This document shows positions 1 to 64,000 of a stretch of 64,000 bases of DNA, one piece after another. The translations under genes were made by a program, and so were the position numbers. Positions within the stretch are counted from its first letter, which is position 1. Each line of letters opens with the position of its first letter. The notes under the pieces are model-generated. The model was not told where the DNA came from, did not search any database, and worked only from the letters and a program-made list of their open reading frames with translations. The stretch covers positions 1-64,000 of the forward strand of contig JAJXUB010000002.1 of assembly GCA_021783215.1 (NCBI GenBank), read 5' to 3'. Origin of the DNA: Actinomycetes bacterium (GTDB lineage Bacteria > Actinomycetota > Actinomycetes > Actinomycetales > Dermatophilaceae).

Positions 1-81
1 ATCTCCGTGTCACCAACCTCCATGAGCAGTACAGCTAGCCAGCGCCGGGCCCGGCCCGCAGGCGTGCCCGTATGCCGTCCG

Positions 82-1077
82 TCACGCGGCGACCGGCGCG
101 TCCTCCCCGAGGCTGCGCCGGTCGATGTCACCGATGACGCCGGCGGCGTGCGCCCACCGGCCGAGGGTGAACACGTACGTGAGGAACGCGCCCTCGGCGA
201 GACAGCCGATGAGGATCCGCGCCGCCGTCGGCAGGTCGCTCGGGGTGACGAAGCCCTCGATGACGCCGCTGACGAGGAGCACCCCGACCAGTCCGAGGGC
301 GACCGCCATGGCCTGGCGGCCCGCGACGCCGAGGGCGCGCAGACGCGGCAGCGGACCCGGGTCGACCCACGTCCAGAACAGGTGCAGGCCGGTGGCTGCG
401 GCGACGAAGACCGCCGTCAGCTCGAGCATCCCGTGCGGGAGGATGAGTCCCCAGAAGAGCCCCGCGCGGCCGTGGCTGGCCATGAGGGCCCCCTGGACGG
501 AGACGTTGACGAGGTTGCTCCACAACAAGGCGATGACGGGTAGCCCGAGCACGCCGAGCGCGATGCACCGGGCGGCGACCCACGCGTTGTTCACCCAGAC
601 CTGCGTCGCGAGCTCGTGGTGGGCATACGCGCTGTAGTAGCCCTGGAAGTCGGTGCCGACAAGGCGGTCGACCTCCGCCGGCGTGAGGACCTTCCCGTAG
701 AGCTCGGGGTGGCGCATCGTCCAGGCGGCGAGGGCGAAGCCGACGACGACGTTGACGACGAGCGTGGCGACCCACCAGCGGCGCAGGTCGTACAGCGCCG
801 CCGGGAACGTCCGCGTGACGAAGGTCCCCAGCGCGGCGACGGACGTCGTCCGGCGGCTGGTCGACAGGACGCGGGCGCGGGTGAGCAGCGCCGACAGGTA
901 GCGCGTGACGCTCGGGTCGGGGTTGGCCGACTGGACGACGGACAGGTGCGTCGACACACGCTGGTAGAGGTCGAGGAGCTCGTCGGCCTCCGCCGCCGTG
1001 GGCCGGCGCCGCCGGAGGAGCTCCTCCAGGCGGCGCCACTGCGGCTGGTGCTGGCCGACAAAGGCGTCGAGGTCCAC
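82..1077 (-). CDS. SpoIIM/DUF95-family membrane protein
   Basis: A predicted integral membrane protein of 331 residues. A charged, helical, soluble N-terminal part of about 95 residues is followed by roughly five hydrophobic segments, starting near WWVATLVVNVVVGFALAAW. The motif LPHGMLELTA between the middle segments is typical of the stage II sporulation protein M (DUF95) family. In non-sporulating actinobacteria these proteins are common, and their biochemical role is not established. The GTG start at 1077 was chosen because a TACGCT box ends 7 bases upstream; longer in-frame extensions run into the divergent gene. It is divergent from an RDD protein, a pairing often seen in actinobacteria. 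No sporulation gene is visible nearby. Confidence 0.85.
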   Translation of the reverse strand: MDLDAFVGQHQPQWRRLEELLRRRRPTAAEADELLDLYQRVSTHLSVVQSANPDPSVTRYLSALLTRARVLSTSRRTTSVAALGTFVTRTFPAALYDLRRWWVATLVVNVVVGFALAAWTMRHPELYGKVLTPAEVDRLVGTDFQGYYSAYAHHELATQVWVNNAWVAARCIALGVLGLPVIALLWSNLVNVSVQGALMASHGRAGLFWGLILPHGMLELTAVFVAAATGLHLFWTWVDPGPLPRLRALGVAGRQAMAVALGLVGVLLVSGVIEGFVTPSDLPTAARILIGCLAEGAFLTYVFTLGRWAHAAGVIGDIDRRSLGEDAPVAA

Positions 1078-1083
1078 GACGGC

Positions 1084-1111
1084 CAGCGTAGGCGCGAGGC
1101 GGCCTACGCTG
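1084..1111. promoter_or_regulatory. Symmetric divergent promoter, inverted repeat
   Basis: A 10-base inverted repeat (CAGCGTAGGC and GCCTACGCTG, 8-base spacer) fills the space between the divergent SpoIIM and RDD genes. Each arm contains TACGCT reading outward. On the plus strand the box is 1105-1110, six bases before the GTG at 1117; on the minus strand it is 1090-1085, seven bases before the GTG at 1077. Both transcripts would be leaderless, and each -10 lies in the other's -35 region. Confidence 0.6.
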
Positions 1112-1116
1112 TCGAC

Positions 1117-1923
1117 GTGTCGTACCTGCGGGAGGAGCTCGTCACCGGCGAGGGCGTCGCCGTCGAGCTGCCCGTCGCGACCCTCGTCCAGCGCGGGGTC
1201 TCCCGGCTCATCGACCTCGCGGCGACGGTCGTCGCCGGCGGCCTCATCGGGCTCGTCGTGCTCCTCCTCGTCCCCGCCGAGCCGTCCGAGGCCGTCGTGT
1301 CGAGCCTCGTCATCGTCGTCACCGTCGTCACGCTCGTCGCCGTGCCGGCGGCCTTCGAGACGCTGACGCGCGGCAAGTCGCCGGGCCGCTACGCCATGGG
1401 GCTTCGGGTCGTCCGCGACGACGGCGGTCCGGTCACGGCCCGGCAGGCGACCCTTCGGGCGCTCGTCGCCGTCGTGGAGATCTGGACGACGGGCGGCGGC
1501 CCTGCGTTCGTCAGCGGCCTGGTCACCGTGCGGACGAAGCGGGTCGGTGACGTCGTCGCCGGGACCTACGCCATCAGCGAACGGCATGCCATCACCCTCG
1601 GCGAGCCGTCACGGTGTCCGCCGGGGTTGGAGGGATGGGTGCGCTCGGCCGACCTCGCGCCCATCCCGGTCGGGCTCGGGCTCGCGATCCGCCAGTTCCT
1701 GGCCCGGTCCGAGCGGTTCGACCCGGCGGCCCGGGAGCGGACCGGGCGCGAGCTCCTCGCCGCCGCGCTGCCCTACGTCGCCCCCGCCCCGCCGCCGGGG
1801 TGGCACCCGGAGTACGTCCTGGCGGCCATCCTCGCCGACCGGCGCCGGCGCGACGCGGACCGCATGGTCCGCGAGGCGGCGTTCCGCGCCAGGGTCGTCG
1901 GTGACGCCGACGTGCCCGAGTGA
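1117..1923 (+). CDS. RDD family membrane protein
   Basis: A 268-residue protein with an RDD domain in its first ~150 residues. Hydrophobic segments lie near residues 20-50 (LIDLAATVVAGGLIGLVVLL), 55-75 and 100-130. The Arg/Asp signatures are VSRLIDL and the GKSPGRYAMGLRVV loop. The C-terminal ~110 residues are soluble and rich in Arg and Pro. RDD proteins are membrane proteins of mostly unknown function; some have been linked to ion exchange. The GTG start at 1117 follows a TACGCT box by six bases, which favours it over the long upstream reading-frame extension inside the divergent gene. Confidence 0.85.
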   Translation: MSYLREELVTGEGVAVELPVATLVQRGVSRLIDLAATVVAGGLIGLVVLLLVPAEPSEAVVSSLVIVVTVVTLVAVPAAFETLTRGKSPGRYAMGLRVVRDDGGPVTARQATLRALVAVVEIWTTGGGPAFVSGLVTVRTKRVGDVVAGTYAISERHAITLGEPSRCPPGLEGWVRSADLAPIPVGLGLAIRQFLARSERFDPAARERTGRELLAAALPYVAPAPPPGWHPEYVLAAILADRRRRDADRMVREAAFRARVVGDADVPE

Positions 1924-1938
1924 CCCGGGCGCGTCGCC

Positions 1939-3066
1939 TCACAGGCCGAGGACGGCATACCCGGGCTTGACGACACCCTCGATGAGGGCGAGGCGCTCGT
2001 CGAACGGGATGAACGCGGACTTCATCCCGTTGACCGTCACCCAGCGCAGGTCCTCGAGGTCCCAGCCGGCCTCGTCGACGAGCAGGGCCATCTCCTTGCT
2101 CACGGACGTGTCGCTCATGAGCCGGTTGTCCGTGTTCAGGGTGACGCGGAAGCGGAGCTTCTTCAGGAGCGAGATCGGATGTGACGCGATGGAGCCGGCC
2201 GCGCCGGTCTGGACGTTCGAGCTCGGGCACATCTCGAGGGCGATCCGCTCGTCCCGGACGTAGGCCGCGAGCCGGCCGAGCCGCAGCTCGTGGGGGTCCG
2301 CGTCGAGCGCCTCCTCCAGGTGCTCCAGGACGGGGTCGCCGCGGAAGCTGATGTCGTCGATGATCCGCACGCCGTGCCCGAGCCGGTCGGTGCCGCACTC
2401 CTGGATGGCCTCCCAGATGCTCGGCAGGCCGAAGCCCTCTCCGGCGTGGATCGTGAAGTGGGCGTTCTCCCGGCGGAGGTAGCGGAACGCGCCCAGGTGG
2501 TGGCTCGGCGGGTTCCCCGCCTCGGCGCCGGCGATGTCGAACCCGACGACGCCGTCGTCCCGGTAGCGGACGGCGAGCTCGGCGATCTCCCGCGACTTCG
2601 CGACGTGGCGCATCGAGGTGAGCAGCGACGCGACGCGGATGCGGTGTCCGGCGGCGGCCGACTGCGCCTGCCCCTCGCGGAACCCGGCGCCGACGGCCTC
2701 GACGACCTGCTCGAGCCGCAGGCCGCGCTCGAGGTGGAGCTCGGGCGCGAACCGGACCTCGGCGTAGACGACGCCGTCGTCGGCGAGGTCGACGACGCAC
2801 TCGCGGGCGACCCGGCGCAGCCCGTCCTCGGTCTGCATGACGGCGACGGTGTGGGTGAACGTCTCGAGGTAGCGCTCGAGCGAGCCGGAGGCGGCGCTGT
2901 CGCGGAACCAGCGGGCCAGTGCGGCCGCGTCGTGGGCGGGCAGGCCGGTGTGGCCGATCTCGTCGGCGATCTCGAGCACCGTCCCGGGGCGCAGGCCCCC
3001 GTCGAGGTGGTCGTGCAGGAGCACCTTCGGCGCGCGGCGGATGACGTCGCCGGTCGGATGCGTCAT
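1939..3066 (-). CDS. add: Adenosine deaminase
   Basis: This 375-residue cytosolic enzyme hydrolyses adenosine (and deoxyadenosine) to inosine in purine salvage. The zinc-site motifs are all present in order: HDHLDGG near the N-terminus, FTIHAGEG with the metal-binding His and catalytic Glu, [18 protein letters not shown], and LNTDNRLMS with the paired Asp. Length matches bacterial Add. The ATG at 3066 overlaps the TGA of the upstream cupin gene by four bases (ATGA), so the two are probably translationally coupled. It is the last gene of a minus-strand nucleoside-salvage run with cdd and deoA. Confidence 0.95.
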
Positions 3067-3428
3067 GCCGGCGGCTCCTCCTCCCGGTGGGCGAGGTCCG
3101 GGGCGAACGCCGGCAGGCACACCGCGACGTACTCGGCGCCGGCGTCACCGGTCGAGAAGCGGATGCGCTCGCCGGCACGGGTGACGACGGCCTCGCCGGC
3201 CGTGACGACGAGACGACCGCCATCGTGCTCGACGACGACGGACCCGGCCAGGACGACGGTGTACTCGTCGAACTGTGGCGTCTGCGGCGGTTCGCCCCAC
3301 CCCGGTGGTGCCGTCATGTGGGCGATGGAGACGGCGGTCTCGCCGGTGTTGACCCGCCCGACGTACTCGGCGATGACCTTGCCGCCGGGGACGGGGATGC
3401 TGCTCGGGCTCGTGATGATCTCGGGCAT
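3063..3428 (-). CDS. Small cupin-domain protein
   Basis: A 121-residue single-domain protein with the glycine and proline pattern of a small cupin barrel: PPGWGEPP, the [19 protein letters not shown] strand pair, and [15 protein letters not shown]. The first cupin motif is degenerate, with few of the usual His ligands, so metal binding is uncertain. The substrate is unknown. It overlaps add by four bases and so is expected to be made together with adenosine deaminase. The 180 bases between it and deoA show no gene; they may hold a promoter for this two-gene unit, but I see no clear box. Confidence 0.75.
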
Positions 3429-3608
3429 GTCAGTCGTGCACCTCGCAGACGGCCGGAGGGGAGACGCGGTCGGTCCTGGCCGCGGAGACCGGCGGAGCCG
3501 GAGTTTGCCGCCACGACGGCCGGCCGCAGGACGGCCCGTTCGGCGGGGGTCGCCGGCCGGACCGGACCGCGGACGCCGCCGTGACGCGAGCGAGCGCTCC
3601 GACGCCCA

Positions 3609-4898
3609 TCACGCGACCCGGCCCAGGACGAGGGGCGGGACGTCGACGTCGGTGCCGGGAGGCGCGATGGACCACGCGCCGTCGAGGGCGCCGACGGCGC
3701 GGTCGAACCGGTCGGGGGTGTCCGTGTGCAGCGTGAGGAGCGGCGCTCCCGCCGTCACGGCCTCTCCCGGCTTCGCGTGCAGCTCGACGCCGGCCCCGGC
3801 CTGGACGGCGTCCTCCTTGCGGGCGCGGCCCGCGCCGAGGCGCCACGCGGCGACGCCGACGGCATACGCGTCGAGCCGTTCCAGGACCCCCGACTCGGGC
3901 GCGGTGACGACGTGCGACTCGCGGGCGACGGGCAGCGGGGCGTCCGGGTCGCCCCCCTGGGCGGCGACCATCCGCCGCCACACGTCCATGGCCCGGCCGT
4001 CGGCGAGGGCCGCCTCGACGTCCGCCCCCGGGCGCCCGGCGGCGGCGAGCATCTCCTCGGCGAGCGCGATCGTCAGGTCGACGACGTCCCGGGGGCCGCC
4101 GCCGGCGAGAACCTCGACGGCCTCGCGGACCTCGAGCGCGTTGCCGGCGGTGAGCCCGAGGGGGGTGTCCATCGCCGTGAGGAGCGCGACGGTGCGCACG
4201 CCGGCGTCCTTGCCGAGGTCGACCATCGTCCGGGCGAGCTCGGCGGCGTCGGCGCGCCGCTTCATGAACGCGCCGGAGCCGACCTTGACGTCGAGGACGA
4301 GGGCTCCGGTGCCCTCGGCGATCTTCTTGCTCATGATCGAGCTCGCGATGAGCGGGATCGCCTCGACGGTGCCGGTGACGTCGCGGAGGGCGTAGAGCTT
4401 CCGGTCGGCCGGCGCGAGAGCGGACCCGGCCGCGCAGATGACGGCGCCGACGTCCCGCAGCTGGTGGCGCATCTCGTCGTTGGTGAGGTCGGCGCGCCAT
4501 CCCCTGATCGACTCCAGCTTGTCGAGGGTGCCGCCCGTATGCCCGAGACCGCGCCCGGACAGCTGCGGGACGGCGACGCCGAAGACGGCGACGACCGGCG
4601 CGAGGGGGAGGGTGATCTTGTCCCCGACGCCGCCCGTCGAGTGCTTGTCCGCCGTGGGCCGCCCGAGGGCCGCGAAGCTCATCCGGTCGCCGCTGGCGAT
4701 CATCGCCGCCGTCCACCGGGAGATCTCGCGCCGGGTCATCCCCTTCAGGAGGATGGCCATCGCGAGGGCGGACATCTGCTCGTCGGCGACGACGCCCCGG
4801 GTGTAGGCGTCGACGACCCAGTCGACCTCGCCGTCGGTGAGCTCGCCGCCGTCGCGCTTGTGGCAGATGATCTCGACGGCGTCGAAGGGTGCGGTCAC
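3609..4898 (-). CDS. deoA: Thymidine phosphorylase
   Basis: This 429-residue enzyme cleaves thymidine or deoxyuridine with phosphate to give deoxyribose-1-phosphate and the base. The phosphate-binding KHSTGGVGDKI and the family signature SGRGLGHTGGTLDKLESI are intact, as is SSIMSKKIAEG. Length equals typical DeoA or pyrimidine-nucleoside phosphorylase; the two are hard to separate by sequence, so Pdp activity is an alternative. The GTG start at 4898 gives the expected N-terminus (VTAPFDAVEII). It lies in the same direction as cdd upstream and add downstream, but a secreted hydrolase gene separates it from cdd by 41 bases. Confidence 0.93.
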   Translation of the reverse strand: MTAPFDAVEIICHKRDGGELTDGEVDWVVDAYTRGVVADEQMSALAMAILLKGMTRREISRWTAAMIASGDRMSFAALGRPTADKHSTGGVGDKITLPLAPVVAVFGVAVPQLSGRGLGHTGGTLDKLESIRGWRADLTNDEMRHQLRDVGAVICAAGSALAPADRKLYALRDVTGTVEAIPLIASSIMSKKIAEGTGALVLDVKVGSGAFMKRRADAAELARTMVDLGKDAGVRTVALLTAMDTPLGLTAGNALEVREAVEVLAGGGPRDVVDLTIALAEEMLAAAGRPGADVEAALADGRAMDVWRRMVAAQGGDPDAPLPVARESHVVTAPESGVLERLDAYAVGVAAWRLGAGRARKEDAVQAGAGVELHAKPGEAVTAGAPLLTLHTDTPDRFDRAVGALDGAWSIAPPGTDVDVPPLVLGRVA

Positions 4899-4938
4899 GC
4901 GCCGATCATCCCACCGGCGTCGGCGCCGTCTCCGCCCG

Positions 4939-5745
4939 TCAGCCCCAGTAGCTCGCGGCCCACGTGACGGCGGCGAGCCTGTTCTGGCCCTGGATCGACG
5001 GGTGGAAGTAGTCGACCGTGGAGATGTCGGACGCCGAGAACTGCGTGTCGTACGTCGCGTAGCCGTCCCAGCGGCACTGGACGTACTGGGCGCAGACCGT
5101 GGCGAGGGCGCCGTTGAGCTCACTCTCGCGGGCGACGACGAGCTGGCGCTGCGACTCGGTGTTCGTCGCGGCAAGCATCGACGGGCAGATCCCGAAGGTG
5201 TTCCACGTCAGCTGCGCGGTGACGTCCGTGTGGAGGACGCTCCACAGCTGGTAGATGTTCGGGATCGAGGAGACGAAGACCTTGGCCTTCGGGCGGGCGG
5301 CGACGAACTGGCCGAGGGCGCTCTTGAGCTCGCGCGTGAACGTCGCCGTCGGCGTCATCGTCGACGCGCTGCTCGTGCAGAGGTCGTTGGCTCCCATGAG
5401 GACGGTGACGTAGTCGGCGCCCTGGGACGCGGCGCTGGACAGCTGGCGACCGAGGGCCTTCATCGTGGCGCCCGTCTTGGCGTCGTTGTAGCCGTGGCCC
5501 GAGATGGCCGGATTGAGGGCCACGAGCCGGGCGTAGTGGCTGGAGACCGAGACGCCGGTCGACCACGAGTACTTCGGGCAGTCGGTGAGGAAGCAGCCCC
5601 CCCACGTCGCGTCGAAGCCCCGGGTGATCGAGTCGCCGGTCGATGCCATCGACCTCGGGTAGGTCGTCGCGGCGCCGGCGCTCGGGGCGACGAGGCCGAC
5701 GACGAGGCCGAGGACGACGAGCAGGATCGCGGACAGACGACGCAT
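4939..5745 (-). CDS. Secreted SGNH/GDSL-type hydrolase
   Basis: A 268-residue protein with a clear Sec signal peptide (MRRLSAILLVVLG..., cleavage expected after APSAGAA). The SGNH blocks are present: MASTGDSITRG with the nucleophilic Ser, GHGYNDAKTGAT, VLMGANDLC with the Asn, and the catalytic Asp/His near the C-terminus (DYFHPSIQGQ). Several Cys residues suggest disulfides. It probably acts outside the cell as an esterase or lipase; the substrate is unknown. The ATG at 5745 directly precedes the signal peptide. Its position inside a pyrimidine-salvage run is unusual, and it may have its own promoter in the 96 bases before cdd. Confidence 0.88.
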   Translation of the reverse strand: MRRLSAILLVVLGLVVGLVAPSAGAATTYPRSMASTGDSITRGFDATWGGCFLTDCPKYSWSTGVSVSSHYARLVALNPAISGHGYNDAKTGATMKALGRQLSSAASQGADYVTVLMGANDLCTSSASTMTPTATFTRELKSALGQFVAARPKAKVFVSSIPNIYQLWSVLHTDVTAQLTWNTFGICPSMLAATNTESQRQLVVARESELNGALATVCAQYVQCRWDGYATYDTQFSASDISTVDYFHPSIQGQNRLAAVTWAASYWG

Positions 5746-5766
5746 ACGAACCGCCTTGTGGGTTCG

Positions 5767-5784
5767 GGGCCCTGGTAAGGGCCC
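5767..5784 (-). promoter_or_regulatory. Hairpin in leader of SGNH hydrolase gene
   Basis: A perfect 7-base stem (GGGCCCT / AGGGCCC) with a 4-base loop lies 21 bases before the SGNH hydrolase start codon. It could be a leader element or an attenuator for this gene, or a weak terminator for cdd. No T-run follows it. Confidence 0.35.
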
Positions 5785-5841
5785 GGGCACCGTCGATCCA
5801 AGCACGCTGTGAGCCTCGTCACAATACGTGCGGCTCACCGG

Positions 5842-6243
5842 TCAGGCCCGGAGGTTCTCCGCGCCGAACGCCTGGGGCAGCACCTCGGCCATGGGCAGGA
5901 CCCCGGTCGGGGTCATGAGGAGGCAGTCGGCGCCGCCGTGCTCCCAGAGGAGCTGGCGGCAGCGGCCGCACGGCATGAGGGCCTGCCCGTCCCCTCCGAC
6001 GCAGAGGACGGCGACGAGCCGCCCGCCGCCGGTGTTGTGCAGGTCGCAGACGAGGCCGCACTCGGCGCACAGGCCTACGCCGTAGGCGGCGTTCTCGACG
6101 TTGCACCCGGTCAGGACGCGGCCGTCGTCGGCGAGGCCGGCGACGCCGACCGGGAAGTGGGAGTAGGGGGCGTACGCGCGGGTGCACGCGTCGACCGCGG
6201 CGCGGCGCAGGTCCTCCCAGTCGACGGTCGGGATCTCGGCCAT
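5842..6243 (-). CDS. cdd: Cytidine deaminase
   Basis: A 133-residue homotetramer-type enzyme that deaminates cytidine and deoxycytidine to uridine compounds. The zinc site uses three cysteines: CAECG supplies the first Cys plus the catalytic Glu, and PCGRCRQ supplies the other two. The conserved NVENAAYG loop is present. Length matches the short T-CDA class. The ATG at 6243 shares one base with the TGA of the upstream amidohydrolase (TGATG), implying coupled translation; a GTG one codon earlier is possible but less likely. Its product can pass to DeoA, encoded downstream. Confidence 0.95.
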   Translation of the reverse strand: MAEIPTVDWEDLRRAAVDACTRAYAPYSHFPVGVAGLADDGRVLTGCNVENAAYGVGLCAECGLVCDLHNTGGGRLVAVLCVGGDGQALMPCGRCRQLLWEHGGADCLLMTPTGVLPMAEVLPQAFGAENLRA

Positions 6244-7460
6244 CACTCCCCCTTGGCGCTAAGGACGGCCGCCGCGGCGAGGAACCGGGCGGCGTGGCCG
6301 ACGGCGGCCTCGTCGACGACGAGGTCGCCCTGGTGCAGGTCGTGCGTATGCCCGCCGTGCGTCCTCGTCCCGAGGCGGGCCATCGCGCCGGGCACCTCGT
6401 GGAGGTACCACGCGAAGTCCTCGCCGCCGAGCGACTGGGCCGTCGGGACCGGCAGCAGACCGACCCCCTCGGCCGCCGCGCGGAGGGCCTCGACGGCGGC
6501 CACCGTGTTGACGACCGGGGGCACACCCTTGGTGACGAGGACCTCGGCCGTCACGGCATACGGGGCAACGACCGCGGCGACGATGTCCTCGACGAGCGGA
6601 CCGACCGCCGGCCACGCCGACGCGTCGAGGAGGCGCAGGGTGCCACCGCACTCGCCGGTGGAGGGGATGACGTTGGACGCGCGGCCGGCCCGGACCTGAC
6701 CCCAGACGAGGGCCGCGCCGACCCGCGGGTCGAGCCGGCGGGAGAGCGCGGCCGGGACCTCGGTGACGACCTTCGCAAGCGCGAAGGTCAGGTCCTCCGT
6801 CAGATGCGGACGGCTCGTATGCCCGCCGTGTCCGGTCAGCCGGACGGTCACCATGTCGCACGCGGCGGTGATGGCCCCCGGCCTCAGGCCGACGCGGCCG
6901 ACGTCGATGCTGGGGTCGGCGTGGACGGCGTAGGCGACGTCGACGCCGTCGGTGACCCCGTGGCCGATGACCCGCTGGGCGCCGCCCGGGATGACCTCCT
7001 CCGCCGGCTGGAAGACGAGCCGCACGGCGACGCCGAGCTGGCGGAGGGCGTCCTCGTGGGCGTGGAGCGCGAGGCCGGCGCCGAGGACCCCCGTCGTGTG
7101 GACGTCGTGTCCGCACGCGTGGCATACGCCGTCCGTCGTCGAGGCGAAGTCGAGGCCGGTGCGTTCGTGGACGGGGAGGGCGTCGAGGTCGGCGCGCAGG
7201 AGGACACGGAAGGTGGCCTGGTCCGGGCCGACGTCGGCGACGAGCCCCGTGCCGGGGAATGGCCTGGTCCGGATCCCCGCCGAGGAGAGCAGGTCCTGCA
7301 CGATGCCCGTCGTCCGGGTCTCCTCGTGGGAGAGCTCCGGGTGGGCGTGGAGGTCGCGCCGGACCTCGGCGAGCTCGGTCTCGAGCGCGTCGACGTGCGC
7401 GGCGAGCGCGGCGACGAGCTCGGCGAGCTCGGCGGTGGGGTGGGGTCGGTCCTCGGACAT
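6243..7460 (-). CDS. M20 family amidohydrolase (hippurate hydrolase-like)
   Basis: A 405-residue cytosolic zinc amidohydrolase of peptidase family M20D, relatives of which cleave N-acyl or indole-amide amino acids. Metal-site motifs are clear: DLHAHPELS, RADLDALPV, CHACGHDVHTT, FQPAEEVIPGGA, and the late SLGGEDFAWY. The dimerisation domain is in the middle (residues ~180-290). Aliphatic and aromatic amides are plausible substrates; the exact one cannot be read. It heads a minus-strand unit and overlaps cdd by one base. A TAGGCT box at 7471-7476 sits 10 bases before the ATG, so the leader would be only a few bases. Confidence 0.9.
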   Translation of the reverse strand: MSEDRPHPTAELAELVAALAAHVDALETELAEVRRDLHAHPELSHEETRTTGIVQDLLSSAGIRTRPFPGTGLVADVGPDQATFRVLLRADLDALPVHERTGLDFASTTDGVCHACGHDVHTTGVLGAGLALHAHEDALRQLGVAVRLVFQPAEEVIPGGAQRVIGHGVTDGVDVAYAVHADPSIDVGRVGLRPGAITAACDMVTVRLTGHGGHTSRPHLTEDLTFALAKVVTEVPAALSRRLDPRVGAALVWGQVRAGRASNVIPSTGECGGTLRLLDASAWPAVGPLVEDIVAAVVAPYAVTAEVLVTKGVPPVVNTVAAVEALRAAAEGVGLLPVPTAQSLGGEDFAWYLHEVPGAMARLGTRTHGGHTHDLHQGDLVVDEAAVGHAARFLAAAAVLSAKGE

Positions 7461-7502
7461 GGCGCGACCGAGCCTATCCGCGGCGCCTGGGATGCCGACA
7501 TG

Positions 7503-7565
7503 CGTCGAGGAGTCTCCAGGTACCGGTTCCTGCCTCGGATGCCAGCGCCAGGCGACCCCTCGACG
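7503..7565. repeat. Hairpin repeat, left copy
   Basis: The arms CGTCGAGGAGTCTCC (7503-7517) and GGCGACCCCTCGACG (7551-7565) pair at 13 of 15 positions around a 33-base loop. The right arm ends one base before the stop codon of the AbiEi-like gene. A related element in the same orientation lies on the other side of that gene (8527-8585), with a similar loop containing a CCGGTTCCTGCC-like stretch and ATGCC. It may act as a terminator or be a dispersed REP-like element. Confidence 0.6.
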
Positions 7566-8471
7566 TCACGGCCCGTCGGCGACGGCGCGCAGGAGGCGCC
7601 CGATGCACGTATGCCGGCGCCCTGGATGGAAGACGTCCTCCTTGAAGACCTCGATGACCCGCCATCCCTCGTCGGCGGCGAGCTCACGGCGCTGGGCGTC
7701 CCGGGAGCGGTGCTCGATCGGCGCGTGGACGGCTCCTTGGTACTCGACGATGACGCGCTGACGCCGCCAGACGAGGTCCCCCTCGAGGAGCCAGCCGCCA
7801 TGGCGGTCGGTGACGGCCGCGTTGACCTCCGGCGCCGGCGCACCGGCCCGCGTGAACATCAGGCGAGCCCGGGTCTCCATCGGCGACCGGGCGCCCGGTC
7901 GGACCTCCAGCAGGGATGCGGCGAGGGCTCGCCCACCCCGCGGCCGGACCCGGCGGGCCAGCGCCGCGCGGAGCGGCTCGAGCGCCCCCAGCGTCGTCGC
8001 GACGAAGTCTCCGGCGACGACGAGGTCGTCGAGGCCGATGCCCCGGTCCAGCACCTCCCCGAGGTCGACCCACGTGTCCGCGGACGAGGTGACGCGCAGA
8101 CCGTGCACGAGCTGCACCTCCCGAGCCTCGAGCCCGCGATGACCGACGCAGCCGCGTCGGCGGACTCGGGTGCGAGCCGACGCGCGGATGACGTCCAGTG
8201 GGGCGCCCGGGTCCTCGACCCGCGCAGGCAGAGGAACGCCGATCAGCATGGCGGCAGTGACGTGCGAGAGCGCCGCGTCGGCAGGCATCCCGACGGCCAT
8301 GGCGCGGGCCCGCTCGACGAGGGACGCCGGCGCGTCCTTCGCGCGAACGCCGCGGGTCGGCGCCACGAGGTCGACCCGACGGAGCCGGCTCGGCGGCACG
8401 CCGAGCCGGAGAGCGTCGGCGACGCTGAACGGACCCCGAGTGAGGGCCGCCGGGAGCGCGGCGGATGGCAT
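7566..8471 (-). CDS. AbiEi-like/DUF559 nuclease-fold protein
   Basis: A 301-residue protein common in actinobacteria and often annotated as type IV toxin-antitoxin AbiEi-like or DUF559. The N-terminal part (PFSVADALRLGVPPSRLRR) resembles the AbiEi winged-helix antitoxin start. The C-terminal ~110 residues look like a Vsr/PD-(D/E)XK fold: SPMETRAR, then EGDLVW, then VIVEYQG, giving E...D...ExQ, and a closing GWRVIEVFKEDVF. Whether it cuts DNA is unknown, since the usual ExK Lys is a Gln. No partner AbiEii-type toxin lies beside it. It is bracketed by two related hairpin repeats. Confidence 0.7.
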   Translation of the reverse strand: MPSAALPAALTRGPFSVADALRLGVPPSRLRRVDLVAPTRGVRAKDAPASLVERARAMAVGMPADAALSHVTAAMLIGVPLPARVEDPGAPLDVIRASARTRVRRRGCVGHRGLEAREVQLVHGLRVTSSADTWVDLGEVLDRGIGLDDLVVAGDFVATTLGALEPLRAALARRVRPRGGRALAASLLEVRPGARSPMETRARLMFTRAGAPAPEVNAAVTDRHGGWLLEGDLVWRRQRVIVEYQGAVHAPIEHRSRDAQRRELAADEGWRVIEVFKEDVFHPGRRHTCIGRLLRAVADGP

Positions 8472-8526
8472 ACGGCCAACCCTGTCCGGGAGGCGGAGGG
8501 CCCGCCGGCGTCATCCACATGTGCCG

Positions 8527-8585
8527 TCGAGGGGTCGCCAACTGCCGGGTTCCCGCCCGTATGCCCGTCACACGCGACCCCTCGA
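8527..8585. repeat. Hairpin repeat, right copy
   Basis: A perfect 12-base inverted repeat (TCGAGGGGTCGC at 8527-8538, GCGACCCCTCGA at 8574-8585) with a 35-base loop that contains CCCGTATGCCC. It begins 14 bases downstream of the mutase stop codon on the minus strand. Its left arm extended (8525-8539) is the exact 15-base complement of 7551-7565 on the other side of the AbiEi-like gene. The whole element is a diverged direct repeat of 7503-7565. Confidence 0.65.
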
Positions 8586-8599
8586 GTCGGGGCCTGGCG

Positions 8600-10186
<1,587 letters not shown>

Positions 10187-10192
10187 GGTCGA

Positions 10193-10198
10193 AGGCTA
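10193..10198 (-). promoter_or_regulatory. -10 box, leaderless mutase gene
   Basis: TAGCCT on the minus strand ends six bases before the ATG of the mutase large-subunit gene, so the start codon would be at or near the first transcribed base. Confidence 0.6.
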
Positions 10199-10304
10199 GT
10201 CGCGTATGCCGTCCCTCCGCCGCGCCGTCGCTGGTTGCCTCCATCACCGCCCACGGCTGGTCCGGCATCGGCGCCGACGTCACCGCACACGCCTCGTCGT
10301 CGGG

Positions 10305-10310
10305 TACCGT
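10305..10310 (+). promoter_or_regulatory. Possible -10 box for dac gene
   Basis: TACCGT is followed by about 37 bases containing CAGGAG (10331-10336) before the ATG at 10348. The gene would have a short normal leader with a ribosome binding site. The call rests on the hexamer alone. Confidence 0.35.
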
Positions 10311-10347
10311 GCCTGAGATCTTGTCCTCGCCCAGGAGCCTCCGACCG

Positions 10348-11697
10348 ATGACCCGACCGGTCCACCTGCGTGCCGTCCTGCGCACGTCCGTCTGCGTGGC
10401 CGTGGCGGCCGGTGCTGTCGCGCTGGCGTCTCCGACCGTGGCGTCGCCGACGACAGGCACGTCGAGCCCTCCCCCGACCCCGACGCTGCCCGTTCCCTCG
10501 CCCACCGTCGAGGCCACGCTGTCCGTCGGGGGCCCGCTCCTCGCCCGCATGGGCGTCGTCACCGACCTGCCGCCCGGCGTGCCCGCCCCTCCGACGATGG
10601 ACGACGTCGCCTGGCTCGTCGCCGACATGGGCACGGGGAACGTCATCGCCGCCAAGGCCCCGCACGCCCGGCTCCTGCCCGCGAGCACCCTCAAGACGCT
10701 GACCGCCGCCCTGCTCCTGCCGAGGGTCAGCCTGTCCAGCTCCTTCACGGCCACCGCGGCCGACGTCGCCGCGGACGGCACCCGGATCGGCCTCGTCCCG
10801 GGCCTGGCCTACACCGGCGAGCAGCTCTTCGACGCGCTGCTGCTCGGGTCGGCAAACGACGCCGCCTACATGCTCGCCCGGATCAACGGCGGGATCCCTG
10901 TGACCCTGGCCGAGGAGAACGACCTCGCCCGTCGGCTCGGGGCGCGCGACACCGTCGCCGGAGACCCCTCGGGGCTCGACGCCCGGGGCGAGACGAGCAG
11001 CGCCTACGACCTCGCGCTCATCGCCCGCTATGCCATGGAGAACGCGACGTTCCGGCGCATCGTGCGGACCAAGAGCGTCTGGTTCCCCGGGAACCTCGTC
11101 CACCCGACCTCGGCACCGGCCTCCGGAGCGGCGCACCCCGCTGACCCGGCGGGGCCTGCCCAGCCGGGCTCTGCCAACCCGACGATCACGTCAGCATCCG
11201 GTCTGCGGGCGACGTACTGGCTCGGCAACCACAACAGCCTCCTCTACAACTACCCAGGGACCGTCGGCATCAAGAACGGCTACACCGAGCACGCGCATCG
11301 GACGTTCATCTCTGCCGTCACGCGGGGCGGCCACACCTACATCGTCACCGAGATGTACGGCCTCGATGCCAGCCGGTGGCGCCCGACGGCGACGCTGTTC
11401 GACTGGGCGTTCGCCTACGGCACCAGGGCGCGGCCCATCGGGCATCTCGTCGTGCCCGGGGAGGCGCTGCCCACCCGGACAGCACCGGTGCCGACGCCTG
11501 GGACCCTCGCCCCGGTGGCGTCACCGTCAGCCACGCCACCGGCCGCCACGGTCCCGGCGGAGAACGTCGTCGCCGGGCCGCTCAACGGCGCCGCGGCCCG
11601 GTCTCTGGCCTCCGGCGCGGGCCTGGCCGCGGTGCTCCTCGGCGCCCTCGCCCTGGCCGCGGGACGGCGCCGACGGGCGCGCCCGCGCCGCCACTGA
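10348..11697 (+). CDS. D-alanyl-D-alanine carboxypeptidase (PBP5/DacC type)
   Basis: A 449-residue exported low-molecular-mass penicillin-binding protein that trims the terminal D-Ala of peptidoglycan stem peptides. A signal sequence (residues 1-30) leads into a Pro/Thr-rich linker and the S11 peptidase domain. The active-site triad motifs are STLK (PASTLKTLT), SAN (GSANDAAYM) and KNG (GIKNGYT; Asn replaces the Thr of KTG, as is common in actinobacterial members). A C-terminal Pro/Ala linker and one hydrophobic segment followed by RRRRARPRRH suggest membrane anchoring. The ATG at 10348 is preceded by CAGGAG; a GTG at 10309 is possible. Confidence 0.9.
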   Translation: MTRPVHLRAVLRTSVCVAVAAGAVALASPTVASPTTGTSSPPPTPTLPVPSPTVEATLSVGGPLLARMGVVTDLPPGVPAPPTMDDVAWLVADMGTGNVIAAKAPHARLLPASTLKTLTAALLLPRVSLSSSFTATAADVAADGTRIGLVPGLAYTGEQLFDALLLGSANDAAYMLARINGGIPVTLAEENDLARRLGARDTVAGDPSGLDARGETSSAYDLALIARYAMENATFRRIVRTKSVWFPGNLVHPTSAPASGAAHPADPAGPAQPGSANPTITSASGLRATYWLGNHNSLLYNYPGTVGIKNGYTEHAHRTFISAVTRGGHTYIVTEMYGLDASRWRPTATLFDWAFAYGTRARPIGHLVVPGEALPTRTAPVPTPGTLAPVASPSATPPAATVPAENVVAGPLNGAAARSLASGAGLAAVLLGALALAAGRRRRARPRRH

Positions 11698-11710
11698 CGA
11701 GCTGCCGGCC

Positions 11711-12871
11711 ATGACCGACGACGCGACGGCGGCGACCCTCGCCGGACGTTTCGAGGACCTCTTCGGGATGCACCCCGACGGGGTCTGGTCGGCACCCGGT
11801 CGGGTCAACGTCATCGGCGAGCACACCGACTACAACGCCGGGCTGTCTCTGCCGATGGCGATCGGCCGGCGCTGCCATGTCGCCGCCCGCGGACGGGCCG
11901 ACGGCACGATCCGAGTCCGCAGCGCCCAGTCGGATGTCGGCTGGGCGGGCACGCTCGACGACGTCGGGCCCGGCCGTCCGGCCGGTTGGGTCGCCTACCC
12001 GCTCGGGGTGCTCTGGGCCCTCCGCGAACGGGGCGTGACCGTCCCCGGCGTCGACCTCCTCGTCGACAGCCAGGTCCCCGCCGGCGCCGGCCTGTCCTCG
12101 TCGGCGGCCCTGACCTGCTCGGTGGCCCGGGCCGTGGCCGACCTCACCACGGAACCCCTGAGCACGTCGGACCTGCTCCGGGCGACGATGACGGCGGAGA
12201 ACGTCGTCGCCGGCACGCCGACCGGCGGCCTCGACCAGACGGCGGCCCTGCGCGCCCGCGTGGGGCACGTGCTCCTCATCGACTTCCGCGACGGGTCCAC
12301 CGAACCGATCCCCTGGCATCTCCCGGCGCTCGGCTGGACCCTCCTCGTCACGGACACCCGGACCCGGCATGCCCTGACGGACGGGGCGTATGCCGAGCGC
12401 CGGGCCCAGTGCGACGCGGCGGCCCGCACCCTCGGGCTGTCCTCGCTCCGCGACGTCGACCCGGACCGTCTCGACGAGGCCCTGGCCCGGCTCACCGACC
12501 CCGTGCTGCGCCGGCGCGTGCGCCACGTCGTGACGGAGACGCAGCGGGTCCGCACGGCGTCCGCCGCGCTCCGCGCCGACGACGTCGCCGGGCTCGGTGC
12601 CGCGATGTCCGCCTCGCACCGCTCCCTCCGCGACGACTTCGAGGTCAGCTGCCCGGAGCTCGACGTCGCCGTCGTGGCGGCCGGCGAGGCGGGCGCGGTC
12701 GGTGCCCGGATGACCGGCGGCGGGTTCGGTGGGTCGGCGGTGGCCCTCGTCCGTCACGACGAGGTCGGCGCGGTCGAGTCGGCCGTGCGGGCCGCCTCCT
12801 CCGGCCGTGGCCACGCCGAGCCGGCCTTCCTCGTCGTGGAACCGGGCGGGCCGGCCCGGCGGGACGCCTGA
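11711..12871 (+). CDS. galK: Galactokinase
   Basis: A 386-residue GHMP-family kinase that phosphorylates galactose at C1 with ATP in the Leloir pathway. The family motifs are in order: WSAPGRVNVIGEHTDYN (sugar binding), VPAGAGLSSSAAL (ATP-binding GHMP loop), GGLDQTAAL with the catalytic Asp, and ARMTGGGFGGSAVAL. Length fits GalK. It starts 13 bases after the carboxypeptidase stop with no strong ribosome binding site, so it may be co-transcribed. No galT or galE is in the window. It ends six bases before the convergent 2H phosphoesterase gene. Confidence 0.93.
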   Translation: MTDDATAATLAGRFEDLFGMHPDGVWSAPGRVNVIGEHTDYNAGLSLPMAIGRRCHVAARGRADGTIRVRSAQSDVGWAGTLDDVGPGRPAGWVAYPLGVLWALRERGVTVPGVDLLVDSQVPAGAGLSSSAALTCSVARAVADLTTEPLSTSDLLRATMTAENVVAGTPTGGLDQTAALRARVGHVLLIDFRDGSTEPIPWHLPALGWTLLVTDTRTRHALTDGAYAERRAQCDAAARTLGLSSLRDVDPDRLDEALARLTDPVLRRRVRHVVTETQRVRTASAALRADDVAGLGAAMSASHRSLRDDFEVSCPELDVAVVAAGEAGAVGARMTGGGFGGSAVALVRHDEVGAVESAVRAASSGRGHAEPAFLVVEPGGPARRDA

Positions 12872-12877
12872 GCCCGG

Positions 12878-13387
12878 TCAGCCCCCGAGAGGGAACGACT
12901 CGCGGGTGCACCACGAGCCGTCCCGCTCGTCATAGAGGTCGATGGCGGTGACCTCGAACGACGCGGTGAAGTCGGCGAGGTCCTCGTAGGCGCGGTCGAG
13001 CCCGTCGTCGTCGAGGTTCTGGGCGACCGTGACGTGGGGGTGGTAGGGGAAGTCGAGCGCTCGCGTCAGGGGCGGCCGCCGCACGTCGTGCTCGATGCCC
13101 TCGCAGTCGGGGATCCCGCGGGACACCTGGACGAAGACGACCGGGGACGTCGGGCGGAACGTGCCCGTCCCCCGCAGCGTCATCGTGAACGGCCGGTGGG
13201 CGGCGGCGACGGCGCGAAGGTGGCTCAGGAGGACGGCATACTCCTCGTCGTCGACGACCGTCGGGGGCAGCAGGGTGACGTGAGAGGGGATCCCCTCAGC
13301 CTGACGGTCACCGAAGCTCGACCGCCTCTCGCGCAGGAAGCTGCCGTGCGGCTCCGGCACCGTGACGGCGACCCCGATCGTCGGCAC
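12878..13387 (-). CDS. 2'-5' RNA ligase-like 2H phosphoesterase
   Basis: A 169-residue protein of the 2H superfamily, which hydrolyses or ligates 2',3'-cyclic or 2'-5' phosphodiester bonds. The two His motifs are HVTLLPP near residue 37 and HVTVAQN near residue 118, spaced as in bacterial LigT/ThpR-like proteins. The physiological RNA substrate is unknown. The GTG start at 13387 lies five bases after the stop of trpS in the same direction, so the two are likely co-transcribed. Confidence 0.85.
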   Translation of the reverse strand: MPTIGVAVTVPEPHGSFLRERRSSFGDRQAEGIPSHVTLLPPTVVDDEEYAVLLSHLRAVAAAHRPFTMTLRGTGTFRPTSPVVFVQVSRGIPDCEGIEHDVRRPPLTRALDFPYHPHVTVAQNLDDDGLDRAYEDLADFTASFEVTAIDLYDERDGSWCTRESFPLGG

Positions 13388-13392
13388 GGCCG

Positions 13393-14412
13393 TCAGCCCC
13401 GCAGCGCCGGGAGGCCGATGCGGTCACGGACCCGGGCCATCGTCGTCGCGGCCACCTCGCGGGCCCGGTGGGCGCCGGCGCTGAGGATCCGGTCCAGCTC
13501 GGCCGGGTCGCCGAGGAGCTCCTCCATCCGGGCGCGGAACGGAGCGACCACCCCGACGACGACGTCGGCGACCTCGGCCTTCAGCTCGCCGTACCCGTGG
13601 CCGGCGAAGCGTCGCTCGAGCTCCTCGATCCGCTCCCCGGACAGGGCCGAGTGGATGACGAGGAGGTTGGACACCCCGGGTTTCGTCTCTGGGTCGTATC
13701 GCACCTCGGACTCGGTGTCGGTCACCGCCGACATGACCTTCTTGCGGATCCGCGTGTCGGTGTCGGACAGGAGGATGAGGCCCTTGTCCGGGCTGTTGGT
13801 CCCCGACATCTTCGAGGTCGGGTCGGTCAGGTCCATGATCCGGGCCGACTCCTTGAGGATGTAGGGCTCCGGAACGAGCAGGCCGCCCTCACCGAACCGC
13901 TGGTTGAAGCGGTCGGCCAGGTCCCGCGTCACCTCGAGGTGCTGGCGCTGGTCCTCCCCGACCGGGACGTATGCCGCGTCGTAGAGGAGGATGTCCGCCG
14001 CCATGAGCATCGGGTAGGCGAAGAGGCCGACGTTGGCGTTCTGGCCCTTGGCGACCTTGTCCTTGAACTGGGTCATCCGGCTCGCCTCGCCGTGACCCGT
14101 GAGGCACATCATGACCCAGCCGAGCTCGGGGTGCTCCATGACGTCGCTCTGGAGGAAGAGGGCCGAGTGCTGCGGGTCGACCCCCGCGGCGATGAACTGG
14201 GCGGCCGTGACGCGGGTCCGCCGCCGGAGGACCGCCGGGTCGGTCGGCACCGTGAGCGCGTGCAGGTTGGCGACGAAGTAGTAGGGCTCGAAGGCCTCGT
14301 CCTGCAGCTTCACCCAGTTGGCGAGCGCGCCGATGTGGTTGCCGATGTGGAGCGAGTCGCTCGTCGGCTGCATGCCGGACAGGATCCGAGGAAGCGTCGT
14401 CGTGCTGGGCAT
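13393..14412 (-). CDS. trpS: Tryptophanyl-tRNA synthetase
   Basis: A 339-residue class I aminoacyl-tRNA synthetase that charges tRNA-Trp. The HIGH motif appears as [11 protein letters not shown] and the KMSKS motif as [12 protein letters not shown]. The Trp pocket region ([23 protein letters not shown]) is conserved. I chose the ATG at 14412 over the ATG at 14421 because a CACAAT box (14420-14425) overlaps the earlier codon and lies seven bases before the later one. No T-box leader is possible in the 54 bases before the next gene. Confidence 0.95.
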
Positions 14413-14419
14413 GCCGGCC

Positions 14420-14425
14420 ATTGTG
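14420..14425 (-). promoter_or_regulatory. -10-like box upstream of trpS
   Basis: CACAAT on the minus strand ends seven bases before the ATG at 14412 and overlaps the alternative ATG at 14421. This favours the shorter, leaderless start. Confidence 0.45.
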
Positions 14426-14466
14426 TCAGCCGGGGAAACCCGCCCCGGACGTCGCCCGGGCGCGGG

Positions 14467-15429
14467 TCAGCCGGCGGCCTTCCAGGTCACAAGCCCGTCC
14501 GTCGACACGTAGGCCGTCGTCCCGGCGACGACCCACGCGGTCCGGGCGCTCCCCGGCTGCATGGCGAAGCCGATGGAGGTGACCTGTCCCGGCGACGGGA
14601 TCGGCACGCAGCCGGTCTGCCGCAAGGCGGCGTCAGTGCTCGCTCCGCTGAAGACGGCCACACCCGCGCACGAGGGGTCGCTCGCGAGCACGGCGAGCCG
14701 CACCCCGGCGGGGCTCGTCGCCGCGGCGAGGGCGAGGGCCTTGTCGTGGCTCGGCGCGGGCGTCCACGTCCTCCCCCGGTCGGTGCTCGTCACGACGGAC
14801 CCGGACGCGCACAGCACGGCCGCGGCGTCGTCGGACAGCCGCGTCAGCCCGCGAGCCTCACCGTCGGCGCACGGGGTGGACGTCGTCCCCGCCGTGGAGT
14901 GCACGCTCGACCGCTTCAGCGGGTCGATGAACCATGTGCCCGTCAGCGACCCGAGCGCCCCCCACGTCGCGCCCTCGTCGTTCGTCGCGCGGCTCGCGGC
15001 GGCGCACGTGCTCTGGTCTCCTCCGACGAGGAAGCCCGCCGTCGTCGACGAGGCGTCGACCCGCGTCACCACCTTGAACGGCACGGACTGCGTCGCCCAC
15101 GTCCGGCCTGCGTCGGTCGTCGTCTGCAGGCTCGCCCCGCCCGACGCGCACGTGCCCGGCGTCGCCAGCCACGCGGCCGTCGGGCTCGTGACGGAGAGGG
15201 GGGCGAGGGCGACGTTCGCGGGGTCGAGCGTGGCGCCGGCGGCGGCCGACGAGCCCGTCGTCGAGGTGCTCGACGAGGTCGGCGTGCTCCCCGTCGTCGA
15301 GGAGCTCCCGGCCGTCGGCGCGCTCGGGCCGCTGCGTCCCGAGGCGTCGACGACGAAGGTCACGAGCACGACGTCCGCGGCGACGAGCAGGAGGAGCAGG
15401 AGATTCTTGGCCCCCGTTGTCATCCTCAC
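14467..15429 (-). CDS. Secreted or membrane-anchored Asp-box (BNR) repeat protein
   Basis: A 320-residue extracytoplasmic protein. An uncleaved or cleavable N-terminal hydrophobic segment (NLLLLLLVAADVVLVTFVV) is followed by a ~45-residue Ser/Thr/Gly linker, then a globular domain. That domain carries at least four Asp-box motifs: TTDAGRTW, TNDEGATW, STDRGRTW and STDGLVTW. Asp boxes decorate beta-propeller blades in sialidases and photosystem assembly factors, so a propeller fold is likely. No catalytic sialidase Arg triad or Tyr/Glu pair is evident; binding is more likely than hydrolysis. It sits beside exopolysaccharide genes. The GTG at 15429 lies seven bases after TAGCAT. Confidence 0.7.
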   Translation of the reverse strand: MRMTTGAKNLLLLLLVAADVVLVTFVVDASGRSGPSAPTAGSSSTTGSTPTSSSTSTTGSSAAAGATLDPANVALAPLSVTSPTAAWLATPGTCASGGASLQTTTDAGRTWATQSVPFKVVTRVDASSTTAGFLVGGDQSTCAAASRATNDEGATWGALGSLTGTWFIDPLKRSSVHSTAGTTSTPCADGEARGLTRLSDDAAAVLCASGSVVTSTDRGRTWTPAPSHDKALALAAATSPAGVRLAVLASDPSCAGVAVFSGASTDAALRQTGCVPIPSPGQVTSIGFAMQPGSARTAWVVAGTTAYVSTDGLVTWKAAG

Positions 15430-15436
15430 CACGTCG

Positions 15437-15442
15437 ATGCTA
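15437..15442 (-). promoter_or_regulatory. -10 box, Asp-box protein gene
   Basis: TAGCAT on the minus strand ends seven bases before the GTG at 15429 and four before the GTG at 15432. This suggests a leaderless transcript and favours the second GTG. Confidence 0.5.
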
Positions 15443-15482
15443 ACGGCGCCTGAGCCCCGGTGAGCTCAGGCACGCAGCGTGG

Positions 15483-16988
15483 TCAGTAGGCACCGCGGCC
15501 ACCGAGGACCGCCCGGACCGTCCGGACGAGGATCTGGAGGTCCTGAAGCATGGACCAGTTGTCGACGTAGTAGAGGTCGAGGCGGACCGTCTCCTGCCAC
15601 GACAGGTCGGAGCGCCCGGAGACCTGCCAGAGGCCCGTCATCCCCGGTCGCACCCGCAGCCGCCGGTGCTCGCGGTCCGCATAGCCGAGGACCTCACGCG
15701 GCAGCGGCGGGCGGGGACCGACGAGGCTCATCTCCCCACGAAGGACGTTGACGAGCTGGGGCAGCTCGTCGACCGAGAAGCGCCGGATGAAGCGACCCGG
15801 CCGCGTGATCCGCGGGTCCGCGTCCGACTTGAAGAGGACCCCGCTGCCGACGTCGAGGTGGGCGATGCTCGGCAGGAGCGCCTCCGCATCGCGGACCATG
15901 CTGCGGAACTTCACGCAGGAGAAGGGACGACCGTCCCGCCCGAGCCGGACCTGCCGGAAGAAGATCGGCCCGTGGTCGTCGAGCCAGATGGCGGCCGCGA
16001 CGACGAGGAAGACGGGCGACATGAGAAGCAGCCCGGCCACCGAGCCAAGGACGTCGAACGCGCGCTTGAGCCGTCGCGACGCGGTCGTCGACCGGGGTCG
16101 GCCCACATAGACCAGTGGCAGGCCGCCGACCGGCCGGACATCGAGCCGCTCGGCCGAGATGTCGCTGACGCTGGGCACGACGATCATCTGGACGTCGGCC
16201 TCCTCGAGCTCCCACGCCATCCGGCGGAACTCCGCGGAGGAGGGGAACGCCCCTTCCGTGAAGACGACGGCGTCGGCCCCGGCCTCGCGGAGGACCTCCA
16301 CGACGGCGTCCGTCCGTCCGAGGCTGCCGAGAGTCGAGACCGTCGCACCGGGCTCGAGGTGACTCGGCGTCAGCGCGCCGACGACCTCGTAACCGAGCCA
16401 GGCCTCCCGGTGAAGGACCTCGGCGACGTCGTCGATGTGGGGGTGGATCCCCGCGATGACGACCCGGACGCGCCAGCGGCCGTTCTGGTGGAGGTGCTGG
16501 ATCGCTCGGCGCAGGGCGAACCGGCCGACGACGAGCAACGGGGTGCCGATGGCGAACATGAGCAGGAAGAATCCCCGGGACAGCTCGAACTTGGCGAGGT
16601 AGCAGTAGATGCCGACGAGGCCGGCGACCACCGTGCTGGTCGTGGCGACCCGGCTGAACTCGCTGGTCCCGACGGTCATCCGCAACGGGGCGTACGTCCC
16701 GGCGACGGCGAGGGCGACGAGCCACACCAGGACGATGACCGGCACGACGGTGAAGGCCGTGTCGAAGAACCTGGTGTCGCGCTGGAACCCCCCGATGCGC
16801 GTCCGTCCGAGGACGGCGGCGACGGCAACCACGGCAAGGACGGCGGCGTCGACGACGACGGCGGCCCCGCTCTGGAGCCGGCGGAGCGCATGGAGAGCGC
16901 CGGCGATCGGAACTCCCGGGAGCCCGCCCGTCGTCCTCGCCCTGCGCTGAACGAAGAAGTCGATGCTCACGGTATGCACTGTCCCCAC
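15483..16988 (-). CDS. Polyprenyl glycosylphosphotransferase (WbaP/CpsE-like)
   Basis: A 501-residue membrane enzyme that transfers a sugar-1-phosphate to undecaprenyl phosphate, the first committed step of an exopolysaccharide or capsule repeat unit. About five membrane segments lie in residues ~35-160, then a soluble CoA-binding-like region (VRVVIAGIHPHIDDVAEVL), then the re-entrant helix and catalytic domain. The last has the family's Lys/Arg/Asp/Glu patches: KRAFDVLGS, FRQVRLGRDGRPF, KFRSM, FSVDELPQLVNVLRGEMSLVG, RPGMTGLWQVSGRSDLSW. Several GTG codons could be the start (16988, 16979, 16970). The adjacent glycosyltransferase likely adds the next sugar. Confidence 0.9.
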   Translation of the reverse strand: MGTVHTVSIDFFVQRRARTTGGLPGVPIAGALHALRRLQSGAAVVVDAAVLAVVAVAAVLGRTRIGGFQRDTRFFDTAFTVVPVIVLVWLVALAVAGTYAPLRMTVGTSEFSRVATTSTVVAGLVGIYCYLAKFELSRGFFLLMFAIGTPLLVVGRFALRRAIQHLHQNGRWRVRVVIAGIHPHIDDVAEVLHREAWLGYEVVGALTPSHLEPGATVSTLGSLGRTDAVVEVLREAGADAVVFTEGAFPSSAEFRRMAWELEEADVQMIVVPSVSDISAERLDVRPVGGLPLVYVGRPRSTTASRRLKRAFDVLGSVAGLLLMSPVFLVVAAAIWLDDHGPIFFRQVRLGRDGRPFSCVKFRSMVRDAEALLPSIAHLDVGSGVLFKSDADPRITRPGRFIRRFSVDELPQLVNVLRGEMSLVGPRPPLPREVLGYADREHRRLRVRPGMTGLWQVSGRSDLSWQETVRLDLYYVDNWSMLQDLQILVRTVRAVLGGRGAY

Positions 16989-17054
16989 AGTTGCCCGGCG
17001 CCTTGCGCGTCCCCACCCGTGGACGTGGCCCCATGCTAAGGGTTCGGCACGGCG

Positions 17055-18182
17055 CTATGCCATGGTTTCGCGGAACTCCAGACGACCCACGAGCTCCTGC
17101 AGCCGGGCCGCGAACCGTCCCTCGGCGAAGCGGCCCGACTCGCTGCGGATCGAGCGGGCGTCCCAGGTGGTCTCGGCGGCGGCGCGGACGGCCGCGACGA
17201 TCTCCTCCGGCTCGGGGACCTCGAAGAAGACGCCCGTATGCCCCTCGACGACGGTGTCGAGATAGCCGCCGCCCCGTAGGGCGACCGTCGGCTTGCCGTG
17301 CGACATCCCCTCCACGGGCGTCAGCCCGAAGTCCTCGTGGCTCGGCGCGACGACGGCGGTGCAGTGGGCGTAGAGCCAGCGCAGCTGGGCATCGTCGAGG
17401 TCGGAGACGAGGCGGACGGTGGCCGGCAGGGTGGCTGCCAGGGTGTCGCGAAGTGGTCCCGCCCCGACGACGACGAGGCGGCGGTCCGGCATGCGGCGGA
17501 AGGCCGCGACGACAGGCTCGACGTTCTTGTACGGAAGGAGCCGCGAGACGAGGAGGTGGAAGCCCGCCTCGGCCCAGTCCGACGCCGCGCCGACCGTGGC
17601 CTGCGGACCGTCGGGGTCGAGACCGACCGGAGGGAAGAGGACGCCGGCATGGAACCCGTAGACACGCTGGATGCGCTCGGCGACGACCGTGGAGTTCGCC
17701 ACATAGACGTCTGCCGTCCGCGCCGCTCTCCGGTCCCAACGGGTCAGAGGAGCCTTCAGCGGCGCCAGCGCCATGGCCCTGGCCGAGCCGGCCGCCCCAC
17801 TCCCGAGGTACTGCTCAGTCTGGTAGAGCCAGCGCGCCGGCGAGTGGCAGTAGACGAGCTTGCGTCCCGTCGTCGGGAAGCCGTGCGCCCAGCCGCTCGA
17901 GGAGGCGATGACGACGTCGGCGTCGAGTGGCATTCGGCTCACCGTCGGGGCGAGGAGCGGCAGGGCCAGCCGGTGCGAGTGGCGCAGGAGCGGCACGCGG
18001 TTGAGCGGCGAGACACGGATGTCCAGGTCGGCGAACTCGGGGTAGGTGCCGTCCGGGTCGTAGAGGGTCGTGACGACCGGAGCGCCGGGGAAGGCCCGCG
18101 CCATGGCGAGGACGACCCGCTCGGCGCCGCCGCGCTGAGTGAGGTAGTCGTGAGCGATGACGATGCGCGGACGGCGGGGCAC
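17055..18182 (-). CDS. GT4-type glycosyltransferase
   Basis: A 375-residue cytosolic glycosyltransferase of the GT-B fold. The N-terminal RIVIAHDYLTQRGGAERVV and the C-terminal APSHEDFGLTPVEGMSHGKPTVAL with the nucleotide-sugar binding EX7E-like pattern assign it to family GT4. The donor and acceptor sugars cannot be read. It lies 66 bases upstream of the glycosylphosphotransferase gene in the same direction, so both probably serve one surface polysaccharide. A GATAAT hexamer (18088-region excluded; box at 18188-18193) ends five bases before the GTG start, which would give an almost leaderless transcript. Confidence 0.87.
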   Translation of the reverse strand: MPRRPRIVIAHDYLTQRGGAERVVLAMARAFPGAPVVTTLYDPDGTYPEFADLDIRVSPLNRVPLLRHSHRLALPLLAPTVSRMPLDADVVIASSSGWAHGFPTTGRKLVYCHSPARWLYQTEQYLGSGAAGSARAMALAPLKAPLTRWDRRAARTADVYVANSTVVAERIQRVYGFHAGVLFPPVGLDPDGPQATVGAASDWAEAGFHLLVSRLLPYKNVEPVVAAFRRMPDRRLVVVGAGPLRDTLAATLPATVRLVSDLDDAQLRWLYAHCTAVVAPSHEDFGLTPVEGMSHGKPTVALRGGGYLDTVVEGHTGVFFEVPEPEEIVAAVRAAAETTWDARSIRSESGRFAEGRFAARLQELVGRLEFRETMA

Positions 18183-18263
18183 GAGGCATTATCGCCCGCC
18201 GCCGCCGGGCGTCCCACGCTCTATGGCGCGCTCGCCCGCGCAGCACGGAGCCGTTACCATGTG

Positions 18264-18277
18264 TCTTGACGTCAAGA
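18264..18277. promoter_or_regulatory. Palindromic operator candidate upstream of icd
   Basis: TCTTGACGTCAAGA is a perfect 14-base palindrome 30 bases upstream of the icd start codon and just before ATAAGTC. Its form and position suggest the binding site of a dimeric regulator overlapping the promoter. I do not recognise the regulator. No second copy was seen upstream of mdh or sucC. Confidence 0.55.
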
Positions 18278-18307
18278 TAAGTCTCACCGAAGGAGCAAGG
18301 ACGCTCG

Positions 18308-20524
18308 ATGGCCAAGATCATCTACACGCTCACCGACGAGGCTCCGCTCCTCGCCACGTACTCCCTACTGCCCGTCATCGAGGCCTTCACCGCCGCGGCG
18401 GGCGTCGAGGTCGAGACCCGCGACATCTCCCTGGCCGCCCGCCTCCTCGCCGCGTTCCCGGAGAACCTGACCGAGGAGCAGAGGGTCGGCGACGCGCTCG
18501 CCGAGCTCGGCGCCCTCGCCCAGACGCCCGAGGCGAACATCATCAAGCTGCCGAACATCTCCGCCTCCGTCCCCCAGCTCAAGGCGGCCGTCGCCGAACT
18601 CCAGGAGAAGGGGTATGCCGTCCCGGACTACCCCGAGGACCCGAAGACCGACGCGGAGCGCGAGACCCGCGCCCGGTTCGACAGGATCAAGGGCAGCGCC
18701 GTCAACCCCGTCCTCCGCGAGGGCAACTCCGACCGCCGGGCCCCCGCCGCCGTGAAGAGCTACGCCCGCAAGCACCCGCACTCCATGGGCGCCTGGTCGC
18801 CGGAGAGCAGGACGAACGTCGCGACGATGGGCGAGCACGACTTCCGGGCCAACGAGCAGTCCGTCATCATGCCGGCCGACGACACCCTGACGATCCGGCT
18901 CGTCGGCGCCGACGGCGCGGCGACCGTCCTCAAGGAGAGCCTGCCCGTCCTCGCCGGTGAGGTCGTCGACGCGACGTTCCTGTCCGCCGCCGCCCTCGAC
19001 GCCTTCCTCGCCGAGCAGGTGGCCCGGGCCAAGGCCGAGGACGTCCTCCTCTCCGTCCACCTCAAGGCGACGATGATGAAGGTCTCCGACCCGGTGATCT
19101 TCGGACATGCCGTGCGCGCCTACTTCGCCGACGTCTACGCGGCATACGGGGACCAGCTGCTGGCCGCGGGACTGGACGGGAGCGGCGGCCTCGGGGCCAT
19201 CCTCGAGAGCCTGTCCACCCTGCCGAACGGCGAGGAGATCCGGGCGGCGTTCGAGACGGGCCTGAAGGACGGGCCGCGGCTCGCCATGGTCAACTCGGCC
19301 AAGGGGATCACCAACCTCCACGTGCCCTCCGACGTCATCGTCGACGCGTCGATGCCGGCGATGATCCGCACGTCCGGCCACATGTGGGGCGCCGACGGCG
19401 CCGAGCACGACACGCTCGCCGTCATCCCCGACAGCTCGTATGCCGGGGTCTACCAGGCCGTCATCGACGACTGCCGCGCCCACGGGGCGTTCGACCCGAC
19501 GACGATGGGCACGGTCCCCAACGTCGGTCTCATGGCCCAGCAGGCCGAGGAGTACGGCAGCCACGACAAGACCTTCGTCATCCCCTCCGCGGGCCGGGTC
19601 GAGGTCGTCAACGCCGCCGGGGACGTCCTCATGGGCCACGACGTCGAGGCCGGGGACATCTGGCGCGCCTGCCAGGCCAAGGACGCCCCGATCCGGGACT
19701 GGGTCAAGCTCGCCGTCACCCGCGCCCGCGCGACCGGCGACCCGGCCGTCTTCTGGCTCGACGAGGCCCGCGCCCACGACCGCAACGTCCGCGCCCTCGT
19801 CACGCGCTACCTCGCGGAGAACGACACGACCGGGCTCGACATCCGGATCATGAACCCGGTCGACGCGACGAAGCTGTCCGTCGAGCGGATCCGCAAGGGC
19901 GAGAACACGATCGGCGTCACCGGGAACGTCCTGCGGGACTACAACACCGACCTCTTCCCGATCCTCGAGCTCGGCACGAGCGCCAAGATGCTCTCCGTCG
20001 TCCCCCTCATGGCCGGCGGCGGTCTCTTCGAGACCGGCGCCGGCGGCTCGGCACCCAAGCACGTCCAGCAGCTCGTCGCGGAGAACTACCTCCGCTGGGA
20101 CAGCCTCGGTGAGTACCTCGCCCTGGCCGAGAGCCTGCGCCACCTCGCGCGGGCCGACGGCAACGCCCGGGCGACGGTCCTCGCCGACACGCTCGACCAG
20201 GCGACGGAGTCCCTCCTCAACGAGAACCGCTCCCCCGCGCGCCGTGTCGGCCAGATCGACGACCGCGGCAGCCACGCGTGGCTCGCGACGTACTGGGCTC
20301 AACAGCTGGCTCGCCAGACGGCGGACCCCCAGCTCGCGGCGCGGTTCGCGCCGCTCGCGCAGCGCCTGACGGCCGACGCGGAGGCCGTCTCGGCCGAGCT
20401 CATCGGCGTCCAGGGCCACCCGGCCGACATCGGCGGCTACTACCGTCCGGACGAGGCGAAGACGACGAGCGTCATGCGCCCGTCGGCGACGTTCAACGAG
20501 GCGCTCGGGCTCCTGTCAAGCTGA
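18308..20524 (+). CDS. icd: Monomeric NADP-dependent isocitrate dehydrogenase
   Basis: A 738-residue enzyme of the monomeric IDH class, which oxidises isocitrate to 2-oxoglutarate with NADP in the TCA cycle. It aligns end to end with the family's hallmark stretches: the N-terminal [27 protein letters not shown], the long [17 protein letters not shown] stretch, and [16 protein letters not shown]. Length is as expected (~740). AAGGAG at 18290-18295 is a good ribosome binding site 12 bases before the ATG. It is flanked upstream by a palindromic operator candidate and downstream by a classic terminator, so it is probably a single-gene transcript. Confidence 0.97.
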
Positions 20525-20532
20525 CGCGTGGG

Positions 20533-20570
20533 CCCGACAAACCGCCCCCGGTGGGCGGTTTGTCGGGTTT
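20533..20570 (+). terminator. Rho-independent terminator after icd
   Basis: A perfect 15-base stem (CCCGACAAACCGCCC and its complement), a 5-base loop, and TTTAT on the plus strand, beginning nine bases after the icd stop codon. It is the clearest intrinsic terminator in the window. Confidence 0.92.
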
Positions 20571-20722
20571 ATACCGTTGCGCGTCCACCATGGAGGGGTC
20601 ACGATTCCGTCAAGGAATGGCAAAGGACTCCCCGGCCCGATACGGTGGCAGGGGACAGGTTGGGACCATGGTGGTCAGCCGACCGGTAGTACCACAGGAT
20701 TGACGCAGGGGGAGCAGTGACC

Positions 20723-21247
20723 ATGGACCAGTCAGACGCCGAGACGTCGGGTAAGACCACCAAGGGCATCAGCCGCCGCACGCTCGTCGCCGGCACGGCG
20801 TGGGCCGTGCCCGTCGTCGCCGTGGCGAGCGCTGCGCCGGCCTTCGCCCAGTCGCCGTGCTCACTCAACGTGACCTTCATCACCAACAGCGCCTGCAAAT
20901 GGCCTGGCAACAGCTGCTCCAGCCATCCGAAGGGGTACTCCTTCTGCTTCAACGTGACAGACACCTGCCCGTGCGACGTCAAACTCCACTGCGCAAGCAT
21001 CCCCGTCGTGACGAAGACTGGCGGCGGGACGACCCCCGTCCTGGAGTGTTTCGCCGACCAGACCATCGCGGCGGGGACCGGGAGCTTCTGCCTGTTCTTC
21101 CCGTCGAGCAACAGCGCGAACCAGACGTTCGACGTCGCCTTCGACTTCACGTTCACGACCCTCGACTGCTCCGAGCCCCAGTACAGCGGCGGCGGCGCCG
21201 GGACGGCAAGCGTCACCGGCACCCCGCCGGACTGCACCTGCGTCTGA
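20723..21247 (+). CDS. Cys-rich protein with Tat signal
   Basis: A 174-residue predicted exported protein. Residues 1-40 form a twin-arginine signal (ISRRTLVAGTAWAVPVV, then a cleavage site near PAFAQS). The mature part of about 135 residues contains 12 cysteines, including PCDV and a terminal DCTCV, and is otherwise rich in Thr, Ser, Asn and Phe. I recognise the signal type, frequent in Micrococcales surface proteins, but not the mature domain. Six disulfides or metal binding are both possible. It is alone between two strong terminators. GGGGGAG spaced 10 bases before the ATG at 20723 favours this start over the GTG at 20717. Confidence 0.8.
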   Translation: MDQSDAETSGKTTKGISRRTLVAGTAWAVPVVAVASAAPAFAQSPCSLNVTFITNSACKWPGNSCSSHPKGYSFCFNVTDTCPCDVKLHCASIPVVTKTGGGTTPVLECFADQTIAAGTGSFCLFFPSSNSANQTFDVAFDFTFTTLDCSEPQYSGGGAGTASVTGTPPDCTCV

Positions 21248-21257
21248 ACGGCCGCCT

Positions 21258-21297
21258 CGATGCCCCCGACGCAGCGCTGCTAGCGTCGGGGGCATCG
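21258..21297 (+). terminator. Strong hairpin terminator after Cys-rich gene
   Basis: A perfect 15-base stem (CGATGCCCCCGACGC and its complement) with a 10-base loop, beginning ten bases after the stop codon. There is no T-run, as is common for actinobacterial terminators. Confidence 0.8.
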
Positions 21298-21355
21298 GCA
21301 TCTTCACCCACCGGCGCGTGACGAGCGCGCCGTCGCGCAAAGGACGGCATCCGAA

Positions 21356-22339
21356 GTGAGCTCCTCCCCCGTCAAGGTCGCCGTGACCGGCGCCGCCGGC
21401 CAGATCGGCTACTCCCTTCTCTTCCGGATCGCCAGCGGTGCGCTCCTCGGTCCGGACACCCCGGTGGAGCTCCGCCTCCTCGAGATCACCCCCGCCCTCG
21501 GCGCCCTCGAGGGCGTCGTCATGGAGCTGGACGACTGCGCCTTCCCGACGCTCGCCGGCGTGGAGATCGGCGACGACGCCGAGAGGATCTTCGACGGGGC
21601 CAACCTCGCCATGCTCGTCGGTGCCATGCCGCGCAAGGAGGGCATGGACCGCGCCGACCTGCTCGCCGCCAACGGCAAGATCTTCACCGGCCAGGGGGCC
21701 GCCCTCAACAAGGTCGCCGCCGACGACATCCGGGTCCTCGTCACGGGCAACCCGGCCAACACGAACGCCCTCATCGCCATGAACAACGCCCCGGACATCC
21801 CCCGCGAGCGGTTCAACGCCTTGACCCGGCTCGACCACAACCGCGCCAAGGCCCAGCTCGCCAAGAAGCTCGGCGTCGGCGTCGACGACGTCAAGAACCT
21901 CGCCATCTGGGGCAACCACGACGACTCGATGTACCCCGACCTCTACCACGCGACCGTCGACGGCACGGTCGCCGCCGACCTCGTCGACCAGGCGTGGATC
22001 ACCGGCTCGTACATCCCGACCGTCGCCACCCGCGGCGGCGCCGTCATCAAGGCGCGCGGCCTGTCCTCGGCCGCGAGCGCGGCCAACGCGACGATCAACC
22101 ACATGCACGACTGGGTCCTCGGGACCGACGGCGCCTGGGTGTCCATGTCCGTGCCGTCGGACGGCTCCTACGGCGTCGAGGAGGGCCTCATCAGCTCCTT
22201 CCCGTGCACGACGGACAACGGCACCTGGAGCATCGTCCCGGGCATCGAGCACAGCGACTTCTCCAAGGAGCGCATCGCCGCGTCCGTCGCCCGGCTCGCC
22301 GCCGAGCGGGACCAGGTCAAGCAGCTCGGTCTCATCTGA
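21356..22339 (+). CDS. mdh: Malate dehydrogenase
   Basis: A 327-residue NAD-dependent enzyme that interconverts malate and oxaloacetate in the TCA cycle. The Rossmann motif [21 protein letters not shown] in the GNPANTNAL segment, the substrate-binding [13 protein letters not shown] and the catalytic His in [11 protein letters not shown] are present. It belongs to the cytosolic-type MDH group (~327 residues) found in actinobacteria. The GTG at 21356 is preceded by AAAGGA. It is isolated from icd by the Cys-rich gene and two terminators, so the two TCA genes are transcribed separately despite being near each other. Confidence 0.96.
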
Positions 22340-22352
22340 GCCGACGGCGCGG

Positions 22353-22826
22353 CTAGGACGTCGCGAACCACGTATGCCCGTCGAAGGCCAGGGCATGGGC
22401 CAGCCGCCCCTGCGACGACTCGCGCAGCGGCGGCAGGTCGTCGAGCGGGAACCATCCCACCTGCAGGTTCTCCTCGTCCGCGGGACGCGCCACCCCCGAG
22501 AGGACGCGGCAGGCGAACGTGTGGTCGAGGTAGATGACCCGGTCGCCGTTCGTGTGCGTGAGGACAGGCGTCGACTCGATGCTCGTCAGGTGCTCCGGGA
22601 CGACGAGGAGCCCGGTCTCCTCGAGGACCTCCCGGGCGATGGCGACGGCCGGCTCCTCCCCCGGCTCGACGATGCCGGACGGCAGAGCCCACTCGCGGAC
22701 GTCGGCGCGCAGCCCGAGCAGCAGCCTCCCCTCCCCGTCGAGGACGACCGCCGTCGTCCCGACGAGGTAGAGGAGCTCGTGGCCGATGCGCCGCCGCAGG
22801 CCGAGGACGAAGTCCGGTGTCGGCAT
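22353..22826 (-). CDS. NUDIX hydrolase
   Basis: A 157-residue NUDIX-fold pyrophosphohydrolase. The Nudix box is intact: G(IVEPG)E(EPAVAIA)REVLEETG, with the metal-binding Glu residues. The N-terminal half carries the usual beta strands (GTTAVVLDGEGRLLLGLRA). Such proteins hydrolyse nucleoside diphosphate-linked compounds; the substrate cannot be deduced. The ATG at 22826 is the first sensible start and lies 11 bases after the DUF3017 stop. With DUF3017 and folD upstream it forms a tightly spaced minus-strand set. It ends 13 bases from the convergent mdh stop. Confidence 0.9.
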   Translation of the reverse strand: MPTPDFVLGLRRRIGHELLYLVGTTAVVLDGEGRLLLGLRADVREWALPSGIVEPGEEPAVAIAREVLEETGLLVVPEHLTSIESTPVLTHTNGDRVIYLDHTFACRVLSGVARPADEENLQVGWFPLDDLPPLRESSQGRLAHALAFDGHTWFATS

Positions 22827-22837
22827 ACGGGTCCCTG

Positions 22838-23143
22838 TCAGATCTGGGGGTGGAGGTTCATCAACCGGCCGATGACGACGACGGCGACCCCGAGGGCCGC
22901 AAGGGTGAGCGCGTCGACCCACCGCGCGCGCACGACGAGACCGCCCGACAGCTCCTGGGGCAGCACGAGGCGCAGGACGGAGCCACCGACGAGGGACGCA
23001 CCGAAGACATAGGTCGCCCGCAGAGGATGTGCCGTCCCGCCGAACGCGACCGCGGCGGCGACGCCGCCCATGACGAGCCACCAGAACGCGAGGTGGCCGA
23101 CGACCGTGGGGCGGCGCTCGGGTGGTGGCTCGGGGTTCCTCAC
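22838..23143 (-). CDS. DUF3017 small membrane protein
   Basis: A 101-residue protein with three hydrophobic segments (HLAFWWLVMGGVAAAVAF, ATYVFGASLVGGSVLRLVLP, ALTLAALGVAVVVIGRLM). The LVLP...GGLVVRARWVDALTL pattern matches DUF3017, found next to folD in many actinobacteria. Function is unknown. The GTG start at 23143 is 16 bases after the folD stop, so it is likely co-transcribed with folD and perhaps translated by reinitiation. Confidence 0.82.
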   Translation of the reverse strand: MRNPEPPPERRPTVVGHLAFWWLVMGGVAAAVAFGGTAHPLRATYVFGASLVGGSVLRLVLPQELSGGLVVRARWVDALTLAALGVAVVVIGRLMNLHPQI

Positions 23144-23159
23144 CTCGGTCGGCTCACCA

Positions 23160-24035
23160 TCACGCGGCGTGCCCGGCCGCCCGTTCCGCGGCGAGGACGA
23201 CGTTCGTCAGGAGCATGGCGCGGGTCATCGGGCCGACGCCGCCGGGGTTCGGGGAGAAGTAGCCAGCGACCTCCCGGACGTCGGGGTGGACATCCCCGCC
23301 GACCGTCGTCCGTCCGGGATCGTCCGGGACGGGGACGCGGCTCACGCCGACGTCGAGGACGGCCGCGCCGGGCTTGACCATGTCCGGCGTGACGATGTTG
23401 TGGACGCCCGCGGCGGCGACGACGATGTCGGCCTGGCGCACCTCCGCGGCGAGGTCGCGCGTGCCCGTGTGGCAGACCGTCACCGTCGCGTTCTCGCTCT
23501 TGCGGGTGAGGATGAGGCCCAGCGGCCGTCCGACGGTGATCCCACGGCCGACGATGACGACCTTGGCGCCCGTGACCGGCACGTCGTAGCGGCGCAGGAG
23601 CTCGACGCATCCCATCGGCGTGCACGGCAGCGGCGCCTCCCGGCCGAGGACGAGCCAGCCGAGGTTGATCGGGTGGAGCCCGTCGACGTCCTTGGCCGGG
23701 TCGACGGCGGAGAGGATCGCGTGCTCGTCAAGGCCCGTCGGCTGCTGGACGAGGAAGCCCGTGCAGGCCGGGTCGGCGTTGAGGTCGTGGACGACGTCGA
23801 GGACCTCCTTCAGCGGGGACGTGCCGGGCAGGTCGCGGCGGATGCTCGTGACGCCGATCTCCGCGCAGTCCCTGTGCTTCGCCCCGACGTACCACCGGCT
23901 GCCCGGGTCGTCCCCGACGAGGACCGTCCCGAGCCCGGGAACGACACCCCGGGCCGCGAGGGCCGCGACCCGCTCGGCCAGCTCCACCTTGATCTGCGCG
24001 AGGATCGCCTTGCCGTCGAGCGTCACAGCCGTCAC
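23160..24035 (-). CDS. folD: Methylenetetrahydrofolate dehydrogenase/cyclohydrolase
   Basis: A 291-residue bifunctional enzyme that converts 5,10-methylene-THF to 10-formyl-THF, supplying PurN and PurH encoded elsewhere in this window. The catalytic Lys lies in [13 protein letters not shown], and the substrate loop [11 protein letters not shown] and NADP loop [11 protein letters not shown] (Gly where Ser is usual) are present, as is the late GGDVHPDV and GPMTRAMLL. The GTG at 24035 gives the usual N-terminus ([12 protein letters not shown]); a GTG three codons later is an alternative. It is divergent from the carboxyltransferase gene. Confidence 0.94.
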
Positions 24036-24081
24036 GGCTCCACATCCTGCCACGCCCCGCATCCGGAGCGACGGCGCCGCC

Positions 24082-24087
24082 TAGGCT
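24082..24087 (+). promoter_or_regulatory. -10 box, leaderless carboxyltransferase gene
   Basis: TAGGCT ends six bases before the ATG at 24094, implying a transcript that begins at the start codon. Confidence 0.6.
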
Positions 24088-24093
24088 GCGACC

Positions 24094-25599
24094 ATGGCCG
24101 ACTCGCCGCAACGGATCACGGCGCATGACCTCATCGACAACGTCCTCGACCCGGGCAGCTGGGTCTCCTGGGACGGTCCTGCGCCGACCGTCGCCGCGGC
24201 CGGCACCTCGTATGCCGCCGACCTCGCCGCCGCGGCCGACCGCTCCGGCGTCGACGAGTCCATCCTCACCGGCGAGGGCACGGTCAACGGGCGCCGGGTC
24301 GCGGCCGTCGTCGGCGAGTTCGCCTTCCTCGCCGGCTCCATGGGCCGGACCGCGACGGAGCGGGTCGTCCTGGCCTACGAGCGGGCCCAGCGGGAGCGGC
24401 TGCCCCTCTTCGCCTCGCCGGCCTCGGGGGGGACCCGTATGCAGGAGGGCACGCCCGCGTTCGTCGGCATGGTGAAGATCGCCGCCGCGTGCACCGACTT
24501 CAAGAACGCCGGCCTGCCCTACGTGACGTACCTGCGGCACCCGACGACGGGCGGGGTCTTCGCCTCGTGGGGCTCCCTCGGCCACATGACGACGGCACAG
24601 CCCGGCGCGACGATCGGCTTCCTCGGCGCGCGGGTGTTCGAGACGCTCTACGGGGAGTCGTTCCCCACCGGGGTCCAGACGGCCGAGAACCTCTACGACA
24701 ACGGGATCATCGACGCGATCCTCCCCCTGCCGGAGCTCAAGGGCGCCGTCGACCGGGCGCTCGACATCCTCGGCGCACCGATGGGGGCGCCGCCACCGGT
24801 GCCGGACGAGCCGCAGGAGCGCCTCCCCGAGACCCCGGCATGGGAGTCCATCACCCGTTCCCGGCGCGACGAACGGCCGGGCGTGCGGATGCTCCTGCGG
24901 TTCGGCGCCTCCTCGGTCGTCCGGCTCCACGGCACCGGACAGGGCGAGCGCGACCCGGGGATGCTCATGGCCCTCGCGCGGTTCGGCGGCGCCACCTGCG
25001 TGCTCATCGGCCACGACCGGCGCCACGGGATCCTCGGCGCGCCGCTGTCGCCGGGGGGCCTGCGCGTCGCCCGGCGCGGGATGCGCCTGTCCGCCGAGCT
25101 CGGGCTGCCCCTGGTCACCGTCATCGACACGGCGGGCGCCGCCCTGTCCCGGGAGGCCGAGGAGGGCGGCCTCGCCGGGGAGATCGCCCGTAGCCTCGCC
25201 GAGCTGACGGCCCTGCCGTCCCCGACCGTCTGCGTGCTCCTCGGCCAGGGCACCGGCGGCGGTGCCCTGGCCGTCATGCCGGCCGACCGGGTCATCTGCG
25301 CCGAGCACTCGTGGCTGTCTCCGCTGCCCCCGGAGGGCGCCTCGGCCATCCTCCACCGGGACACGACCCACGCGGCCGAGCTCGCCACGGCCCAACGGGT
25401 CCGCTCCGCCGACCTGCTCGCCGACGGCATCGTCGACCACGTCGTCCCCGAGCACCCCGATGCCGCCGACGAGCCGGAGGCCTTCTGTGCCCGGATGAGC
25501 CTGTCCATCGAGCACGCCGTGACGACGCTCGTCCGGAGCGACCCGGCGGAGCGCCTCCGGCGCCGCCGTGAGCGGTACCGCCGGCTCGGGGTCCTCTGA
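24094..25599 (+). CDS. Acetyl-CoA carboxylase carboxyltransferase, fused beta/alpha
   Basis: A 501-residue protein with both crotonase-like halves of the biotin-dependent carboxyltransferase. The N-terminal half resembles AccD (EFAFLAGSMGRTATERVV, SGGTRMQEGTPAFVGM). The C-terminal half resembles AccA (GASSVVRLHGTGQGERDPG, VTVIDTAGAALSREAEEGG, LLGQGTGGGALAVMPADRV). It should transfer CO2 from carboxybiotin to acetyl-CoA or another acyl-CoA. No zinc-ribbon Cys cluster of AccD is visible at the N-terminus, and no biotin carboxylase is in the window. Its TGA overlaps the ATG of arcC by one base, so carbamate kinase translation is coupled to it. Confidence 0.87.
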   Translation: MADSPQRITAHDLIDNVLDPGSWVSWDGPAPTVAAAGTSYAADLAAAADRSGVDESILTGEGTVNGRRVAAVVGEFAFLAGSMGRTATERVVLAYERAQRERLPLFASPASGGTRMQEGTPAFVGMVKIAAACTDFKNAGLPYVTYLRHPTTGGVFASWGSLGHMTTAQPGATIGFLGARVFETLYGESFPTGVQTAENLYDNGIIDAILPLPELKGAVDRALDILGAPMGAPPPVPDEPQERLPETPAWESITRSRRDERPGVRMLLRFGASSVVRLHGTGQGERDPGMLMALARFGGATCVLIGHDRRHGILGAPLSPGGLRVARRGMRLSAELGLPLVTVIDTAGAALSREAEEGGLAGEIARSLAELTALPSPTVCVLLGQGTGGGALAVMPADRVICAEHSWLSPLPPEGASAILHRDTTHAAELATAQRVRSADLLADGIVDHVVPEHPDAADEPEAFCARMSLSIEHAVTTLVRSDPAERLRRRRERYRRLGVL

Positions 25600-26522
25600 T
25601 GCGGATCCTCATCGCGCTCGGCGGGAACGCCCTGTCCTCCCCCGACGGCCGCTCCGGCCCGCGGGAGCAGGTCGACGCGGCCCGGCGGGCCATGGTGCAC
25701 GTCGCCAGGCTCGTCGCCGCCGGGCACGAGGTCGTCCTCACCCACGGCAACGGCCCGCAGGTCGGTGACCTCCTCGCCCAGGGCGAGATCGCCGCCGCGC
25801 AGGTCCCGCCCGTGCCGCTCGACTGGCGTGACGCCGAGACGCAAGGGGCGATCGGCTACGTGCTCCTCAGCGCGCTGGCGAGCAGCCTGGCGGCGTACGG
25901 CCGGCAGACGCCGGTGGCGGCCCTGGTGACCCGGACCCTCGTCGACGCGTCGGACCCGGGGTTCCGGCACCCGACGAAACCCGTGGGCCGCTACCGGCGC
26001 CAGCTCCCGGCGATGGACCACGGCCAGGTGTGGGAGAACATGGGCCCGCGTGGCTGGCGACGGCTCGTCGCGTCCCCGGAACCGTTGGAGATCCTCGACA
26101 TCGGTGCCATCCGCACCCTCGTCGGCGCCGGCTACGTCGTCATCGCCGCCGGCGGCGGCGGGATCCCGACGGTGCGCGACGACGACGGGCAGACGCGGGG
26201 CGTCGAGGCGGTGATCGACAAGGACCTGACGGCCGCCCTGCTCGCCCGGCAGATCGGGGCCGACATCCTCGTCATCGCCACGGACGTCGAGAACGCGGCG
26301 GTCGGTTTCGGCAGCCCCGGCCAGCGGGACCTGGCTCATGTGACGGCCACCGAGCTGCGGGCATACGCCGCGGCCGGTGAGTTCGCCGAGGGGTCCATGA
26401 GGCCGAAGGTCGAGGCGGCGCTCCGGTTCGCCGAGGCCGGCGGCCGAGCCGTCATCACGTCCCTGGCCCGCATCACCGACGCCGTCGACGGCCGGGCCGG
26501 CACCGTCGTGGAGGCGGGCTGA
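25599..26522 (+). CDS. arcC: Carbamate kinase
   Basis: A 307-residue amino acid kinase-fold enzyme that makes ATP from carbamoyl phosphate and ADP, or runs in reverse. Motifs: IALGGNAL at the N-terminus, THGNGPQVG, FRHPTKPVG, IAAGGGGIPTV, and a C-terminal SMRPKVEAALRF. Length matches ArcC. It starts inside the stop of the carboxyltransferase gene (TGATG). Neither arcA nor arcB is nearby, so it is not part of a classical arginine deiminase operon; carbamoyl phosphate could come from purine or pyrimidine breakdown. Confidence 0.93.
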   Translation: MRILIALGGNALSSPDGRSGPREQVDAARRAMVHVARLVAAGHEVVLTHGNGPQVGDLLAQGEIAAAQVPPVPLDWRDAETQGAIGYVLLSALASSLAAYGRQTPVAALVTRTLVDASDPGFRHPTKPVGRYRRQLPAMDHGQVWENMGPRGWRRLVASPEPLEILDIGAIRTLVGAGYVVIAAGGGGIPTVRDDDGQTRGVEAVIDKDLTAALLARQIGADILVIATDVENAAVGFGSPGQRDLAHVTATELRAYAAAGEFAEGSMRPKVEAALRFAEAGGRAVITSLARITDAVDGRAGTVVEAG

Positions 26523-26556
26523 CCCTCCTCGCCGCCGACGACGCGGGCCGGGCGGC

Positions 26557-28227
26557 CTACTCGGAGACGAGCGGGACGACCTCGTGCCGCAGGACCTTGC
26601 CCATGACGTTGCGGGGCAGCTCGTCGACGACGACGAAGCGCCGGGGCACCTTGTAGGGGGCGAGGAACTGCTTGGCCCACGCGCGCAGCTCGGCCGCCTC
26701 GGGCAGCGGGCCGTCGGCGACGACCGCGGCGACGACCTCCTCGCCACGGCCCGGCGAGGGGACGCCGACGACGACGACGTCCTCGACGGCCGGGTGGCGG
26801 CGCAGGACGTCCTCGACCTCCAGCGGCGAGACGTTGAACCCCCCGGTGACGATGATCTCTTTGAGCCGCCCGGCGATGACGAGGGAGCCGTCGTCGACCC
26901 GGACGAGGTCGCCGGTGCGGAACCACCCGTCGAGGAAGGCCTGCTCGGTCTCCTTCGGCTTGTCGAGGTAGCCGCCGAAGACCTGGGGACCGCGGACGAG
27001 GAGCTCGCCGACCTCGCCGTCCTCGACCTCACGGTCGGGCTCGTCCACCGACACGATGCGCACGTCGGTGTCGGGGAAGGGGATGCCGATGCTGCCGACC
27101 CGGCGGGAGGCGTCGACGGGGTTGCCGACGACGATCGGGGAGGTCTCGGTGAGCCCGTACCCCTCGACGAGGCGCCCTCCCGTGGCCCGCTCCCAGTGCT
27201 CGACGAAGGCCGGGTCGAGGGACATGGCCCCGGAGATGCCGCACCCGATGCCCTGGAGCGAGACGCCCTGCTTCTCGGCGACTCGCAGGAGCGCCTCGAA
27301 GACGGGGGGGACGCCAACGACGAAGGTCGGCGTCCGGCGTCTGACGGCCTCCAGCATGAGGCCCGGCTCCGGCGCCGGGATGAGGTGGACCTCGGCGGCG
27401 GCGGTGATCCCCGTGAGGACTCCCGTCGTCAGCCCGAGCGCGTGGAACATCGGCAGCGTCGCGAGGAAGACGCCCTCGCCGTAGGCCAGCTCGGTCCACG
27501 CGCGGCCCTGGAGACAGTTGGCGACGAGGTTGGCGTGGGTCAGGGGGACGCCCTTGGGGGTGCCCGTCGTGCCGCTCGTGTACATGATGACGGCGACATC
27601 GGCGGCGGTCGGCCGGTGGCTCCGGGAGGAGACCGGGTGGTGGGCCCCCCGACGGGCGAGCCGGTGCCACGCGACGGTTCCCGCCGGCCAGGTGCTCGTC
27701 GTCAGGCGCTCGCGCGCCTCCCGGGCCTGGCGAAGCGGCATACGCAGGGCTAGTCGTCTGGCCATCGGGAGGGACCGGGTGATGTCGACGCCGACGACGT
27801 GCCGCACCGGGGTGGAGTCGCGCAGGGGCGCCACGGCGTCGAGGGCCTTGTCCCAGACGACGGCGACCCGGGCGCCGTGGTCGGTGAACATGCCGGACAG
27901 CTCGGCGGTGGAGTAGAGCGGGTTGTGGTGGACGACCTCGGCGCCGAGGCGCAGGGCGCCGAGCGTCACGTGGAGGCTGACCGGGCACGTCGGCAGGAGG
28001 ACGGCGACGCGGTCACCGACGCCGACGTCGAGCGCGGCGAGGGCGGCGGCGGCCCGGTCGACGGCCGCCGCCGTCGCGGCATACGTCTGGCTCCGCCCGA
28101 GGAAGTTCGTGCACGGCGCGTCCGGCCGGTGCGCGACCGCCTCGTCGAAGAGGTCGAGGATCGTCGCGTCGGGGTAGTCGAGATGGCGCGGGACTCCCGG
28201 GGCGTACCGCGCGGACCAGTCCTCCAT
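26557..28227 (-). CDS. Acyl-CoA synthetase (long-chain fatty acid-CoA ligase)
   Basis: A 556-residue member of the ANL adenylate-forming superfamily that activates a fatty acid with ATP and CoA. The A3 P-loop IMYTSGTTGTPKGV, the A5 GYGLTETSP, the A7 GWFRTGDLV and the hinge/catalytic region GRLKEIIVTGGFNVSPLEVE ... PRNVMGKVLRHEV (catalytic Lys) are complete. Chain-length preference cannot be deduced. The ATG at 28227 lies six bases after TAGGCT (28234-28239). It may feed the carboxyltransferase and mutase pathways by supplying acyl-CoAs. Confidence 0.92.
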   Translation of the reverse strand: MEDWSARYAPGVPRHLDYPDATILDLFDEAVAHRPDAPCTNFLGRSQTYAATAAAVDRAAAALAALDVGVGDRVAVLLPTCPVSLHVTLGALRLGAEVVHHNPLYSTAELSGMFTDHGARVAVVWDKALDAVAPLRDSTPVRHVVGVDITRSLPMARRLALRMPLRQAREARERLTTSTWPAGTVAWHRLARRGAHHPVSSRSHRPTAADVAVIMYTSGTTGTPKGVPLTHANLVANCLQGRAWTELAYGEGVFLATLPMFHALGLTTGVLTGITAAAEVHLIPAPEPGLMLEAVRRRTPTFVVGVPPVFEALLRVAEKQGVSLQGIGCGISGAMSLDPAFVEHWERATGGRLVEGYGLTETSPIVVGNPVDASRRVGSIGIPFPDTDVRIVSVDEPDREVEDGEVGELLVRGPQVFGGYLDKPKETEQAFLDGWFRTGDLVRVDDGSLVIAGRLKEIIVTGGFNVSPLEVEDVLRRHPAVEDVVVVGVPSPGRGEEVVAAVVADGPLPEAAELRAWAKQFLAPYKVPRRFVVVDELPRNVMGKVLRHEVVPLVSE

Positions 28228-28233
28228 GACCGG

Positions 28234-28239
28234 AGCCTA
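28234..28239 (-). promoter_or_regulatory. -10 box, leaderless acyl-CoA synthetase gene
   Basis: TAGGCT on the minus strand ends exactly six bases before the ATG at 28227. Confidence 0.6.
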
Positions 28240-28347
28240 CGCGCGAGTAGCTTGTGCGCGCGCCGGCCCCGGCCCACTCCCCGACGCCGGCGCCGACTGG
28301 TCCTACGGCTGGGGCTGTGGCTTGGGCTTCTCGCGGGGCTGGGACTT

Positions 28348-28397
28348 CTTGCGTCTGCGTAGCTGCGGCCTATGGCCGGCAGTTACGCAGACGCAAG
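28348..28397 (-). terminator. Hairpin terminator after purH
   Basis: An outer 14-base perfect stem (CTTGCGTCTGCGTA with TACGCAGACGCAAG) continues into a GC-rich inner stem closed by a TAT loop, with one bulge. It starts ten bases past the purH stop codon on the minus strand. No T-run follows. Confidence 0.8.
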
Positions 28398-28407
28398 GAG
28401 ACGCACG

Positions 28408-29982
28408 TCAGTGGGCGAAGTGGCGGGTCCCCGTGAAGTAGAGCGAGACCCCGGCCTTCTCGCAGAGGGCGATCGTCTCGTCGTCGCGGATGGAACCGCC
28501 GGGCTCGACGATGGCCACGACCCCTGCCCCGACGAGGACCTCCGGCCCGTCGGCGAAGGGGAAGAACGCGTCGGACGCGGCGACCGACCGCCCCGCCCGC
28601 TCGGCGCCGGCCCGCTGCACGGCGAGGCGGCACGAGTCGACCCGGTTGACCTGCCCCATGCCGACCCCGACGGCCGCGCCGTCCTTGGCCAGGAGGATCG
28701 CGTTCGACTTGACGGCGCGCACCGCATGCCACGCGAACTCCAGGTCGGCCATCGTCCGCTCGTCGACGGCCTTCCCGGCCTTGAGCTGCCAGGCGCTCGG
28801 GTCGTCCCCGGGGGCGTCGACCCGGTCGGCCTCCTGGACGAGGACGCCACCGGTGATCGGCCGCGTCTCGACGGTGCCGCGGCCCTCGGCGAAGTCGGCC
28901 GGCAGCCGGAGGAGCCGGCGGTTCTTCTTCTCCCTGAGGATCTCCAGCGCGTCGGGCTCGAACGCCGGGGCGGCGACGACCTCGGAGAACGTGCCGTTGA
29001 GGGCCGTCGCCATCGCCGCCGTCACGGGGACGTTCGTCGCGACGACCCCGCCGTATGCCGACACCGGGTCCGTCGCGTGCGCCTTGGCATACGCGTCCTC
29101 GACCGTCGCGCCGACCGCGAGACCGCACGGGTTGGCGTGCTTGATGATCGCGACGGTCGGCTGGTCGCCGTGGTCGTACGCGGCGCGGACGGCGGCGTCG
29201 GTGTCGACGTAGTTGTTGTACGACATCTCCTTGCCGTGGAGCTGTTCGGCACTGGCCAGACCCGGACGGCCGTCGCGGTACAGCGCGGCCCGCTGATGCG
29301 GGTTCTCGCCGTAGCGAAGCCCCTGGGCGCGTTCGGCGGCGGTCCCGGCATACGCGGGGAAGCCGGTCCCGTCGGAGGTGTCGGCGTACGTCGAACCCAT
29401 CCACTGCGCGACGGCCGTGTCGTAGGCCGCGGTGTGGGCGAACGCCTCGGCGGCCAGACGCTTGCGCTCCTGAAGGGTGAAGCCCCCCTCGCGGACGGCG
29501 GCCAGGACGCGCCCGTATGCCGAGGGGTTGACCACGACGGCGACGCTCGGATGGTTCTTGGCCGCCGCGCGGACCATCGACGGGCCGCCGATGTCGATCT
29601 GCTCGACGCACTCGTCGGGGCTCGCGCCCGAGGCGACGGTCTGACGGAAGGGGTAGAGGTTGCCGACGACGAGCTCGAACGGCTCGATGGCCAGGTCGGC
29701 GAGCTGCCGCACGTGCTCGGGCTTGCGGGTGTCGGCGAGGATCCCGGCGTGGACCTTCGGGTGGAGGGTCTTGACGCGGCCCTCGAGGCACTCGGGGAAG
29801 CCGGTGAGGTCGGCGACCTCTGTCACGGGGATGCCCAGGGACTCGATGAGCCTCGCCGACCCCCCGGTGCTGACGATGGCGACGCCCTCGTCGTGGAGGC
29901 CGCGGGCGAGGTCCGCCAGGCCGGCCTTGTCGTAGACGGAGACGAGCGCGCGGTGGATGGGGCGACGGCCGTCGGTGGTCAT
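28408..29982 (-). CDS. purH: AICAR transformylase/IMP cyclohydrolase
   Basis: A 524-residue bifunctional enzyme for the last two steps of IMP synthesis. The N-terminal MGS-like cyclohydrolase domain (residues ~1-195) has [31 protein letters not shown] and NLYPF. The C-terminal transformylase domain has [26 protein letters not shown] with the catalytic Lys-His, [10 protein letters not shown] and GGSIRDDE. Length is typical. GAGGAG at 29988-29993 is a clear ribosome binding site six bases before the ATG. A ZTP-type riboswitch lies between this site and the promoter, so expression should respond to ZMP/ZTP, the precursor that builds up when 10-formyl-THF is short. Confidence 0.97.
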
Positions 29983-30002
29983 GGGTGCTCCTCGGTGGTG
30001 GT

Positions 30003-30076
30003 GCGCACCCAGGCGGGCGATGCGCGCGTCATGACTTCCCGGTGGTGTCCCACCTGCGCCAGTCGTCGTGGAGGGT
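30003..30076 (-). promoter_or_regulatory. ZTP (pfl) riboswitch upstream of purH
   Basis: Read on the minus strand, the leader contains the conserved pfl-motif parts in order: CGACTGGCG (30065-30057), the GGTGGGA...CCACC hairpin (30054-30041) running into CCGGGAAG, and downstream CCGCCTGGG (30016-30008). This class senses ZMP/ZTP and controls purine and folate genes, which fits purH. The ATG is about 20 bases beyond the 3' conserved part with no terminator between, so control of translation initiation is more likely than attenuation. That last point is inference. Confidence 0.85.
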
Positions 30077-30079
30077 GCC

Positions 30080-30085
30080 AGCGTA
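30080..30085 (-). promoter_or_regulatory. -10 box of the purH transcript
   Basis: TTGTACGCT on the minus strand contains a TACGCT hexamer. Transcription would start near 30073, exactly at the 5' edge of the riboswitch. Confidence 0.5.
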
Positions 30086-30106
30086 CAAGCCGACGGCGGC
30101 CGGCGG

Positions 30107-30158
30107 GCCGGGGGTCCGCCTGCCGACGCCGAGCCGGGGGTCCGGCTGCCGACGCCGG
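30107..30158. repeat. Two 26-base tandem repeats upstream of purH promoter
   Basis: Units 30107-30132 and 30133-30158 both begin GCCGGGGGTCC and contain CTGCCGACGCC. They differ at one position within the first 24 bases and again at the last base. They end about 22 bases upstream of the purH -10 hexamer. They may be a duplicated regulator site or slippage in GC-rich DNA. The rest of the 275-base purN-purH gap (30159-30257) shows nothing else I can support. Confidence 0.6.
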
Positions 30159-30257
30159 GCTTCGTGGCTGCCCGAGTGCGCCGTGGGGCCGCGTGGCGCC
30201 GTCGCCCGGCCTTTTCGCGCGGGGGCCGGTTCGCCCCTGGGGCGCAAACCCCGCAGG

Positions 30258-30875
30258 TCAGTCGGAGTGCACGCGGACGTGGCGGCCGTCGACGGTGAAA
30301 CCGTCACGAACCATGCGGCCGACCCAGTCGACGAGCTGAGGGCGTTCCGAGGCCTTGATCCGCTCGGTCAGGCTCTCCTCGGTGTCGTCGTCGAGGACGG
30401 GCACGGCGCACTGGGCGACGATCGCGCCCGTGTCGACCCCGTCGTCGACGACGAAGAGGGTGGCGCCGGTGACCTTGACGCCGTACGCGAGGGCGTCCCG
30501 TGGCCCGTGGACCCCCGGGAAGCTCGGCAGCAGGGCGTTGTGGCTGTTGACGTAGCGCCCCCCGAACCGGGCGAGGAACGCCGGCCCGACGAGCTTGAGG
30601 AACCCCGCGCTGATGACGAGCTCCGGCTCGAACCCGGCGACCGTCGCCGCGAGCGCCGCGTCCCACTCGGCGCGCGTCGCGAAGTCCGTCACCCGAAGGA
30701 CGAAGGTCGGGATGCCGGCGGTCCGGGCCCGCTCCTCCCCCATGGTCCCGGGCCGGTCCGCCCCGACGGCGACGACGCGCACCCCGTATGCCGGGTCCTC
30801 CGCCGCGTCGAGCAGCGCCTGGAGCAGGGTGCCGGAACCGGAGACGAGGACGACGACGGGATGGGGCTCGGTCAC
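30258..30875 (-). CDS. purN: Phosphoribosylglycinamide formyltransferase
   Basis: A 205-residue enzyme that formylates GAR with 10-formyl-THF in purine synthesis. The phosphate-binding [14 protein letters not shown], the catalytic N...H in [12 protein letters not shown] and the Asp in [11 protein letters not shown] are conserved. The GTG at 30875 is ten bases after the DUF6350 stop; a TAACGT hexamer (30883-30888) that overlaps that stop lies seven bases upstream, so it could have its own leaderless promoter as well as operon read-through. It precedes purH in the same direction, with the riboswitch leader between them. Confidence 0.95.
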
Positions 30876-30885
30876 GGCGCCAACG

Positions 30886-32094
30886 TTAGCGGCGGTGCAG
30901 GCGCCACTGGTCGGCGGCGACCGGCAGCAGCGCCCCGAAACACAGCTCGACGGCGAGCAGCCCCGTCATGAGCAGGGCCGGGGCCCCGACGTCGGACAGC
31001 CGGAAGGCGCCCCAGGACCCGCCCCCGAAGGCGTCGAGCAGGCCGACGAGCAACGCCGCGAGCAGCGCAGCCGTCGCCGCGACGGACGCCTTCGTCCAGC
31101 CGCGGGCGAGGCGCGCCATCGACCCGACGACGCGCGTGCCGATGTAGGCGCCCAGACCGACGGGGATGAGGACGACGCCGGCGACGACCATGGGGAACCT
31201 CCCCGGCGACGGGAGGCTCGCGAGGAACGGGACCATCGGCATGAGCCCCGCCTGGGAGGCCGTCCACGTCGTCGACGCCCCGGCGACGACGTGGACGCCG
31301 CTGCCGGCGGCGAAGGACATCCCCCACAGGCCGAGGTTGGGGACGACGCTCAGCTGCCCCGCCCAGAGGAGGACGTCGCCGACGAAGCCGGCGTGCAGCT
31401 CGCCGGTCACGTGGACGATGTCTCCGAAGGACAGGACGACCCCGACGAGCACCATGAGGGCCCCGGTGGCGACGGTCGCGGCGGTGCCCCGCAGCGCGGG
31501 GCCCAGGGCCCGCCGGAGCGTCGACGGGAGCGGGAGCGCGCCGAGCGGCCCCTCCGTTCCCACGTCACGGCAGTGCCACGTCAGGCCGAGCAGGCAGCCG
31601 GCCGCGGGGGTCGCGACGAGCACGAAAAGGGCGGACCACCAGGCCGGCCGGGCGGGCAGGAAGAGGGTGAGGAGCGAGAGGAGGGCGCCGGTGACGGCAT
31701 ACGAGCCGATGAACGCCCCGTAGGCGCGAAGCAGGCGGAGCCCGACGAGGCCACGCCACGTCGGGCCGTCGAGGCCGACGGATGCCGTCAGCCGCCGCGC
31801 GGACCAGGCGAGCGCGGCGAGGACGGCCGCGGTCCACAGCAGCGGGGTGAAGGCGAGGGTCGCGCTCCCGGCCGAGATCCGCGCGCCCTGGGCGAGGAAC
31901 CAGCCGTCGACCCCCAGGGCGGTGGCCTGGCCGACCCCGGCCGTCGCCGAGGAGGCGGCGGCGAAGGCAAGGAGGGCGACGACGACCGGGACGGCGGCCG
32001 TCGCGAGCGCCGCGGAGGCTCCGCCCCGGGCGGCGGTCAGGAGCGGTACGCGGTCGGCCAGCGTCGTGTGCCGTAGGCGGTCGAGGACGGTCAT
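30886..32094 (-). CDS. DUF6350 multi-spanning membrane protein
   Basis: A protein of about 402 residues (411 if the upstream ATG at 32121 is used) with around nine hydrophobic segments and few charged loops, matching the actinobacterial DUF6350 family. Members usually lie between sucCD and purN, as here. Function is unknown; transport is possible but unsupported. Internal GLLDAFGGGSWGAFRLSDVG is one of the more polar stretches. The position of the start is uncertain because neither ATG has a good ribosome binding site. A perfect 50-base palindrome lies upstream. Confidence 0.8.
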   Translation of the reverse strand: MTVLDRLRHTTLADRVPLLTAARGGASAALATAAVPVVVALLAFAAASSATAGVGQATALGVDGWFLAQGARISAGSATLAFTPLLWTAAVLAALAWSARRLTASVGLDGPTWRGLVGLRLLRAYGAFIGSYAVTGALLSLLTLFLPARPAWWSALFVLVATPAAGCLLGLTWHCRDVGTEGPLGALPLPSTLRRALGPALRGTAATVATGALMVLVGVVLSFGDIVHVTGELHAGFVGDVLLWAGQLSVVPNLGLWGMSFAAGSGVHVVAGASTTWTASQAGLMPMVPFLASLPSPGRFPMVVAGVVLIPVGLGAYIGTRVVGSMARLARGWTKASVAATAALLAALLVGLLDAFGGGSWGAFRLSDVGAPALLMTGLLAVELCFGALLPVAADQWRLHRR

Positions 32095-32216
32095 CGGGTT
32101 CAGTGTGGGCGATCCCGACATCCTCGAGAACGACGCAACGCCGGGGGACGGCGAAGTGGCTCGGGAAGATCCCCGCCAGCCGGCCTCCCCCGCCTCCCCG
32201 CCGCCCGCACAGCGCG

Positions 32217-32266
32217 ACCTACCGCCTGGTACTGGTCGTGATCACGACCAGTACCAGGCGGTAGGT
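32217..32266. repeat. Perfect 50-bp palindrome, copy 1
   Basis: The 50 bases are fully self-complementary with no loop, centred between 32241 and 32242 on CGTGATCACG. The left end reads ACCTACCGCCTGGTACTGG. It lies 56 bases beyond the sucD stop codon and upstream of the DUF6350 gene. An identical copy is at 52495-52544. As RNA it would fold into a very stable hairpin, so it may end sucCD transcription; the exact identity of two copies suggests more than that. Confidence 0.95.
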
Positions 32267-32322
32267 GAGGAAATCGGCGGGGGCGTATGCCAGGCAATGC
32301 CGGGCACCGGCATACGCGGGGA

Positions 32323-33228
32323 CTAGGCCGAGGCGGCCTGCGCGAGCTGCACCATGATCGCCCGCATGAGGTCGGCGGTCTCGGACGGCGTCTTGCCGAC
32401 CTGGACCCCGGCCGCCTCGAGGGCCTCCTTCTTCGCCTGCGCCGTGCCCGAGGAACCGGTGACGATGGCACCGGCGTGGCCCATCGTCTTGCCCTCCGGC
32501 GCGGTGAAGCCGGCGACGTAGCCGACGACGGGCTTCGTCACGTGGTCCTTGATGTAGGCGGCCGCGCGCTCCTCGGCGTCGCCGCCGATCTCGCCGATCA
32601 TGACGATGGCGTCCGTGTCGGGGTCGTTCTGGAACGCCTCGAGACAGTCGATGTGGGTCGTCCCGATGACCGGGTCGCCACCGATGCCGACGGCCGTCGA
32701 CATCCCGTGGTCGCGCAGCTCGTACATCATCTGGTAGGTCAGGGTGCCCGACTTGCTGACGAGCCCGATCCGGCCGGGCCCGCAGATGTCGGCCGGGATG
32801 ATGCCGGCGTTGGACAGGCCGGGGCTGATGATGCCGGGGCAGTTCGGCCCGATGATCCGCGTCGTGCCCTTGTCCCTGGCGTAGCTGTAGAGCTCGGCCG
32901 TGTCCCGGACCGCGACGCCCTCGGTGATGATGACGAGCAGGGGGATGCCCGCGTCGATGGCCTCGATGGCGGCAGCCTTGGCGAACGCCGGCGGGACGAA
33001 CCCGACGGAGACGTTCGCCCCGGTCTGCGCCATGGCCTCGGCGACGGTCCCGAAGACGGGAACCTCCGTGCCGCCGGGGAAGCCGACCGTCGTGCCCGCC
33101 TTGCGCGGGTTGACGCCGCCGACGACGTTGGAGCCGCTGGCGAGCATGCGGGTCGTGTGCTTCGTGCCCTCGGAACCGGTCATCCCTTGGACGATGATCT
33201 TGCTGTCTGCGTTGAGGAAGATCGCCAT
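32323..33228 (-). CDS. sucD: Succinyl-CoA synthetase alpha subunit
   Basis: A 301-residue subunit that binds CoA and carries the phosphorylated His. The Rossmann part ([16 protein letters not shown]), [20 protein letters not shown] and the active-site His region GHAGAIVTG are intact. With SucC it converts succinyl-CoA to succinate with substrate-level phosphorylation. The ATG at 33228 lies 23 bases after the sucC stop. It is the last gene of sucCD before the 50-base palindrome. Confidence 0.97.
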
Positions 33229-33251
33229 GGTCTTTGTGTATGCCTTCCCGT

Positions 33252-34439
33252 TCAGCTCGCGGCGGCCGCGAGCTCGGCGACCTTCTTGGCCGCACCGTCC
33301 ATGGTCTCCTCGATGGTCACGAGGGGGTGGTTGAACTCGGCGAGGATCCGCCGGCCTTCGGCGACGTTGTTGCCGTCCAGGCGGACGACGAGGGGCTTGT
33401 CCTCCTCGCCGCCCAGCGCCTGGAGCGCCTGGACGATCCCGTTGGCGACGGCGTCGCACGCGGTGATCCCGCCGAAGACGTTGACGAACACGGCCTTGAC
33501 CTGCGGGTCGCCGAGGATGATGTGGAGCCCGTCCGTCATGACCTGGGCCGAGGCGCCCCCGCCGATGTCGAGGAAGTTCGCCGGCTTGGCCTGGCCGCCG
33601 GTGTAGTCCTCACCGGCATACGCGACGACGTCGAGGGTGCTCATGACGAGCCCCGCCCCGTTGCCGATGATCCCGACGTTGCCGTCGAGCTTGACGTAGT
33701 TGAGGCCCTTCTCCTTGGCGAGCGCCTCGAGCGGGTCGGCGGCGGCCGTGTCGACGAGCGCGGCGTGCTCTGGCTGGCGGAAGTCGGCGTTGCCGTCGAG
33801 GGTCACCTTGCCGTCGAGGGCGACGACGGCGCCGTCCTCGGTCTGGACGAGGGGGTTCACCTCGACGAGGCTCGCGTCCTCGTCGTGGTAGACGTCCCAC
33901 AGCCGCTGGAGGACGGGGACGATCTTGGCGCCCGTCTGCGCGTCGAACCCCGCCGCCGCGACGATCTCGCGGGCCTTGGCCTCGTCGATGCCGACGTTGG
34001 GGTCGACGGCGACCTTCGCGAGCGCATCGGGGCGCTCGACGGCGAGTTGCTCGATCTCCATGCCCCCCTCCTTGGAGCACATGGCGAGGTAGGTCCGGTT
34101 GGCCCGGTCGAGCAGGAGCGAGAAGTAGTACTCCTCGGCGATCTTCGCGCCCTGGGCGATCATGACGGTCCCGACCGTGTGACCCTTGATGTCCATCCCG
34201 AGGATCTGGCCGGCGAGGCGCTCGGCCTCCTCGGGAGACGTGGCGACCTTGACGCCGCCGGCCTTGCCGCGGCCGCCCGTCTTGACCTGCGCCTTGACGA
34301 CCGTCACGCCACCGCTCTGGGCGCCGATCCGCTCGGCCGCCGCCCGGGCCTGCTCGGGGGTCGTCGCGACCGCGCCGGCCAGGACCGGCACGCCGTGCTT
34401 CTCGAACATGTCACGTGCTTGGTACTCGAAGAGGTCCAC
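33252..34439 (-). CDS. sucC: Succinyl-CoA synthetase beta subunit
   Basis: A 395-residue ATP-grasp subunit that provides the nucleotide and succinate sites. Motifs: [52 protein letters not shown], and [12 protein letters not shown] / VFGGITACD near the C-terminus. Length is typical. The start is a GTG at 34439. A TAATCT hexamer at 34482-34487 could be the -10 of the sucCD transcript, giving a leader of about 35 bases with GAAGGATGG as a weak ribosome binding site. Confidence 0.97.
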
Positions 34440-34481
34440 GTCGAGACATCCATCCTTCGTCGGTCGGGCCGGTCGATGCCG

Positions 34482-34487
34482 AGATTA
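34482..34487 (-). promoter_or_regulatory. Possible -10 box of sucCD
   Basis: TAATCT on the minus strand, about 43 bases before the sucC start codon. It is the best TAnnnT match in this 164-base gap. I see no clear -35. Confidence 0.35.
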
Positions 34488-34541
34488 GCGCCGCCACGAC
34501 ACGGCAGCGGCTCGGGGGTCGCCCGGGACAAGAATCTCACG

Positions 34542-34588
34542 CCCGTTGGGCGGGTTCGCTCGACGAGCGGTCGGCGGTGCCCAACGGG
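34542..34588 (-). terminator. Hairpin after the B12-binding subunit gene
   Basis: CCCGTTGGGC (34542-34551) pairs perfectly with GCCCAACGGG (34579-34588). The 27-base loop contains a smaller hairpin, GCTCGACGAGC. It lies 15 bases past the stop codon of the minus-strand mutase small-subunit gene, so a terminator is likely. Confidence 0.65.
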
Positions 34589-34603
34589 TGGGCATACGGG
34601 CGG

Positions 34604-35005
34604 TCAGGCCGGGACGACGGCGCCCCGGACCCAGTCGACGATCTCCGTCGTCGTCGCGCCGGGGGTGAAGACCTTCGCGACGCCCATCTCGGTCAGAGCG
34701 GGGATGTCGTCGTCGGGAATGATGCCGCCGCCGAAGACGATGATGTCCGTGGCGTCCCGCTCGGACAGCAGGTCGACGACCCGCTTGAAGAGCGTCATGT
34801 GGGCGCCGGAGAGGATGGACAGCCCGACGGCGTCGGCGTCCTCCTGGATCGCGGCCTCGACGATCTGCTCGGGCGTCTGGTGCAGCCCGGTGTAGACGAC
34901 CTCCATGCCGGCGTCGCGGAGGGCTCGGGCGACGACCTTGGCCCCCCGGTCGTGGCCGTCCAGCCCCGGCTTCGCCACGACGATCCTCAACGGTGAGTCG
35001 GTCAT
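34604..35005 (-). CDS. B12-binding small subunit of acyl-CoA mutase
   Basis: A 133-residue cobalamin-binding domain equal to the C-terminal domain of methylmalonyl-CoA mutase. The base-off/His-on signature [18 protein letters not shown] supplies the lower axial His; [10 protein letters not shown] and [10 protein letters not shown] complete the nucleotide-loop pocket. It lacks any catalytic barrel, and the large subunit encoded at 8600-10186 lacks this domain, so the two probably form one enzyme although their genes are 24 kb apart. The ATG at 35005 follows TAGGAT by six bases. Confidence 0.92.
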
Positions 35006-35011
35006 GGCCTG

Positions 35012-35017
35012 ATCCTA
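35012..35017 (-). promoter_or_regulatory. -10 box, leaderless B12-subunit gene
   Basis: TAGGAT on the minus strand ends six bases before the ATG at 35005. The mutase large-subunit gene has the same arrangement (TAGCCT, six bases). Confidence 0.6.
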
Positions 35018-35038
35018 GCGCCGGGCCAGGGGCGGGAT

Positions 35039-35066
35039 TTGCGTAACGAACGAGTAACGGTAGTCT
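35039..35066 (+). promoter_or_regulatory. Promoter of the M23 peptidase gene
   Basis: TTGCGT (35039-35044), 16 bases, then TAGTCT (35061-35066) is a fair sigma-70 type promoter. It predicts a start near 35073 and a leader of about 75 bases before the GTG at 35150. The leader has short inverted repeats (CACCCCTGGGGGTG near 35088) but no riboswitch consensus that I recognise. Confidence 0.5.
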
Positions 35067-35149
35067 GGCGCATCGACGACGTGCTCACCCCTGGGGGTGG
35101 GCCTCGCCCCCTGTCACTGGTCGTCCCACCAGGAAGCTGGTACCCAACC

Positions 35150-35914
35150 GTGAGCTCGACGCGGTATGCCGGTCGGCACTGTTCCCGGCATGCTGCGCCT
35201 CGACCGGAACCTCGCGTCCTCCGTCTGCGCGTGCTCGTCCCATCGGCCGCCGTTGCCCTCGTCGCCACGGCGAGCGTCGTGACCATGGCCGACCGCGGCT
35301 CGGCGAGCCCCATGGCCGCCCTGGGCCTGGAGAGCGCATCCGGCTCCCCCATCACGGTCGGGCTCGCCGACGCACAGTCCGCCGAGATGCTCGCGGACTC
35401 GGCACTACTCGACCAGCGCCGGTCGGCGGCCACCCTCGAGAGCGCCGCGTTCGCCGGCCGCCAGCTGACGGCGTTGGCCGCCGCCCGGTCCAAGCAGCGC
35501 GCGGCCCTCACCGCCGCCTACGCCCGCCGGTGGGTCATGCCCGTCCTCGGCGCCCGCTTCACCTCACCGTTCGGCCCGCGCTGGGGCCGGATGCACGAGG
35601 GTGACGACCTCGCGTGCCCGACGGGCACCCCGATCTACGCCATGTCCACCGGCGTCGTCACGTACGTCGGCTGGTGGGGCGGCGGCGGCAACACGACCCA
35701 GATCCGTTACTGGGACGGCACGGTCGCCTACTACGCCCACCAGAGCGACGTCGAGGTGAGCGTCGGGCAGTCCGTCAGCCCGGGCCAGGTCGTCGGCCTC
35801 GTCGGAAGCACGGGCGACGCGACCGGGCCGCACCTGCACCTGGAGATCCACCCGGACGGCGGCCGTCCCATCGACCCGCGGCCCTGGATGGCCGCGCACG
35901 GGCTGGTCTACTGA
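35150..35914 (+). CDS. Exported M23 family metallopeptidase
   Basis: A 254-residue predicted cell-wall hydrolase. A positively charged N-terminus and hydrophobic segment (VLVPSAAVALVATASVV) act as signal or anchor, followed by a helical region (~residues 60-120) and a LytM/M23 domain. The zinc motifs HEGDD (HxxxD) and HLH in GPHLHLEIHPDG are present, with the ASPFGPRWGR-type entry seen as TSPFGPRWGRMH. It probably cleaves peptide cross-bridges or acts in daughter-cell separation. The GTG at 35150 is the best start I can see, with AGGAAG somewhat far upstream. It ends eight bases from the convergent pcrA stop. Confidence 0.87.
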   Translation: MSSTRYAGRHCSRHAAPRPEPRVLRLRVLVPSAAVALVATASVVTMADRGSASPMAALGLESASGSPITVGLADAQSAEMLADSALLDQRRSAATLESAAFAGRQLTALAAARSKQRAALTAAYARRWVMPVLGARFTSPFGPRWGRMHEGDDLACPTGTPIYAMSTGVVTYVGWWGGGGNTTQIRYWDGTVAYYAHQSDVEVSVGQSVSPGQVVGLVGSTGDATGPHLHLEIHPDGGRPIDPRPWMAAHGLVY

Positions 35915-35921
35915 CGCGTGC

Positions 35922-38321
35922 TCACAGCTTCTCGAGCGGGGCATACCGCAGCAGGAGCCGCTTGACGCCGGACTCGCCGCCGAAGTCGACATGGGCGACG
36001 GTGCGCTCGCCCTCGCCTTCGAGGCGGACGACGGTCCCGAGACCGAACGCGTCATGGGTGACGCGGTCGCCGGGCTTGAGCGCGATGAGCGGCCGGTTGC
36101 CCGGTGACCGCACACCCGGACGCGACGCGAGGGTCGCGACGGCCGGTTGACCGGGACGGCGACTCGTCAGGGACGACTCGCGCCGCTGCCACTCGATGAG
36201 GTCGGAGGGGATCTCGTCCAGGAAGCGGCTCGCCGGGTTGTACTGCGGCGTCCCCCAGGCGGAGCGGACGGAGGCCCGCGAGAGATGGAGCCGCTCGCGT
36301 GCCCGGGTGATCCCGACGTATGCCAGGCGCCGCTCCTCCTCGAGCTCGGCCGGGTCGGCGAGCGAGCGCATGTGGGGGAAGGTGCCGTCCTCGAGACCGG
36401 TGAGGAAGACGACGGGGAACTCCAGCCCCTTGGCCGTGTGGAGCGTCATCAGGGTGACGACGCCGGAGTCGTCGCCGGCGTCTGGGATCTCGTCGCTGTC
36501 CGCGACGAGGCTGACCTGCTCGAGGAAGTCCTCGAGCGGGGCGACCTCTCCGGTCTCGGCTCGCTGGGCGTCGAACTCCCGTGCGACGGCGACGAGCTCG
36601 GCGAGGTTCTCGACCCGCGACTCGTCCTGGGGGTCGACGCTCGCGCGGAGCTCGGCGAGGTAGCCGGAGCGGTCGATGACGGCCTCGAGGAGGTCACCGA
36701 CCCCCGCGTCCTCGTCGTCGCGGATGCGCCCGAGCTCCTCCATCAGGGCCGTGAACCCCTTGATCGCCGTGACGCTGCGGGTCGCGATGCCGGGGGCGTC
36801 CTCGGGTCGGCCGAGGGCGGCGACGAACGGGATCCGTTCGCGCTCGGCGAGCGCGGCGATGCAGGCCTCGGCGCGGTCCCCGATCCCGCGCTTGGGGACG
36901 TTGAGGATGCGGCGCAGGTTGACCGAGTCCTGCGGGTTGGACAGCACCCGAAGGTAGGCCATGGCGTCCTTGACCTCGCGCCGCTCGTAGAACCGGGTGC
37001 CGCCGACGACCTTGTACGGCAGCCCGACCCGGACGAGGACCTCCTCGACGGCGCGCGACTGGGCGTTCGTCCGGTAGAAGACCGCGATGTCCTTGGGTTT
37101 GACGCCGTGCTCGTCGCCGAGCGCGTCGATGGTCCGTGCGACGAACGCCGCCTCGTCGTGCTCGTTGTCCGCGACGTAGCCGACGATCGGTGCCCCGGTC
37201 CCCGAGTCGGTCCACAGGTCCTTCTTGCGCCGCCCCTCGTTGCGGGCGATGACGGAGTTCGCGGCGTTGAGGATCGTCTGGGTCGAGCGGTAGTTCTGGG
37301 TCAGCAGGAGGACCGTCGCGTCGGGGTAGTCCGCCTCGAACTCGACGATGTTGCGGATCGTCGCGCCGCGGAACGCGTAGATCGACTGGTCGGCGTCACC
37401 GACGACGACGAGCTCCGCCGGCGGCACCCCCGGGGAGAAGCCGCCGACGAGCTCGCGCACGAGCGTGTACTGGGCGTGGTTGGTGTCCTGGTACTCGTCG
37501 ACGAGGACGTGCCGGAACCGGCGCCGATAGTGCTCCGCGACGTCCGGGAACGCCTGGAGCATGTGGACCGTCGTCATGATGAGGTCGTCGAAGTCGAGGG
37601 CGTTGGCCTGCCGGAGCCGACGCTGGTATGCCGTGTAGGCCTCGGCGAGCATCCGGTCGTGGTGCGTCCCCGGGTTGGCCGAGTCCTCCGACCCGACCTG
37701 GGCGGCGTACGTCTCGTCGTCGACGAGCTCGTTCTTGAGGTTGGACACCTGGTGGGAGAACGTCCGCGGGTTGTAGCGCTTGGGGTCGAGGCCCATGTCG
37801 CGCAGGACCATCGACATGAGCCGCTGGGAGTCTGCCTGGTCGTAGATCGAGAACGTCGAGCGCATCCCGACCTTCGGGGCCTCACGGCGGAGGATCCGGA
37901 CACACGCGCTGTGGAAGGTCATGACCCACATCGCCTTCGCGCGCGGTCCGACCATCGCCTCGACCCGCTCGCGCATCTCGCCGGCGGCCTTGTTCGTGAA
38001 GGTGATGGCGAGGATCTGGCCGGGCAGGACCCCGCGGGCGGCCATGAGGTAGGCGATGCGGGTCGTGAGGACCTTCGTCTTGCCCGACCCCGCACCGGCG
38101 ACGATCAGGAGCGGGCCGCCCTCGTGGAGCACGGCCTCGCGCTGCTGGGGGTTGAGGCCGGCGAGCAGCTCCTCGGGGTCGGCCCGACGCGCGCCCTCAC
38201 CCGGGGGCCCGGCCGCCTCCGCCCACGTCGGGACGCCGCGCTCGTCCACGGGGGTCGCGCGCGCGACGTCGGCGGACGGACGGTCGCCGAACAGGGGCAG
38301 GTCGTCGAACAGGGTGGTCAT
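35922..38321 (-). CDS. pcrA: UvrD/PcrA-type DNA helicase
   Basis: A 799-residue superfamily 1A 3'-5' helicase for DNA repair and replication-fork restart. Motifs in order: Q-motif LNPQQREAV, Walker A AGAGSGKTKVL, Ia ITFTNKAAGEM, II VDEYQDTNHAQ, III VVGDADQSIYAFRGA, IV LTQNYRS, V VTLMTLHTAKGLEFPVVF, VI RRLAYVGITRARERL. The C-terminal ~70 residues contain the KPGDRVTHDAFGLGTVV Tudor-like RNA polymerase-binding segment seen in PcrA. I chose the ATG at 38321 (MTTLFDDLPLF); a longer frame continues upstream but lies in the divergent promoter region. Confidence 0.95.
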   Translation of the reverse strand: MTTLFDDLPLFGDRPSADVARATPVDERGVPTWAEAAGPPGEGARRADPEELLAGLNPQQREAVLHEGGPLLIVAGAGSGKTKVLTTRIAYLMAARGVLPGQILAITFTNKAAGEMRERVEAMVGPRAKAMWVMTFHSACVRILRREAPKVGMRSTFSIYDQADSQRLMSMVLRDMGLDPKRYNPRTFSHQVSNLKNELVDDETYAAQVGSEDSANPGTHHDRMLAEAYTAYQRRLRQANALDFDDLIMTTVHMLQAFPDVAEHYRRRFRHVLVDEYQDTNHAQYTLVRELVGGFSPGVPPAELVVVGDADQSIYAFRGATIRNIVEFEADYPDATVLLLTQNYRSTQTILNAANSVIARNEGRRKKDLWTDSGTGAPIVGYVADNEHDEAAFVARTIDALGDEHGVKPKDIAVFYRTNAQSRAVEEVLVRVGLPYKVVGGTRFYERREVKDAMAYLRVLSNPQDSVNLRRILNVPKRGIGDRAEACIAALAERERIPFVAALGRPEDAPGIATRSVTAIKGFTALMEELGRIRDDEDAGVGDLLEAVIDRSGYLAELRASVDPQDESRVENLAELVAVAREFDAQRAETGEVAPLEDFLEQVSLVADSDEIPDAGDDSGVVTLMTLHTAKGLEFPVVFLTGLEDGTFPHMRSLADPAELEEERRLAYVGITRARERLHLSRASVRSAWGTPQYNPASRFLDEIPSDLIEWQRRESSLTSRRPGQPAVATLASRPGVRSPGNRPLIALKPGDRVTHDAFGLGTVVRLEGEGERTVAHVDFGGESGVKRLLLRYAPLEKL

Positions 38322-38424
38322 CTCAACGGTCCACCCTACGTCGGCGGCGTGACGGACCCGGCCGCCGCGCAGGACGGCGACGCGACGACCGGACGCCTCG
38401 TTGTCGCGTCCGCCCCGCGCGCGG

Positions 38425-38430
38425 TACGAA
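38425..38430 (+). promoter_or_regulatory. -10-like box, ppk2
   Basis: TACGAA (or ACGAAT one base later) ends five to six bases before the ATG at 38437. This is consistent with a leaderless transcript, though the last base of the hexamer is off-consensus. Confidence 0.4.
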
Positions 38431-38436
38431 TAGTCC

Positions 38437-39333
38437 ATGACGCAGACGATGGGCCTTCGCGACTACATCGACCACCTCCAGGCGGAGGGCTACTACGTCC
38501 GCGGCGGCAGCGGCGAGGACCCGCAGCTCGTCGCGCCAGACGGCATGGCCGTCGAGACGTGGCGCGAGGACTACCCGTACGACAGCCTCATGGACCGGAC
38601 GGCATACGAGGAGGAGAAGTACCGCCTCCAGATCGAGCTCCTGAAGTTCCAGTACTGGAGCCAGGACGTCGGCGCCAAGCACGTCCTCGTCTTCGAGGGA
38701 CGCGACGCGGCGGGCAAGGGTGGCACGATCAAGCGCTTCATGGAGCACCTCAACCCGCGGGCCGCCCGCGTCGTCGCGCTCAACACCCCGACCGAGCGTG
38801 AGAAGGGGCAGTGGTACTTCCAGCGCTACATCCGCCACCTCCCGACGGCCGGCGAGATCGTCCTCTTCGACCGGTCCTGGTACAACCGCGCCGGCGTCGA
38901 GCGGGTCATGGGCTTCTGCACGGAGGAGCAGTACCAGTCGTTCATGCGGCAGGCACCGACCTTCGAGCGCATGCTCGTCGACTCCGGGACGACGGTGACC
39001 AAGATGTGGTTCTCCGTGACCCAGCGTGAACAGCGGACCCGTTTCGCCATCCGGCAGATCGACCCCGTCCGCCGGTGGAAGCTCTCCCCGATGGACCTGG
39101 AGAGTCTCGACAAGTGGGACGCCTACACGGCGGCCAAGGAGGCGATGTTCGAGTTCACCGACAAGAAGAACGCGCCGTGGATCCAGGTCAAGAGCAACGA
39201 CAAGAAGCGCGGACGGGTCAACGCGATGCGGGCCTTCCTCCACCAGTTCGACTACGAGGGCAAGGACCCCAAGGTCATCTACGCCCCGGACGAGAAGATC
39301 GTCGCCCGCGCGAAGTACACCAGCGGCGACTGA
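38437..39333 (+). CDS. ppk2: Polyphosphate kinase 2
   Basis: A 298-residue single-domain PPK2, which moves phosphate between polyphosphate and nucleotides. Walker A is FEGRDAAGKGGTIKRF. The lid/Walker B region is VLFDRSWYNRAGVERVMGF, and the Arg/Lys-rich TQREQRTRFAIRQIDPVRRWKLS binds polyphosphate. Size and the intact residues match class I (nucleoside diphosphate substrates), though class is inferred. It is divergent from pcrA and followed 36 bases later by the LigD-type polymerase, which has its own promoter box. Confidence 0.93.
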   Translation: MTQTMGLRDYIDHLQAEGYYVRGGSGEDPQLVAPDGMAVETWREDYPYDSLMDRTAYEEEKYRLQIELLKFQYWSQDVGAKHVLVFEGRDAAGKGGTIKRFMEHLNPRAARVVALNTPTEREKGQWYFQRYIRHLPTAGEIVLFDRSWYNRAGVERVMGFCTEEQYQSFMRQAPTFERMLVDSGTTVTKMWFSVTQREQRTRFAIRQIDPVRRWKLSPMDLESLDKWDAYTAAKEAMFEFTDKKNAPWIQVKSNDKKRGRVNAMRAFLHQFDYEGKDPKVIYAPDEKIVARAKYTSGD

Positions 39334-39357
39334 GCGGCCGGGAGCGCGGAGGCGGCA

Positions 39358-39363
39358 TACGGT
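39358..39363 (+). promoter_or_regulatory. -10 box, leaderless polymerase gene
   Basis: TACGGT ends six bases before the ATG at 39370. Its first three bases are part of a GGCATAC motif (39354-39360). Confidence 0.6.
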
Positions 39364-39369
39364 GAGGCC

Positions 39370-40353
39370 ATGGCGCGCAAGGCAGAGCTCGGCGACCCCG
39401 TCGTCCTCGACGTCGACGGCTACGACGTTCGCCTGAGCTCCCCGGAGCGCGTCTACTTCTCCGCGCGCGGGGAGACCAAGCTCGACCTCGCGCGCTACTA
39501 CCTCGCCGTCGGCCCGGGGATCGTCGCAGCGCTGCGGGAGCGCCCGTGCATGCTCCACCGCTTCCCCGACGGCGCCGCCGGGGCGAAGGTCCACCAGAAG
39601 CGTCTCCCCCGGGGCGCGCCCGCGTGGGTCGAGACGGTGCGGCTGAGCTTCCCCCGGTGGGGCCTGCACGCCGACGAGCTGTGCGTGACGAAGCTCGCCG
39701 ACGTGATCTGGGCGGTCCAGATGAGCACCGTCGAGTTCCACCCGTGGAACAGCCGACGCGCCGACACCGAGAAGCCGGACGAGTGGCGCATCGACCTCGA
39801 CCCGATGCCCGATGCGTCGTATGCGACGGTCCGGCGCGTGGCCCACGTGGCCCACGAGGTCCTCGACGAGCTCGGCGCGCTCGGGTGGCCGAAGACGTCC
39901 GGAGGCCGGGGTCTGCACATCTACGTGCGGATCGCGCCCGACCACGGGTTCGGGGACGTCCGGCGGGCCGCGATGGCGTTCGCCCGCGAGGTCGAGCGGC
40001 GCCTGCCGCGGGACGTGACGACGGCCTGGTGGCGGCGGGACCGGCCGTCCGACGCAGTCTTCGTCGACTACAACCAGAACGCCCGCGACCACACGATCGC
40101 CTGCGCCTACTCCGTCCGCGGGACATCGGACGGGAGGGTGTCGACGCCGATCCGGTGGGACGAGGTCGACGACAGCGAGCCGGCGGACTTCACGATCGCG
40201 ACGGTCCCGGCCAGGTTCGCCGCGCTCGGCGACCTCCACGCCGGGATCGACGACGCGGTCTTCGACGTCGCCCCGCTGCTGAGGTGGGCGCAGCGGGATG
40301 AGGCCGCCGGCGCCGAGAGCCCACCGGAGCCGACCGACGACGAGCGTGCCTGA
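39370..40353 (+). CDS. Stand-alone LigD-type polymerase (AEP primase fold)
   Basis: A 327-residue polymerase domain of the non-homologous end-joining LigD family (PolDom), which adds ribo- or deoxynucleotides at DNA ends. The catalytic DxD is in WRIDLDPMP, the nucleotide-binding SGGRGLHIYVR is intact, and the third carboxylate region FVDYNQNARDHT is present. There is no ligase or nuclease domain, and no ku gene is in the window, so it is a detached module. Its TGA overlaps the ATG of the ArfB-like gene by one base. Confidence 0.92.
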   Translation: MARKAELGDPVVLDVDGYDVRLSSPERVYFSARGETKLDLARYYLAVGPGIVAALRERPCMLHRFPDGAAGAKVHQKRLPRGAPAWVETVRLSFPRWGLHADELCVTKLADVIWAVQMSTVEFHPWNSRRADTEKPDEWRIDLDPMPDASYATVRRVAHVAHEVLDELGALGWPKTSGGRGLHIYVRIAPDHGFGDVRRAAMAFAREVERRLPRDVTTAWWRRDRPSDAVFVDYNQNARDHTIACAYSVRGTSDGRVSTPIRWDEVDDSEPADFTIATVPARFAALGDLHAGIDDAVFDVAPLLRWAQRDEAAGAESPPEPTDDERA

Positions 40354-40778
40354 TGGACCTCGTCGTCGGGCCCGGGCCCGGCATCCCGGACGGGCTCGTC
40401 GTCCCTGCGGACAGCCTCGTCGAGCGGTTCTCCCGCTCCTCCGGGCCGGGCGGCCAGGGTGTCAACACGGCGGACAGCCGCGTCGAGCTCGCCGTCTCGC
40501 TCGTCGACGCCACGTGGCTGACCGACGACGAGCGCCGGCGCGCGGTGGGCGCCCTCGGCCCCGTCGTCGCCGTCGCCGCGTCGGAGTACCGCGCGCAGCG
40601 ACGCAACCGGGTCGCCGCCCGCGAGCGGGTCGCCGCGCTGCTGCGCGAGGCGCTCGCCCCGCCGCCGCCGCCTCGTCGCCGGACGCGGGCGACCAAGGGG
40701 TCGGTCGAGCGTCGGCTCGACGCCAAGCGGCGGCGCGGCCAGGTCAAGGCCAACCGCGCCCGGCCCGGCGACGACTGA
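40353..40778 (+). CDS. arfB: ArfB-type peptidyl-tRNA hydrolase (ribosome rescue)
   Basis: A 141-residue release-factor-like protein. The GGQ motif (SSGPGGQGVNTADSRVEL) hydrolyses peptidyl-tRNA on stalled ribosomes. The C-terminal tail is rich in Arg and Lys (RRRTRATKGSVERRLDAKRRRGQVKANRAR), as needed to enter the empty mRNA channel. Length is typical of YaeJ/ArfB. It begins in the stop codon of the polymerase gene (TGATG), coupling a DNA-repair polymerase to a ribosome-rescue factor. Confidence 0.93.
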   Translation: MDLVVGPGPGIPDGLVVPADSLVERFSRSSGPGGQGVNTADSRVELAVSLVDATWLTDDERRRAVGALGPVVAVAASEYRAQRRNRVAARERVAALLREALAPPPPPRRRTRATKGSVERRLDAKRRRGQVKANRARPGDD

Positions 40779-40797
40779 GCGCCGGCCTACGGGCGGG

Positions 40798-40998
40798 TCA
40801 CGGGGCCGCGAGCTCCGGGGCGGCGTGGCGGCGATGGAGGGTCCGCACGAGGGCCGCCTGCCGCCGGAGCACGGCGCGCCGCTCCACGGCGTCCGAGCGC
40901 GCCCCCGGCGCCTCGAAGGCACGCAAGGCGTCCTCGGTCTCGGCGAGGCTGGTCAGAAGCCCCGCGATGCTCGTCGTCGTCGGCTGCGTCGTACCCAT
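40798..40998 (-). CDS. Small hypothetical protein
   Basis: A 66-residue reading frame with an ATG start, predicted mostly helical (LLTSLAETEDALRAFEAPG, AVLRRQAALVRTLHRRH), with no signal, membrane segment or cysteine. I do not recognise it. It fills the 334-base gap between arfB and the uracil-DNA glycosylase gene on the opposite strand. Codon third positions are GC-rich as in its neighbours, but chance frames look similar in this DNA, so support is modest. The rest of the gap (40999-41100) shows nothing clear. Confidence 0.4.
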   Translation of the reverse strand: MGTTQPTTTSIAGLLTSLAETEDALRAFEAPGARSDAVERRAVLRRQAALVRTLHRRHAAPELAAP

Positions 40999-41100
40999 GG
41001 ACCGAGGGTGGCCGGGGAAACCAGAGCCCTGGCCGTGGCGGGGCTGTGAGGTCCCTGTGTCCCCCGGCCGCGTGTCGGCCTGGCGCCCGGGCTCTCCCCG

Positions 41101-41106
41101 TAGCCT
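41101..41106 (+). promoter_or_regulatory. -10 box, leaderless uracil-DNA glycosylase gene
   Basis: TAGCCT ends six bases before the GTG at 41113. Confidence 0.6.
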
Positions 41107-41112
41107 GGCCGG

Positions 41113-41931
41113 GTGGACCCACATCCGGTCACCGGGCGGTTGTTCGACTCCCCTGTCCCCCCGGGCTCGGGGTGGCCGGGCGACCCGGCGGGCGCGCAGA
41201 CCCCGGTCGCCAGGACGCCCGCGCAGGTGCGGCGCCTCGCCGCCTCGGCCCGGACACTCGACGAGCTCGATGCCCGGGTCTGCGTCTGCCGCGCCTGCCC
41301 GCGCCTCGTCCTGTGGCGGGAGTCGGTCGCCCGCACCGGCCGGCGCGCGTCGTTCGTCGACCAGCCGTACTGGGGCCGCCCGGGTCCGTCGTTCGGCGAC
41401 CCCGACGCAGAGGTCCTCATCGTCGGGCTCGCGCCGGCAGCCAACGGCACCAACCGAACCGGGCGCATGTTCACCGGCGACCGGTCCGGCGACTGGCTCT
41501 ACGCCGCGCTGTACCGGTCGGGGTACGCCTCCCAGCCGACCTCGACGGCGGCCGGCGACGGGCTGCTGCTCACCGGCATACGCATCGTCGCGGCCGTCCG
41601 GTGCGCTCCCCCGGCGAACAGGCCGACGACCGAGGAACGGAGCTCCTGCGCCGCGTGGCTCGAGCGTGACCTCGTCCTGTCCGGTCCGCGGCTGCGCTCG
41701 ATGCTCGCCCTCGGGTCGATCGCGTGGGACGCGACCCTGGGGTCGGCCCGGCGCCTCGGCTGGGACGTCCCCCGGCCGAAGCGGCGGTTCGGACACGGAG
41801 CGGAGGCGACCCTGACGACGCCCGAGGGGCACGGCATACGGCTCGTCGGGAGCTACCACGTGAGCCAGCAGAACACGTTCACCGGCAGGCTGACCGAAGC
41901 GATGTTTGACGAGGTCATCGGTCGGCTCTAG
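41113..41931 (+). CDS. Family 5 uracil-DNA glycosylase (UDGb)
   Basis: A 272-residue base-excision repair enzyme. Motif A reads GLAPAANGTNRTGRMFTGD, with Ala-Ala in place of the usual acidic or Asn catalytic residue, as expected for family 5. Motif B reads GSYHVSQQNTFTGRLT. Four Cys (CRAC near residue 60, AVRCAPP, and SSCAAW) are placed to bind the family's 4Fe-4S cluster. It removes uracil and some deaminated purines from DNA. Two GGC-ATA codon pairs in the gene are instances of the over-represented GCATAC motif and use the rare Ile codon ATA. Confidence 0.92.
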   Translation: MDPHPVTGRLFDSPVPPGSGWPGDPAGAQTPVARTPAQVRRLAASARTLDELDARVCVCRACPRLVLWRESVARTGRRASFVDQPYWGRPGPSFGDPDAEVLIVGLAPAANGTNRTGRMFTGDRSGDWLYAALYRSGYASQPTSTAAGDGLLLTGIRIVAAVRCAPPANRPTTEERSSCAAWLERDLVLSGPRLRSMLALGSIAWDATLGSARRLGWDVPRPKRRFGHGAEATLTTPEGHGIRLVGSYHVSQQNTFTGRLTEAMFDEVIGRL

Positions 41932-41966
41932 CGTGGCGCCCCCATCGCCCGCCCCGGCGGGCGGCA

Positions 41967-41972
41967 TACGGT
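41967..41972 (+). promoter_or_regulatory. -10 box, leaderless PIG-L gene
   Basis: TACGGT ends six bases before the GTG at 41979. It overlaps a GGCATAC motif (41963-41969), exactly as at 39354-39363. Confidence 0.6.
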
Positions 41973-41978
41973 GTCCCC

Positions 41979-42692
41979 GTGGACCCCAGAGCGGATACCG
42001 ATATCGAGCGCGCCCTCGTCGTCGTCGCCCACCCGGACGATGCGGACTTCGGCGCGGCGGGAACCCTGACCCGGTGGGTCGACGCCGGCATCACCGTGAC
42101 CCTCCTGTGCTGCACCCACGGAGAGCAGGGGGCCCGGCCCGACGCGGACATCACGGCGATCCCGGCCCTGCGGGAGCGCGAACAGCGACGCGCGAGCCAC
42201 GAGCTCGGGGTCACCGACGTCCGCTTCCTCGACGGCCATCGCGACGGCTGGCTCGTCCCGAGCTTCGAGCTCCAGCGAGACATCGTCCGGGTCATCCGCG
42301 ACGTCAGGCCACAGCGGATCCTCACCCAGTCCCCCGAGCGGGTGTGGGACCGGATCCAGGCCTCGCACCCCGACCACCTCGCGGCCGGCGAGGCGACCGT
42401 CCGCGCGGCCTACCCCGCCGCCGAGAACCCGTTCGCCTGGCCGGAGCTCGGCCTGCCCTTCTGGCACGTCACCGAGCTCTGGCTCATGGCGTTCCCGGAC
42501 CCGAACCACGCCGTCGACGTCACCGACGTCTTCGACCGCAAGGTCGCGGCGCTCAGGGCGCACGCCTCCCAGACCGGCCATCGCGACGACCTGGAGGAGA
42601 GGCTGCGCTGGATGAGCGGCGCCATGGCCCGTCAGTCCGGCCTGGCCGAGGGACGCCTCGCCGAGGCGTTCCGCATCTGCCCGATCAACTGA
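41979..42692 (+). CDS. PIG-L family deacetylase
   Basis: A 237-residue zinc-dependent N-deacetylase of the LmbE/PIG-L family, whose members act on GlcNAc-type conjugates including mycothiol precursors and bacillithiol. The zinc motif AHPDDADFG near the N-terminus and SHPDHLAAGEA in the middle supply the His/Asp ligands. The substrate is unknown. It is followed 28 bases later by a quinone reductase gene with its own AAGGAG site. A second PIG-L gene lies at 49541-50377. Confidence 0.88.
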   Translation: MDPRADTDIERALVVVAHPDDADFGAAGTLTRWVDAGITVTLLCCTHGEQGARPDADITAIPALREREQRRASHELGVTDVRFLDGHRDGWLVPSFELQRDIVRVIRDVRPQRILTQSPERVWDRIQASHPDHLAAGEATVRAAYPAAENPFAWPELGLPFWHVTELWLMAFPDPNHAVDVTDVFDRKVAALRAHASQTGHRDDLEERLRWMSGAMARQSGLAEGRLAEAFRICPIN

Positions 42693-42720
42693 CCACGACC
42701 CACCCAGCAAGGAGACCAGC

Positions 42721-43674
42721 ATGGCTCGCGCACTCGTCGCCGCGGCCCACGGTGGCACCGACGTCCTCCACGTGCAGGAGCGGCCCGACCCGACCCCTGC
42801 CGCCGGTCAGGTCCTCGTCGACGTCGCCGCCGTCGGCGTCAACTTCATCGACGTCTACGACCGCCAGGGCGTCTACCCGACGTCGCCGCCCTTCGTCCTG
42901 TGCCGGGAGGGAGCGGGGGTCGTCCGTGGGACGGGGGCACGGGTCGCGTGGGCGATGCTGCTCGGGTCGGGCGCGACGGTCGCCGCCCTGCCGGAGGCCG
43001 CGCTCGTCCCCGTCCCGGACGACGTCCCCCTCGACGTCGCCGCCGCGGCCATGCTCCAGGGAATGACGGCGCACTACCTCGTCAACAGCACCTACTCCGT
43101 CAAGGCCGGGGACGTATGCCTCGTGCACGCGGCGGCGGGCGGCGTCGGCCAGCTCCTCGTCCAGATGATCACCGCGAAGGGCGCCACCGTCGTCGCGACC
43201 GCGGGCTCACCGGAGAAGCTCGACATCGCCCGGGGACTCGGCGCCGAGTACCTCATCGACTACTCGGCGTTCGACACCCCCGCCGACCTGGCCGCCGCGG
43301 TCCGGGACGCCGCCCACCGAGGCGTCGACGTCGCCTACGACGGGGTCGGCAGGGCGACGTTCGACGCCTCCCTCGCCGCGCTCCGCCCGCGCGGAATGGT
43401 CGTCCTCTTCGGCGGCTCGAGCGGGCAGGTCCCGCCGCTCGACCTCCAGCGGCTCAACGCTGCCGGGTCCGTGTTCGTCACCCGCCCCAGCCTCGCCCAC
43501 TACGTCCTCACGCGCGAGGAGCTCCTCGAGCGGGGCACGTCCGTCCTCGGCGACATCGCCGCCGGGCGCCTCCACATCGACATCGGCGGCCGGTGGCCGC
43601 TCGATGAGGCCGGCGCGGCCTACGACACGCTCGAGGGCCGGCGGAGCACGGGGAAGCTCATCCTGCTCCCCTGA
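42721..43674 (+). CDS. NADPH:quinone reductase-like oxidoreductase
   Basis: A 317-residue medium-chain dehydrogenase/reductase of the zinc-free quinone reductase group. The N-terminal GroES-like domain (GVNFIDVYDRQGVYP) lacks the structural-zinc Cys cluster. The Rossmann domain has the NADPH motif HAAAGGVGQLLVQMI and GRATFDASLAAL. It reduces quinones or enones in the cytosol. AAGGAGACC, ending four to six bases before the ATG, is one of the best ribosome binding sites in the window. Confidence 0.92.
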   Translation: MARALVAAAHGGTDVLHVQERPDPTPAAGQVLVDVAAVGVNFIDVYDRQGVYPTSPPFVLCREGAGVVRGTGARVAWAMLLGSGATVAALPEAALVPVPDDVPLDVAAAAMLQGMTAHYLVNSTYSVKAGDVCLVHAAAGGVGQLLVQMITAKGATVVATAGSPEKLDIARGLGAEYLIDYSAFDTPADLAAAVRDAAHRGVDVAYDGVGRATFDASLAALRPRGMVVLFGGSSGQVPPLDLQRLNAAGSVFVTRPSLAHYVLTREELLERGTSVLGDIAAGRLHIDIGGRWPLDEAGAAYDTLEGRRSTGKLILLP

Positions 43675-43703
43675 CGGCACGCCCCCGCGGGACGGGCCGC
43701 ACC

Positions 43704-44066
43704 TCAGCCCTGCGGCCAGAGCACCGCAACGCCGACGTTGAGGAGTGCGAGCGCGCCGGCGGCGTTGACGAGCGTCGCGTGCGGCTCGCCCTTGCGGGCC
43801 TTGACGCTCGCCATCTCCGCGCACGCGACGACGGCGAGCGCGACGAGCAGCTTGATGGTCGTCCACACGTGGTTCGGCGCGGGTGAGGCGCTCGTCGCGC
43901 TCGCCTCGGCGAGCCCTATGAGGATGATGCCGGTGAGGAGCTGGGCGCGGGCGCCCCACACGAGCGCCGGGGTGGCCTGCCCGCGGGCGACAAAGACGGC
44001 GCTGCCGACGATGGCGGCGACGCCGAGGATGTGCAGGAGCAGAACGATGTTCGTGAGCAGGTCCAT
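43704..44066 (-). CDS. Small four-helix membrane protein
   Basis: A 120-residue protein with four hydrophobic segments (IVLLLHILGVAAIVGSAVFV, AQLLTGIILIGLAEA, TIKLLVALAVVACAEMASV, LLNVGVAVLWPQG) and short loops. I do not recognise a named family; the layout resembles small redox- or copper-associated membrane proteins, but this is not evidence of function. The ATG at 44066 is 22 bases after the response regulator stop in the same direction. Confidence 0.7.
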   Translation of the reverse strand: MDLLTNIVLLLHILGVAAIVGSAVFVARGQATPALVWGARAQLLTGIILIGLAEASATSASPAPNHVWTTIKLLVALAVVACAEMASVKARKGEPHATLVNAAGALALLNVGVAVLWPQG

Positions 44067-44088
44067 GCCGCCACCCTAGGCGACCGGG

Positions 44089-44778
44089 CTAGATGAGCCG
44101 CCGGCCCATCGCCCACGCGGTGAGCTCGTGTCGTGACGAGAGCTGCAGCTTGCGCAGGACCGAGGACACGTGGGTCTCGACGGTCTTGACGGAGATGAAG
44201 AGCTCCTTCGCGACCTCCTTGTACTGGTAGCCGCGGGCGATGAGCCGCATGACCTCCCGCTCACGCGCCGACAGCCGGTCGAGCTCCTCGTCGACCTCGG
44301 CGACCTCCCCTGCGGCCGCACCGAACGCGTCGAGGACGAACCCGGCGAGCCGCGGCGAGAAGACGGCGTCGCCGTCGGCGACCCGGCGCGTCGCCGTGAG
44401 GAGGTCGACCGCCGAGATCGACTTCGTGACGTAGCCGCGGGCCCCCGCCCGGATGACGGCGATGACGTCGTCCGCCGCATCCGAGACGGACAGGGCGAGG
44501 AAGCGGACGGGCTCGCCGTTCAGCGCCTCGACCCCAGCACAGCCGGTGATGACGTCCACGCCGCCCCGTCCGGCGCCGCCGGGCAGGTGGACGTCGAGGA
44601 GGACGACGTCCGGCTCGACCCGTCGGATCACCGCGACGGCGGCCTCGACGTCGGCGGCCTCGCCGACGATGTCGAGGCCGCCGACCGGAGCGACCTCGGC
44701 GAGCTCGGTCCGCACCCCGGTCCGGAACATCCGGTGGTCGTCGACGAGGACGACGCGCAGCGGTGCGTGCGGTGTCAT
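44089..44778 (-). CDS. LuxR/NarL-family response regulator
   Basis: A 229-residue transcription factor. The receiver domain (residues ~8-130) has the acidic pair VLVDDH, the phosphoacceptor Asp in VVLLDVHLPGG and the conserved Lys in YVTKSIS. The C-terminal LuxR helix-turn-helix has LSAREREVMRLIARGYQYKEVAKEL and VETHVSSVLRKLQL. Its ATG overlaps the kinase stop by four bases (ATGA), so it is the partner of the PspC-domain kinase. It likely regulates the envelope or PspC genes divergent from it. Confidence 0.93.
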   Translation of the reverse strand: MTPHAPLRVVLVDDHRMFRTGVRTELAEVAPVGGLDIVGEAADVEAAVAVIRRVEPDVVLLDVHLPGGAGRGGVDVITGCAGVEALNGEPVRFLALSVSDAADDVIAVIRAGARGYVTKSISAVDLLTATRRVADGDAVFSPRLAGFVLDAFGAAAGEVAEVDEELDRLSAREREVMRLIARGYQYKEVAKELFISVKTVETHVSSVLRKLQLSSRHELTAWAMGRRLI

Positions 44779-46052
44779 GACGGCGCTCCTTCCGACGGTG
44801 CCAGCGTCAGGGCGACCTCCGTGCCCTGGTCGAGGCGGCGGATCCGGGCCGAGCCGCCGGCCCGGTCCATCCGCCCGAGGATGGACTCCCGAACCCCGAG
44901 CCGGTCGGGCGGCACGTCGTCGAGGGAGAACCCCGGACCGTGGTCGCGGACGTACACCTCCACGCCGCTCGGCCCGATCTCCGCGTATGCCGTGACCGGG
45001 GGGCTCCCGTGCCGGACCGCGTTGAGGACCGCCTCGCGGAACGCCCGGACGAGGGCCGTCCCCGACCCGTTCATCGGCCGGTCCCCGGTGACGACGAGGT
45101 CGACGGGCACCCCGTTGTCGTCCTCGACGTCATGAGCGACGGCGGTCAGGGACGCGCCGAGGGAGTCCCCCTCGCCGCTCGGAGCGTCATAGAGCCACGA
45201 GCGCAGCTCGCGCTCCTGGGCCCGGGCCAGCTGGGCGACGGCCGTCGGGTTGTCGGCGCGACGCTGGATGAGCGCGAGGGTCTGCAGGACGGAGTCGTGC
45301 AGGTGGGCGGCGATGTCGGCGCGTTCGGTGGCACGGGCCGCGGCGACCTGTTCGGCGCGCAGGTCCCCCCACATCCGGACGATCCACGGGGTCGCGACGA
45401 GGGCCGCCCCGGCGAGGACGGCGAGCGTCGCGAGCCCGGCGTCCCAGAGTGCGGCGAGCGAGCGGCCCCTCGTGACGAGGACGACGATGCCGACGACGGA
45501 CAGGAGGAGCCCGGCGACGACCCGCGCGACGCCCATGCGCCGGTCCCCCACCGACCCTGCGACCCATCGGGTCCGCTGGGCCTCGCCGAGCTGGGACCAC
45601 GCGAGGAGCGCACCGCCGACGATGGCGACGAGAGGGACGAGCGTTCCCGCATGGACGTCGACCCCGGAACGCTGGAGGGCGAGGAGGCCGCCGGCCGCGG
45701 CGACGAAGGCGCCGAGGACCAGCAGCGCGGCGCTTCGGTCGCGCGCGGTCGTCTCCTCGGTGACCGGGCGCGCCGGCGGGACGGCTCCGGCATACGCCCG
45801 GGCCGCCGGGACGCCGACCATCCCGGCGCTCTCGGCGGGTGCAAGAGCCCAGAGGAAGGCGTAGGCGACGGCCCCGGAGCCGCCGAGGACGGTGAGCACG
45901 ACGACGACGATGCGGACCACCCGGACCGGCACGCCGAGGTGCTCCCCGAGGCCGATGCAGACACCGCCGAGCACGCGCCCCTCGCGCGGGCGGACGAACC
46001 GCGGCCCGGGCACGAGGGTATCCGTGCTCGGACGGGCATACGGCGTGGCCAC
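44775..46052 (-). CDS. PspC-domain sensor histidine kinase
   Basis: A 425-residue membrane kinase. An N-terminal PspC domain (RPREGRVLGGVCIGLGEHLGVP, then a hydrophobic helix) is followed by about four more membrane segments (residues ~110-240), a HisKA_3 dimerisation motif AAHLHDSVLQTL with the phospho-His, and a HATPase domain (NAVRHGSPP, VRDHGPGFSLDD). It resembles LiaS/PspC-type envelope-stress sensors of actinobacteria. CAGGAT at 46059-46064 lies six bases before the GTG. It overlaps the response regulator gene by four bases and is divergent from another PspC protein. Confidence 0.92.
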   Translation of the reverse strand: MATPYARPSTDTLVPGPRFVRPREGRVLGGVCIGLGEHLGVPVRVVRIVVVVLTVLGGSGAVAYAFLWALAPAESAGMVGVPAARAYAGAVPPARPVTEETTARDRSAALLVLGAFVAAAGGLLALQRSGVDVHAGTLVPLVAIVGGALLAWSQLGEAQRTRWVAGSVGDRRMGVARVVAGLLLSVVGIVVLVTRGRSLAALWDAGLATLAVLAGAALVATPWIVRMWGDLRAEQVAAARATERADIAAHLHDSVLQTLALIQRRADNPTAVAQLARAQERELRSWLYDAPSGEGDSLGASLTAVAHDVEDDNGVPVDLVVTGDRPMNGSGTALVRAFREAVLNAVRHGSPPVTAYAEIGPSGVEVYVRDHGPGFSLDDVPPDRLGVRESILGRMDRAGGSARIRRLDQGTEVALTLAPSEGAPS

Positions 46053-46058
46053 GTGACC

Positions 46059-46064
46059 ATCCTG
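46059..46064 (-). promoter_or_regulatory. -10-like box, kinase gene
   Basis: CAGGAT on the minus strand ends six bases before the GTG at 46052. It fits the leaderless spacing but starts with C rather than T. Confidence 0.4.
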
Positions 46065-46176
46065 ACGCACGCCGAGCCCGATGAGGGTGCGACGTCGGGA
46101 ACCCAGGGGTCGGTTCAGGGTGAGGTCAGGGCCGACCCGCATGGCGGGGGCCGGGCGCCGGGCGGACGCTGGAGGC

Positions 46177-47406
46177 ATGAACGAGACGGCTGCACCGGAC
46201 AACCTCGACCGCGCCTTCGGCTGGCTCCGTGGCGTCGGCGTGACGCGTGACCGCGACGCGAAATGGGTGGCCGGTGTCGCGTCGGGCCTCGCCCGGCGCC
46301 TCGGCATCGACCCGGTCGTCGCCCGGGCCGCGTTCGTCGTCCTCGCCTTCCTCGGCGGCGCGGGGATCACCCTCTACCTCCTCGCCTGGGCGCTCCTGCC
46401 CGATGCCGAGGGCCGGATCTCCGCCGAACGGGCCATCCGGCACGGTGACGCCGGAAGCATCGTGCTTCTCGTGTTCGCGGCCCTGTCGCTCTTCGGCGGG
46501 TTCGGCATCGGACACGACGGTCGCTGGTGGGGGCCGGGCGGCCTCGTCATCGTCCTCGCCGCCGGGTACATCGCCTACCGCCTCATCGCCCGCCGCACGC
46601 CTGGCGCGACACCGCCCGGTCCGGCCGTCGCCGCCGCCGCGCCCCCCGCCCCGTATGCCATGACGTCCGCTCCCCCGTCTGCCCCGTCCCCCGCGGGGAC
46701 GTCCCGTCCTGCGGCCCCGTACGAACCCGCTGGCGCCGCTGCCCCGGCCTACGACCGTCCACCACGACGGCCGCGCCGCCGCCGCGCCACGTGGCCGGTC
46801 TTCCTCGTCGTCCTCGGCGGGGCGGTCGTCGCCTACGGCGCCGGCCTCCTCCTCGACGGGCCGCTGCACTACCCGGGGACGGCTGACCAGCTCGGGATGA
46901 TCCTCGCGCTCGTCGTCGCCGGCGCGTGCCTGGTCGGCATCGGGCTCCGGGGGCGTCGCGGCGGGCTCGTCTCGCTGCTCGCGATCGTCCTGGCCCTCGG
47001 CGTCGTCACCGACGGCGCGAGCTCGCATCTCGGCCTCGCCGACGGCGTGGGCCACCACGCGTGGCGGCCGGCCGCCACCGTGTCGGACGCGTCCTACCAC
47101 CTCATCGCCGGCAGCGCCGTCCTCGACCTGCGCTCCCTGCCGACGTCCCCGGCGACGCCGATCCATCTCCAGGTCAACCAGGTCATGGGCAGCCTCGACA
47201 TCCTCGTGCCCCCTGGGCTGACGACGCAGGTGCGCGCCAGGGTCGGTGTCGGCGACGTCACCGCAGGCCCCGGCGCCACCTCGAGCGGGTCCACCGGCGG
47301 CGGCGGGACGGCGGTCGAGACCGTCGGCACCGGACCGGTCGAGCTCACCGTCGACGTCAATCTCGCCGTCGGCAACGTCACCGTCCAGCAGGGAGCAGCA
47401 TCATGA
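46177..47406 (+). CDS. PspC-domain membrane protein
   Basis: A 409-residue protein. The N-terminal PspC domain (AKWVAGVASGLARRLGIDP, then FVVLAFLGGAGITLYLLAWALLP) is followed by two hydrophobic segments, a ~90-residue Pro/Ala linker, three more segments, and a C-terminal extracytoplasmic-type domain with repeated short beta strands (LDLRSLPTSP, HLQVNQVMGSLDILVPPG, LTVDVNLAVGNVTV), resembling the toast-rack DUF2154-like domain of LiaF. It is divergent from the PspC kinase. The kinase, the regulator and this protein together look like a LiaFSR-type module. Its stop overlaps the next start by four bases. Confidence 0.85.
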   Translation: MNETAAPDNLDRAFGWLRGVGVTRDRDAKWVAGVASGLARRLGIDPVVARAAFVVLAFLGGAGITLYLLAWALLPDAEGRISAERAIRHGDAGSIVLLVFAALSLFGGFGIGHDGRWWGPGGLVIVLAAGYIAYRLIARRTPGATPPGPAVAAAAPPAPYAMTSAPPSAPSPAGTSRPAAPYEPAGAAAPAYDRPPRRPRRRRATWPVFLVVLGGAVVAYGAGLLLDGPLHYPGTADQLGMILALVVAGACLVGIGLRGRRGGLVSLLAIVLALGVVTDGASSHLGLADGVGHHAWRPAATVSDASYHLIAGSAVLDLRSLPTSPATPIHLQVNQVMGSLDILVPPGLTTQVRARVGVGDVTAGPGATSSGSTGGGGTAVETVGTGPVELTVDVNLAVGNVTVQQGAAS

Positions 47407-47690
47407 CCGAGCCCACCATGCCCCTCGAGCCGGCCGCACCGGCCGCTCCCACCCCCGAGCCGGTGGCCACCGTCGAGCACGTCCCCGACACGCGCGAACG
47501 ACAGGCCGGCCCGGCCCCCTTCGCGGTCGCCCTCGGCGTCGCCTGTCTCGCCGTCGCCGGGCTCGCCCTCGCCGCCGACCTCGGCGGGACGCGCTTCGAC
47601 CTGGGGGCCTACGGACCCGTGTTCGCCGTCGGGGCCGGGGCCGTCCTCATCGTCCTCGGCCTGCTCGGCCTTCGACGTGAACATCGGTGA
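47403..47690 (+). CDS. Small two-helix membrane protein
   Basis: A 95-residue protein with a Pro/Glu-rich N-terminal 35 residues and two hydrophobic segments (FAVALGVACLAVAGLALAA, VFAVGAGAVLIVLGLLGL). It is translationally coupled to the PspC protein by an ATGA overlap, so it likely belongs to the same envelope-stress module. I do not recognise a family. Its 3' end overlaps the convergent NUDIX gene by 44 bases. Confidence 0.7.
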   Translation: MTEPTMPLEPAAPAAPTPEPVATVEHVPDTRERQAGPAPFAVALGVACLAVAGLALAADLGGTRFDLGAYGPVFAVGAGAVLIVLGLLGLRREHR

Positions 47691-48387
47691 CCGGCCGCCC
47701 GTCGGCGTAGCCCGCAACGAGGTCGGCGAACGACACGACGACCGGCACACCACCGAGTGCCGCCCGCGGCAGCCACGCGGCCGCCGACGTGGAGCCGCCG
47801 ATGTCATGGACGACGGGGTCGGTCGGGGCGTGGCACACGGCGCGGTGAACGAGCCGGACCGCGTGGTAGTCCTCGACATCGCCTCCCGGGGCACGGCCGA
47901 CCCAGTGACCCGTCCGGACGCCGAGGAAGTCGATGGCGCCGACCTCCTGACCCGTCTCCTCATGGATCTCGCGCCGCAGCCCGGCCTCGACCGCCTCACC
48001 CGGCTCGAGACCGCCGCCGGGCAGCGTCCACTGCCCCGCCGCATTGGTCGTCTCGGCGAGCTCGGTGAGTAGGAGCCCGCGCCCGCTCGTCACGAGCGCG
48101 TAGGCCGCGACCCGCTGGTGGAGGACCGCGCCGGCGACGTCGGCGTCGGACAGTCCGGGGTCGCGCGGCACGGGGTGCGCGGCGGCCGTGACCTCCCCGC
48201 TCGTGCGAGCGACGGCGAAGGTCAGCTCGACCCGCCATGGGTCGGGCTCGCTGCTCGCCTCCAGTGAGCGCAGGAGCCGCCAGCCGCGGGAGCGCAGGCC
48301 CGCGGCGGGGTCCTCACCGTGAGCCAGGCAGAACCGGACGACGACCCGGCCGTCGGCGACCCCGGAGACGTCGACGCGGGCGGTCAT
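47647..48387 (-). CDS. NUDIX hydrolase with N-terminal extension
   Basis: A 246-residue protein. The first ~85 residues form a domain I do not recognise. The C-terminal part is a NUDIX fold with the full box G(GLEPG)E(AVEAGLR)REIHEETG. It hydrolyses a nucleotide-linked pyrophosphate; the substrate is unknown. The ATG at 48387 overlaps the stop of the glycosyltransferase gene (ATGA). The last 44 bases run into the convergent small membrane protein gene, a real coding overlap since both frames look sound. Confidence 0.87.
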   Translation of the reverse strand: MTARVDVSGVADGRVVVRFCLAHGEDPAAGLRSRGWRLLRSLEASSEPDPWRVELTFAVARTSGEVTAAAHPVPRDPGLSDADVAGAVLHQRVAAYALVTSGRGLLLTELAETTNAAGQWTLPGGGLEPGEAVEAGLRREIHEETGQEVGAIDFLGVRTGHWVGRAPGGDVEDYHAVRLVHRAVCHAPTDPVVHDIGGSTSAAAWLPRAALGGVPVVVSFADLVAGYADGRPVTDVHVEGRAGRGR

Positions 48388-49505
48388 GCGCCGGCCCGCC
48401 GGTACTCGGCCAGCGTCGCGTCGACGACGCGGGGCCAGTCCTGCTCCGGTGCGTCGGCGGTGTTCGTCCGCGTGATCCGGGCCCGGAGGTCCGGTTCGGC
48501 GACGAGACGCGCGAGCGCCCGAGCCAGGCCCTCGTCGTCGTCGGCGAGCAGCCCGTTGACCCCGTCGACGACGAAGTCCTCGACCCCGGTACCGCGGCGG
48601 GCGACGACGGGCAGTCCCGCCGTGCGCGCCTCGAGGGCGGCGACACCGAACGCCTCCAGGCGCGCCGGCGACAGGTAAAGGTCGGCGTCGTGATGAGCGG
48701 CCAGGAGCACCGCCCGCGGCACCCGGCCGCGGAGGGTGACGACCCCGGAGAGCCCGGCCCGGTCGACGCGGCGCTGGACGGCGGCGCGCTGCGGACCGTC
48801 GCCGAAGACGTCGACGGAGAACCGAGCGCCCGCGGGGACCATCTCGTTCGCTCGCGCGACGACGTCGACGAGGGCGGCCGGTCGCTTCCGGAGGGCGAGG
48901 CGCATGGCCGTCGTGACGCGGACCGGGCCACCGGCACCGGCCGCGCGAACGCCCTGGCGGGCCCACCGGGAGGCGTCGATCCCGTCCGGGAGGACGGCGA
49001 CAGGGGCACCTGCGGCGATGTCCGCGACGTGCCGTGCCGCCATGGCCGACACGGCCGACAGGGCGGCGCCGCGCCGGGCCCAGCGACCGGCATACCCGAG
49101 GGCCCGCATGAGCGGCCGCGACCGCTCGAGGACGCAGTGCCACGTCACGGCAGTCGGCATCGCGAGACCGAGGCTCACGCGGGCCATGTCCATGGCGAAC
49201 GGGCTGACGACCCCCATGTGGATGTGGGCCACGTCGAAACCGCCGTCCCGCAGGCGTCGTCGCACCTCCGGCGGCGCCAGCGGGTTGACCGGGAGGCCTC
49301 CCGGCAGCGGGATGTCGAAGCGGTGGACGGCGACGCCGTCGACGGCATCGACGGTCCCCCGGCGCCGGCCGCCCGCGCCCGGCGTCGCCGTGAACACCTC
49401 GACGTCGTGTCCGCGGTCCCGCAGGTTGACGGCAAGGTCGTGGACCTGGACCTCGATCCCGCCGAGACGCGGCAGGTAGCAGTCCGACAGGAGGGCGACC
49501 TTCAC
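48384..49505 (-). CDS. GT4-type glycosyltransferase
   Basis: A 373-residue GT-B glycosyltransferase. The N-terminus VKVALLSDCYLPRLGGIEVQVHDLA (GGIE instead of GGAE) and the C-terminal SPARLEAFGVAALEARTAGLPVVA with its E...E pair place it in GT4, near PimB or mannosyltransferase-like proteins. It probably uses a nucleotide-sugar donor at the cytoplasmic face of the membrane. The GTG at 49505 gives a standard N-terminus. It is coupled to the NUDIX gene by a four-base overlap and divergent from the second PIG-L gene. Confidence 0.88.
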   Translation of the reverse strand: MKVALLSDCYLPRLGGIEVQVHDLAVNLRDRGHDVEVFTATPGAGGRRRGTVDAVDGVAVHRFDIPLPGGLPVNPLAPPEVRRRLRDGGFDVAHIHMGVVSPFAMDMARVSLGLAMPTAVTWHCVLERSRPLMRALGYAGRWARRGAALSAVSAMAARHVADIAAGAPVAVLPDGIDASRWARQGVRAAGAGGPVRVTTAMRLALRKRPAALVDVVARANEMVPAGARFSVDVFGDGPQRAAVQRRVDRAGLSGVVTLRGRVPRAVLLAAHHDADLYLSPARLEAFGVAALEARTAGLPVVARRGTGVEDFVVDGVNGLLADDDEGLARALARLVAEPDLRARITRTNTADAPEQDWPRVVDATLAEYRRAGA

Positions 49506-49540
49506 GAGGGAACAGCCTGCCATGGGCGAGGATGGGCCCG

Positions 49541-50377
49541 ATGACGTCTCGACCGCGGCGCACCGTCGTCGCCTTCCACGCCCACCCCGACGACGAGGCC
49601 CTCCTCACGGCGGGGACGATGGCGCGCGCGGCCGCCGAGGGGCACCGGGTCGTCGCCGTCTACGCGACCAACGGCGACCTCGGGCTCACCGGGGGCGAGT
49701 TCCGCGACGGGCCGGTCCCGCTCGGCGACCTGAGGCTTGAGGAGGCCCGGCGGAGCGCCCGCGCGTTGGGGACTGCGCGCGTCGAGTGGCTCGGGTATGC
49801 CGACTCCGGGCACGGGGACCAGCTCTACCCCGACCCGCCCGGACGCCGGCGGTTCGTCCGCGCCCCCGTCGAGGAGGCCGCCGGCCGGCTCGCCGCCATC
49901 CTCGAGGAGGAGCGGCCCGACGTGCTGCTCACGTACGACCCCAACGGTGGCTACGGTCACCGCGACCACGTCCGGGTGCACACCGTCGGGGCGCGCGCGG
50001 CCGAGATCGCCCGCGTCCCAAGGGTTCTTGAAGCGACGCTCCCACGCGACACGATCAACCGGGCTCTCCGGATCGCCATGCGGGTCCATCCCTTCCCGCC
50101 CGAGTTCGACCCGGCGTCGTGGGAGCGCGCCTACACCGCCCGGGCCGACGTCACGCACCGGATTTCCGTCCGCGCGTATGCCGCCCAGAAGCGTGCCGCC
50201 ATGGCCGCGCACGCGTCGCAGACGGCCGCCGACGGCGCCGACCGGACCCTGGCGGCGTTCCTGCGGATCCCGCAACCGGCATACGGGCTCATCTTCGGCC
50301 GCGAGTGGTTCCGCGACCCGGCGAGGCCACGGGGGCTGCCGGTCCTGGGCGACATCTTCGAGGGCCTCCGGCCCTGA
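49541..50377 (+). CDS. PIG-L family deacetylase, second copy
   Basis: A 278-residue member of the LmbE/PIG-L family. Zinc motifs are FHAHPDDEALLTAG and GGYGHRDHVRVH; the latter is close to the MshB/Mca subgroup that acts on mycothiol and its precursors, so a mycothiol-related role is possible but not shown. It differs clearly from the 237-residue paralogue at 41979. GGCGAGGA before the ATG at 49541 favours this start over the ATG three codons upstream. Its stop lies inside a palindrome shared with the convergent gatD stop. Confidence 0.88.
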   Translation: MTSRPRRTVVAFHAHPDDEALLTAGTMARAAAEGHRVVAVYATNGDLGLTGGEFRDGPVPLGDLRLEEARRSARALGTARVEWLGYADSGHGDQLYPDPPGRRRFVRAPVEEAAGRLAAILEEERPDVLLTYDPNGGYGHRDHVRVHTVGARAAEIARVPRVLEATLPRDTINRALRIAMRVHPFPPEFDPASWERAYTARADVTHRISVRAYAAQKRAAMAAHASQTAADGADRTLAAFLRIPQPAYGLIFGREWFRDPARPRGLPVLGDIFEGLRP

Positions 50378-50386
50378 GCCGGCTCA
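50375..50386. other. 12-bp palindrome containing both convergent stop codons
   Basis: TGAGCCGGCTCA is a perfect palindrome; its first three bases are the stop of the PIG-L gene and its last three, read on the other strand, the stop of gatD. It may be a small bidirectional terminator or chance. Confidence 0.5.
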
Positions 50387-51136
50387 GCCGACGAGGCGAC
50401 GCACCTGCCGCGTCCGGGCCTCGTCGGCCGTGCGGTCGTCCAGCTCCTCCGGCTCGAAGGGGCGGCCCGTGGCCCGCTCGGCGGCGTACCCGATGAGGGC
50501 GTCGGCGAACCGCGGGTTCGCCGGGAGGACGGGCCCGTGAAGGTAGTGGCCGAAGACGTTGTGCGTGCGCGCGCCACCGGTCCGGTCGTCGCCGTTGTTG
50601 CCGTAGCCGTGGCGTACGACCCCGAACGGCTTCTGGCCCGGGGACAGCGTCGTCGAACCGGAGTGGTTCTCATAGCCGACGACGGTCCCGAACTCGGTGT
50701 CGAGGACGGTCGGGCCGATCATCCGCTTGGCGTTGCCGTGGGTCGTCACGTCGAGGATGCCGAGCCCGGGCAGCCGCGTGCCCTCGACGGTGACGAACGC
50801 GTTGCCGAAGAGCTGGTACGTGCCGCAGATCATCATCATGGGGACGCCGTCGGCGGCGAGTCCCCTCAGCCTGTCGGCGATCTCGACGAGGTCGGCCTCG
50901 ACGCGGGCCTGGCCCGAGTCCTGGCCGCCGCCGCCGAGGACCAGGTGGACATCGGCCGGCCAGTCCGCGCCGGGGTGGTGCTGGACGACGTTCGGGGTGT
51001 AGCCGTGGCGTCGGATCCGCACGGCGACGCACCGCGTGTTGCCGAGGTCGCCGTAGATGCTCATCTCGCGGGGGTAGAGGTGGACGACGGTGATCGTCCC
51101 CTTGCTCGCGGGCGCCGTGTCGGGCATGCGGGTCAT
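50384..51136 (-). CDS. gatD: Lipid II isoglutaminyl synthase, glutaminase subunit GatD
   Basis: A 250-residue class I glutamine amidotransferase of the CobQ-like type. The nucleophilic Cys lies in MMMICGTYQLFGNA and the catalytic His in FGHYLHGPVLPANP. It releases ammonia from glutamine for MurT, which amidates the D-Glu of lipid II. The ATG at 51136 overlaps the murT stop by four bases (ATGA), as usual for this pair. Length is as expected. Confidence 0.93.
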   Translation of the reverse strand: MTRMPDTAPASKGTITVVHLYPREMSIYGDLGNTRCVAVRIRRHGYTPNVVQHHPGADWPADVHLVLGGGGQDSGQARVEADLVEIADRLRGLAADGVPMMMICGTYQLFGNAFVTVEGTRLPGLGILDVTTHGNAKRMIGPTVLDTEFGTVVGYENHSGSTTLSPGQKPFGVVRHGYGNNGDDRTGGARTHNVFGHYLHGPVLPANPRFADALIGYAAERATGRPFEPEELDDRTADEARTRQVRRLVG

Positions 51137-52434
51137 CCCTCCTCGCCGAAGCCGGCCAGCCCGTGGCGCGCGGCGAGGGTCCGGCGCAGCGCCATCATGG
51201 CCGTGTACGTGCAGAAGAGCCGCTTCGGCTCGTCGTGGTAGGCCGCGACGAACGCGTCGAGTGCGCGGGTGAGGTCCGGCTCGACCTGCTCGACGGCGAC
51301 GTCGTCGTACTCGAGGCGCAGGGCCATGTCCCAGGCCCGTACGCCGCTCGTCCACGCCACACCTCTCGCGCGGAGCGAGGAGAAGTCGACGTCGTAGAGC
51401 CAGCTGACGTCACGCCCGTCGGCGTCGTTGTCGTTGATGGCGATCATCGTCGCGACGGGCGTGGAGGTGTAGGTCCCGAGCGCGACGGTGAAGCCGGCCG
51501 GGTTCTTGACGAGGACGAGCTCGAGCGGCTGGCCGTCGATCATGACCGTCTCGCCACGACCGAACGGGGGGTTGACGGCCGCGAGCGCGGTGACCGCCGT
51601 CGCGGGGTCGAACGCGCCGCCGAGGAGGAGCCGCGCGGTCGTCGTCGCGGCCGTCGCGTTGATCATCGCGGCGAGCCCGCGCTGACGGAGCGTGACCGGC
51701 CCGACCGGGTCGTCGCCGAAGACGACGTCGAACGCCCGGTCGTCGACCGGGCGGAGCAGGCCGTCGTCGGCCGTCGCCGGCGGTGCCGTGAAGTCGTCGC
51801 CGAAGCGCACGTCCTGCTCGAGGAGCTCGGGCAGGCGGTCGGCGATCGCCGCATGGACGCCGAACCAGCGCACGGTCACGCCGAGGCGAAGGGTCGCGGC
51901 GATACGGGCGACGAAGGAGTCGTCCCGGTTGAGCACCACGCCGCTCGTCGTACAGCCGGCCAGCTGCTCCAACAGGGCTGCGGTGTGGTCGATCTCGGCG
52001 AACCGGTCGAGCTGGTCACGCGCGACGTTGAGCAGCAGCGCATGGGTCGGGGCGACGGCCGCGGCGAACCGGAGGGCGTGCGCCTCGTCGAGCTCGAGGA
52101 CGGCCATGTCCGTGTCGAGCCGGCCGGAGCGGCCGAGCTCGGGGAGCATCGAGGAGATGACGCCGCGCGTGAAGTTGCTCCCTGTCGGGTTCGTGAAGAC
52201 GCGCTTGCCGTGGGCGCGCAGGAGGGCGACGAGCATCTTCGTCGTCGTCGTCTTGCCGTTCGTGCCGGTGACGACGACGATGCCGCCTCGCACCTCCGAG
52301 AGGGCCCGCGCGAGGAAGCCCGGGTCCACCGTCTCGGCGACGAGCCCCGGGAGGGCCGATCCCCCGCCACGCACCCGTGCCCCGACGCGGGCGGCCTTGC
52401 CGGCGACGACGGCGATCGTGTTACGCAGGGGCAC
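51133..52434 (-). CDS. murT: Lipid II isoglutaminyl synthase, Mur ligase subunit MurT
   Basis: A 433-residue Mur ligase-like protein. The ATP site VVTGTNGKTTTTKML, the central LNVARDQLDRFAEIDHTA, and the C-terminal DUF1727 domain (LVKNPAGF, IAINDNDADGRDVSWLYDVDF, GVRAWDMALRLEYD) are present. With GatD it amidates D-glutamate in lipid II. The protein has only two Cys (AGCTTSG and LFCTYTA), so the four-Cys zinc ribbon described in Staphylococcus aureus MurT is absent. In its place (residues ~190-235) is an Asp-rich stretch. The GTG at 52434 lies six bases after TAGGCT. Coupled to gatD. Confidence 0.93.
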   Translation of the reverse strand: MPLRNTIAVVAGKAARVGARVRGGGSALPGLVAETVDPGFLARALSEVRGGIVVVTGTNGKTTTTKMLVALLRAHGKRVFTNPTGSNFTRGVISSMLPELGRSGRLDTDMAVLELDEAHALRFAAAVAPTHALLLNVARDQLDRFAEIDHTAALLEQLAGCTTSGVVLNRDDSFVARIAATLRLGVTVRWFGVHAAIADRLPELLEQDVRFGDDFTAPPATADDGLLRPVDDRAFDVVFGDDPVGPVTLRQRGLAAMINATAATTTARLLLGGAFDPATAVTALAAVNPPFGRGETVMIDGQPLELVLVKNPAGFTVALGTYTSTPVATMIAINDNDADGRDVSWLYDVDFSSLRARGVAWTSGVRAWDMALRLEYDDVAVEQVEPDLTRALDAFVAAYHDEPKRLFCTYTAMMALRRTLAARHGLAGFGEEG

Positions 52435-52440
52435 CGGCCC

Positions 52441-52446
52441 AGCCTA
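52441..52446 (-). promoter_or_regulatory. -10 box, leaderless murT
   Basis: TAGGCT on the minus strand ends six bases before the GTG at 52434. It lies about 50 bases downstream of the second 50-base palindrome. Confidence 0.6.
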
Positions 52447-52493
52447 CGGGCGCTCGGGCTGAGTCCCCGGCATACGCGCCCTCCCCAGCGACT

Positions 52494-52545
52494 GACCTAC
52501 CGCCTGGTACTGGTCGTGATCACGACCAGTACCAGGCGGTAGGTC
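52494..52545. repeat. Perfect palindrome, copy 2 (52 bp)
   Basis: The central 50 bases (52495-52544) are identical to 32217-32266, and here the symmetry extends one more base each side. It starts 30 bases past the guaA stop codon and precedes the murT promoter. No loop separates the arms; the centre is CGTGATCACG. Confidence 0.95.
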
Positions 52546-52574
52546 GCGCGGTTGGCGAGGACAGCGGCGGGCCG

Positions 52575-54164
52575 TCACTCCCACTCGATCGTCCCCGGGG
52601 GCTTGCTCGTCACGTCGAGGACGACCCGGTTGACCTCGCGGACCTCGTTGGTGATCCGCGTCGAGATCCGCGCCAGGACGTCGTACGGCAACCGGGTCCA
52701 GTCCGCCGTCATCGCGTCCTCGGAGGAGACGGGGCGCAGGACGACCGGATGGCCGTAGGTCCGCCCGTCGCCCTGCACGCCGACGGAGCGGACGTCGGCC
52801 AGGAGGACGACGGGACACTGCCAGATCTCCCGGTCCAGGCCGGCCGCGGTGAGCTCCTCCCGGGCGATGGCGTCGGCGCGGCGGAGCGTGTCGAGCCGGT
52901 CGGCGGTCACCTCTCCGACGATGCGTATGCCGAGCCCCGGCCCCGGGAACGGCTGCCGGAACACCATCGTCTCCGGGAGGCCGAGCTCGAGGCCGACCTG
53001 GCGCACCTCGTCCTTGAACAGGAGCCGGAGCGGCTCGACGAGGGAGAACTGGAGGTCGTCGGGCAGGCCGCCGACGTTGTGGTGCGACTTGATGTTGGCC
53101 GTCCCTTCGCCGCCGCCGGACTCGACGACGTCGGGGTAGAGCGTCCCCTGGACGAGCCACCTGACGGGGTGCCCGGTGTCCGTGCCGGCGACATCGCGGG
53201 CGGCCTGCTCGAAGCACCGGATGAACTCGGCGCCGATGATCTTGCGCTTGGCCTCCGGGTCGGTCACGCCGGCGAGCGCGGTGAGGAACCGCTCCTTCGC
53301 GTCGAAGACGACGAGGCGGGCCCCGGTGACCTCGACGAAGTCGGTCTCGACCTGGTCGGCCTCCCCCTCGCGGAGCAGCCCGTGGTCGACGAACACGCAC
53401 GTCAGCTGGTCGCCGACCGCACGCGCCACGAGGGCGCCGGCGACGGCCGAGTCGACGCCGCCGGAGAGAGCGCACAGGACCCGGTCGCCGCCGACCTGGG
53501 CCCGGACGCGCTCGACGAGCTCCTCGGCGACGTTCCCCGGGGTCCAGTCGGGCCGGATGCCGGCCCCACGCCACAGGAAGTTCTCCAGCACCCGCTGCCC
53601 GTATGCCGAGTGCGCCACCTCGGGGTGCCACTGGACGCCGTACAGGTGGCGCTCGTCGTCCTCGAAGGCGGCGATCCGCGCGCCGTCCGTCGACGCCGTG
53701 ACGCGCAGGCCCGCGGGCGCCTGCGAGACCGCGTCGCCGTGGCTCATCCACACGGACTGGTCCGCGGGCTGGCCGGCGAAGAGCGTCGACCGGCCGTCGA
53801 GGATGTGGGCCGGTGTGGGCCCGAACTCCGACAGCCCGGTCCGCGCGACCTCGCCGCCGAGGGCCTGCGCCATGGCCTGGAACCCGTAGCACATCCCGAA
53901 CACGGGCACCCCGGCCGACAGCAGGGCCGGGTCGAGGGAGGGCGCCCCGTCGGCATACACCGACGAGGGGCCACCGGAGAGGATGACGGCGGCGGGCCTG
54001 CGGGCGAGCAGCTCGGCGACGGGCGTCGTATGCGGGACGACCTCGGAGTAGACGTGGGCCTCACGGACCCGGCGCGCGATGAGCTGGGCGTACTGCGCGC
54101 CGTAGTCGACGACGAGGACCGCCCGGTGGGCGGTGCGGGGAAGAAGCTCGGAGGCGGTCGTCAC
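52575..54164 (-). CDS. guaA: GMP synthase (glutamine-hydrolysing)
   Basis: A 529-residue enzyme converting XMP to GMP. The N-terminal glutaminase has the Cys in [11 protein letters not shown] (Phe rather than Gln after Gly) and the His/Glu in [12 protein letters not shown]. The ATP pyrophosphatase domain has the P-loop [14 protein letters not shown], and the C-terminal dimerisation domain has [10 protein letters not shown] and [13 protein letters not shown]. Length is typical. The GTG at 54164 lies seven bases after TAGCCT. A perfect palindrome follows its stop. Confidence 0.97.
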
Positions 54165-54171
54165 ACAGTCA

Positions 54172-54177
54172 AGGCTA
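54172..54177 (-). promoter_or_regulatory. -10 box, leaderless guaA
   Basis: TAGCCT on the minus strand ends seven bases before the GTG at 54164. It is 19 bases past the DUF3817 stop, so guaA can be transcribed apart from it. Confidence 0.55.
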
Positions 54178-54195
54178 GCGACGGGACGACCGTCG

Positions 54196-54576
54196 TTACC
54201 CGACCGACCGGACGCCCGGACCGGAGGCGGCCATCCGTGCCTCCGTCTCGGCGACCATCTTCCGCTCGACCCAGAAGGACAGGAAGGGGACGCAGCCGGC
54301 GAGCATGACGAGCAGGATCTTCGGCAGGGACCAGCCGACCTTGAAGCCGAGGAGGGCGACCGACAGGACGTAGACCATGAAGATGAACCCGTGAGGCGTC
54401 GGCCACCACGACAGCGCGTCGTTGGAGAAGCCGTAGTGGAGGATGACCTCCAGGGTCAGCAGGAGCAGCCCGATGCCGACGGTGATGGCCATGACGGCGA
54501 AGAAGCGCAGCCGCTTCCGGGCACCGTCGAGGTCCTCGATCGGGGGCTGGTCGATCGTCACGCGGGTCTCGGTCAC
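54196..54576 (-). CDS. DUF3817 membrane protein
   Basis: A 126-residue protein with three hydrophobic segments ([53 protein letters not shown]) and the [16 protein letters not shown] loop typical of DUF3817. Function is unknown; the family often neighbours guaA or SURF1 in actinobacteria. The GTG at 54576 overlaps the SURF1 stop by four bases (GTGA), which fixes the start. Confidence 0.85.
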
Positions 54577-55340
54577 CGGGGGGAGTCCTCTCTCGTCTGC
54601 CGCGCTCGCCATTCTCCCTGGCTCGCGTCACGGACCATCTTCCACCACATCCACAGGGCGAACGCCGCGAAGAACCACCATTGGAGGGCGTAGGTCGCGT
54701 TCCGCCACTCCAGGGGCCGGGCGCCGGTCGGCGGCGGAACCCGCCGCAACGTCGTCGGCAGGGCCACGGCGACACCCCCGGAGGTCTCCGCCGTCGCGAA
54801 CACGAAGGCGTTGTACATCGGGTTCGGCCACGCGTTGACGAGGACGGAGAGGTCGAGCGACGCGAGCCGGCCGGGCGGCAGCGGCGCCGGCGACGTCGGC
54901 GGCGACTCGCCCGGCGCGAGCGTGCCGGCGACGTCGAGCACACCCGCGGGGACCGGGGGCTCGTCGGCGGCCGACCGGACGAAGCCGCGCAGCACGGCGA
55001 TGGTCGCCCCCGACGCCGAGACCCGCAACGGCGCGACGACCCACAGGCCGGCGACGCCGTCGAGGCGGCGCCCCGTGACGAGCACCTGGCCGGACGCGGC
55101 ATACGTGCCGGTCATGGTGACGGGACGGTTGCTGGCGTTTGACGGGAACGGCGTATGCGGGGTGAGGACCCGTTCGACGGGCTCCGCCACCGCGGCTCGC
55201 GACGAGCCGCCGACCAAGGGCGCGCTCCGGTGTTCGGCGACCCCGAGCTGCCACATGCCGAGGCGGACGAAACCGCCGTCGAGGACGAGCACGAGCACGA
55301 GCAGAGCCAGCCATCGGGGCCGAACCGCCGTCCTCAGCAC
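54573..55340 (-). CDS. SURF1 family protein
   Basis: A 255-residue membrane protein of the SURF1/Shy1 family, which helps assemble haem-copper cytochrome c oxidase. One N-terminal (LALLVLVLVLDGGFVRLGMWQ) and one C-terminal (WWFFAAFALWMWWKMV) membrane segment flank an extracytoplasmic domain, as in the family; the LGMWQL and RPLEWRNATYALQWW stretches are characteristic. The GTG at 55340 lies six bases after TAGCCT. It is coupled to DUF3817 by a four-base overlap. Confidence 0.9.
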   Translation of the reverse strand: MLRTAVRPRWLALLVLVLVLDGGFVRLGMWQLGVAEHRSAPLVGGSSRAAVAEPVERVLTPHTPFPSNASNRPVTMTGTYAASGQVLVTGRRLDGVAGLWVVAPLRVSASGATIAVLRGFVRSAADEPPVPAGVLDVAGTLAPGESPPTSPAPLPPGRLASLDLSVLVNAWPNPMYNAFVFATAETSGGVAVALPTTLRRVPPPTGARPLEWRNATYALQWWFFAAFALWMWWKMVRDASQGEWRARQTREDSPR

Positions 55341-55346
55341 GGCCTC

Positions 55347-55352
55347 AGGCTA
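55347..55352 (-). promoter_or_regulatory. -10 box, leaderless SURF1 gene
   Basis: TAGCCT on the minus strand ends six bases before the GTG at 55340. Confidence 0.6.
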
Positions 55353-55395
55353 CGGGAGAGCGGAAACCCGTTTCGTCGCCGTCGCCCCCGGCCCC

Positions 55396-55401
55396 TACCG
55401 T
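55396..55401 (+). promoter_or_regulatory. -10 box, ABC exporter operon
   Basis: TACCGT lies ten bases before the ATG at 55412, so the transcript would start about three bases before the start codon. Confidence 0.45.
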
Positions 55402-55411
55402 GGGGCTGGTT

Positions 55412-57130
55412 ATGCGCCTTCTCCCCATGCCCGACGCCGCCGAGCCCGATACGCGCTCGCCCGGCCGCTACCTCCTGCGGCTCGGGCGGCTCCAGTGGCG
55501 CACCCTGGTCGTCGGCATGGCGTGCGGGATCGTGTGGATGCTCGCCATCGCCCTCTTCCCGTGGGCGGTCGGTCGCAGCGTCGACGCGATCGCCCGCCAT
55601 GACGGCGCCGACCTGCTCCGGTGGGCGCTCGTCCTCCTCGGCCTCGGCACCGTGTCGGCCCTGTTCGGTGCCGCGCGTCACGCCATGGCCGTACGCAACT
55701 GGCTCACGGCGAGCTTCCGGTCCGCGGCGACGGTCCACGCGAGGGCGCTGCGGGCCGGCCCGGCGCTGACCCGGTCGCTGCCCCTCGGTGAGGTCGCCGC
55801 GGTCTTCACCTCGGACGTCTGGCGGCTCGGGAACCTCTACGACGTCACGGCCCGGTTCGCCGGAGCGGTCGTCTCCTACGTCGTCGTCGGCGTCATCCTC
55901 CTGCGCACGAACACGAGGATGGGCCTGCTCGTCCTCCTCGGCGGCCCGCTTCTCCTCGGCACCCTCGCCCTCATCATCCGCCCGCTCCAGCGACGGCAGG
56001 CGGCCCAGCGCGAGGAGTCCGGGCGGCTGACGACGCTCGGCGCCGACACGGTCGCCGGACTGCGCGTCCTGCGCGGCATCGGCGGCGAGGACGCCTTCCT
56101 CACCCGTTATGCGGAGCAGTCGCACCGCGTCCGGGCCGCCGGCTGGCGGGCCGCGTCCCTCCAGGCGGCCCTCGACTCCTCCCAGGTGCTCCTCCCCGGC
56201 CTCTTCGTCGTCCTCGTGACGTGGACCGGGTCCCACGAGGTCCTCGCCGGCCGCATGAGCACCGGCCAGCTCGTCAGCTCCTACGGGTACGCCGCCTTCC
56301 TCACGATGCCGTTCTGGACGGTCATCGAGTTCCTCGACCGCTCGATCCGCGCCCGGATCTCCGCGGCCAAGGCGCTGAAGGTGCTCCGCGTCGAACCGGA
56401 CCACGCCGACCCCGTCGGGGGGACGACCCCGGCCCGTATGCCGTCCCCCTCCGGTGACCTCTACGACCCCGTCTCCGATGTCACGGCCCGCGGTGGGCGC
56501 CTCACCGCGCTCGTCTCGGCCGTCCCCGAGGACAGCTCGGCCGTCATCGACCGGTTCGGCCGGCTGACGCCCGAGGAGACCTCGGCGACCTGGGACGGGG
56601 TCCCCGTCGCGTCGCTGCCGCTGACGTGGGTCCGGGCCCGGATCGTCGTCAGCGAGTCCGACCCGCGTCTGTTCACCGGGGTCCTGCGCGAGCAGCTCCT
56701 CGCCGGGCATGCCCGCGACGACGACGCGATCCTCTCCGCCATCGGCATCGCGAGCGCGGCGGACGCCCTCGACGCCGTCCCCGACGGCCTCGACGGGCGC
56801 GTCGAGGAGCGTGGCCGGTCGTTCTCCGGAGGCCAGCGCCAACGGCTCGCCCTCGTCCGGGCCCTCCTGCTCGACCCGCCGGCGCTGCTCCTCATCGAGC
56901 CGACGAGCTCCGTCGACGCCCATACGGAGGCACGCATCGCCGCGCGGCTCGCCGACGCCCGGCGCGGGCGGACCACCGTCGTCGCGAGCGCGAGCCCACT
57001 GCTCCTCGACCGGTGCGACGAGGTCGTCCTCATCGAGGACGGGGTGGCGGCCGCCTCGGGTCCGCACGCCGAGCTGCTGGCGTCCAGCCGGGCCTACCGC
57101 GCCGTCGTCACGAGGGGGGAGGTGGACTGA
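55412..57130 (+). CDS. ABC exporter half-transporter with degenerate nucleotide site
   Basis: A 572-residue protein: six membrane segments in residues ~30-330, then a nucleotide-binding domain. The domain is unusual. At the Walker A position it reads ALVSAVPEDSSAVIDRF, with no GKS/T. Walker B is ALLLIEPTS, lacking the Asp. The Q-loop Gln is Glu (VVSESDPRLF), and the H-loop has no His (VVASASPLLL). Only the signature FSGGQRQRLALVRALL and the D-loop SVDA are intact. The frame is open and well conserved, so this looks functional rather than a pseudogene. It pairs with the next gene, one base downstream. Confidence 0.9.
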   Translation: MRLLPMPDAAEPDTRSPGRYLLRLGRLQWRTLVVGMACGIVWMLAIALFPWAVGRSVDAIARHDGADLLRWALVLLGLGTVSALFGAARHAMAVRNWLTASFRSAATVHARALRAGPALTRSLPLGEVAAVFTSDVWRLGNLYDVTARFAGAVVSYVVVGVILLRTNTRMGLLVLLGGPLLLGTLALIIRPLQRRQAAQREESGRLTTLGADTVAGLRVLRGIGGEDAFLTRYAEQSHRVRAAGWRAASLQAALDSSQVLLPGLFVVLVTWTGSHEVLAGRMSTGQLVSSYGYAAFLTMPFWTVIEFLDRSIRARISAAKALKVLRVEPDHADPVGGTTPARMPSPSGDLYDPVSDVTARGGRLTALVSAVPEDSSAVIDRFGRLTPEETSATWDGVPVASLPLTWVRARIVVSESDPRLFTGVLREQLLAGHARDDDAILSAIGIASAADALDAVPDGLDGRVEERGRSFSGGQRQRLALVRALLLDPPALLLIEPTSSVDAHTEARIAARLADARRGRTTVVASASPLLLDRCDEVVLIEDGVAAASGPHAELLASSRAYRAVVTRGEVD

Positions 57131-57131
57131 C

Positions 57132-58907
57132 GTGCCGATGCAGACGGACAAGACGCGACGGACCCTGCCCGTCGCCGACCTGCCGAGCGTGCGCCGGCAT
57201 ACGGCCGCGCTCATCCGCGAGCACCGGAGGGCACTGGCCGTCGTCCTCGGCCTGCACGCCCTCGCCGCGATCGCCGCGCTCGCCGGACCATGGCTCGTCG
57301 GCGACCTCGTCAACATCGTCAGCGGGCACGGTGCGCCACGGACCGCCGCGGCCGTCGACCGCGTCGTCGGGCTCATCGTCGCCGCCGTCGTCCTCCAGAG
57401 TGCCCTGACCTGGGCGGCACGGCGCGCGGCGTTCGTCCTCGGGGAGACGGTGTTCGCCGAGCTGCGCGAGGGCTTCGTCGCCGAGGCGATCCGGCTTCCG
57501 CTGTCGACGATCGAGCGCGCCGGCACGGGCGACCTCGTCGCCCGGACGACGAACGACATCGACGCGATGAACCAGGTCGCCCGCTTCGGGCTCCCGGCGA
57601 TCTTCGTCGGCGTCGTCTCGACCGTGCTCACCGTGGCGGCGGCCGTGGTCACCTCGCCGGTCGGTGCCATCCCCGTCCTCTCCGGCCTCGTCATCCTCGT
57701 GCCGGCGACACGGACCTACCTGCGGCGCGCGGTGCCCGGCTACCTGTGGGAGCGCGCGACGTATGCCGAGCTCAACGGCGCCGTCACCGAGACCGTCGAC
57801 GGCCTGCGGACCGTCGAGGCGCTGTCGCTCCAGCCCGCGCGTCGGCGGAGGTTCCGCACCGTCATCGACGAGGTCCGCGACGCCGAGGAGTACACGCTGC
57901 GGATCCGCATGTGGTACTTCCCGGCGGCCGAGCTCAGCTACCACATCCCCGTCGCCCTGACCGCGCTGTGGGCCGGCTGGCTCGCCCTCCACGGGCACGT
58001 CACGATCGGCGCGGCGACCGCGGTGACCCTCTACGTCCGCCAGGTCGCCGACCCCCTGGACGACATCATCAGCTGGCTCGACGAGATCCAGGTCGGCGCC
58101 AGCGCTCTCGCGCGGATCATCGGCGTCGGCGAGGTCCCTGCGGACCGGACGGCCACCGGCGAGGAGCCCGCCGGGACGGACATCGAGGTCGAGGACGTCC
58201 GGTACGGCTACCGTCCCGGCCACGACGTCCTCCACGGCGTCTCGCTCGACCTGCGCCCCGGCGAGCGGCTGGCCATCGTCGGCCCCTCCGGTGCCGGCAA
58301 GTCCACCCTCGGCCGCCTCATGGCCGGGATCGACGGCCCTCGGACGGGCCTGGTCACCGTCGGCGGTGTGCCCCTCGTCGACCTCGAGCTACCCGACCTG
58401 CGCGGCGAGGTCGCCCTCGTCACCCAGGAGCACCACGTGTTCGTCGGGACGGTGGCGGAGAACCTCCGGCTGGCGCGCACCGACGCCACCGACGAGGAGC
58501 TGCTCGAGGCCCTCGGCGCCGTCGACGCCGACGACTGGGCGCTCGAGCTTCCCGAGGGGCTGGCGACCGTCGTCGGCTCCGGAGGTCACCCGCTGACGGA
58601 ACCCCAGTCGCAGCAGCTCGCCCTCGCGCGGCTCGTCCTCGCCGACCCGCACACGCTGGTCCTCGACGAGGCGACGTCGCTGCTCGACCCACGCGCCGCC
58701 CGACATCTCGAGCGGTCGCTGGCGGCCGTCGTCGACGGCCGGACGGTCGTCGCGATCGCCCACCGGCTGCATACGGCCCACGACGCCGACCGCGTCGCCG
58801 TCGTCGAGGACGGCGTCGTCACCGAGCTCGGCCCCCACGACGAGCTCATGGCCCACGACGGGGCGTACGCCGCCCTGTGGCACTCGTGGACGACCCCGAC
58901 CGGCTGA
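57132..58907 (+). CDS. ABC exporter half-transporter, catalytic partner
   Basis: A 591-residue protein with six membrane segments (residues ~30-330) and a nucleotide-binding domain with perfect Walker A (GPSGAGKSTLGRLM), Q-loop (VTQEHHVF), Walker B (TLVLDEATS), D-loop and H-loop His (AIAHRLH). Its signature is lost: where LSGGQ is expected it reads LTEPQSQQLALARL. Combined with the upstream subunit, only one composite ATP site would be complete. GGGGGAGG, about 10 bases before the GTG at 57132, supports that start; an ATG two codons later is possible. The substrate is unknown. Confidence 0.92.
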   Translation: MPMQTDKTRRTLPVADLPSVRRHTAALIREHRRALAVVLGLHALAAIAALAGPWLVGDLVNIVSGHGAPRTAAAVDRVVGLIVAAVVLQSALTWAARRAAFVLGETVFAELREGFVAEAIRLPLSTIERAGTGDLVARTTNDIDAMNQVARFGLPAIFVGVVSTVLTVAAAVVTSPVGAIPVLSGLVILVPATRTYLRRAVPGYLWERATYAELNGAVTETVDGLRTVEALSLQPARRRRFRTVIDEVRDAEEYTLRIRMWYFPAAELSYHIPVALTALWAGWLALHGHVTIGAATAVTLYVRQVADPLDDIISWLDEIQVGASALARIIGVGEVPADRTATGEEPAGTDIEVEDVRYGYRPGHDVLHGVSLDLRPGERLAIVGPSGAGKSTLGRLMAGIDGPRTGLVTVGGVPLVDLELPDLRGEVALVTQEHHVFVGTVAENLRLARTDATDEELLEALGAVDADDWALELPEGLATVVGSGGHPLTEPQSQQLALARLVLADPHTLVLDEATSLLDPRAARHLERSLAAVVDGRTVVAIAHRLHTAHDADRVAVVEDGVVTELGPHDELMAHDGAYAALWHSWTTPTG

Positions 58908-58921
58908 CCCCGAACGTCCCC

Positions 58922-58953
58922 GCCGGGGTGATGACGCGCGGTATCACCCCGGC
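58922..58953. terminator. Bidirectional hairpin terminator
   Basis: A perfect 11-base stem (GCCGGGGTGAT with ATCACCCCGGC) and a 10-base loop lie between the convergent ABC exporter and GMC oxidoreductase genes. The stop codon of the oxidoreductase (58944-58946) is inside the right arm. Confidence 0.75.
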
Positions 58954-60689
58954 TGCGGGAGGCCGGACGCGGCGAGGACCGGCGGGGTCGGCGCGACACC
59001 GCCGGGAACGGCCGGGTGGCCGGCGGCGACCGGTTCGAGCCGCTCGTATGCCGACCCCTGCGCCGGGCGGCGGTCCGCCTCGCCCTTGTTCGGCCACAGC
59101 GAGAAGGCCCGCTCGGCCTGGGCGGTGATCGTCAGCGCCGGGTTGACCCCGAGGTTCGCCGAGACCGCCGACCCGTCGACGATGTGGACCCCCGGGTGAC
59201 CCCACGCCCGGTGGTAGGGGTCGACGACGCCCGTCGCCGGCGTCGCGGAGATCGGGCAGCCGCCGAGGAAGTGGGCCGTGAGGGGGATGTTGAAGATCTC
59301 CCCCCACGTCCCTCCGGCGAACGTCGGCACCCCCGTCCGCTCGGCCAGCCGCCGGGCGATGTCCCTGACGGCCCTGTGGCCGGCGGCGATGTACGTCGGG
59401 TTGGGCTCGCCATGCCCCTGCGCCGAGGTCAACCCTCGCCCGAGGAGGCCGCTGCGGCCGGAGACGTCCAGGGAGTTGTCGCGCGTCTGCATGACGAGGC
59501 CGATGATCGCCCGCTCGCTGAACCGCCGCGTGACCATGGCGCGGACCAGTGCCGCCGGGTGCTTGGCGGCCTCCCGGAGGAAGAGCAGCGGCCGCGGCGT
59601 CGTCGTGTCGCCACGGACGGCGAGCGTCGCCAAGGCCCCCATGAGGTTGGATCCCTTGCCGTACCGGACGTTCTCCACATGGGTGTCCGCGTCCGGGTGG
59701 AAGCTGGTCGTGATGGCGACCCCGTGGGTGAGGTCGGCGTCCGGCGGCACCGACATCGCCGTGGCGCCGAGGAGCGCCTCGGAGTTCGTCCGGGTCAGCT
59801 GCCCGAGCCGGTCGGACAGGAGCGGCAGCTCCCCCTCGGCCTTCATCGCGTGGAGGAGCTTCTGGGTCCCCCAGGTGCCGGCCGCGACGACGACCTGGCG
59901 AGCCGTGACGACCCGCTTGTCCTTGGCCCGGCGGCCCCATGCTCCAGTGCGCTCATGGCATATCCGGTATGCCGTGGGGTCACCGGGCACCGGACCGACC
60001 CGGGTGACGGTCCGCAGGGGTTCGACGGTGGCGCCGAGCCCCTCGGCGAGGGCGAGGTAGTTCTTGACGAGCGTGTTCTTGGCCCCGACCCGGCAGCCGA
60101 CCATGCAGTTGCCGCACTCGATGCAGCCGGTCCGCGCCGGCCCGGCGCCGCCGAAGAACGGGTCGGGCACCTCGGTGCCGGGCTCGCCGAAGAACACCCC
60201 GACGGGCGTCTTCCGGTACGTCTCCCCCACCCCGAGGTCGTCGGCGGCCTGCCTCATGATCTGCTCGACCGGCCCGTCGCACGGGTTCGTGACGACGCCG
60301 AGCATGCGGCTGGCCGTCTCGTAGTGCGGCGCGAGCTCGTCCTGCCAGTCGGTGATCGCGCCCCACTGCCGGTCGGTGAAGAACGGCTTCGGCGGCACGT
60401 AGAGGGTGTTGGCGTAGTTGAGGCTCCCGCCCCCGACGCCTGCGCCGGCGAGGATCACGACGTCGGGCAGCTTGTGGATGCGCTGCACCCCGAACAGGCC
60501 CAGCCGCGGCGCCCACAGGTAGCTGCGGACGTCCCAGCTCGTCTTCGCGAAGTCCTCGTCGGCGAAGCGGCGGCCGGACTCCAGGACGTGGACGCGGTAG
60601 CCCTTCTCCGTCAGCCGCAGGGCCGCGACGGAGCCTCCGAAGCCGGACCCGATGACGACGACGTCGTAGTCCGTCTCCGTCGCCGACAT
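58944..60689 (-). CDS. GMC family (cholesterol oxidase-like) FAD oxidoreductase
   Basis: A 581-residue flavoprotein. The FAD Rossmann motif is VIGSGFGGSVAALRL. GAGVGGGSLNYANT and the C-terminal GVVDPYHRAWGHPGVHIVDGSAV with the catalytic His region match GMC oxidoreductases related to ChoD. A four-Cys segment, CIECGNCMVGCRVGAKNT near residue 190, resembles a small ferredoxin-type cluster site. It may oxidise a sterol-like or other alcohol; true cholesterol oxidase activity is unproven. Its ATG shares one base with the stop of the aldehyde dehydrogenase gene (TGATG), so the two are coupled. Confidence 0.87.
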   Translation of the reverse strand: MSATETDYDVVVIGSGFGGSVAALRLTEKGYRVHVLESGRRFADEDFAKTSWDVRSYLWAPRLGLFGVQRIHKLPDVVILAGAGVGGGSLNYANTLYVPPKPFFTDRQWGAITDWQDELAPHYETASRMLGVVTNPCDGPVEQIMRQAADDLGVGETYRKTPVGVFFGEPGTEVPDPFFGGAGPARTGCIECGNCMVGCRVGAKNTLVKNYLALAEGLGATVEPLRTVTRVGPVPGDPTAYRICHERTGAWGRRAKDKRVVTARQVVVAAGTWGTQKLLHAMKAEGELPLLSDRLGQLTRTNSEALLGATAMSVPPDADLTHGVAITTSFHPDADTHVENVRYGKGSNLMGALATLAVRGDTTTPRPLLFLREAAKHPAALVRAMVTRRFSERAIIGLVMQTRDNSLDVSGRSGLLGRGLTSAQGHGEPNPTYIAAGHRAVRDIARRLAERTGVPTFAGGTWGEIFNIPLTAHFLGGCPISATPATGVVDPYHRAWGHPGVHIVDGSAVSANLGVNPALTITAQAERAFSLWPNKGEADRRPAQGSAYERLEPVAAGHPAVPGGVAPTPPVLAASGLPQPG

Positions 60690-62278
60690 CACCGGACCCC
60701 CAGCGTCTTCATGGCGAGCAGCGCCGCCGAGATGACCTTGGCGAAGACCTGGTCGGACATGCCCTGCGTCGGCCCGATCGGCACGCCGTGCTGGGCCGTG
60801 ACGTTCTGGCTCTCGGTGTACTTGAGGATGCCCTCGGCGCCGTGCCGGCGCCCCATGCCCGAGTCCTTCATCCCGCCCATCGGCGAGCCGACGGAGGCCC
60901 AGGCCGCGGCATACGCCTCGTTGATGTTGACCGTCCCCGTCTTGATCCGGGCGGCGATCCGGCGACCGCGGGCGACGTCGCGCGTCCACACGGAGGCGTT
61001 GAGGCCGTAGTCGGTGTCGTTCGCGAGGCGGACGGCCTCCTCGTCGGAGGCGACCCGGTAGAGCGACACGAGCGGCCCGAACGTCTCCTCGTCCCGGCAG
61101 GACATGGCCGCGGTCACGCCCTCCAGGACGGTCGGCTCGTAGGCGAACGGCCCGAGGTCGGGCCGTGGGCGACCGCCGGCCAGGACGGTGGCGCCCTTGG
61201 CGCGGGCGTCGTCGACGTGGCGGGCCATCGCCTCGAGCTGCCGCTGGGAGACGAGCGAACCCATGTCGAGTCCCCACTCGAGGGCCGTGCCGAGACGCAT
61301 CTTCCCGACCGCCTTGACGAACCTCGGGACGAACTCGTCGTAGACGCTCTCGTGGACGATGAGCCGCTCGGCGGAGATGCACAGCTGCCCGGCCGAGCTG
61401 AAGCACGCGCCGAGGGCCCCGCGCACCGCCTTCCCGATGTTGGCGTCGGCGGCGACGTACATGGAGTTCTTGCCGCCGAGCTCGAGGCTGAACGAGACGA
61501 GCCGCCCCGCCGCGGACGTCGCGACGCGCCGGCCGGTCGCCGTCGAACCCGTGAAGCACACGTAGTCGGCCCGGTCGACGACGGCCTGACCGACCGTCGG
61601 GCCGTCACCGAGGACGACCTGGAGGACCCCCTCGGGAAGGCCCGCGCGGACGAGGAGGTCGACGCCGCGCAGGGCGGACAGGCTCGCCTGGAGGTCGGGC
61701 CGCAGGACGACGGCGTTGCCGGCGATGAGCGCGGGCAGGAGGTCGGTGACGGAGAGGCTGAGCGGGTAGTTCCACGGCGAGATGATGCCGACGACGCCCT
61801 TGGGCCGGTGGTACTCGACGGACTGGGTGAGCACCGGGTAGGCACCCAGGTGCCTGGCCGGCTTCAGGTACGTGGCCGCGCTCCGCGCGTAGTGGCGGGC
61901 GACGATGGCACAGTCGAGGACCTCCTCGAAGGCGTGCCGGCGCGCCTTCCCGGACTCGAGCTGGATCGTGTCGAGGAGGTCCTTCTGCTCGGCGATGACA
62001 AGGTCGTGGAAGCGGAGGAGGACGGCGGCCCGGTCCCGCAGGCTCGTCCGCTCCCAGGCCCCCTGGGCCGCACGGGCGACCTCGACGGCCGTCGCGACGT
62101 CGTCGGTCGTCGACAGGGGCAGACGCGCCAGCGGGGCTCCCGTCATGGGCGTCCTGCTCGTGTGCGTCGCGGCCGACGGCGCGGCGACGACCCGGGCCGT
62201 CAGGCGAGCCACGACCGCAGGGTCGACGGCGAACGTGGCGGTCGGGTCGACGCCGGGGTCGACGATGGTCGAGGTCAT
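60689..62278 (-). CDS. gabD2: Succinate-semialdehyde dehydrogenase (NADP, GabD2-like)
   Basis: A 529-residue aldehyde dehydrogenase. The catalytic Cys lies in SSAGQLCISAERL and the general-base Glu in SLELGGKNSMYV. SPWNYPLSLSVTDLLPALIAGN and the cofactor loop FTGSTATGRRVA are conserved. The closest family by overall features is the actinobacterial GabD2, which oxidises succinate semialdehyde to succinate; other aldehydes are possible. The ATG at 62278 (MTSTIVDPGVD) is the first good start. It forms a coupled pair with the GMC oxidoreductase and follows guaB3. Confidence 0.87.
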   Translation of the reverse strand: MTSTIVDPGVDPTATFAVDPAVVARLTARVVAAPSAATHTSRTPMTGAPLARLPLSTTDDVATAVEVARAAQGAWERTSLRDRAAVLLRFHDLVIAEQKDLLDTIQLESGKARRHAFEEVLDCAIVARHYARSAATYLKPARHLGAYPVLTQSVEYHRPKGVVGIISPWNYPLSLSVTDLLPALIAGNAVVLRPDLQASLSALRGVDLLVRAGLPEGVLQVVLGDGPTVGQAVVDRADYVCFTGSTATGRRVATSAAGRLVSFSLELGGKNSMYVAADANIGKAVRGALGACFSSAGQLCISAERLIVHESVYDEFVPRFVKAVGKMRLGTALEWGLDMGSLVSQRQLEAMARHVDDARAKGATVLAGGRPRPDLGPFAYEPTVLEGVTAAMSCRDEETFGPLVSLYRVASDEEAVRLANDTDYGLNASVWTRDVARGRRIAARIKTGTVNINEAYAAAWASVGSPMGGMKDSGMGRRHGAEGILKYTESQNVTAQHGVPIGPTQGMSDQVFAKVISAALLAMKTLGVR

Positions 62279-62352
62279 ACCGCAGGGTAACCGCCCGCTG
62301 CCCACGCAGCCAGGTACGTCCCGACCGTGACGGGGCGGTCGCCGCGGGCGGC

Positions 62353-63474
62353 TCAGCTGCGCTGGTACGGCGCGACGACGACCTCGACGCGCTGGAACTC
62401 CTTGGGATCGCTGTACCCCGTCGTCGCCATGGCGTGCCGGAGGGCGCCGACGAGGTTCGTCGTCCCGTCCGCCGACCGGGACGGCCCGAAGAGGATCTCC
62501 TCCAGGGGCGCCGTGCCACCGACCTTGACCCGCTCCCCTCGCGGCAGGCGCGGGTGGTGGGCCTCCTGGCCCCAGTGGGTGCCCCTGCCCGGGGCGTCCG
62601 TCGCCCGGGCGAGGGCGGCGCCGAGCATGACGGCGTCGGCTCCGCAGGCGATCGCCTTGACGATGTCACCCGAGGTGCCGACCCCGCCGTCGGCGATGAC
62701 GTGGACGTAGCGGCCCCCGGACTCGTCGAGGTAGTCCCTGCGTGCCGCGGCGACGTCGGCGATGGCCGACGCCATGGGGACGTGTATGCCCAGAGCGCGC
62801 CGGGTCGTATGCGCCGCCCCCCCGCCGAAGCCGACGAGGACACCGGCGGCGCCGGTCCGCATGAGGTGCAGTGCGGCGGAGTACCCCGCGGCACCGCCGA
62901 CGATGACGGGCACGTCGAGCTCGTAGATGAACCGCTTGAGGTTGAGCGGCTCGGCGCGCGAGGAGACATGCTCGGCCGAGACGGTCGCGCCCCGGATGAC
63001 GAAGAGGTCGACCCCGGCGTCGACGACGGTCTTCCAGAACTGCTGTGTCCGCTGCGGCGACAGCGCGCCGGCGACGGTCACCCCGGCCTCGCGGATCTGC
63101 CGGACCCGCTCGGTGACCAGGTCGGGCCGGATGTCGGCGCTGTAGATCTCCTGCATCCGCGTCGTCGTGCGAACCGGGTCGAGGGTGGCGATCTCGGCGA
63201 GCAGCGGTTCGGGGTCCTCGTACCGGGTCCACAGGCCCTCGAGGTCGAGGACGGGCAGGCCACCGAGCCGGCCGAAGGCGATGGCGGACGCCGGCGACAT
63301 GACCGAGTCCATCGGCGCCGCGATGAGGGGGATGTCGAAGTGGTACGCGTCGATCTGCCAGGCGACGGAGACCTCCTCGGGGTCCCGCGTCCGACGGGAC
63401 GGGACGACGGCGATGTCGTCGAGGGAGTAGGTCCGGCGGCCGCGTTTGCCGCGGCCGATCTCGATCTCGGTCAC
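62353..63474 (-). CDS. guaB3: GuaB3 family IMP dehydrogenase-related protein
   Basis: A 373-residue TIM-barrel protein of the actinobacterial GuaB3 family. It lacks the CBS domains of GuaB. The barrel has IAAPMDSVMSP, the phosphate-loop region VGFGGGAAHTTRRALGI, and VIADGGVGTSGDIVKA. The loop that carries the catalytic Cys in true IMP dehydrogenases has His (GAAHTTR), so ordinary IMP dehydrogenation is doubtful. A GMP reductase-like activity has been reported for cyanobacterial GuaB3, a possible guide. The GTG at 63474 follows TAAGGT by six bases. Confidence 0.92.
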   Translation of the reverse strand: MTEIEIGRGKRGRRTYSLDDIAVVPSRRTRDPEEVSVAWQIDAYHFDIPLIAAPMDSVMSPASAIAFGRLGGLPVLDLEGLWTRYEDPEPLLAEIATLDPVRTTTRMQEIYSADIRPDLVTERVRQIREAGVTVAGALSPQRTQQFWKTVVDAGVDLFVIRGATVSAEHVSSRAEPLNLKRFIYELDVPVIVGGAAGYSAALHLMRTGAAGVLVGFGGGAAHTTRRALGIHVPMASAIADVAAARRDYLDESGGRYVHVIADGGVGTSGDIVKAIACGADAVMLGAALARATDAPGRGTHWGQEAHHPRLPRGERVKVGGTAPLEEILFGPSRSADGTTNLVGALRHAMATTGYSDPKEFQRVEVVVAPYQRS

Positions 63475-63480
63475 CGACCC

Positions 63481-63486
63481 ACCTTA
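63481..63486 (-). promoter_or_regulatory. -10 box, leaderless guaB3
   Basis: TAAGGT on the minus strand ends six bases before the GTG at 63474. Confidence 0.6.
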
Positions 63487-63505
63487 CAGAGGGACCGGGG
63501 CGACA

Positions 63506-64000
63506 ATGAGCCGCATGCAGCGTCCTCACGACGACCTCACCGACGTGGCCGGCATCCGGGTCGGTCACGCGACCCGGAACGAGCCGGGCTGGGCGACCGG
63601 ATGCACCGTCGTCGTCCCCGACCCGTCGTGCATATGCGGTGTCGACGTCCGCGGGGGGGCGCCGGGCACCCGCGAGACGGACCTGCTCGACCCGCGCAAC
63701 CTCGTCGACCGGGTCGACGCCGTCGTCCTCGCGGGCGGGAGCGCCTTCGGGCTGCGGACCGCCGACGGGGTCATGGACGCGTTGGCCGCCCGCGGCCGGG
63801 GCTGGCCGGTCGGCGACAGCGTCGTCCCCATCGTCCCGGCGGCGGTCCTCTTCGACCTCGGCCGCGGCGGGGACCCGGCGAACCACCCGAGCACGGAGGA
63901 CGGGCGGACGGCCTACGAGCAGGCGATGAGCGAGGCGGGAGCCGGCCCCGTGCCGCTCGGTCGGGTCGGCGCGGGCACGGGCGCCCGCGTCGACCGGGCG
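63506..64000 (+). CDS. P1 family peptidase (DmpA-like), 5' part
   Basis: The first 165 residues of a P1-family (N-terminal nucleophile) aminopeptidase or amide hydrolase, open to the window edge. Family features: DLTDVAGIRVGHATR at the N-terminus, GCTVVVPDP, RGGAPGTRETDLLDP, and VVLAGGSAFGLRTADGVM. The self-processing Ser lies beyond the window. The ATG at 63506 is preceded by GAGGGA; alternatively, a GACAAT box overlapping it would favour the ATG at 63515, seven bases further on. It is divergent from guaB3. Confidence 0.85.
   Translation, partial: MSRMQRPHDDLTDVAGIRVGHATRNEPGWATGCTVVVPDPSCICGVDVRGGAPGTRETDLLDPRNLVDRVDAVVLAGGSAFGLRTADGVMDALAARGRGWPVGDSVVPIVPAAVLFDLGRGGDPANHPSTEDGRTAYEQAMSEAGAGPVPLGRVGAGTGARVDRA

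Follow-up and report, generated by a model that had tools for sequence, protein, structure and literature searches.

The 64,000-nt stretch of actinobacterial DNA analysed here (the window) contains one perfect palindrome of 50 bp in two copies, each located 30-56 bases past the stop codon of a minus-strand gene. This raises the question of what kind of element the palindrome is and how it came to be present more than once. That the two 50-mers are identical, loopless and fully self-complementary had been noticed in the first-pass annotation and was confirmed. The match is far beyond chance: with up to three mismatches allowed, the 50-mer is found at two places in the window and at none in 100 shuffled sequences. 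The second-longest inverted repeat in the window has arms of only 15 bp (loops of up to 12 allowed). The position of both copies downstream of stop codons was likewise verified, as was the lack of a transposase among the annotated neighbours. An overview of the two loci is given in Table 1. Two other strong inverted repeats, whose arms measure 15 bp, are located at 20533-20567 and 21258-21297 (loops of 5 and 10, respectively); they are unrelated in sequence and likely ordinary gene-end hairpins.

Table 1 Features of the two palindrome loci in the window. Boundaries of the extended units are approximate.
Feature	Positions	Strand	Evidence or remark
Copy A, perfect 50-bp palindrome ACCTACCGCCTGGTACTGGTCGTGATCACGACCAGTACCAGGCGGTAGGT	32217..32266	.	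Model R1, 76.6 bits, both strands
Copy B, same 50-mer at 52495-52544, symmetry widened to 52 bp	52494..52545	.	
Copy A, extended unit	32205..32278	.	Flank comparison
Copy B, extended unit	52484..52556	.	Flank comparison
Imperfect stem-loop GCGTATGCC...GGCATACGC, distinct from the palindrome, in the gap from the sucD stop to copy A	32283..32317	-	
sucD, succinyl-CoA ligase alpha subunit	32323..33228	-	PF02629, PF00549; 3' end faces copy A, 56 bp
DUF6350 gene, downstream of copy A, same direction	30886..32094	-	PF19877
guaA, GMP synthase	52575..54164	-	PF00117, PF00958; 3' end faces copy B, 30 bp
MurT-like Mur ligase gene, downstream of copy B, same direction	51133..52434	-	PF08353, PF08245

The source genome (G000) is a draft of 2.28 Mb in 196 contigs. 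A genome-wide search with up to three mismatches over 50 bp located the 50-mer at seven places, six of them exact and one a variant on contig C69, where a T to G and an A to C change at paired positions leave the palindrome intact. The 26-bp core is found at ten places. A covariance model (R1), for which 42 copies out of four genera had been aligned without gaps, located 11 copies in G000, and 24 strand matches at E<=0.01 imply a weaker twelfth. With at least 11 copies in this genome, the simpler view that only the two copies in the window exist, as a duplicated terminator, is refuted. On contig C69 (L270, 1741-3002), two copies 1.2 kb apart surround a single gene, whose 318-aa product is weakly similar to AbiEi; a homologue of this gene adjoins a copy in the related genome G037. 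A composite element was considered for this pair and rejected, as the enclosed gene is only weakly AbiEi-like, the neighbours encode PadR and a penicillin-binding protein, and no transposase is present.

Of the 188 species in 53 genera examined from the same actinobacterial family, 44 species in 18 genera gave matches to R1, many of these with one or two weak matches only; the copy numbers from this survey are at least those listed. Judged by the best sucD matches alone (Phycicoccus, Terrabacter, Tetrasphaera), the family is probably the Intrasporangiaceae/Dermatophilaceae group. In a fuller count, 59 strand matches were obtained for G037 and 48 for its congener G184, which correspond to about 29 and 24 places. 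In both genomes the members score at least 50 bits, followed by a sharp drop and few weak matches. The third species of this genus, G074, carries no copy. Similarly, G162 has at least 15 copies and its congeners have zero to two matches. Such an uneven spread among related species is one of the traits by which REPs are recognised. Every genome has its own consensus, and among 396 genomes sampled across the order, strong R1 matches are confined to this family. A viral, phage or plasmid origin was rejected, as the exact core was not found in viral contigs and the 50-mer had no match in phage and plasmid records.

All versions of the element share CTAC...GTAG feet, an inner GTA...TAC and a centre near GTCGTGATCACGAC. 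The letters between these boxes are lineage-specific, namely CCGCCTG in G000 and G011 and CCACGCA or GGCGCA in G037 and G184, and G162 has AGTG where the others have CTGG. The GC content of the element is about 0.60, compared with 0.72 in its surroundings. The arms co-vary: in the 42-sequence alignment, 94.3% of the cells are paired, and 11 of the 22 pairs are changed on both sides. Compared with 31 in shuffles, compensating cells number 84, a figure that is inflated by relatedness. Pairs 7 and 8 vary together even within G037 alone, and at pairs 10 and 11, which differ between genera, every one of the 42 sequences has a standard pair. Covariation alone is no proof of an RNA, because the duplex site of a symmetric protein or palindrome-correcting mutation also keeps the arms alike.

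The conserved stretch reaches about 10 nt past the 50-mer. Its outer ends read CTAnCG....CGnTAG in G011. In G000 they are unequal: eight of the 11 copies have CAG at one end and CGC at the opposite end, and both orientations occur. The ends of copy A are unequal as well, reading outward CGCGCTGTGCGG on the left and GAGGAAATCGGC on the right; those of copy B, CAGTCGCTGGG on the left and CGCGCGGTTGG on the right, are the CAG/CGC ends of the other copies in one orientation of the two. About half of the copies in G184 carry an asymmetric variant (ACAGCC opposite GGTC), again in both orientations, and two copies with this variant, L209 and L210, are identical over 50 bp. Since asymmetric variants recur in both orientations, the unit would most simply have been copied as a block. 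In-phase repeats of the arm foot adjoin a few copies (L225, 5806-5840; L254, about 2940-3000; L266, about 2960-3090), either as TAG or GTAGC every 12-13 nt or, at L254, as a 25-nt unit that contains GAGCTATC. Two copies 102 bp apart in G011 (L226, 4181-4332) are apparently a tandem duplication that includes the flank.

To place the copies relative to genes, a simple codon-usage method was used for gene calling, some calls of which are certainly wrong in detail. About 99 copies were placed: 49 between convergent genes, 41 between genes of the same direction, six between divergent genes, one inside a called gene and the rest at contig ends. For the 76 classified copies of the four main genomes, these numbers are 37 convergent, 34 same-direction and five divergent. 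Convergent and divergent gene pairs are about equally frequent on a chromosome, so that the copies, at 37 to 5, are strongly biased; Fisher tests agree, but convergent pairs are under-represented in their background through the way in which the loci were cut. Same-direction copies are located at a median of 30 bp from the upstream stop and 96 bp from the next start, and a few precede that start by 20-30 bp. Both the preference for convergent and unidirectional gene pairs and the presence of many intergenic copies of one palindrome (in G000, G037 and G184) are found in REPs too.

This placement bears on two functions that had been proposed for the palindrome. A nucleoid or partition site is unlikely, with copies at gene ends and spread across all large contigs of G037, and so is an operator for a large dimeric protein, with copies at 3' ends and between convergent genes and not at promoters. 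More generally, the palindrome may bind a large symmetric protein, of the gyrase or nucleoid type or a lineage-specific regulator, and be tolerated only at gene ends. The boxes (CTAC, GTA, GTCGTGAT) are indeed about 10-12 bp apart on both sides of the dyad, with a further CTA/TAG in G011, one-sided variants are tolerated, and the position between convergent genes is reminiscent of gyrase at REPs (PMC3733652). Recognition of a duplex, however, needs no symmetry at the variable positions between the boxes, and these stay symmetric (pairs 10 and 11). As the copies are also scattered over contigs in no evident pattern and are patchy between congeners, a protein site of this kind is considered improbable.

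Read as RNA, the 50-mer is predicted to fold into a single 23-pair stem with a GAUC loop (-47.6 kcal/mol, z -13). A known RNA family was rejected, with no Rfam match at 30800-54300. The predicted hairpin, the compensating changes in its arms and the sites at 3' ends and between convergent genes are all consistent with a bidirectional terminator that is retained for ending both flanking transcripts, its shared sequence being kept constant either by a factor specific to terminators or through gene conversion. This explanation is nevertheless rather unlikely. A terminator requires complementarity of its arms and no fixed 26-bp core. No terminator-like site with a T-run is found at 32000-33000, and no T-run is evident in the flanks of the other copies. 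In the sense orientation, 30 A-C mismatches compare with 26 G-U pairs, so that RNA pairing is not visibly protected, a test of moderate power since a 22-bp stem tolerates a mismatch. Several copies are adjoined by separate stem-loops (32283-32317 in the window; L249, L259, L261 and L262 in G037), and the CGAAGGGGGACCC hairpins of G037 stand beside the element. Some orthologous junctions consist of a 10-bp gap with no hairpin, and entire congeneric species are without the family. The element thus resembles intrinsic bidirectional terminators as a strong hairpin past stops and between convergent genes, and differs from them in its core, fixed across genera, in the lack of a U-tract and in its presence or absence at the same junction in congeners. 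A role as a bidirectional 3'-end hairpin or terminator looks possible but secondary, and a hairpin of such predicted strength will still affect any transcript running through it.

The stem-loop beside copy A is a candidate for an ordinary 3'-end hairpin. It is located directly past the sucD stop and consists of two inverted GGCATACG words, with -25.3 kcal/mol for a 61-nt stretch (z -1.95) and no U-tract. The octamer GGCATACG/CGTATGCC itself is found at 55 sites in the window (28 on the plus and 27 on the minus strand; for example at 623, 29087, 32284, 32309 and 52469), compared with 3.7 expected from a third-order Markov model. Most sites are inside genes, via codons that are rare at the GC content of the host (GCA TAC, TAT GCC). 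The genome total of the octamer is 1202, versus 594 for the reversed word. Its frequency is similarly high in G011, G060, G017, G022 and G068, and it is nearly absent in G037, G162 and G052. Around other copies it is frequent as well, being present in 6 of the 22 flanking stretches of 90 bp, and it could be a word of the uptake, recombination or methylation type. Another word, CGAAGGGGG, is very frequent in the loci of G037 and G184 (113 and 115 occurrences in about 140 kb each) and nearly absent in G011; in G037 and G184 it forms the stems of ordinary-looking gene-end hairpins.

None of the orthologous places that were fetched was found to carry the palindrome, and the congeners G037 and G184 have only six junctions in common. 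The junction at L266 measures 142 bp with the copy in G037 and 10 bp and 95 bp without it in G074 and G184, respectively. Similarly, the L263 junction measures 117 bp with a copy and 39 and 23 bp without. Judged by these lengths, the pattern fits insertion, with loss in the other species as the alternative; at this divergence between congeners, exact empty sites are unreadable, and none was found to the base. The presence and absence among sister species could reflect repeated loss of a functional site. A further point against insertion is that the copies 20-30 bp upstream of starts should disturb expression.

Transposases of the Y1 and IS110 types were searched for as possible mobilisers. The check for REP-associated transposases, run on the four carriers G000, G011, G037 and G052, yielded no RAYT/Y1 transposase (PF01797), by which a RAYT-driven REP was rejected. 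IS110 was rejected as well, as it is not consistently present and is absent from several copy-rich genomes. It is very improbable that the palindrome represents two abutted terminal repeats, left as remnant ends or as a MITE of a conventional DDE transposon. The element is palindromic, non-coding, lower in GC and insertion-like, and bacterial MITEs such as ERIC are similar in habit (PMC10969869, PMC2229807). Against this stand the annotated neighbours, which include no transposase, the flanks of the copies, which have no consistent target-site duplication, and the distribution of IS110. ERIC and other bacterial MITEs are likewise intergenic, non-coding inverted-repeat elements, copied in trans as the present element would be, but by published description they measure 70-300 bp and their terminal inverted repeats flank a middle of different sequence, whereas the unit described here is nearly all palindrome.

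Two tagged superfamilies of REPs are available for comparison. GTAG REPs have stems of 5-13 bp, loops of 2-20 and a GTAG that is unpaired and found at one end only; CGTC REPs, known from alpha-Proteobacteria and as RPE from Rickettsia, have a stem of 8-9 bp, a loop of 4-5 and a CGTC tag at one end (PMC3733652). Both are located at convergent and unidirectional gene ends, are unevenly distributed and reach 20-100 copies in many families; the survey makes no mention of Actinobacteria (PMC3733652). The element shares several properties with the GTAG REPs and REPINs that are accompanied by RAYTs in Pseudomonas, Stenotrophomonas and Escherichia: these, too, are dispersed, lineage-specific and patchy palindromes between convergent and same-direction genes, and a GTAG tetranucleotide is found at the hairpin foot here as well. 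In contrast to them, its stem of 22-25 bp is loopless as a duplex, its CTAC is paired with GTAG, and no RAYT is present in the four carriers. CGTC REPs are similar in that they are dispersed palindromes with no transposase of their own and are located chiefly at the ends of genes (PMC3733652), but differ from the element in stem length and symmetry, which places it outside this superfamily. A literature search on the core sequence and on actinobacterial palindromic repeats yielded nothing relevant. The repeats are classified as an undescribed family of a known kind, REPs in the broad sense, because they agree with the broad definition and lack the defining features of both tagged superfamilies.

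The 50-mer is thus probably the core of a REP-like element of about 70 bp that was copied as a block into intergenic DNA, mostly past stop codons and between convergent genes. The suggestion of a dispersed REP-like element and of recent spread, also made in the first-pass annotation, is supported by the copy number, the patchiness among congeners, the lineage-specific consensus, the block copying, the gene-end sites and the absence at orthologous places. Such a miniature non-coding element would spread within a genome by copying of the whole unit, and insertion directly behind a stop codon or between convergent genes would be tolerated. We infer that a mobilising enzyme exists, although the searches for Y1 and IS110 transposases yielded no consistent candidate, a point against this reading. 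The enzyme may act in trans and recognise either the folded hairpin, as single-stranded DNA or as a cruciform, or the conserved boxes, possibly the CTAC/GTAG feet, GTA and the GTCGTGATCACGAC centre. Within a transcript, the hairpin (about -48 kcal/mol) may mark 3' ends from either side, through stability or termination, as a side effect.

REP-type repeats have chiefly been described from Proteobacteria, and the interest of the element described here lies partly in its actinobacterial context. It is conceivable, though rather doubtful, that it exemplifies fully palindromic actinobacterial mobile repeats that spread by a non-RAYT enzyme or a replication-linked process, the folded hairpin being copied as a block and the arms kept alike. 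A family of long loopless palindromes that is rich in one species and missing in its congener represents a natural experiment on the movement of palindromes without a transposase and on transcript ends.
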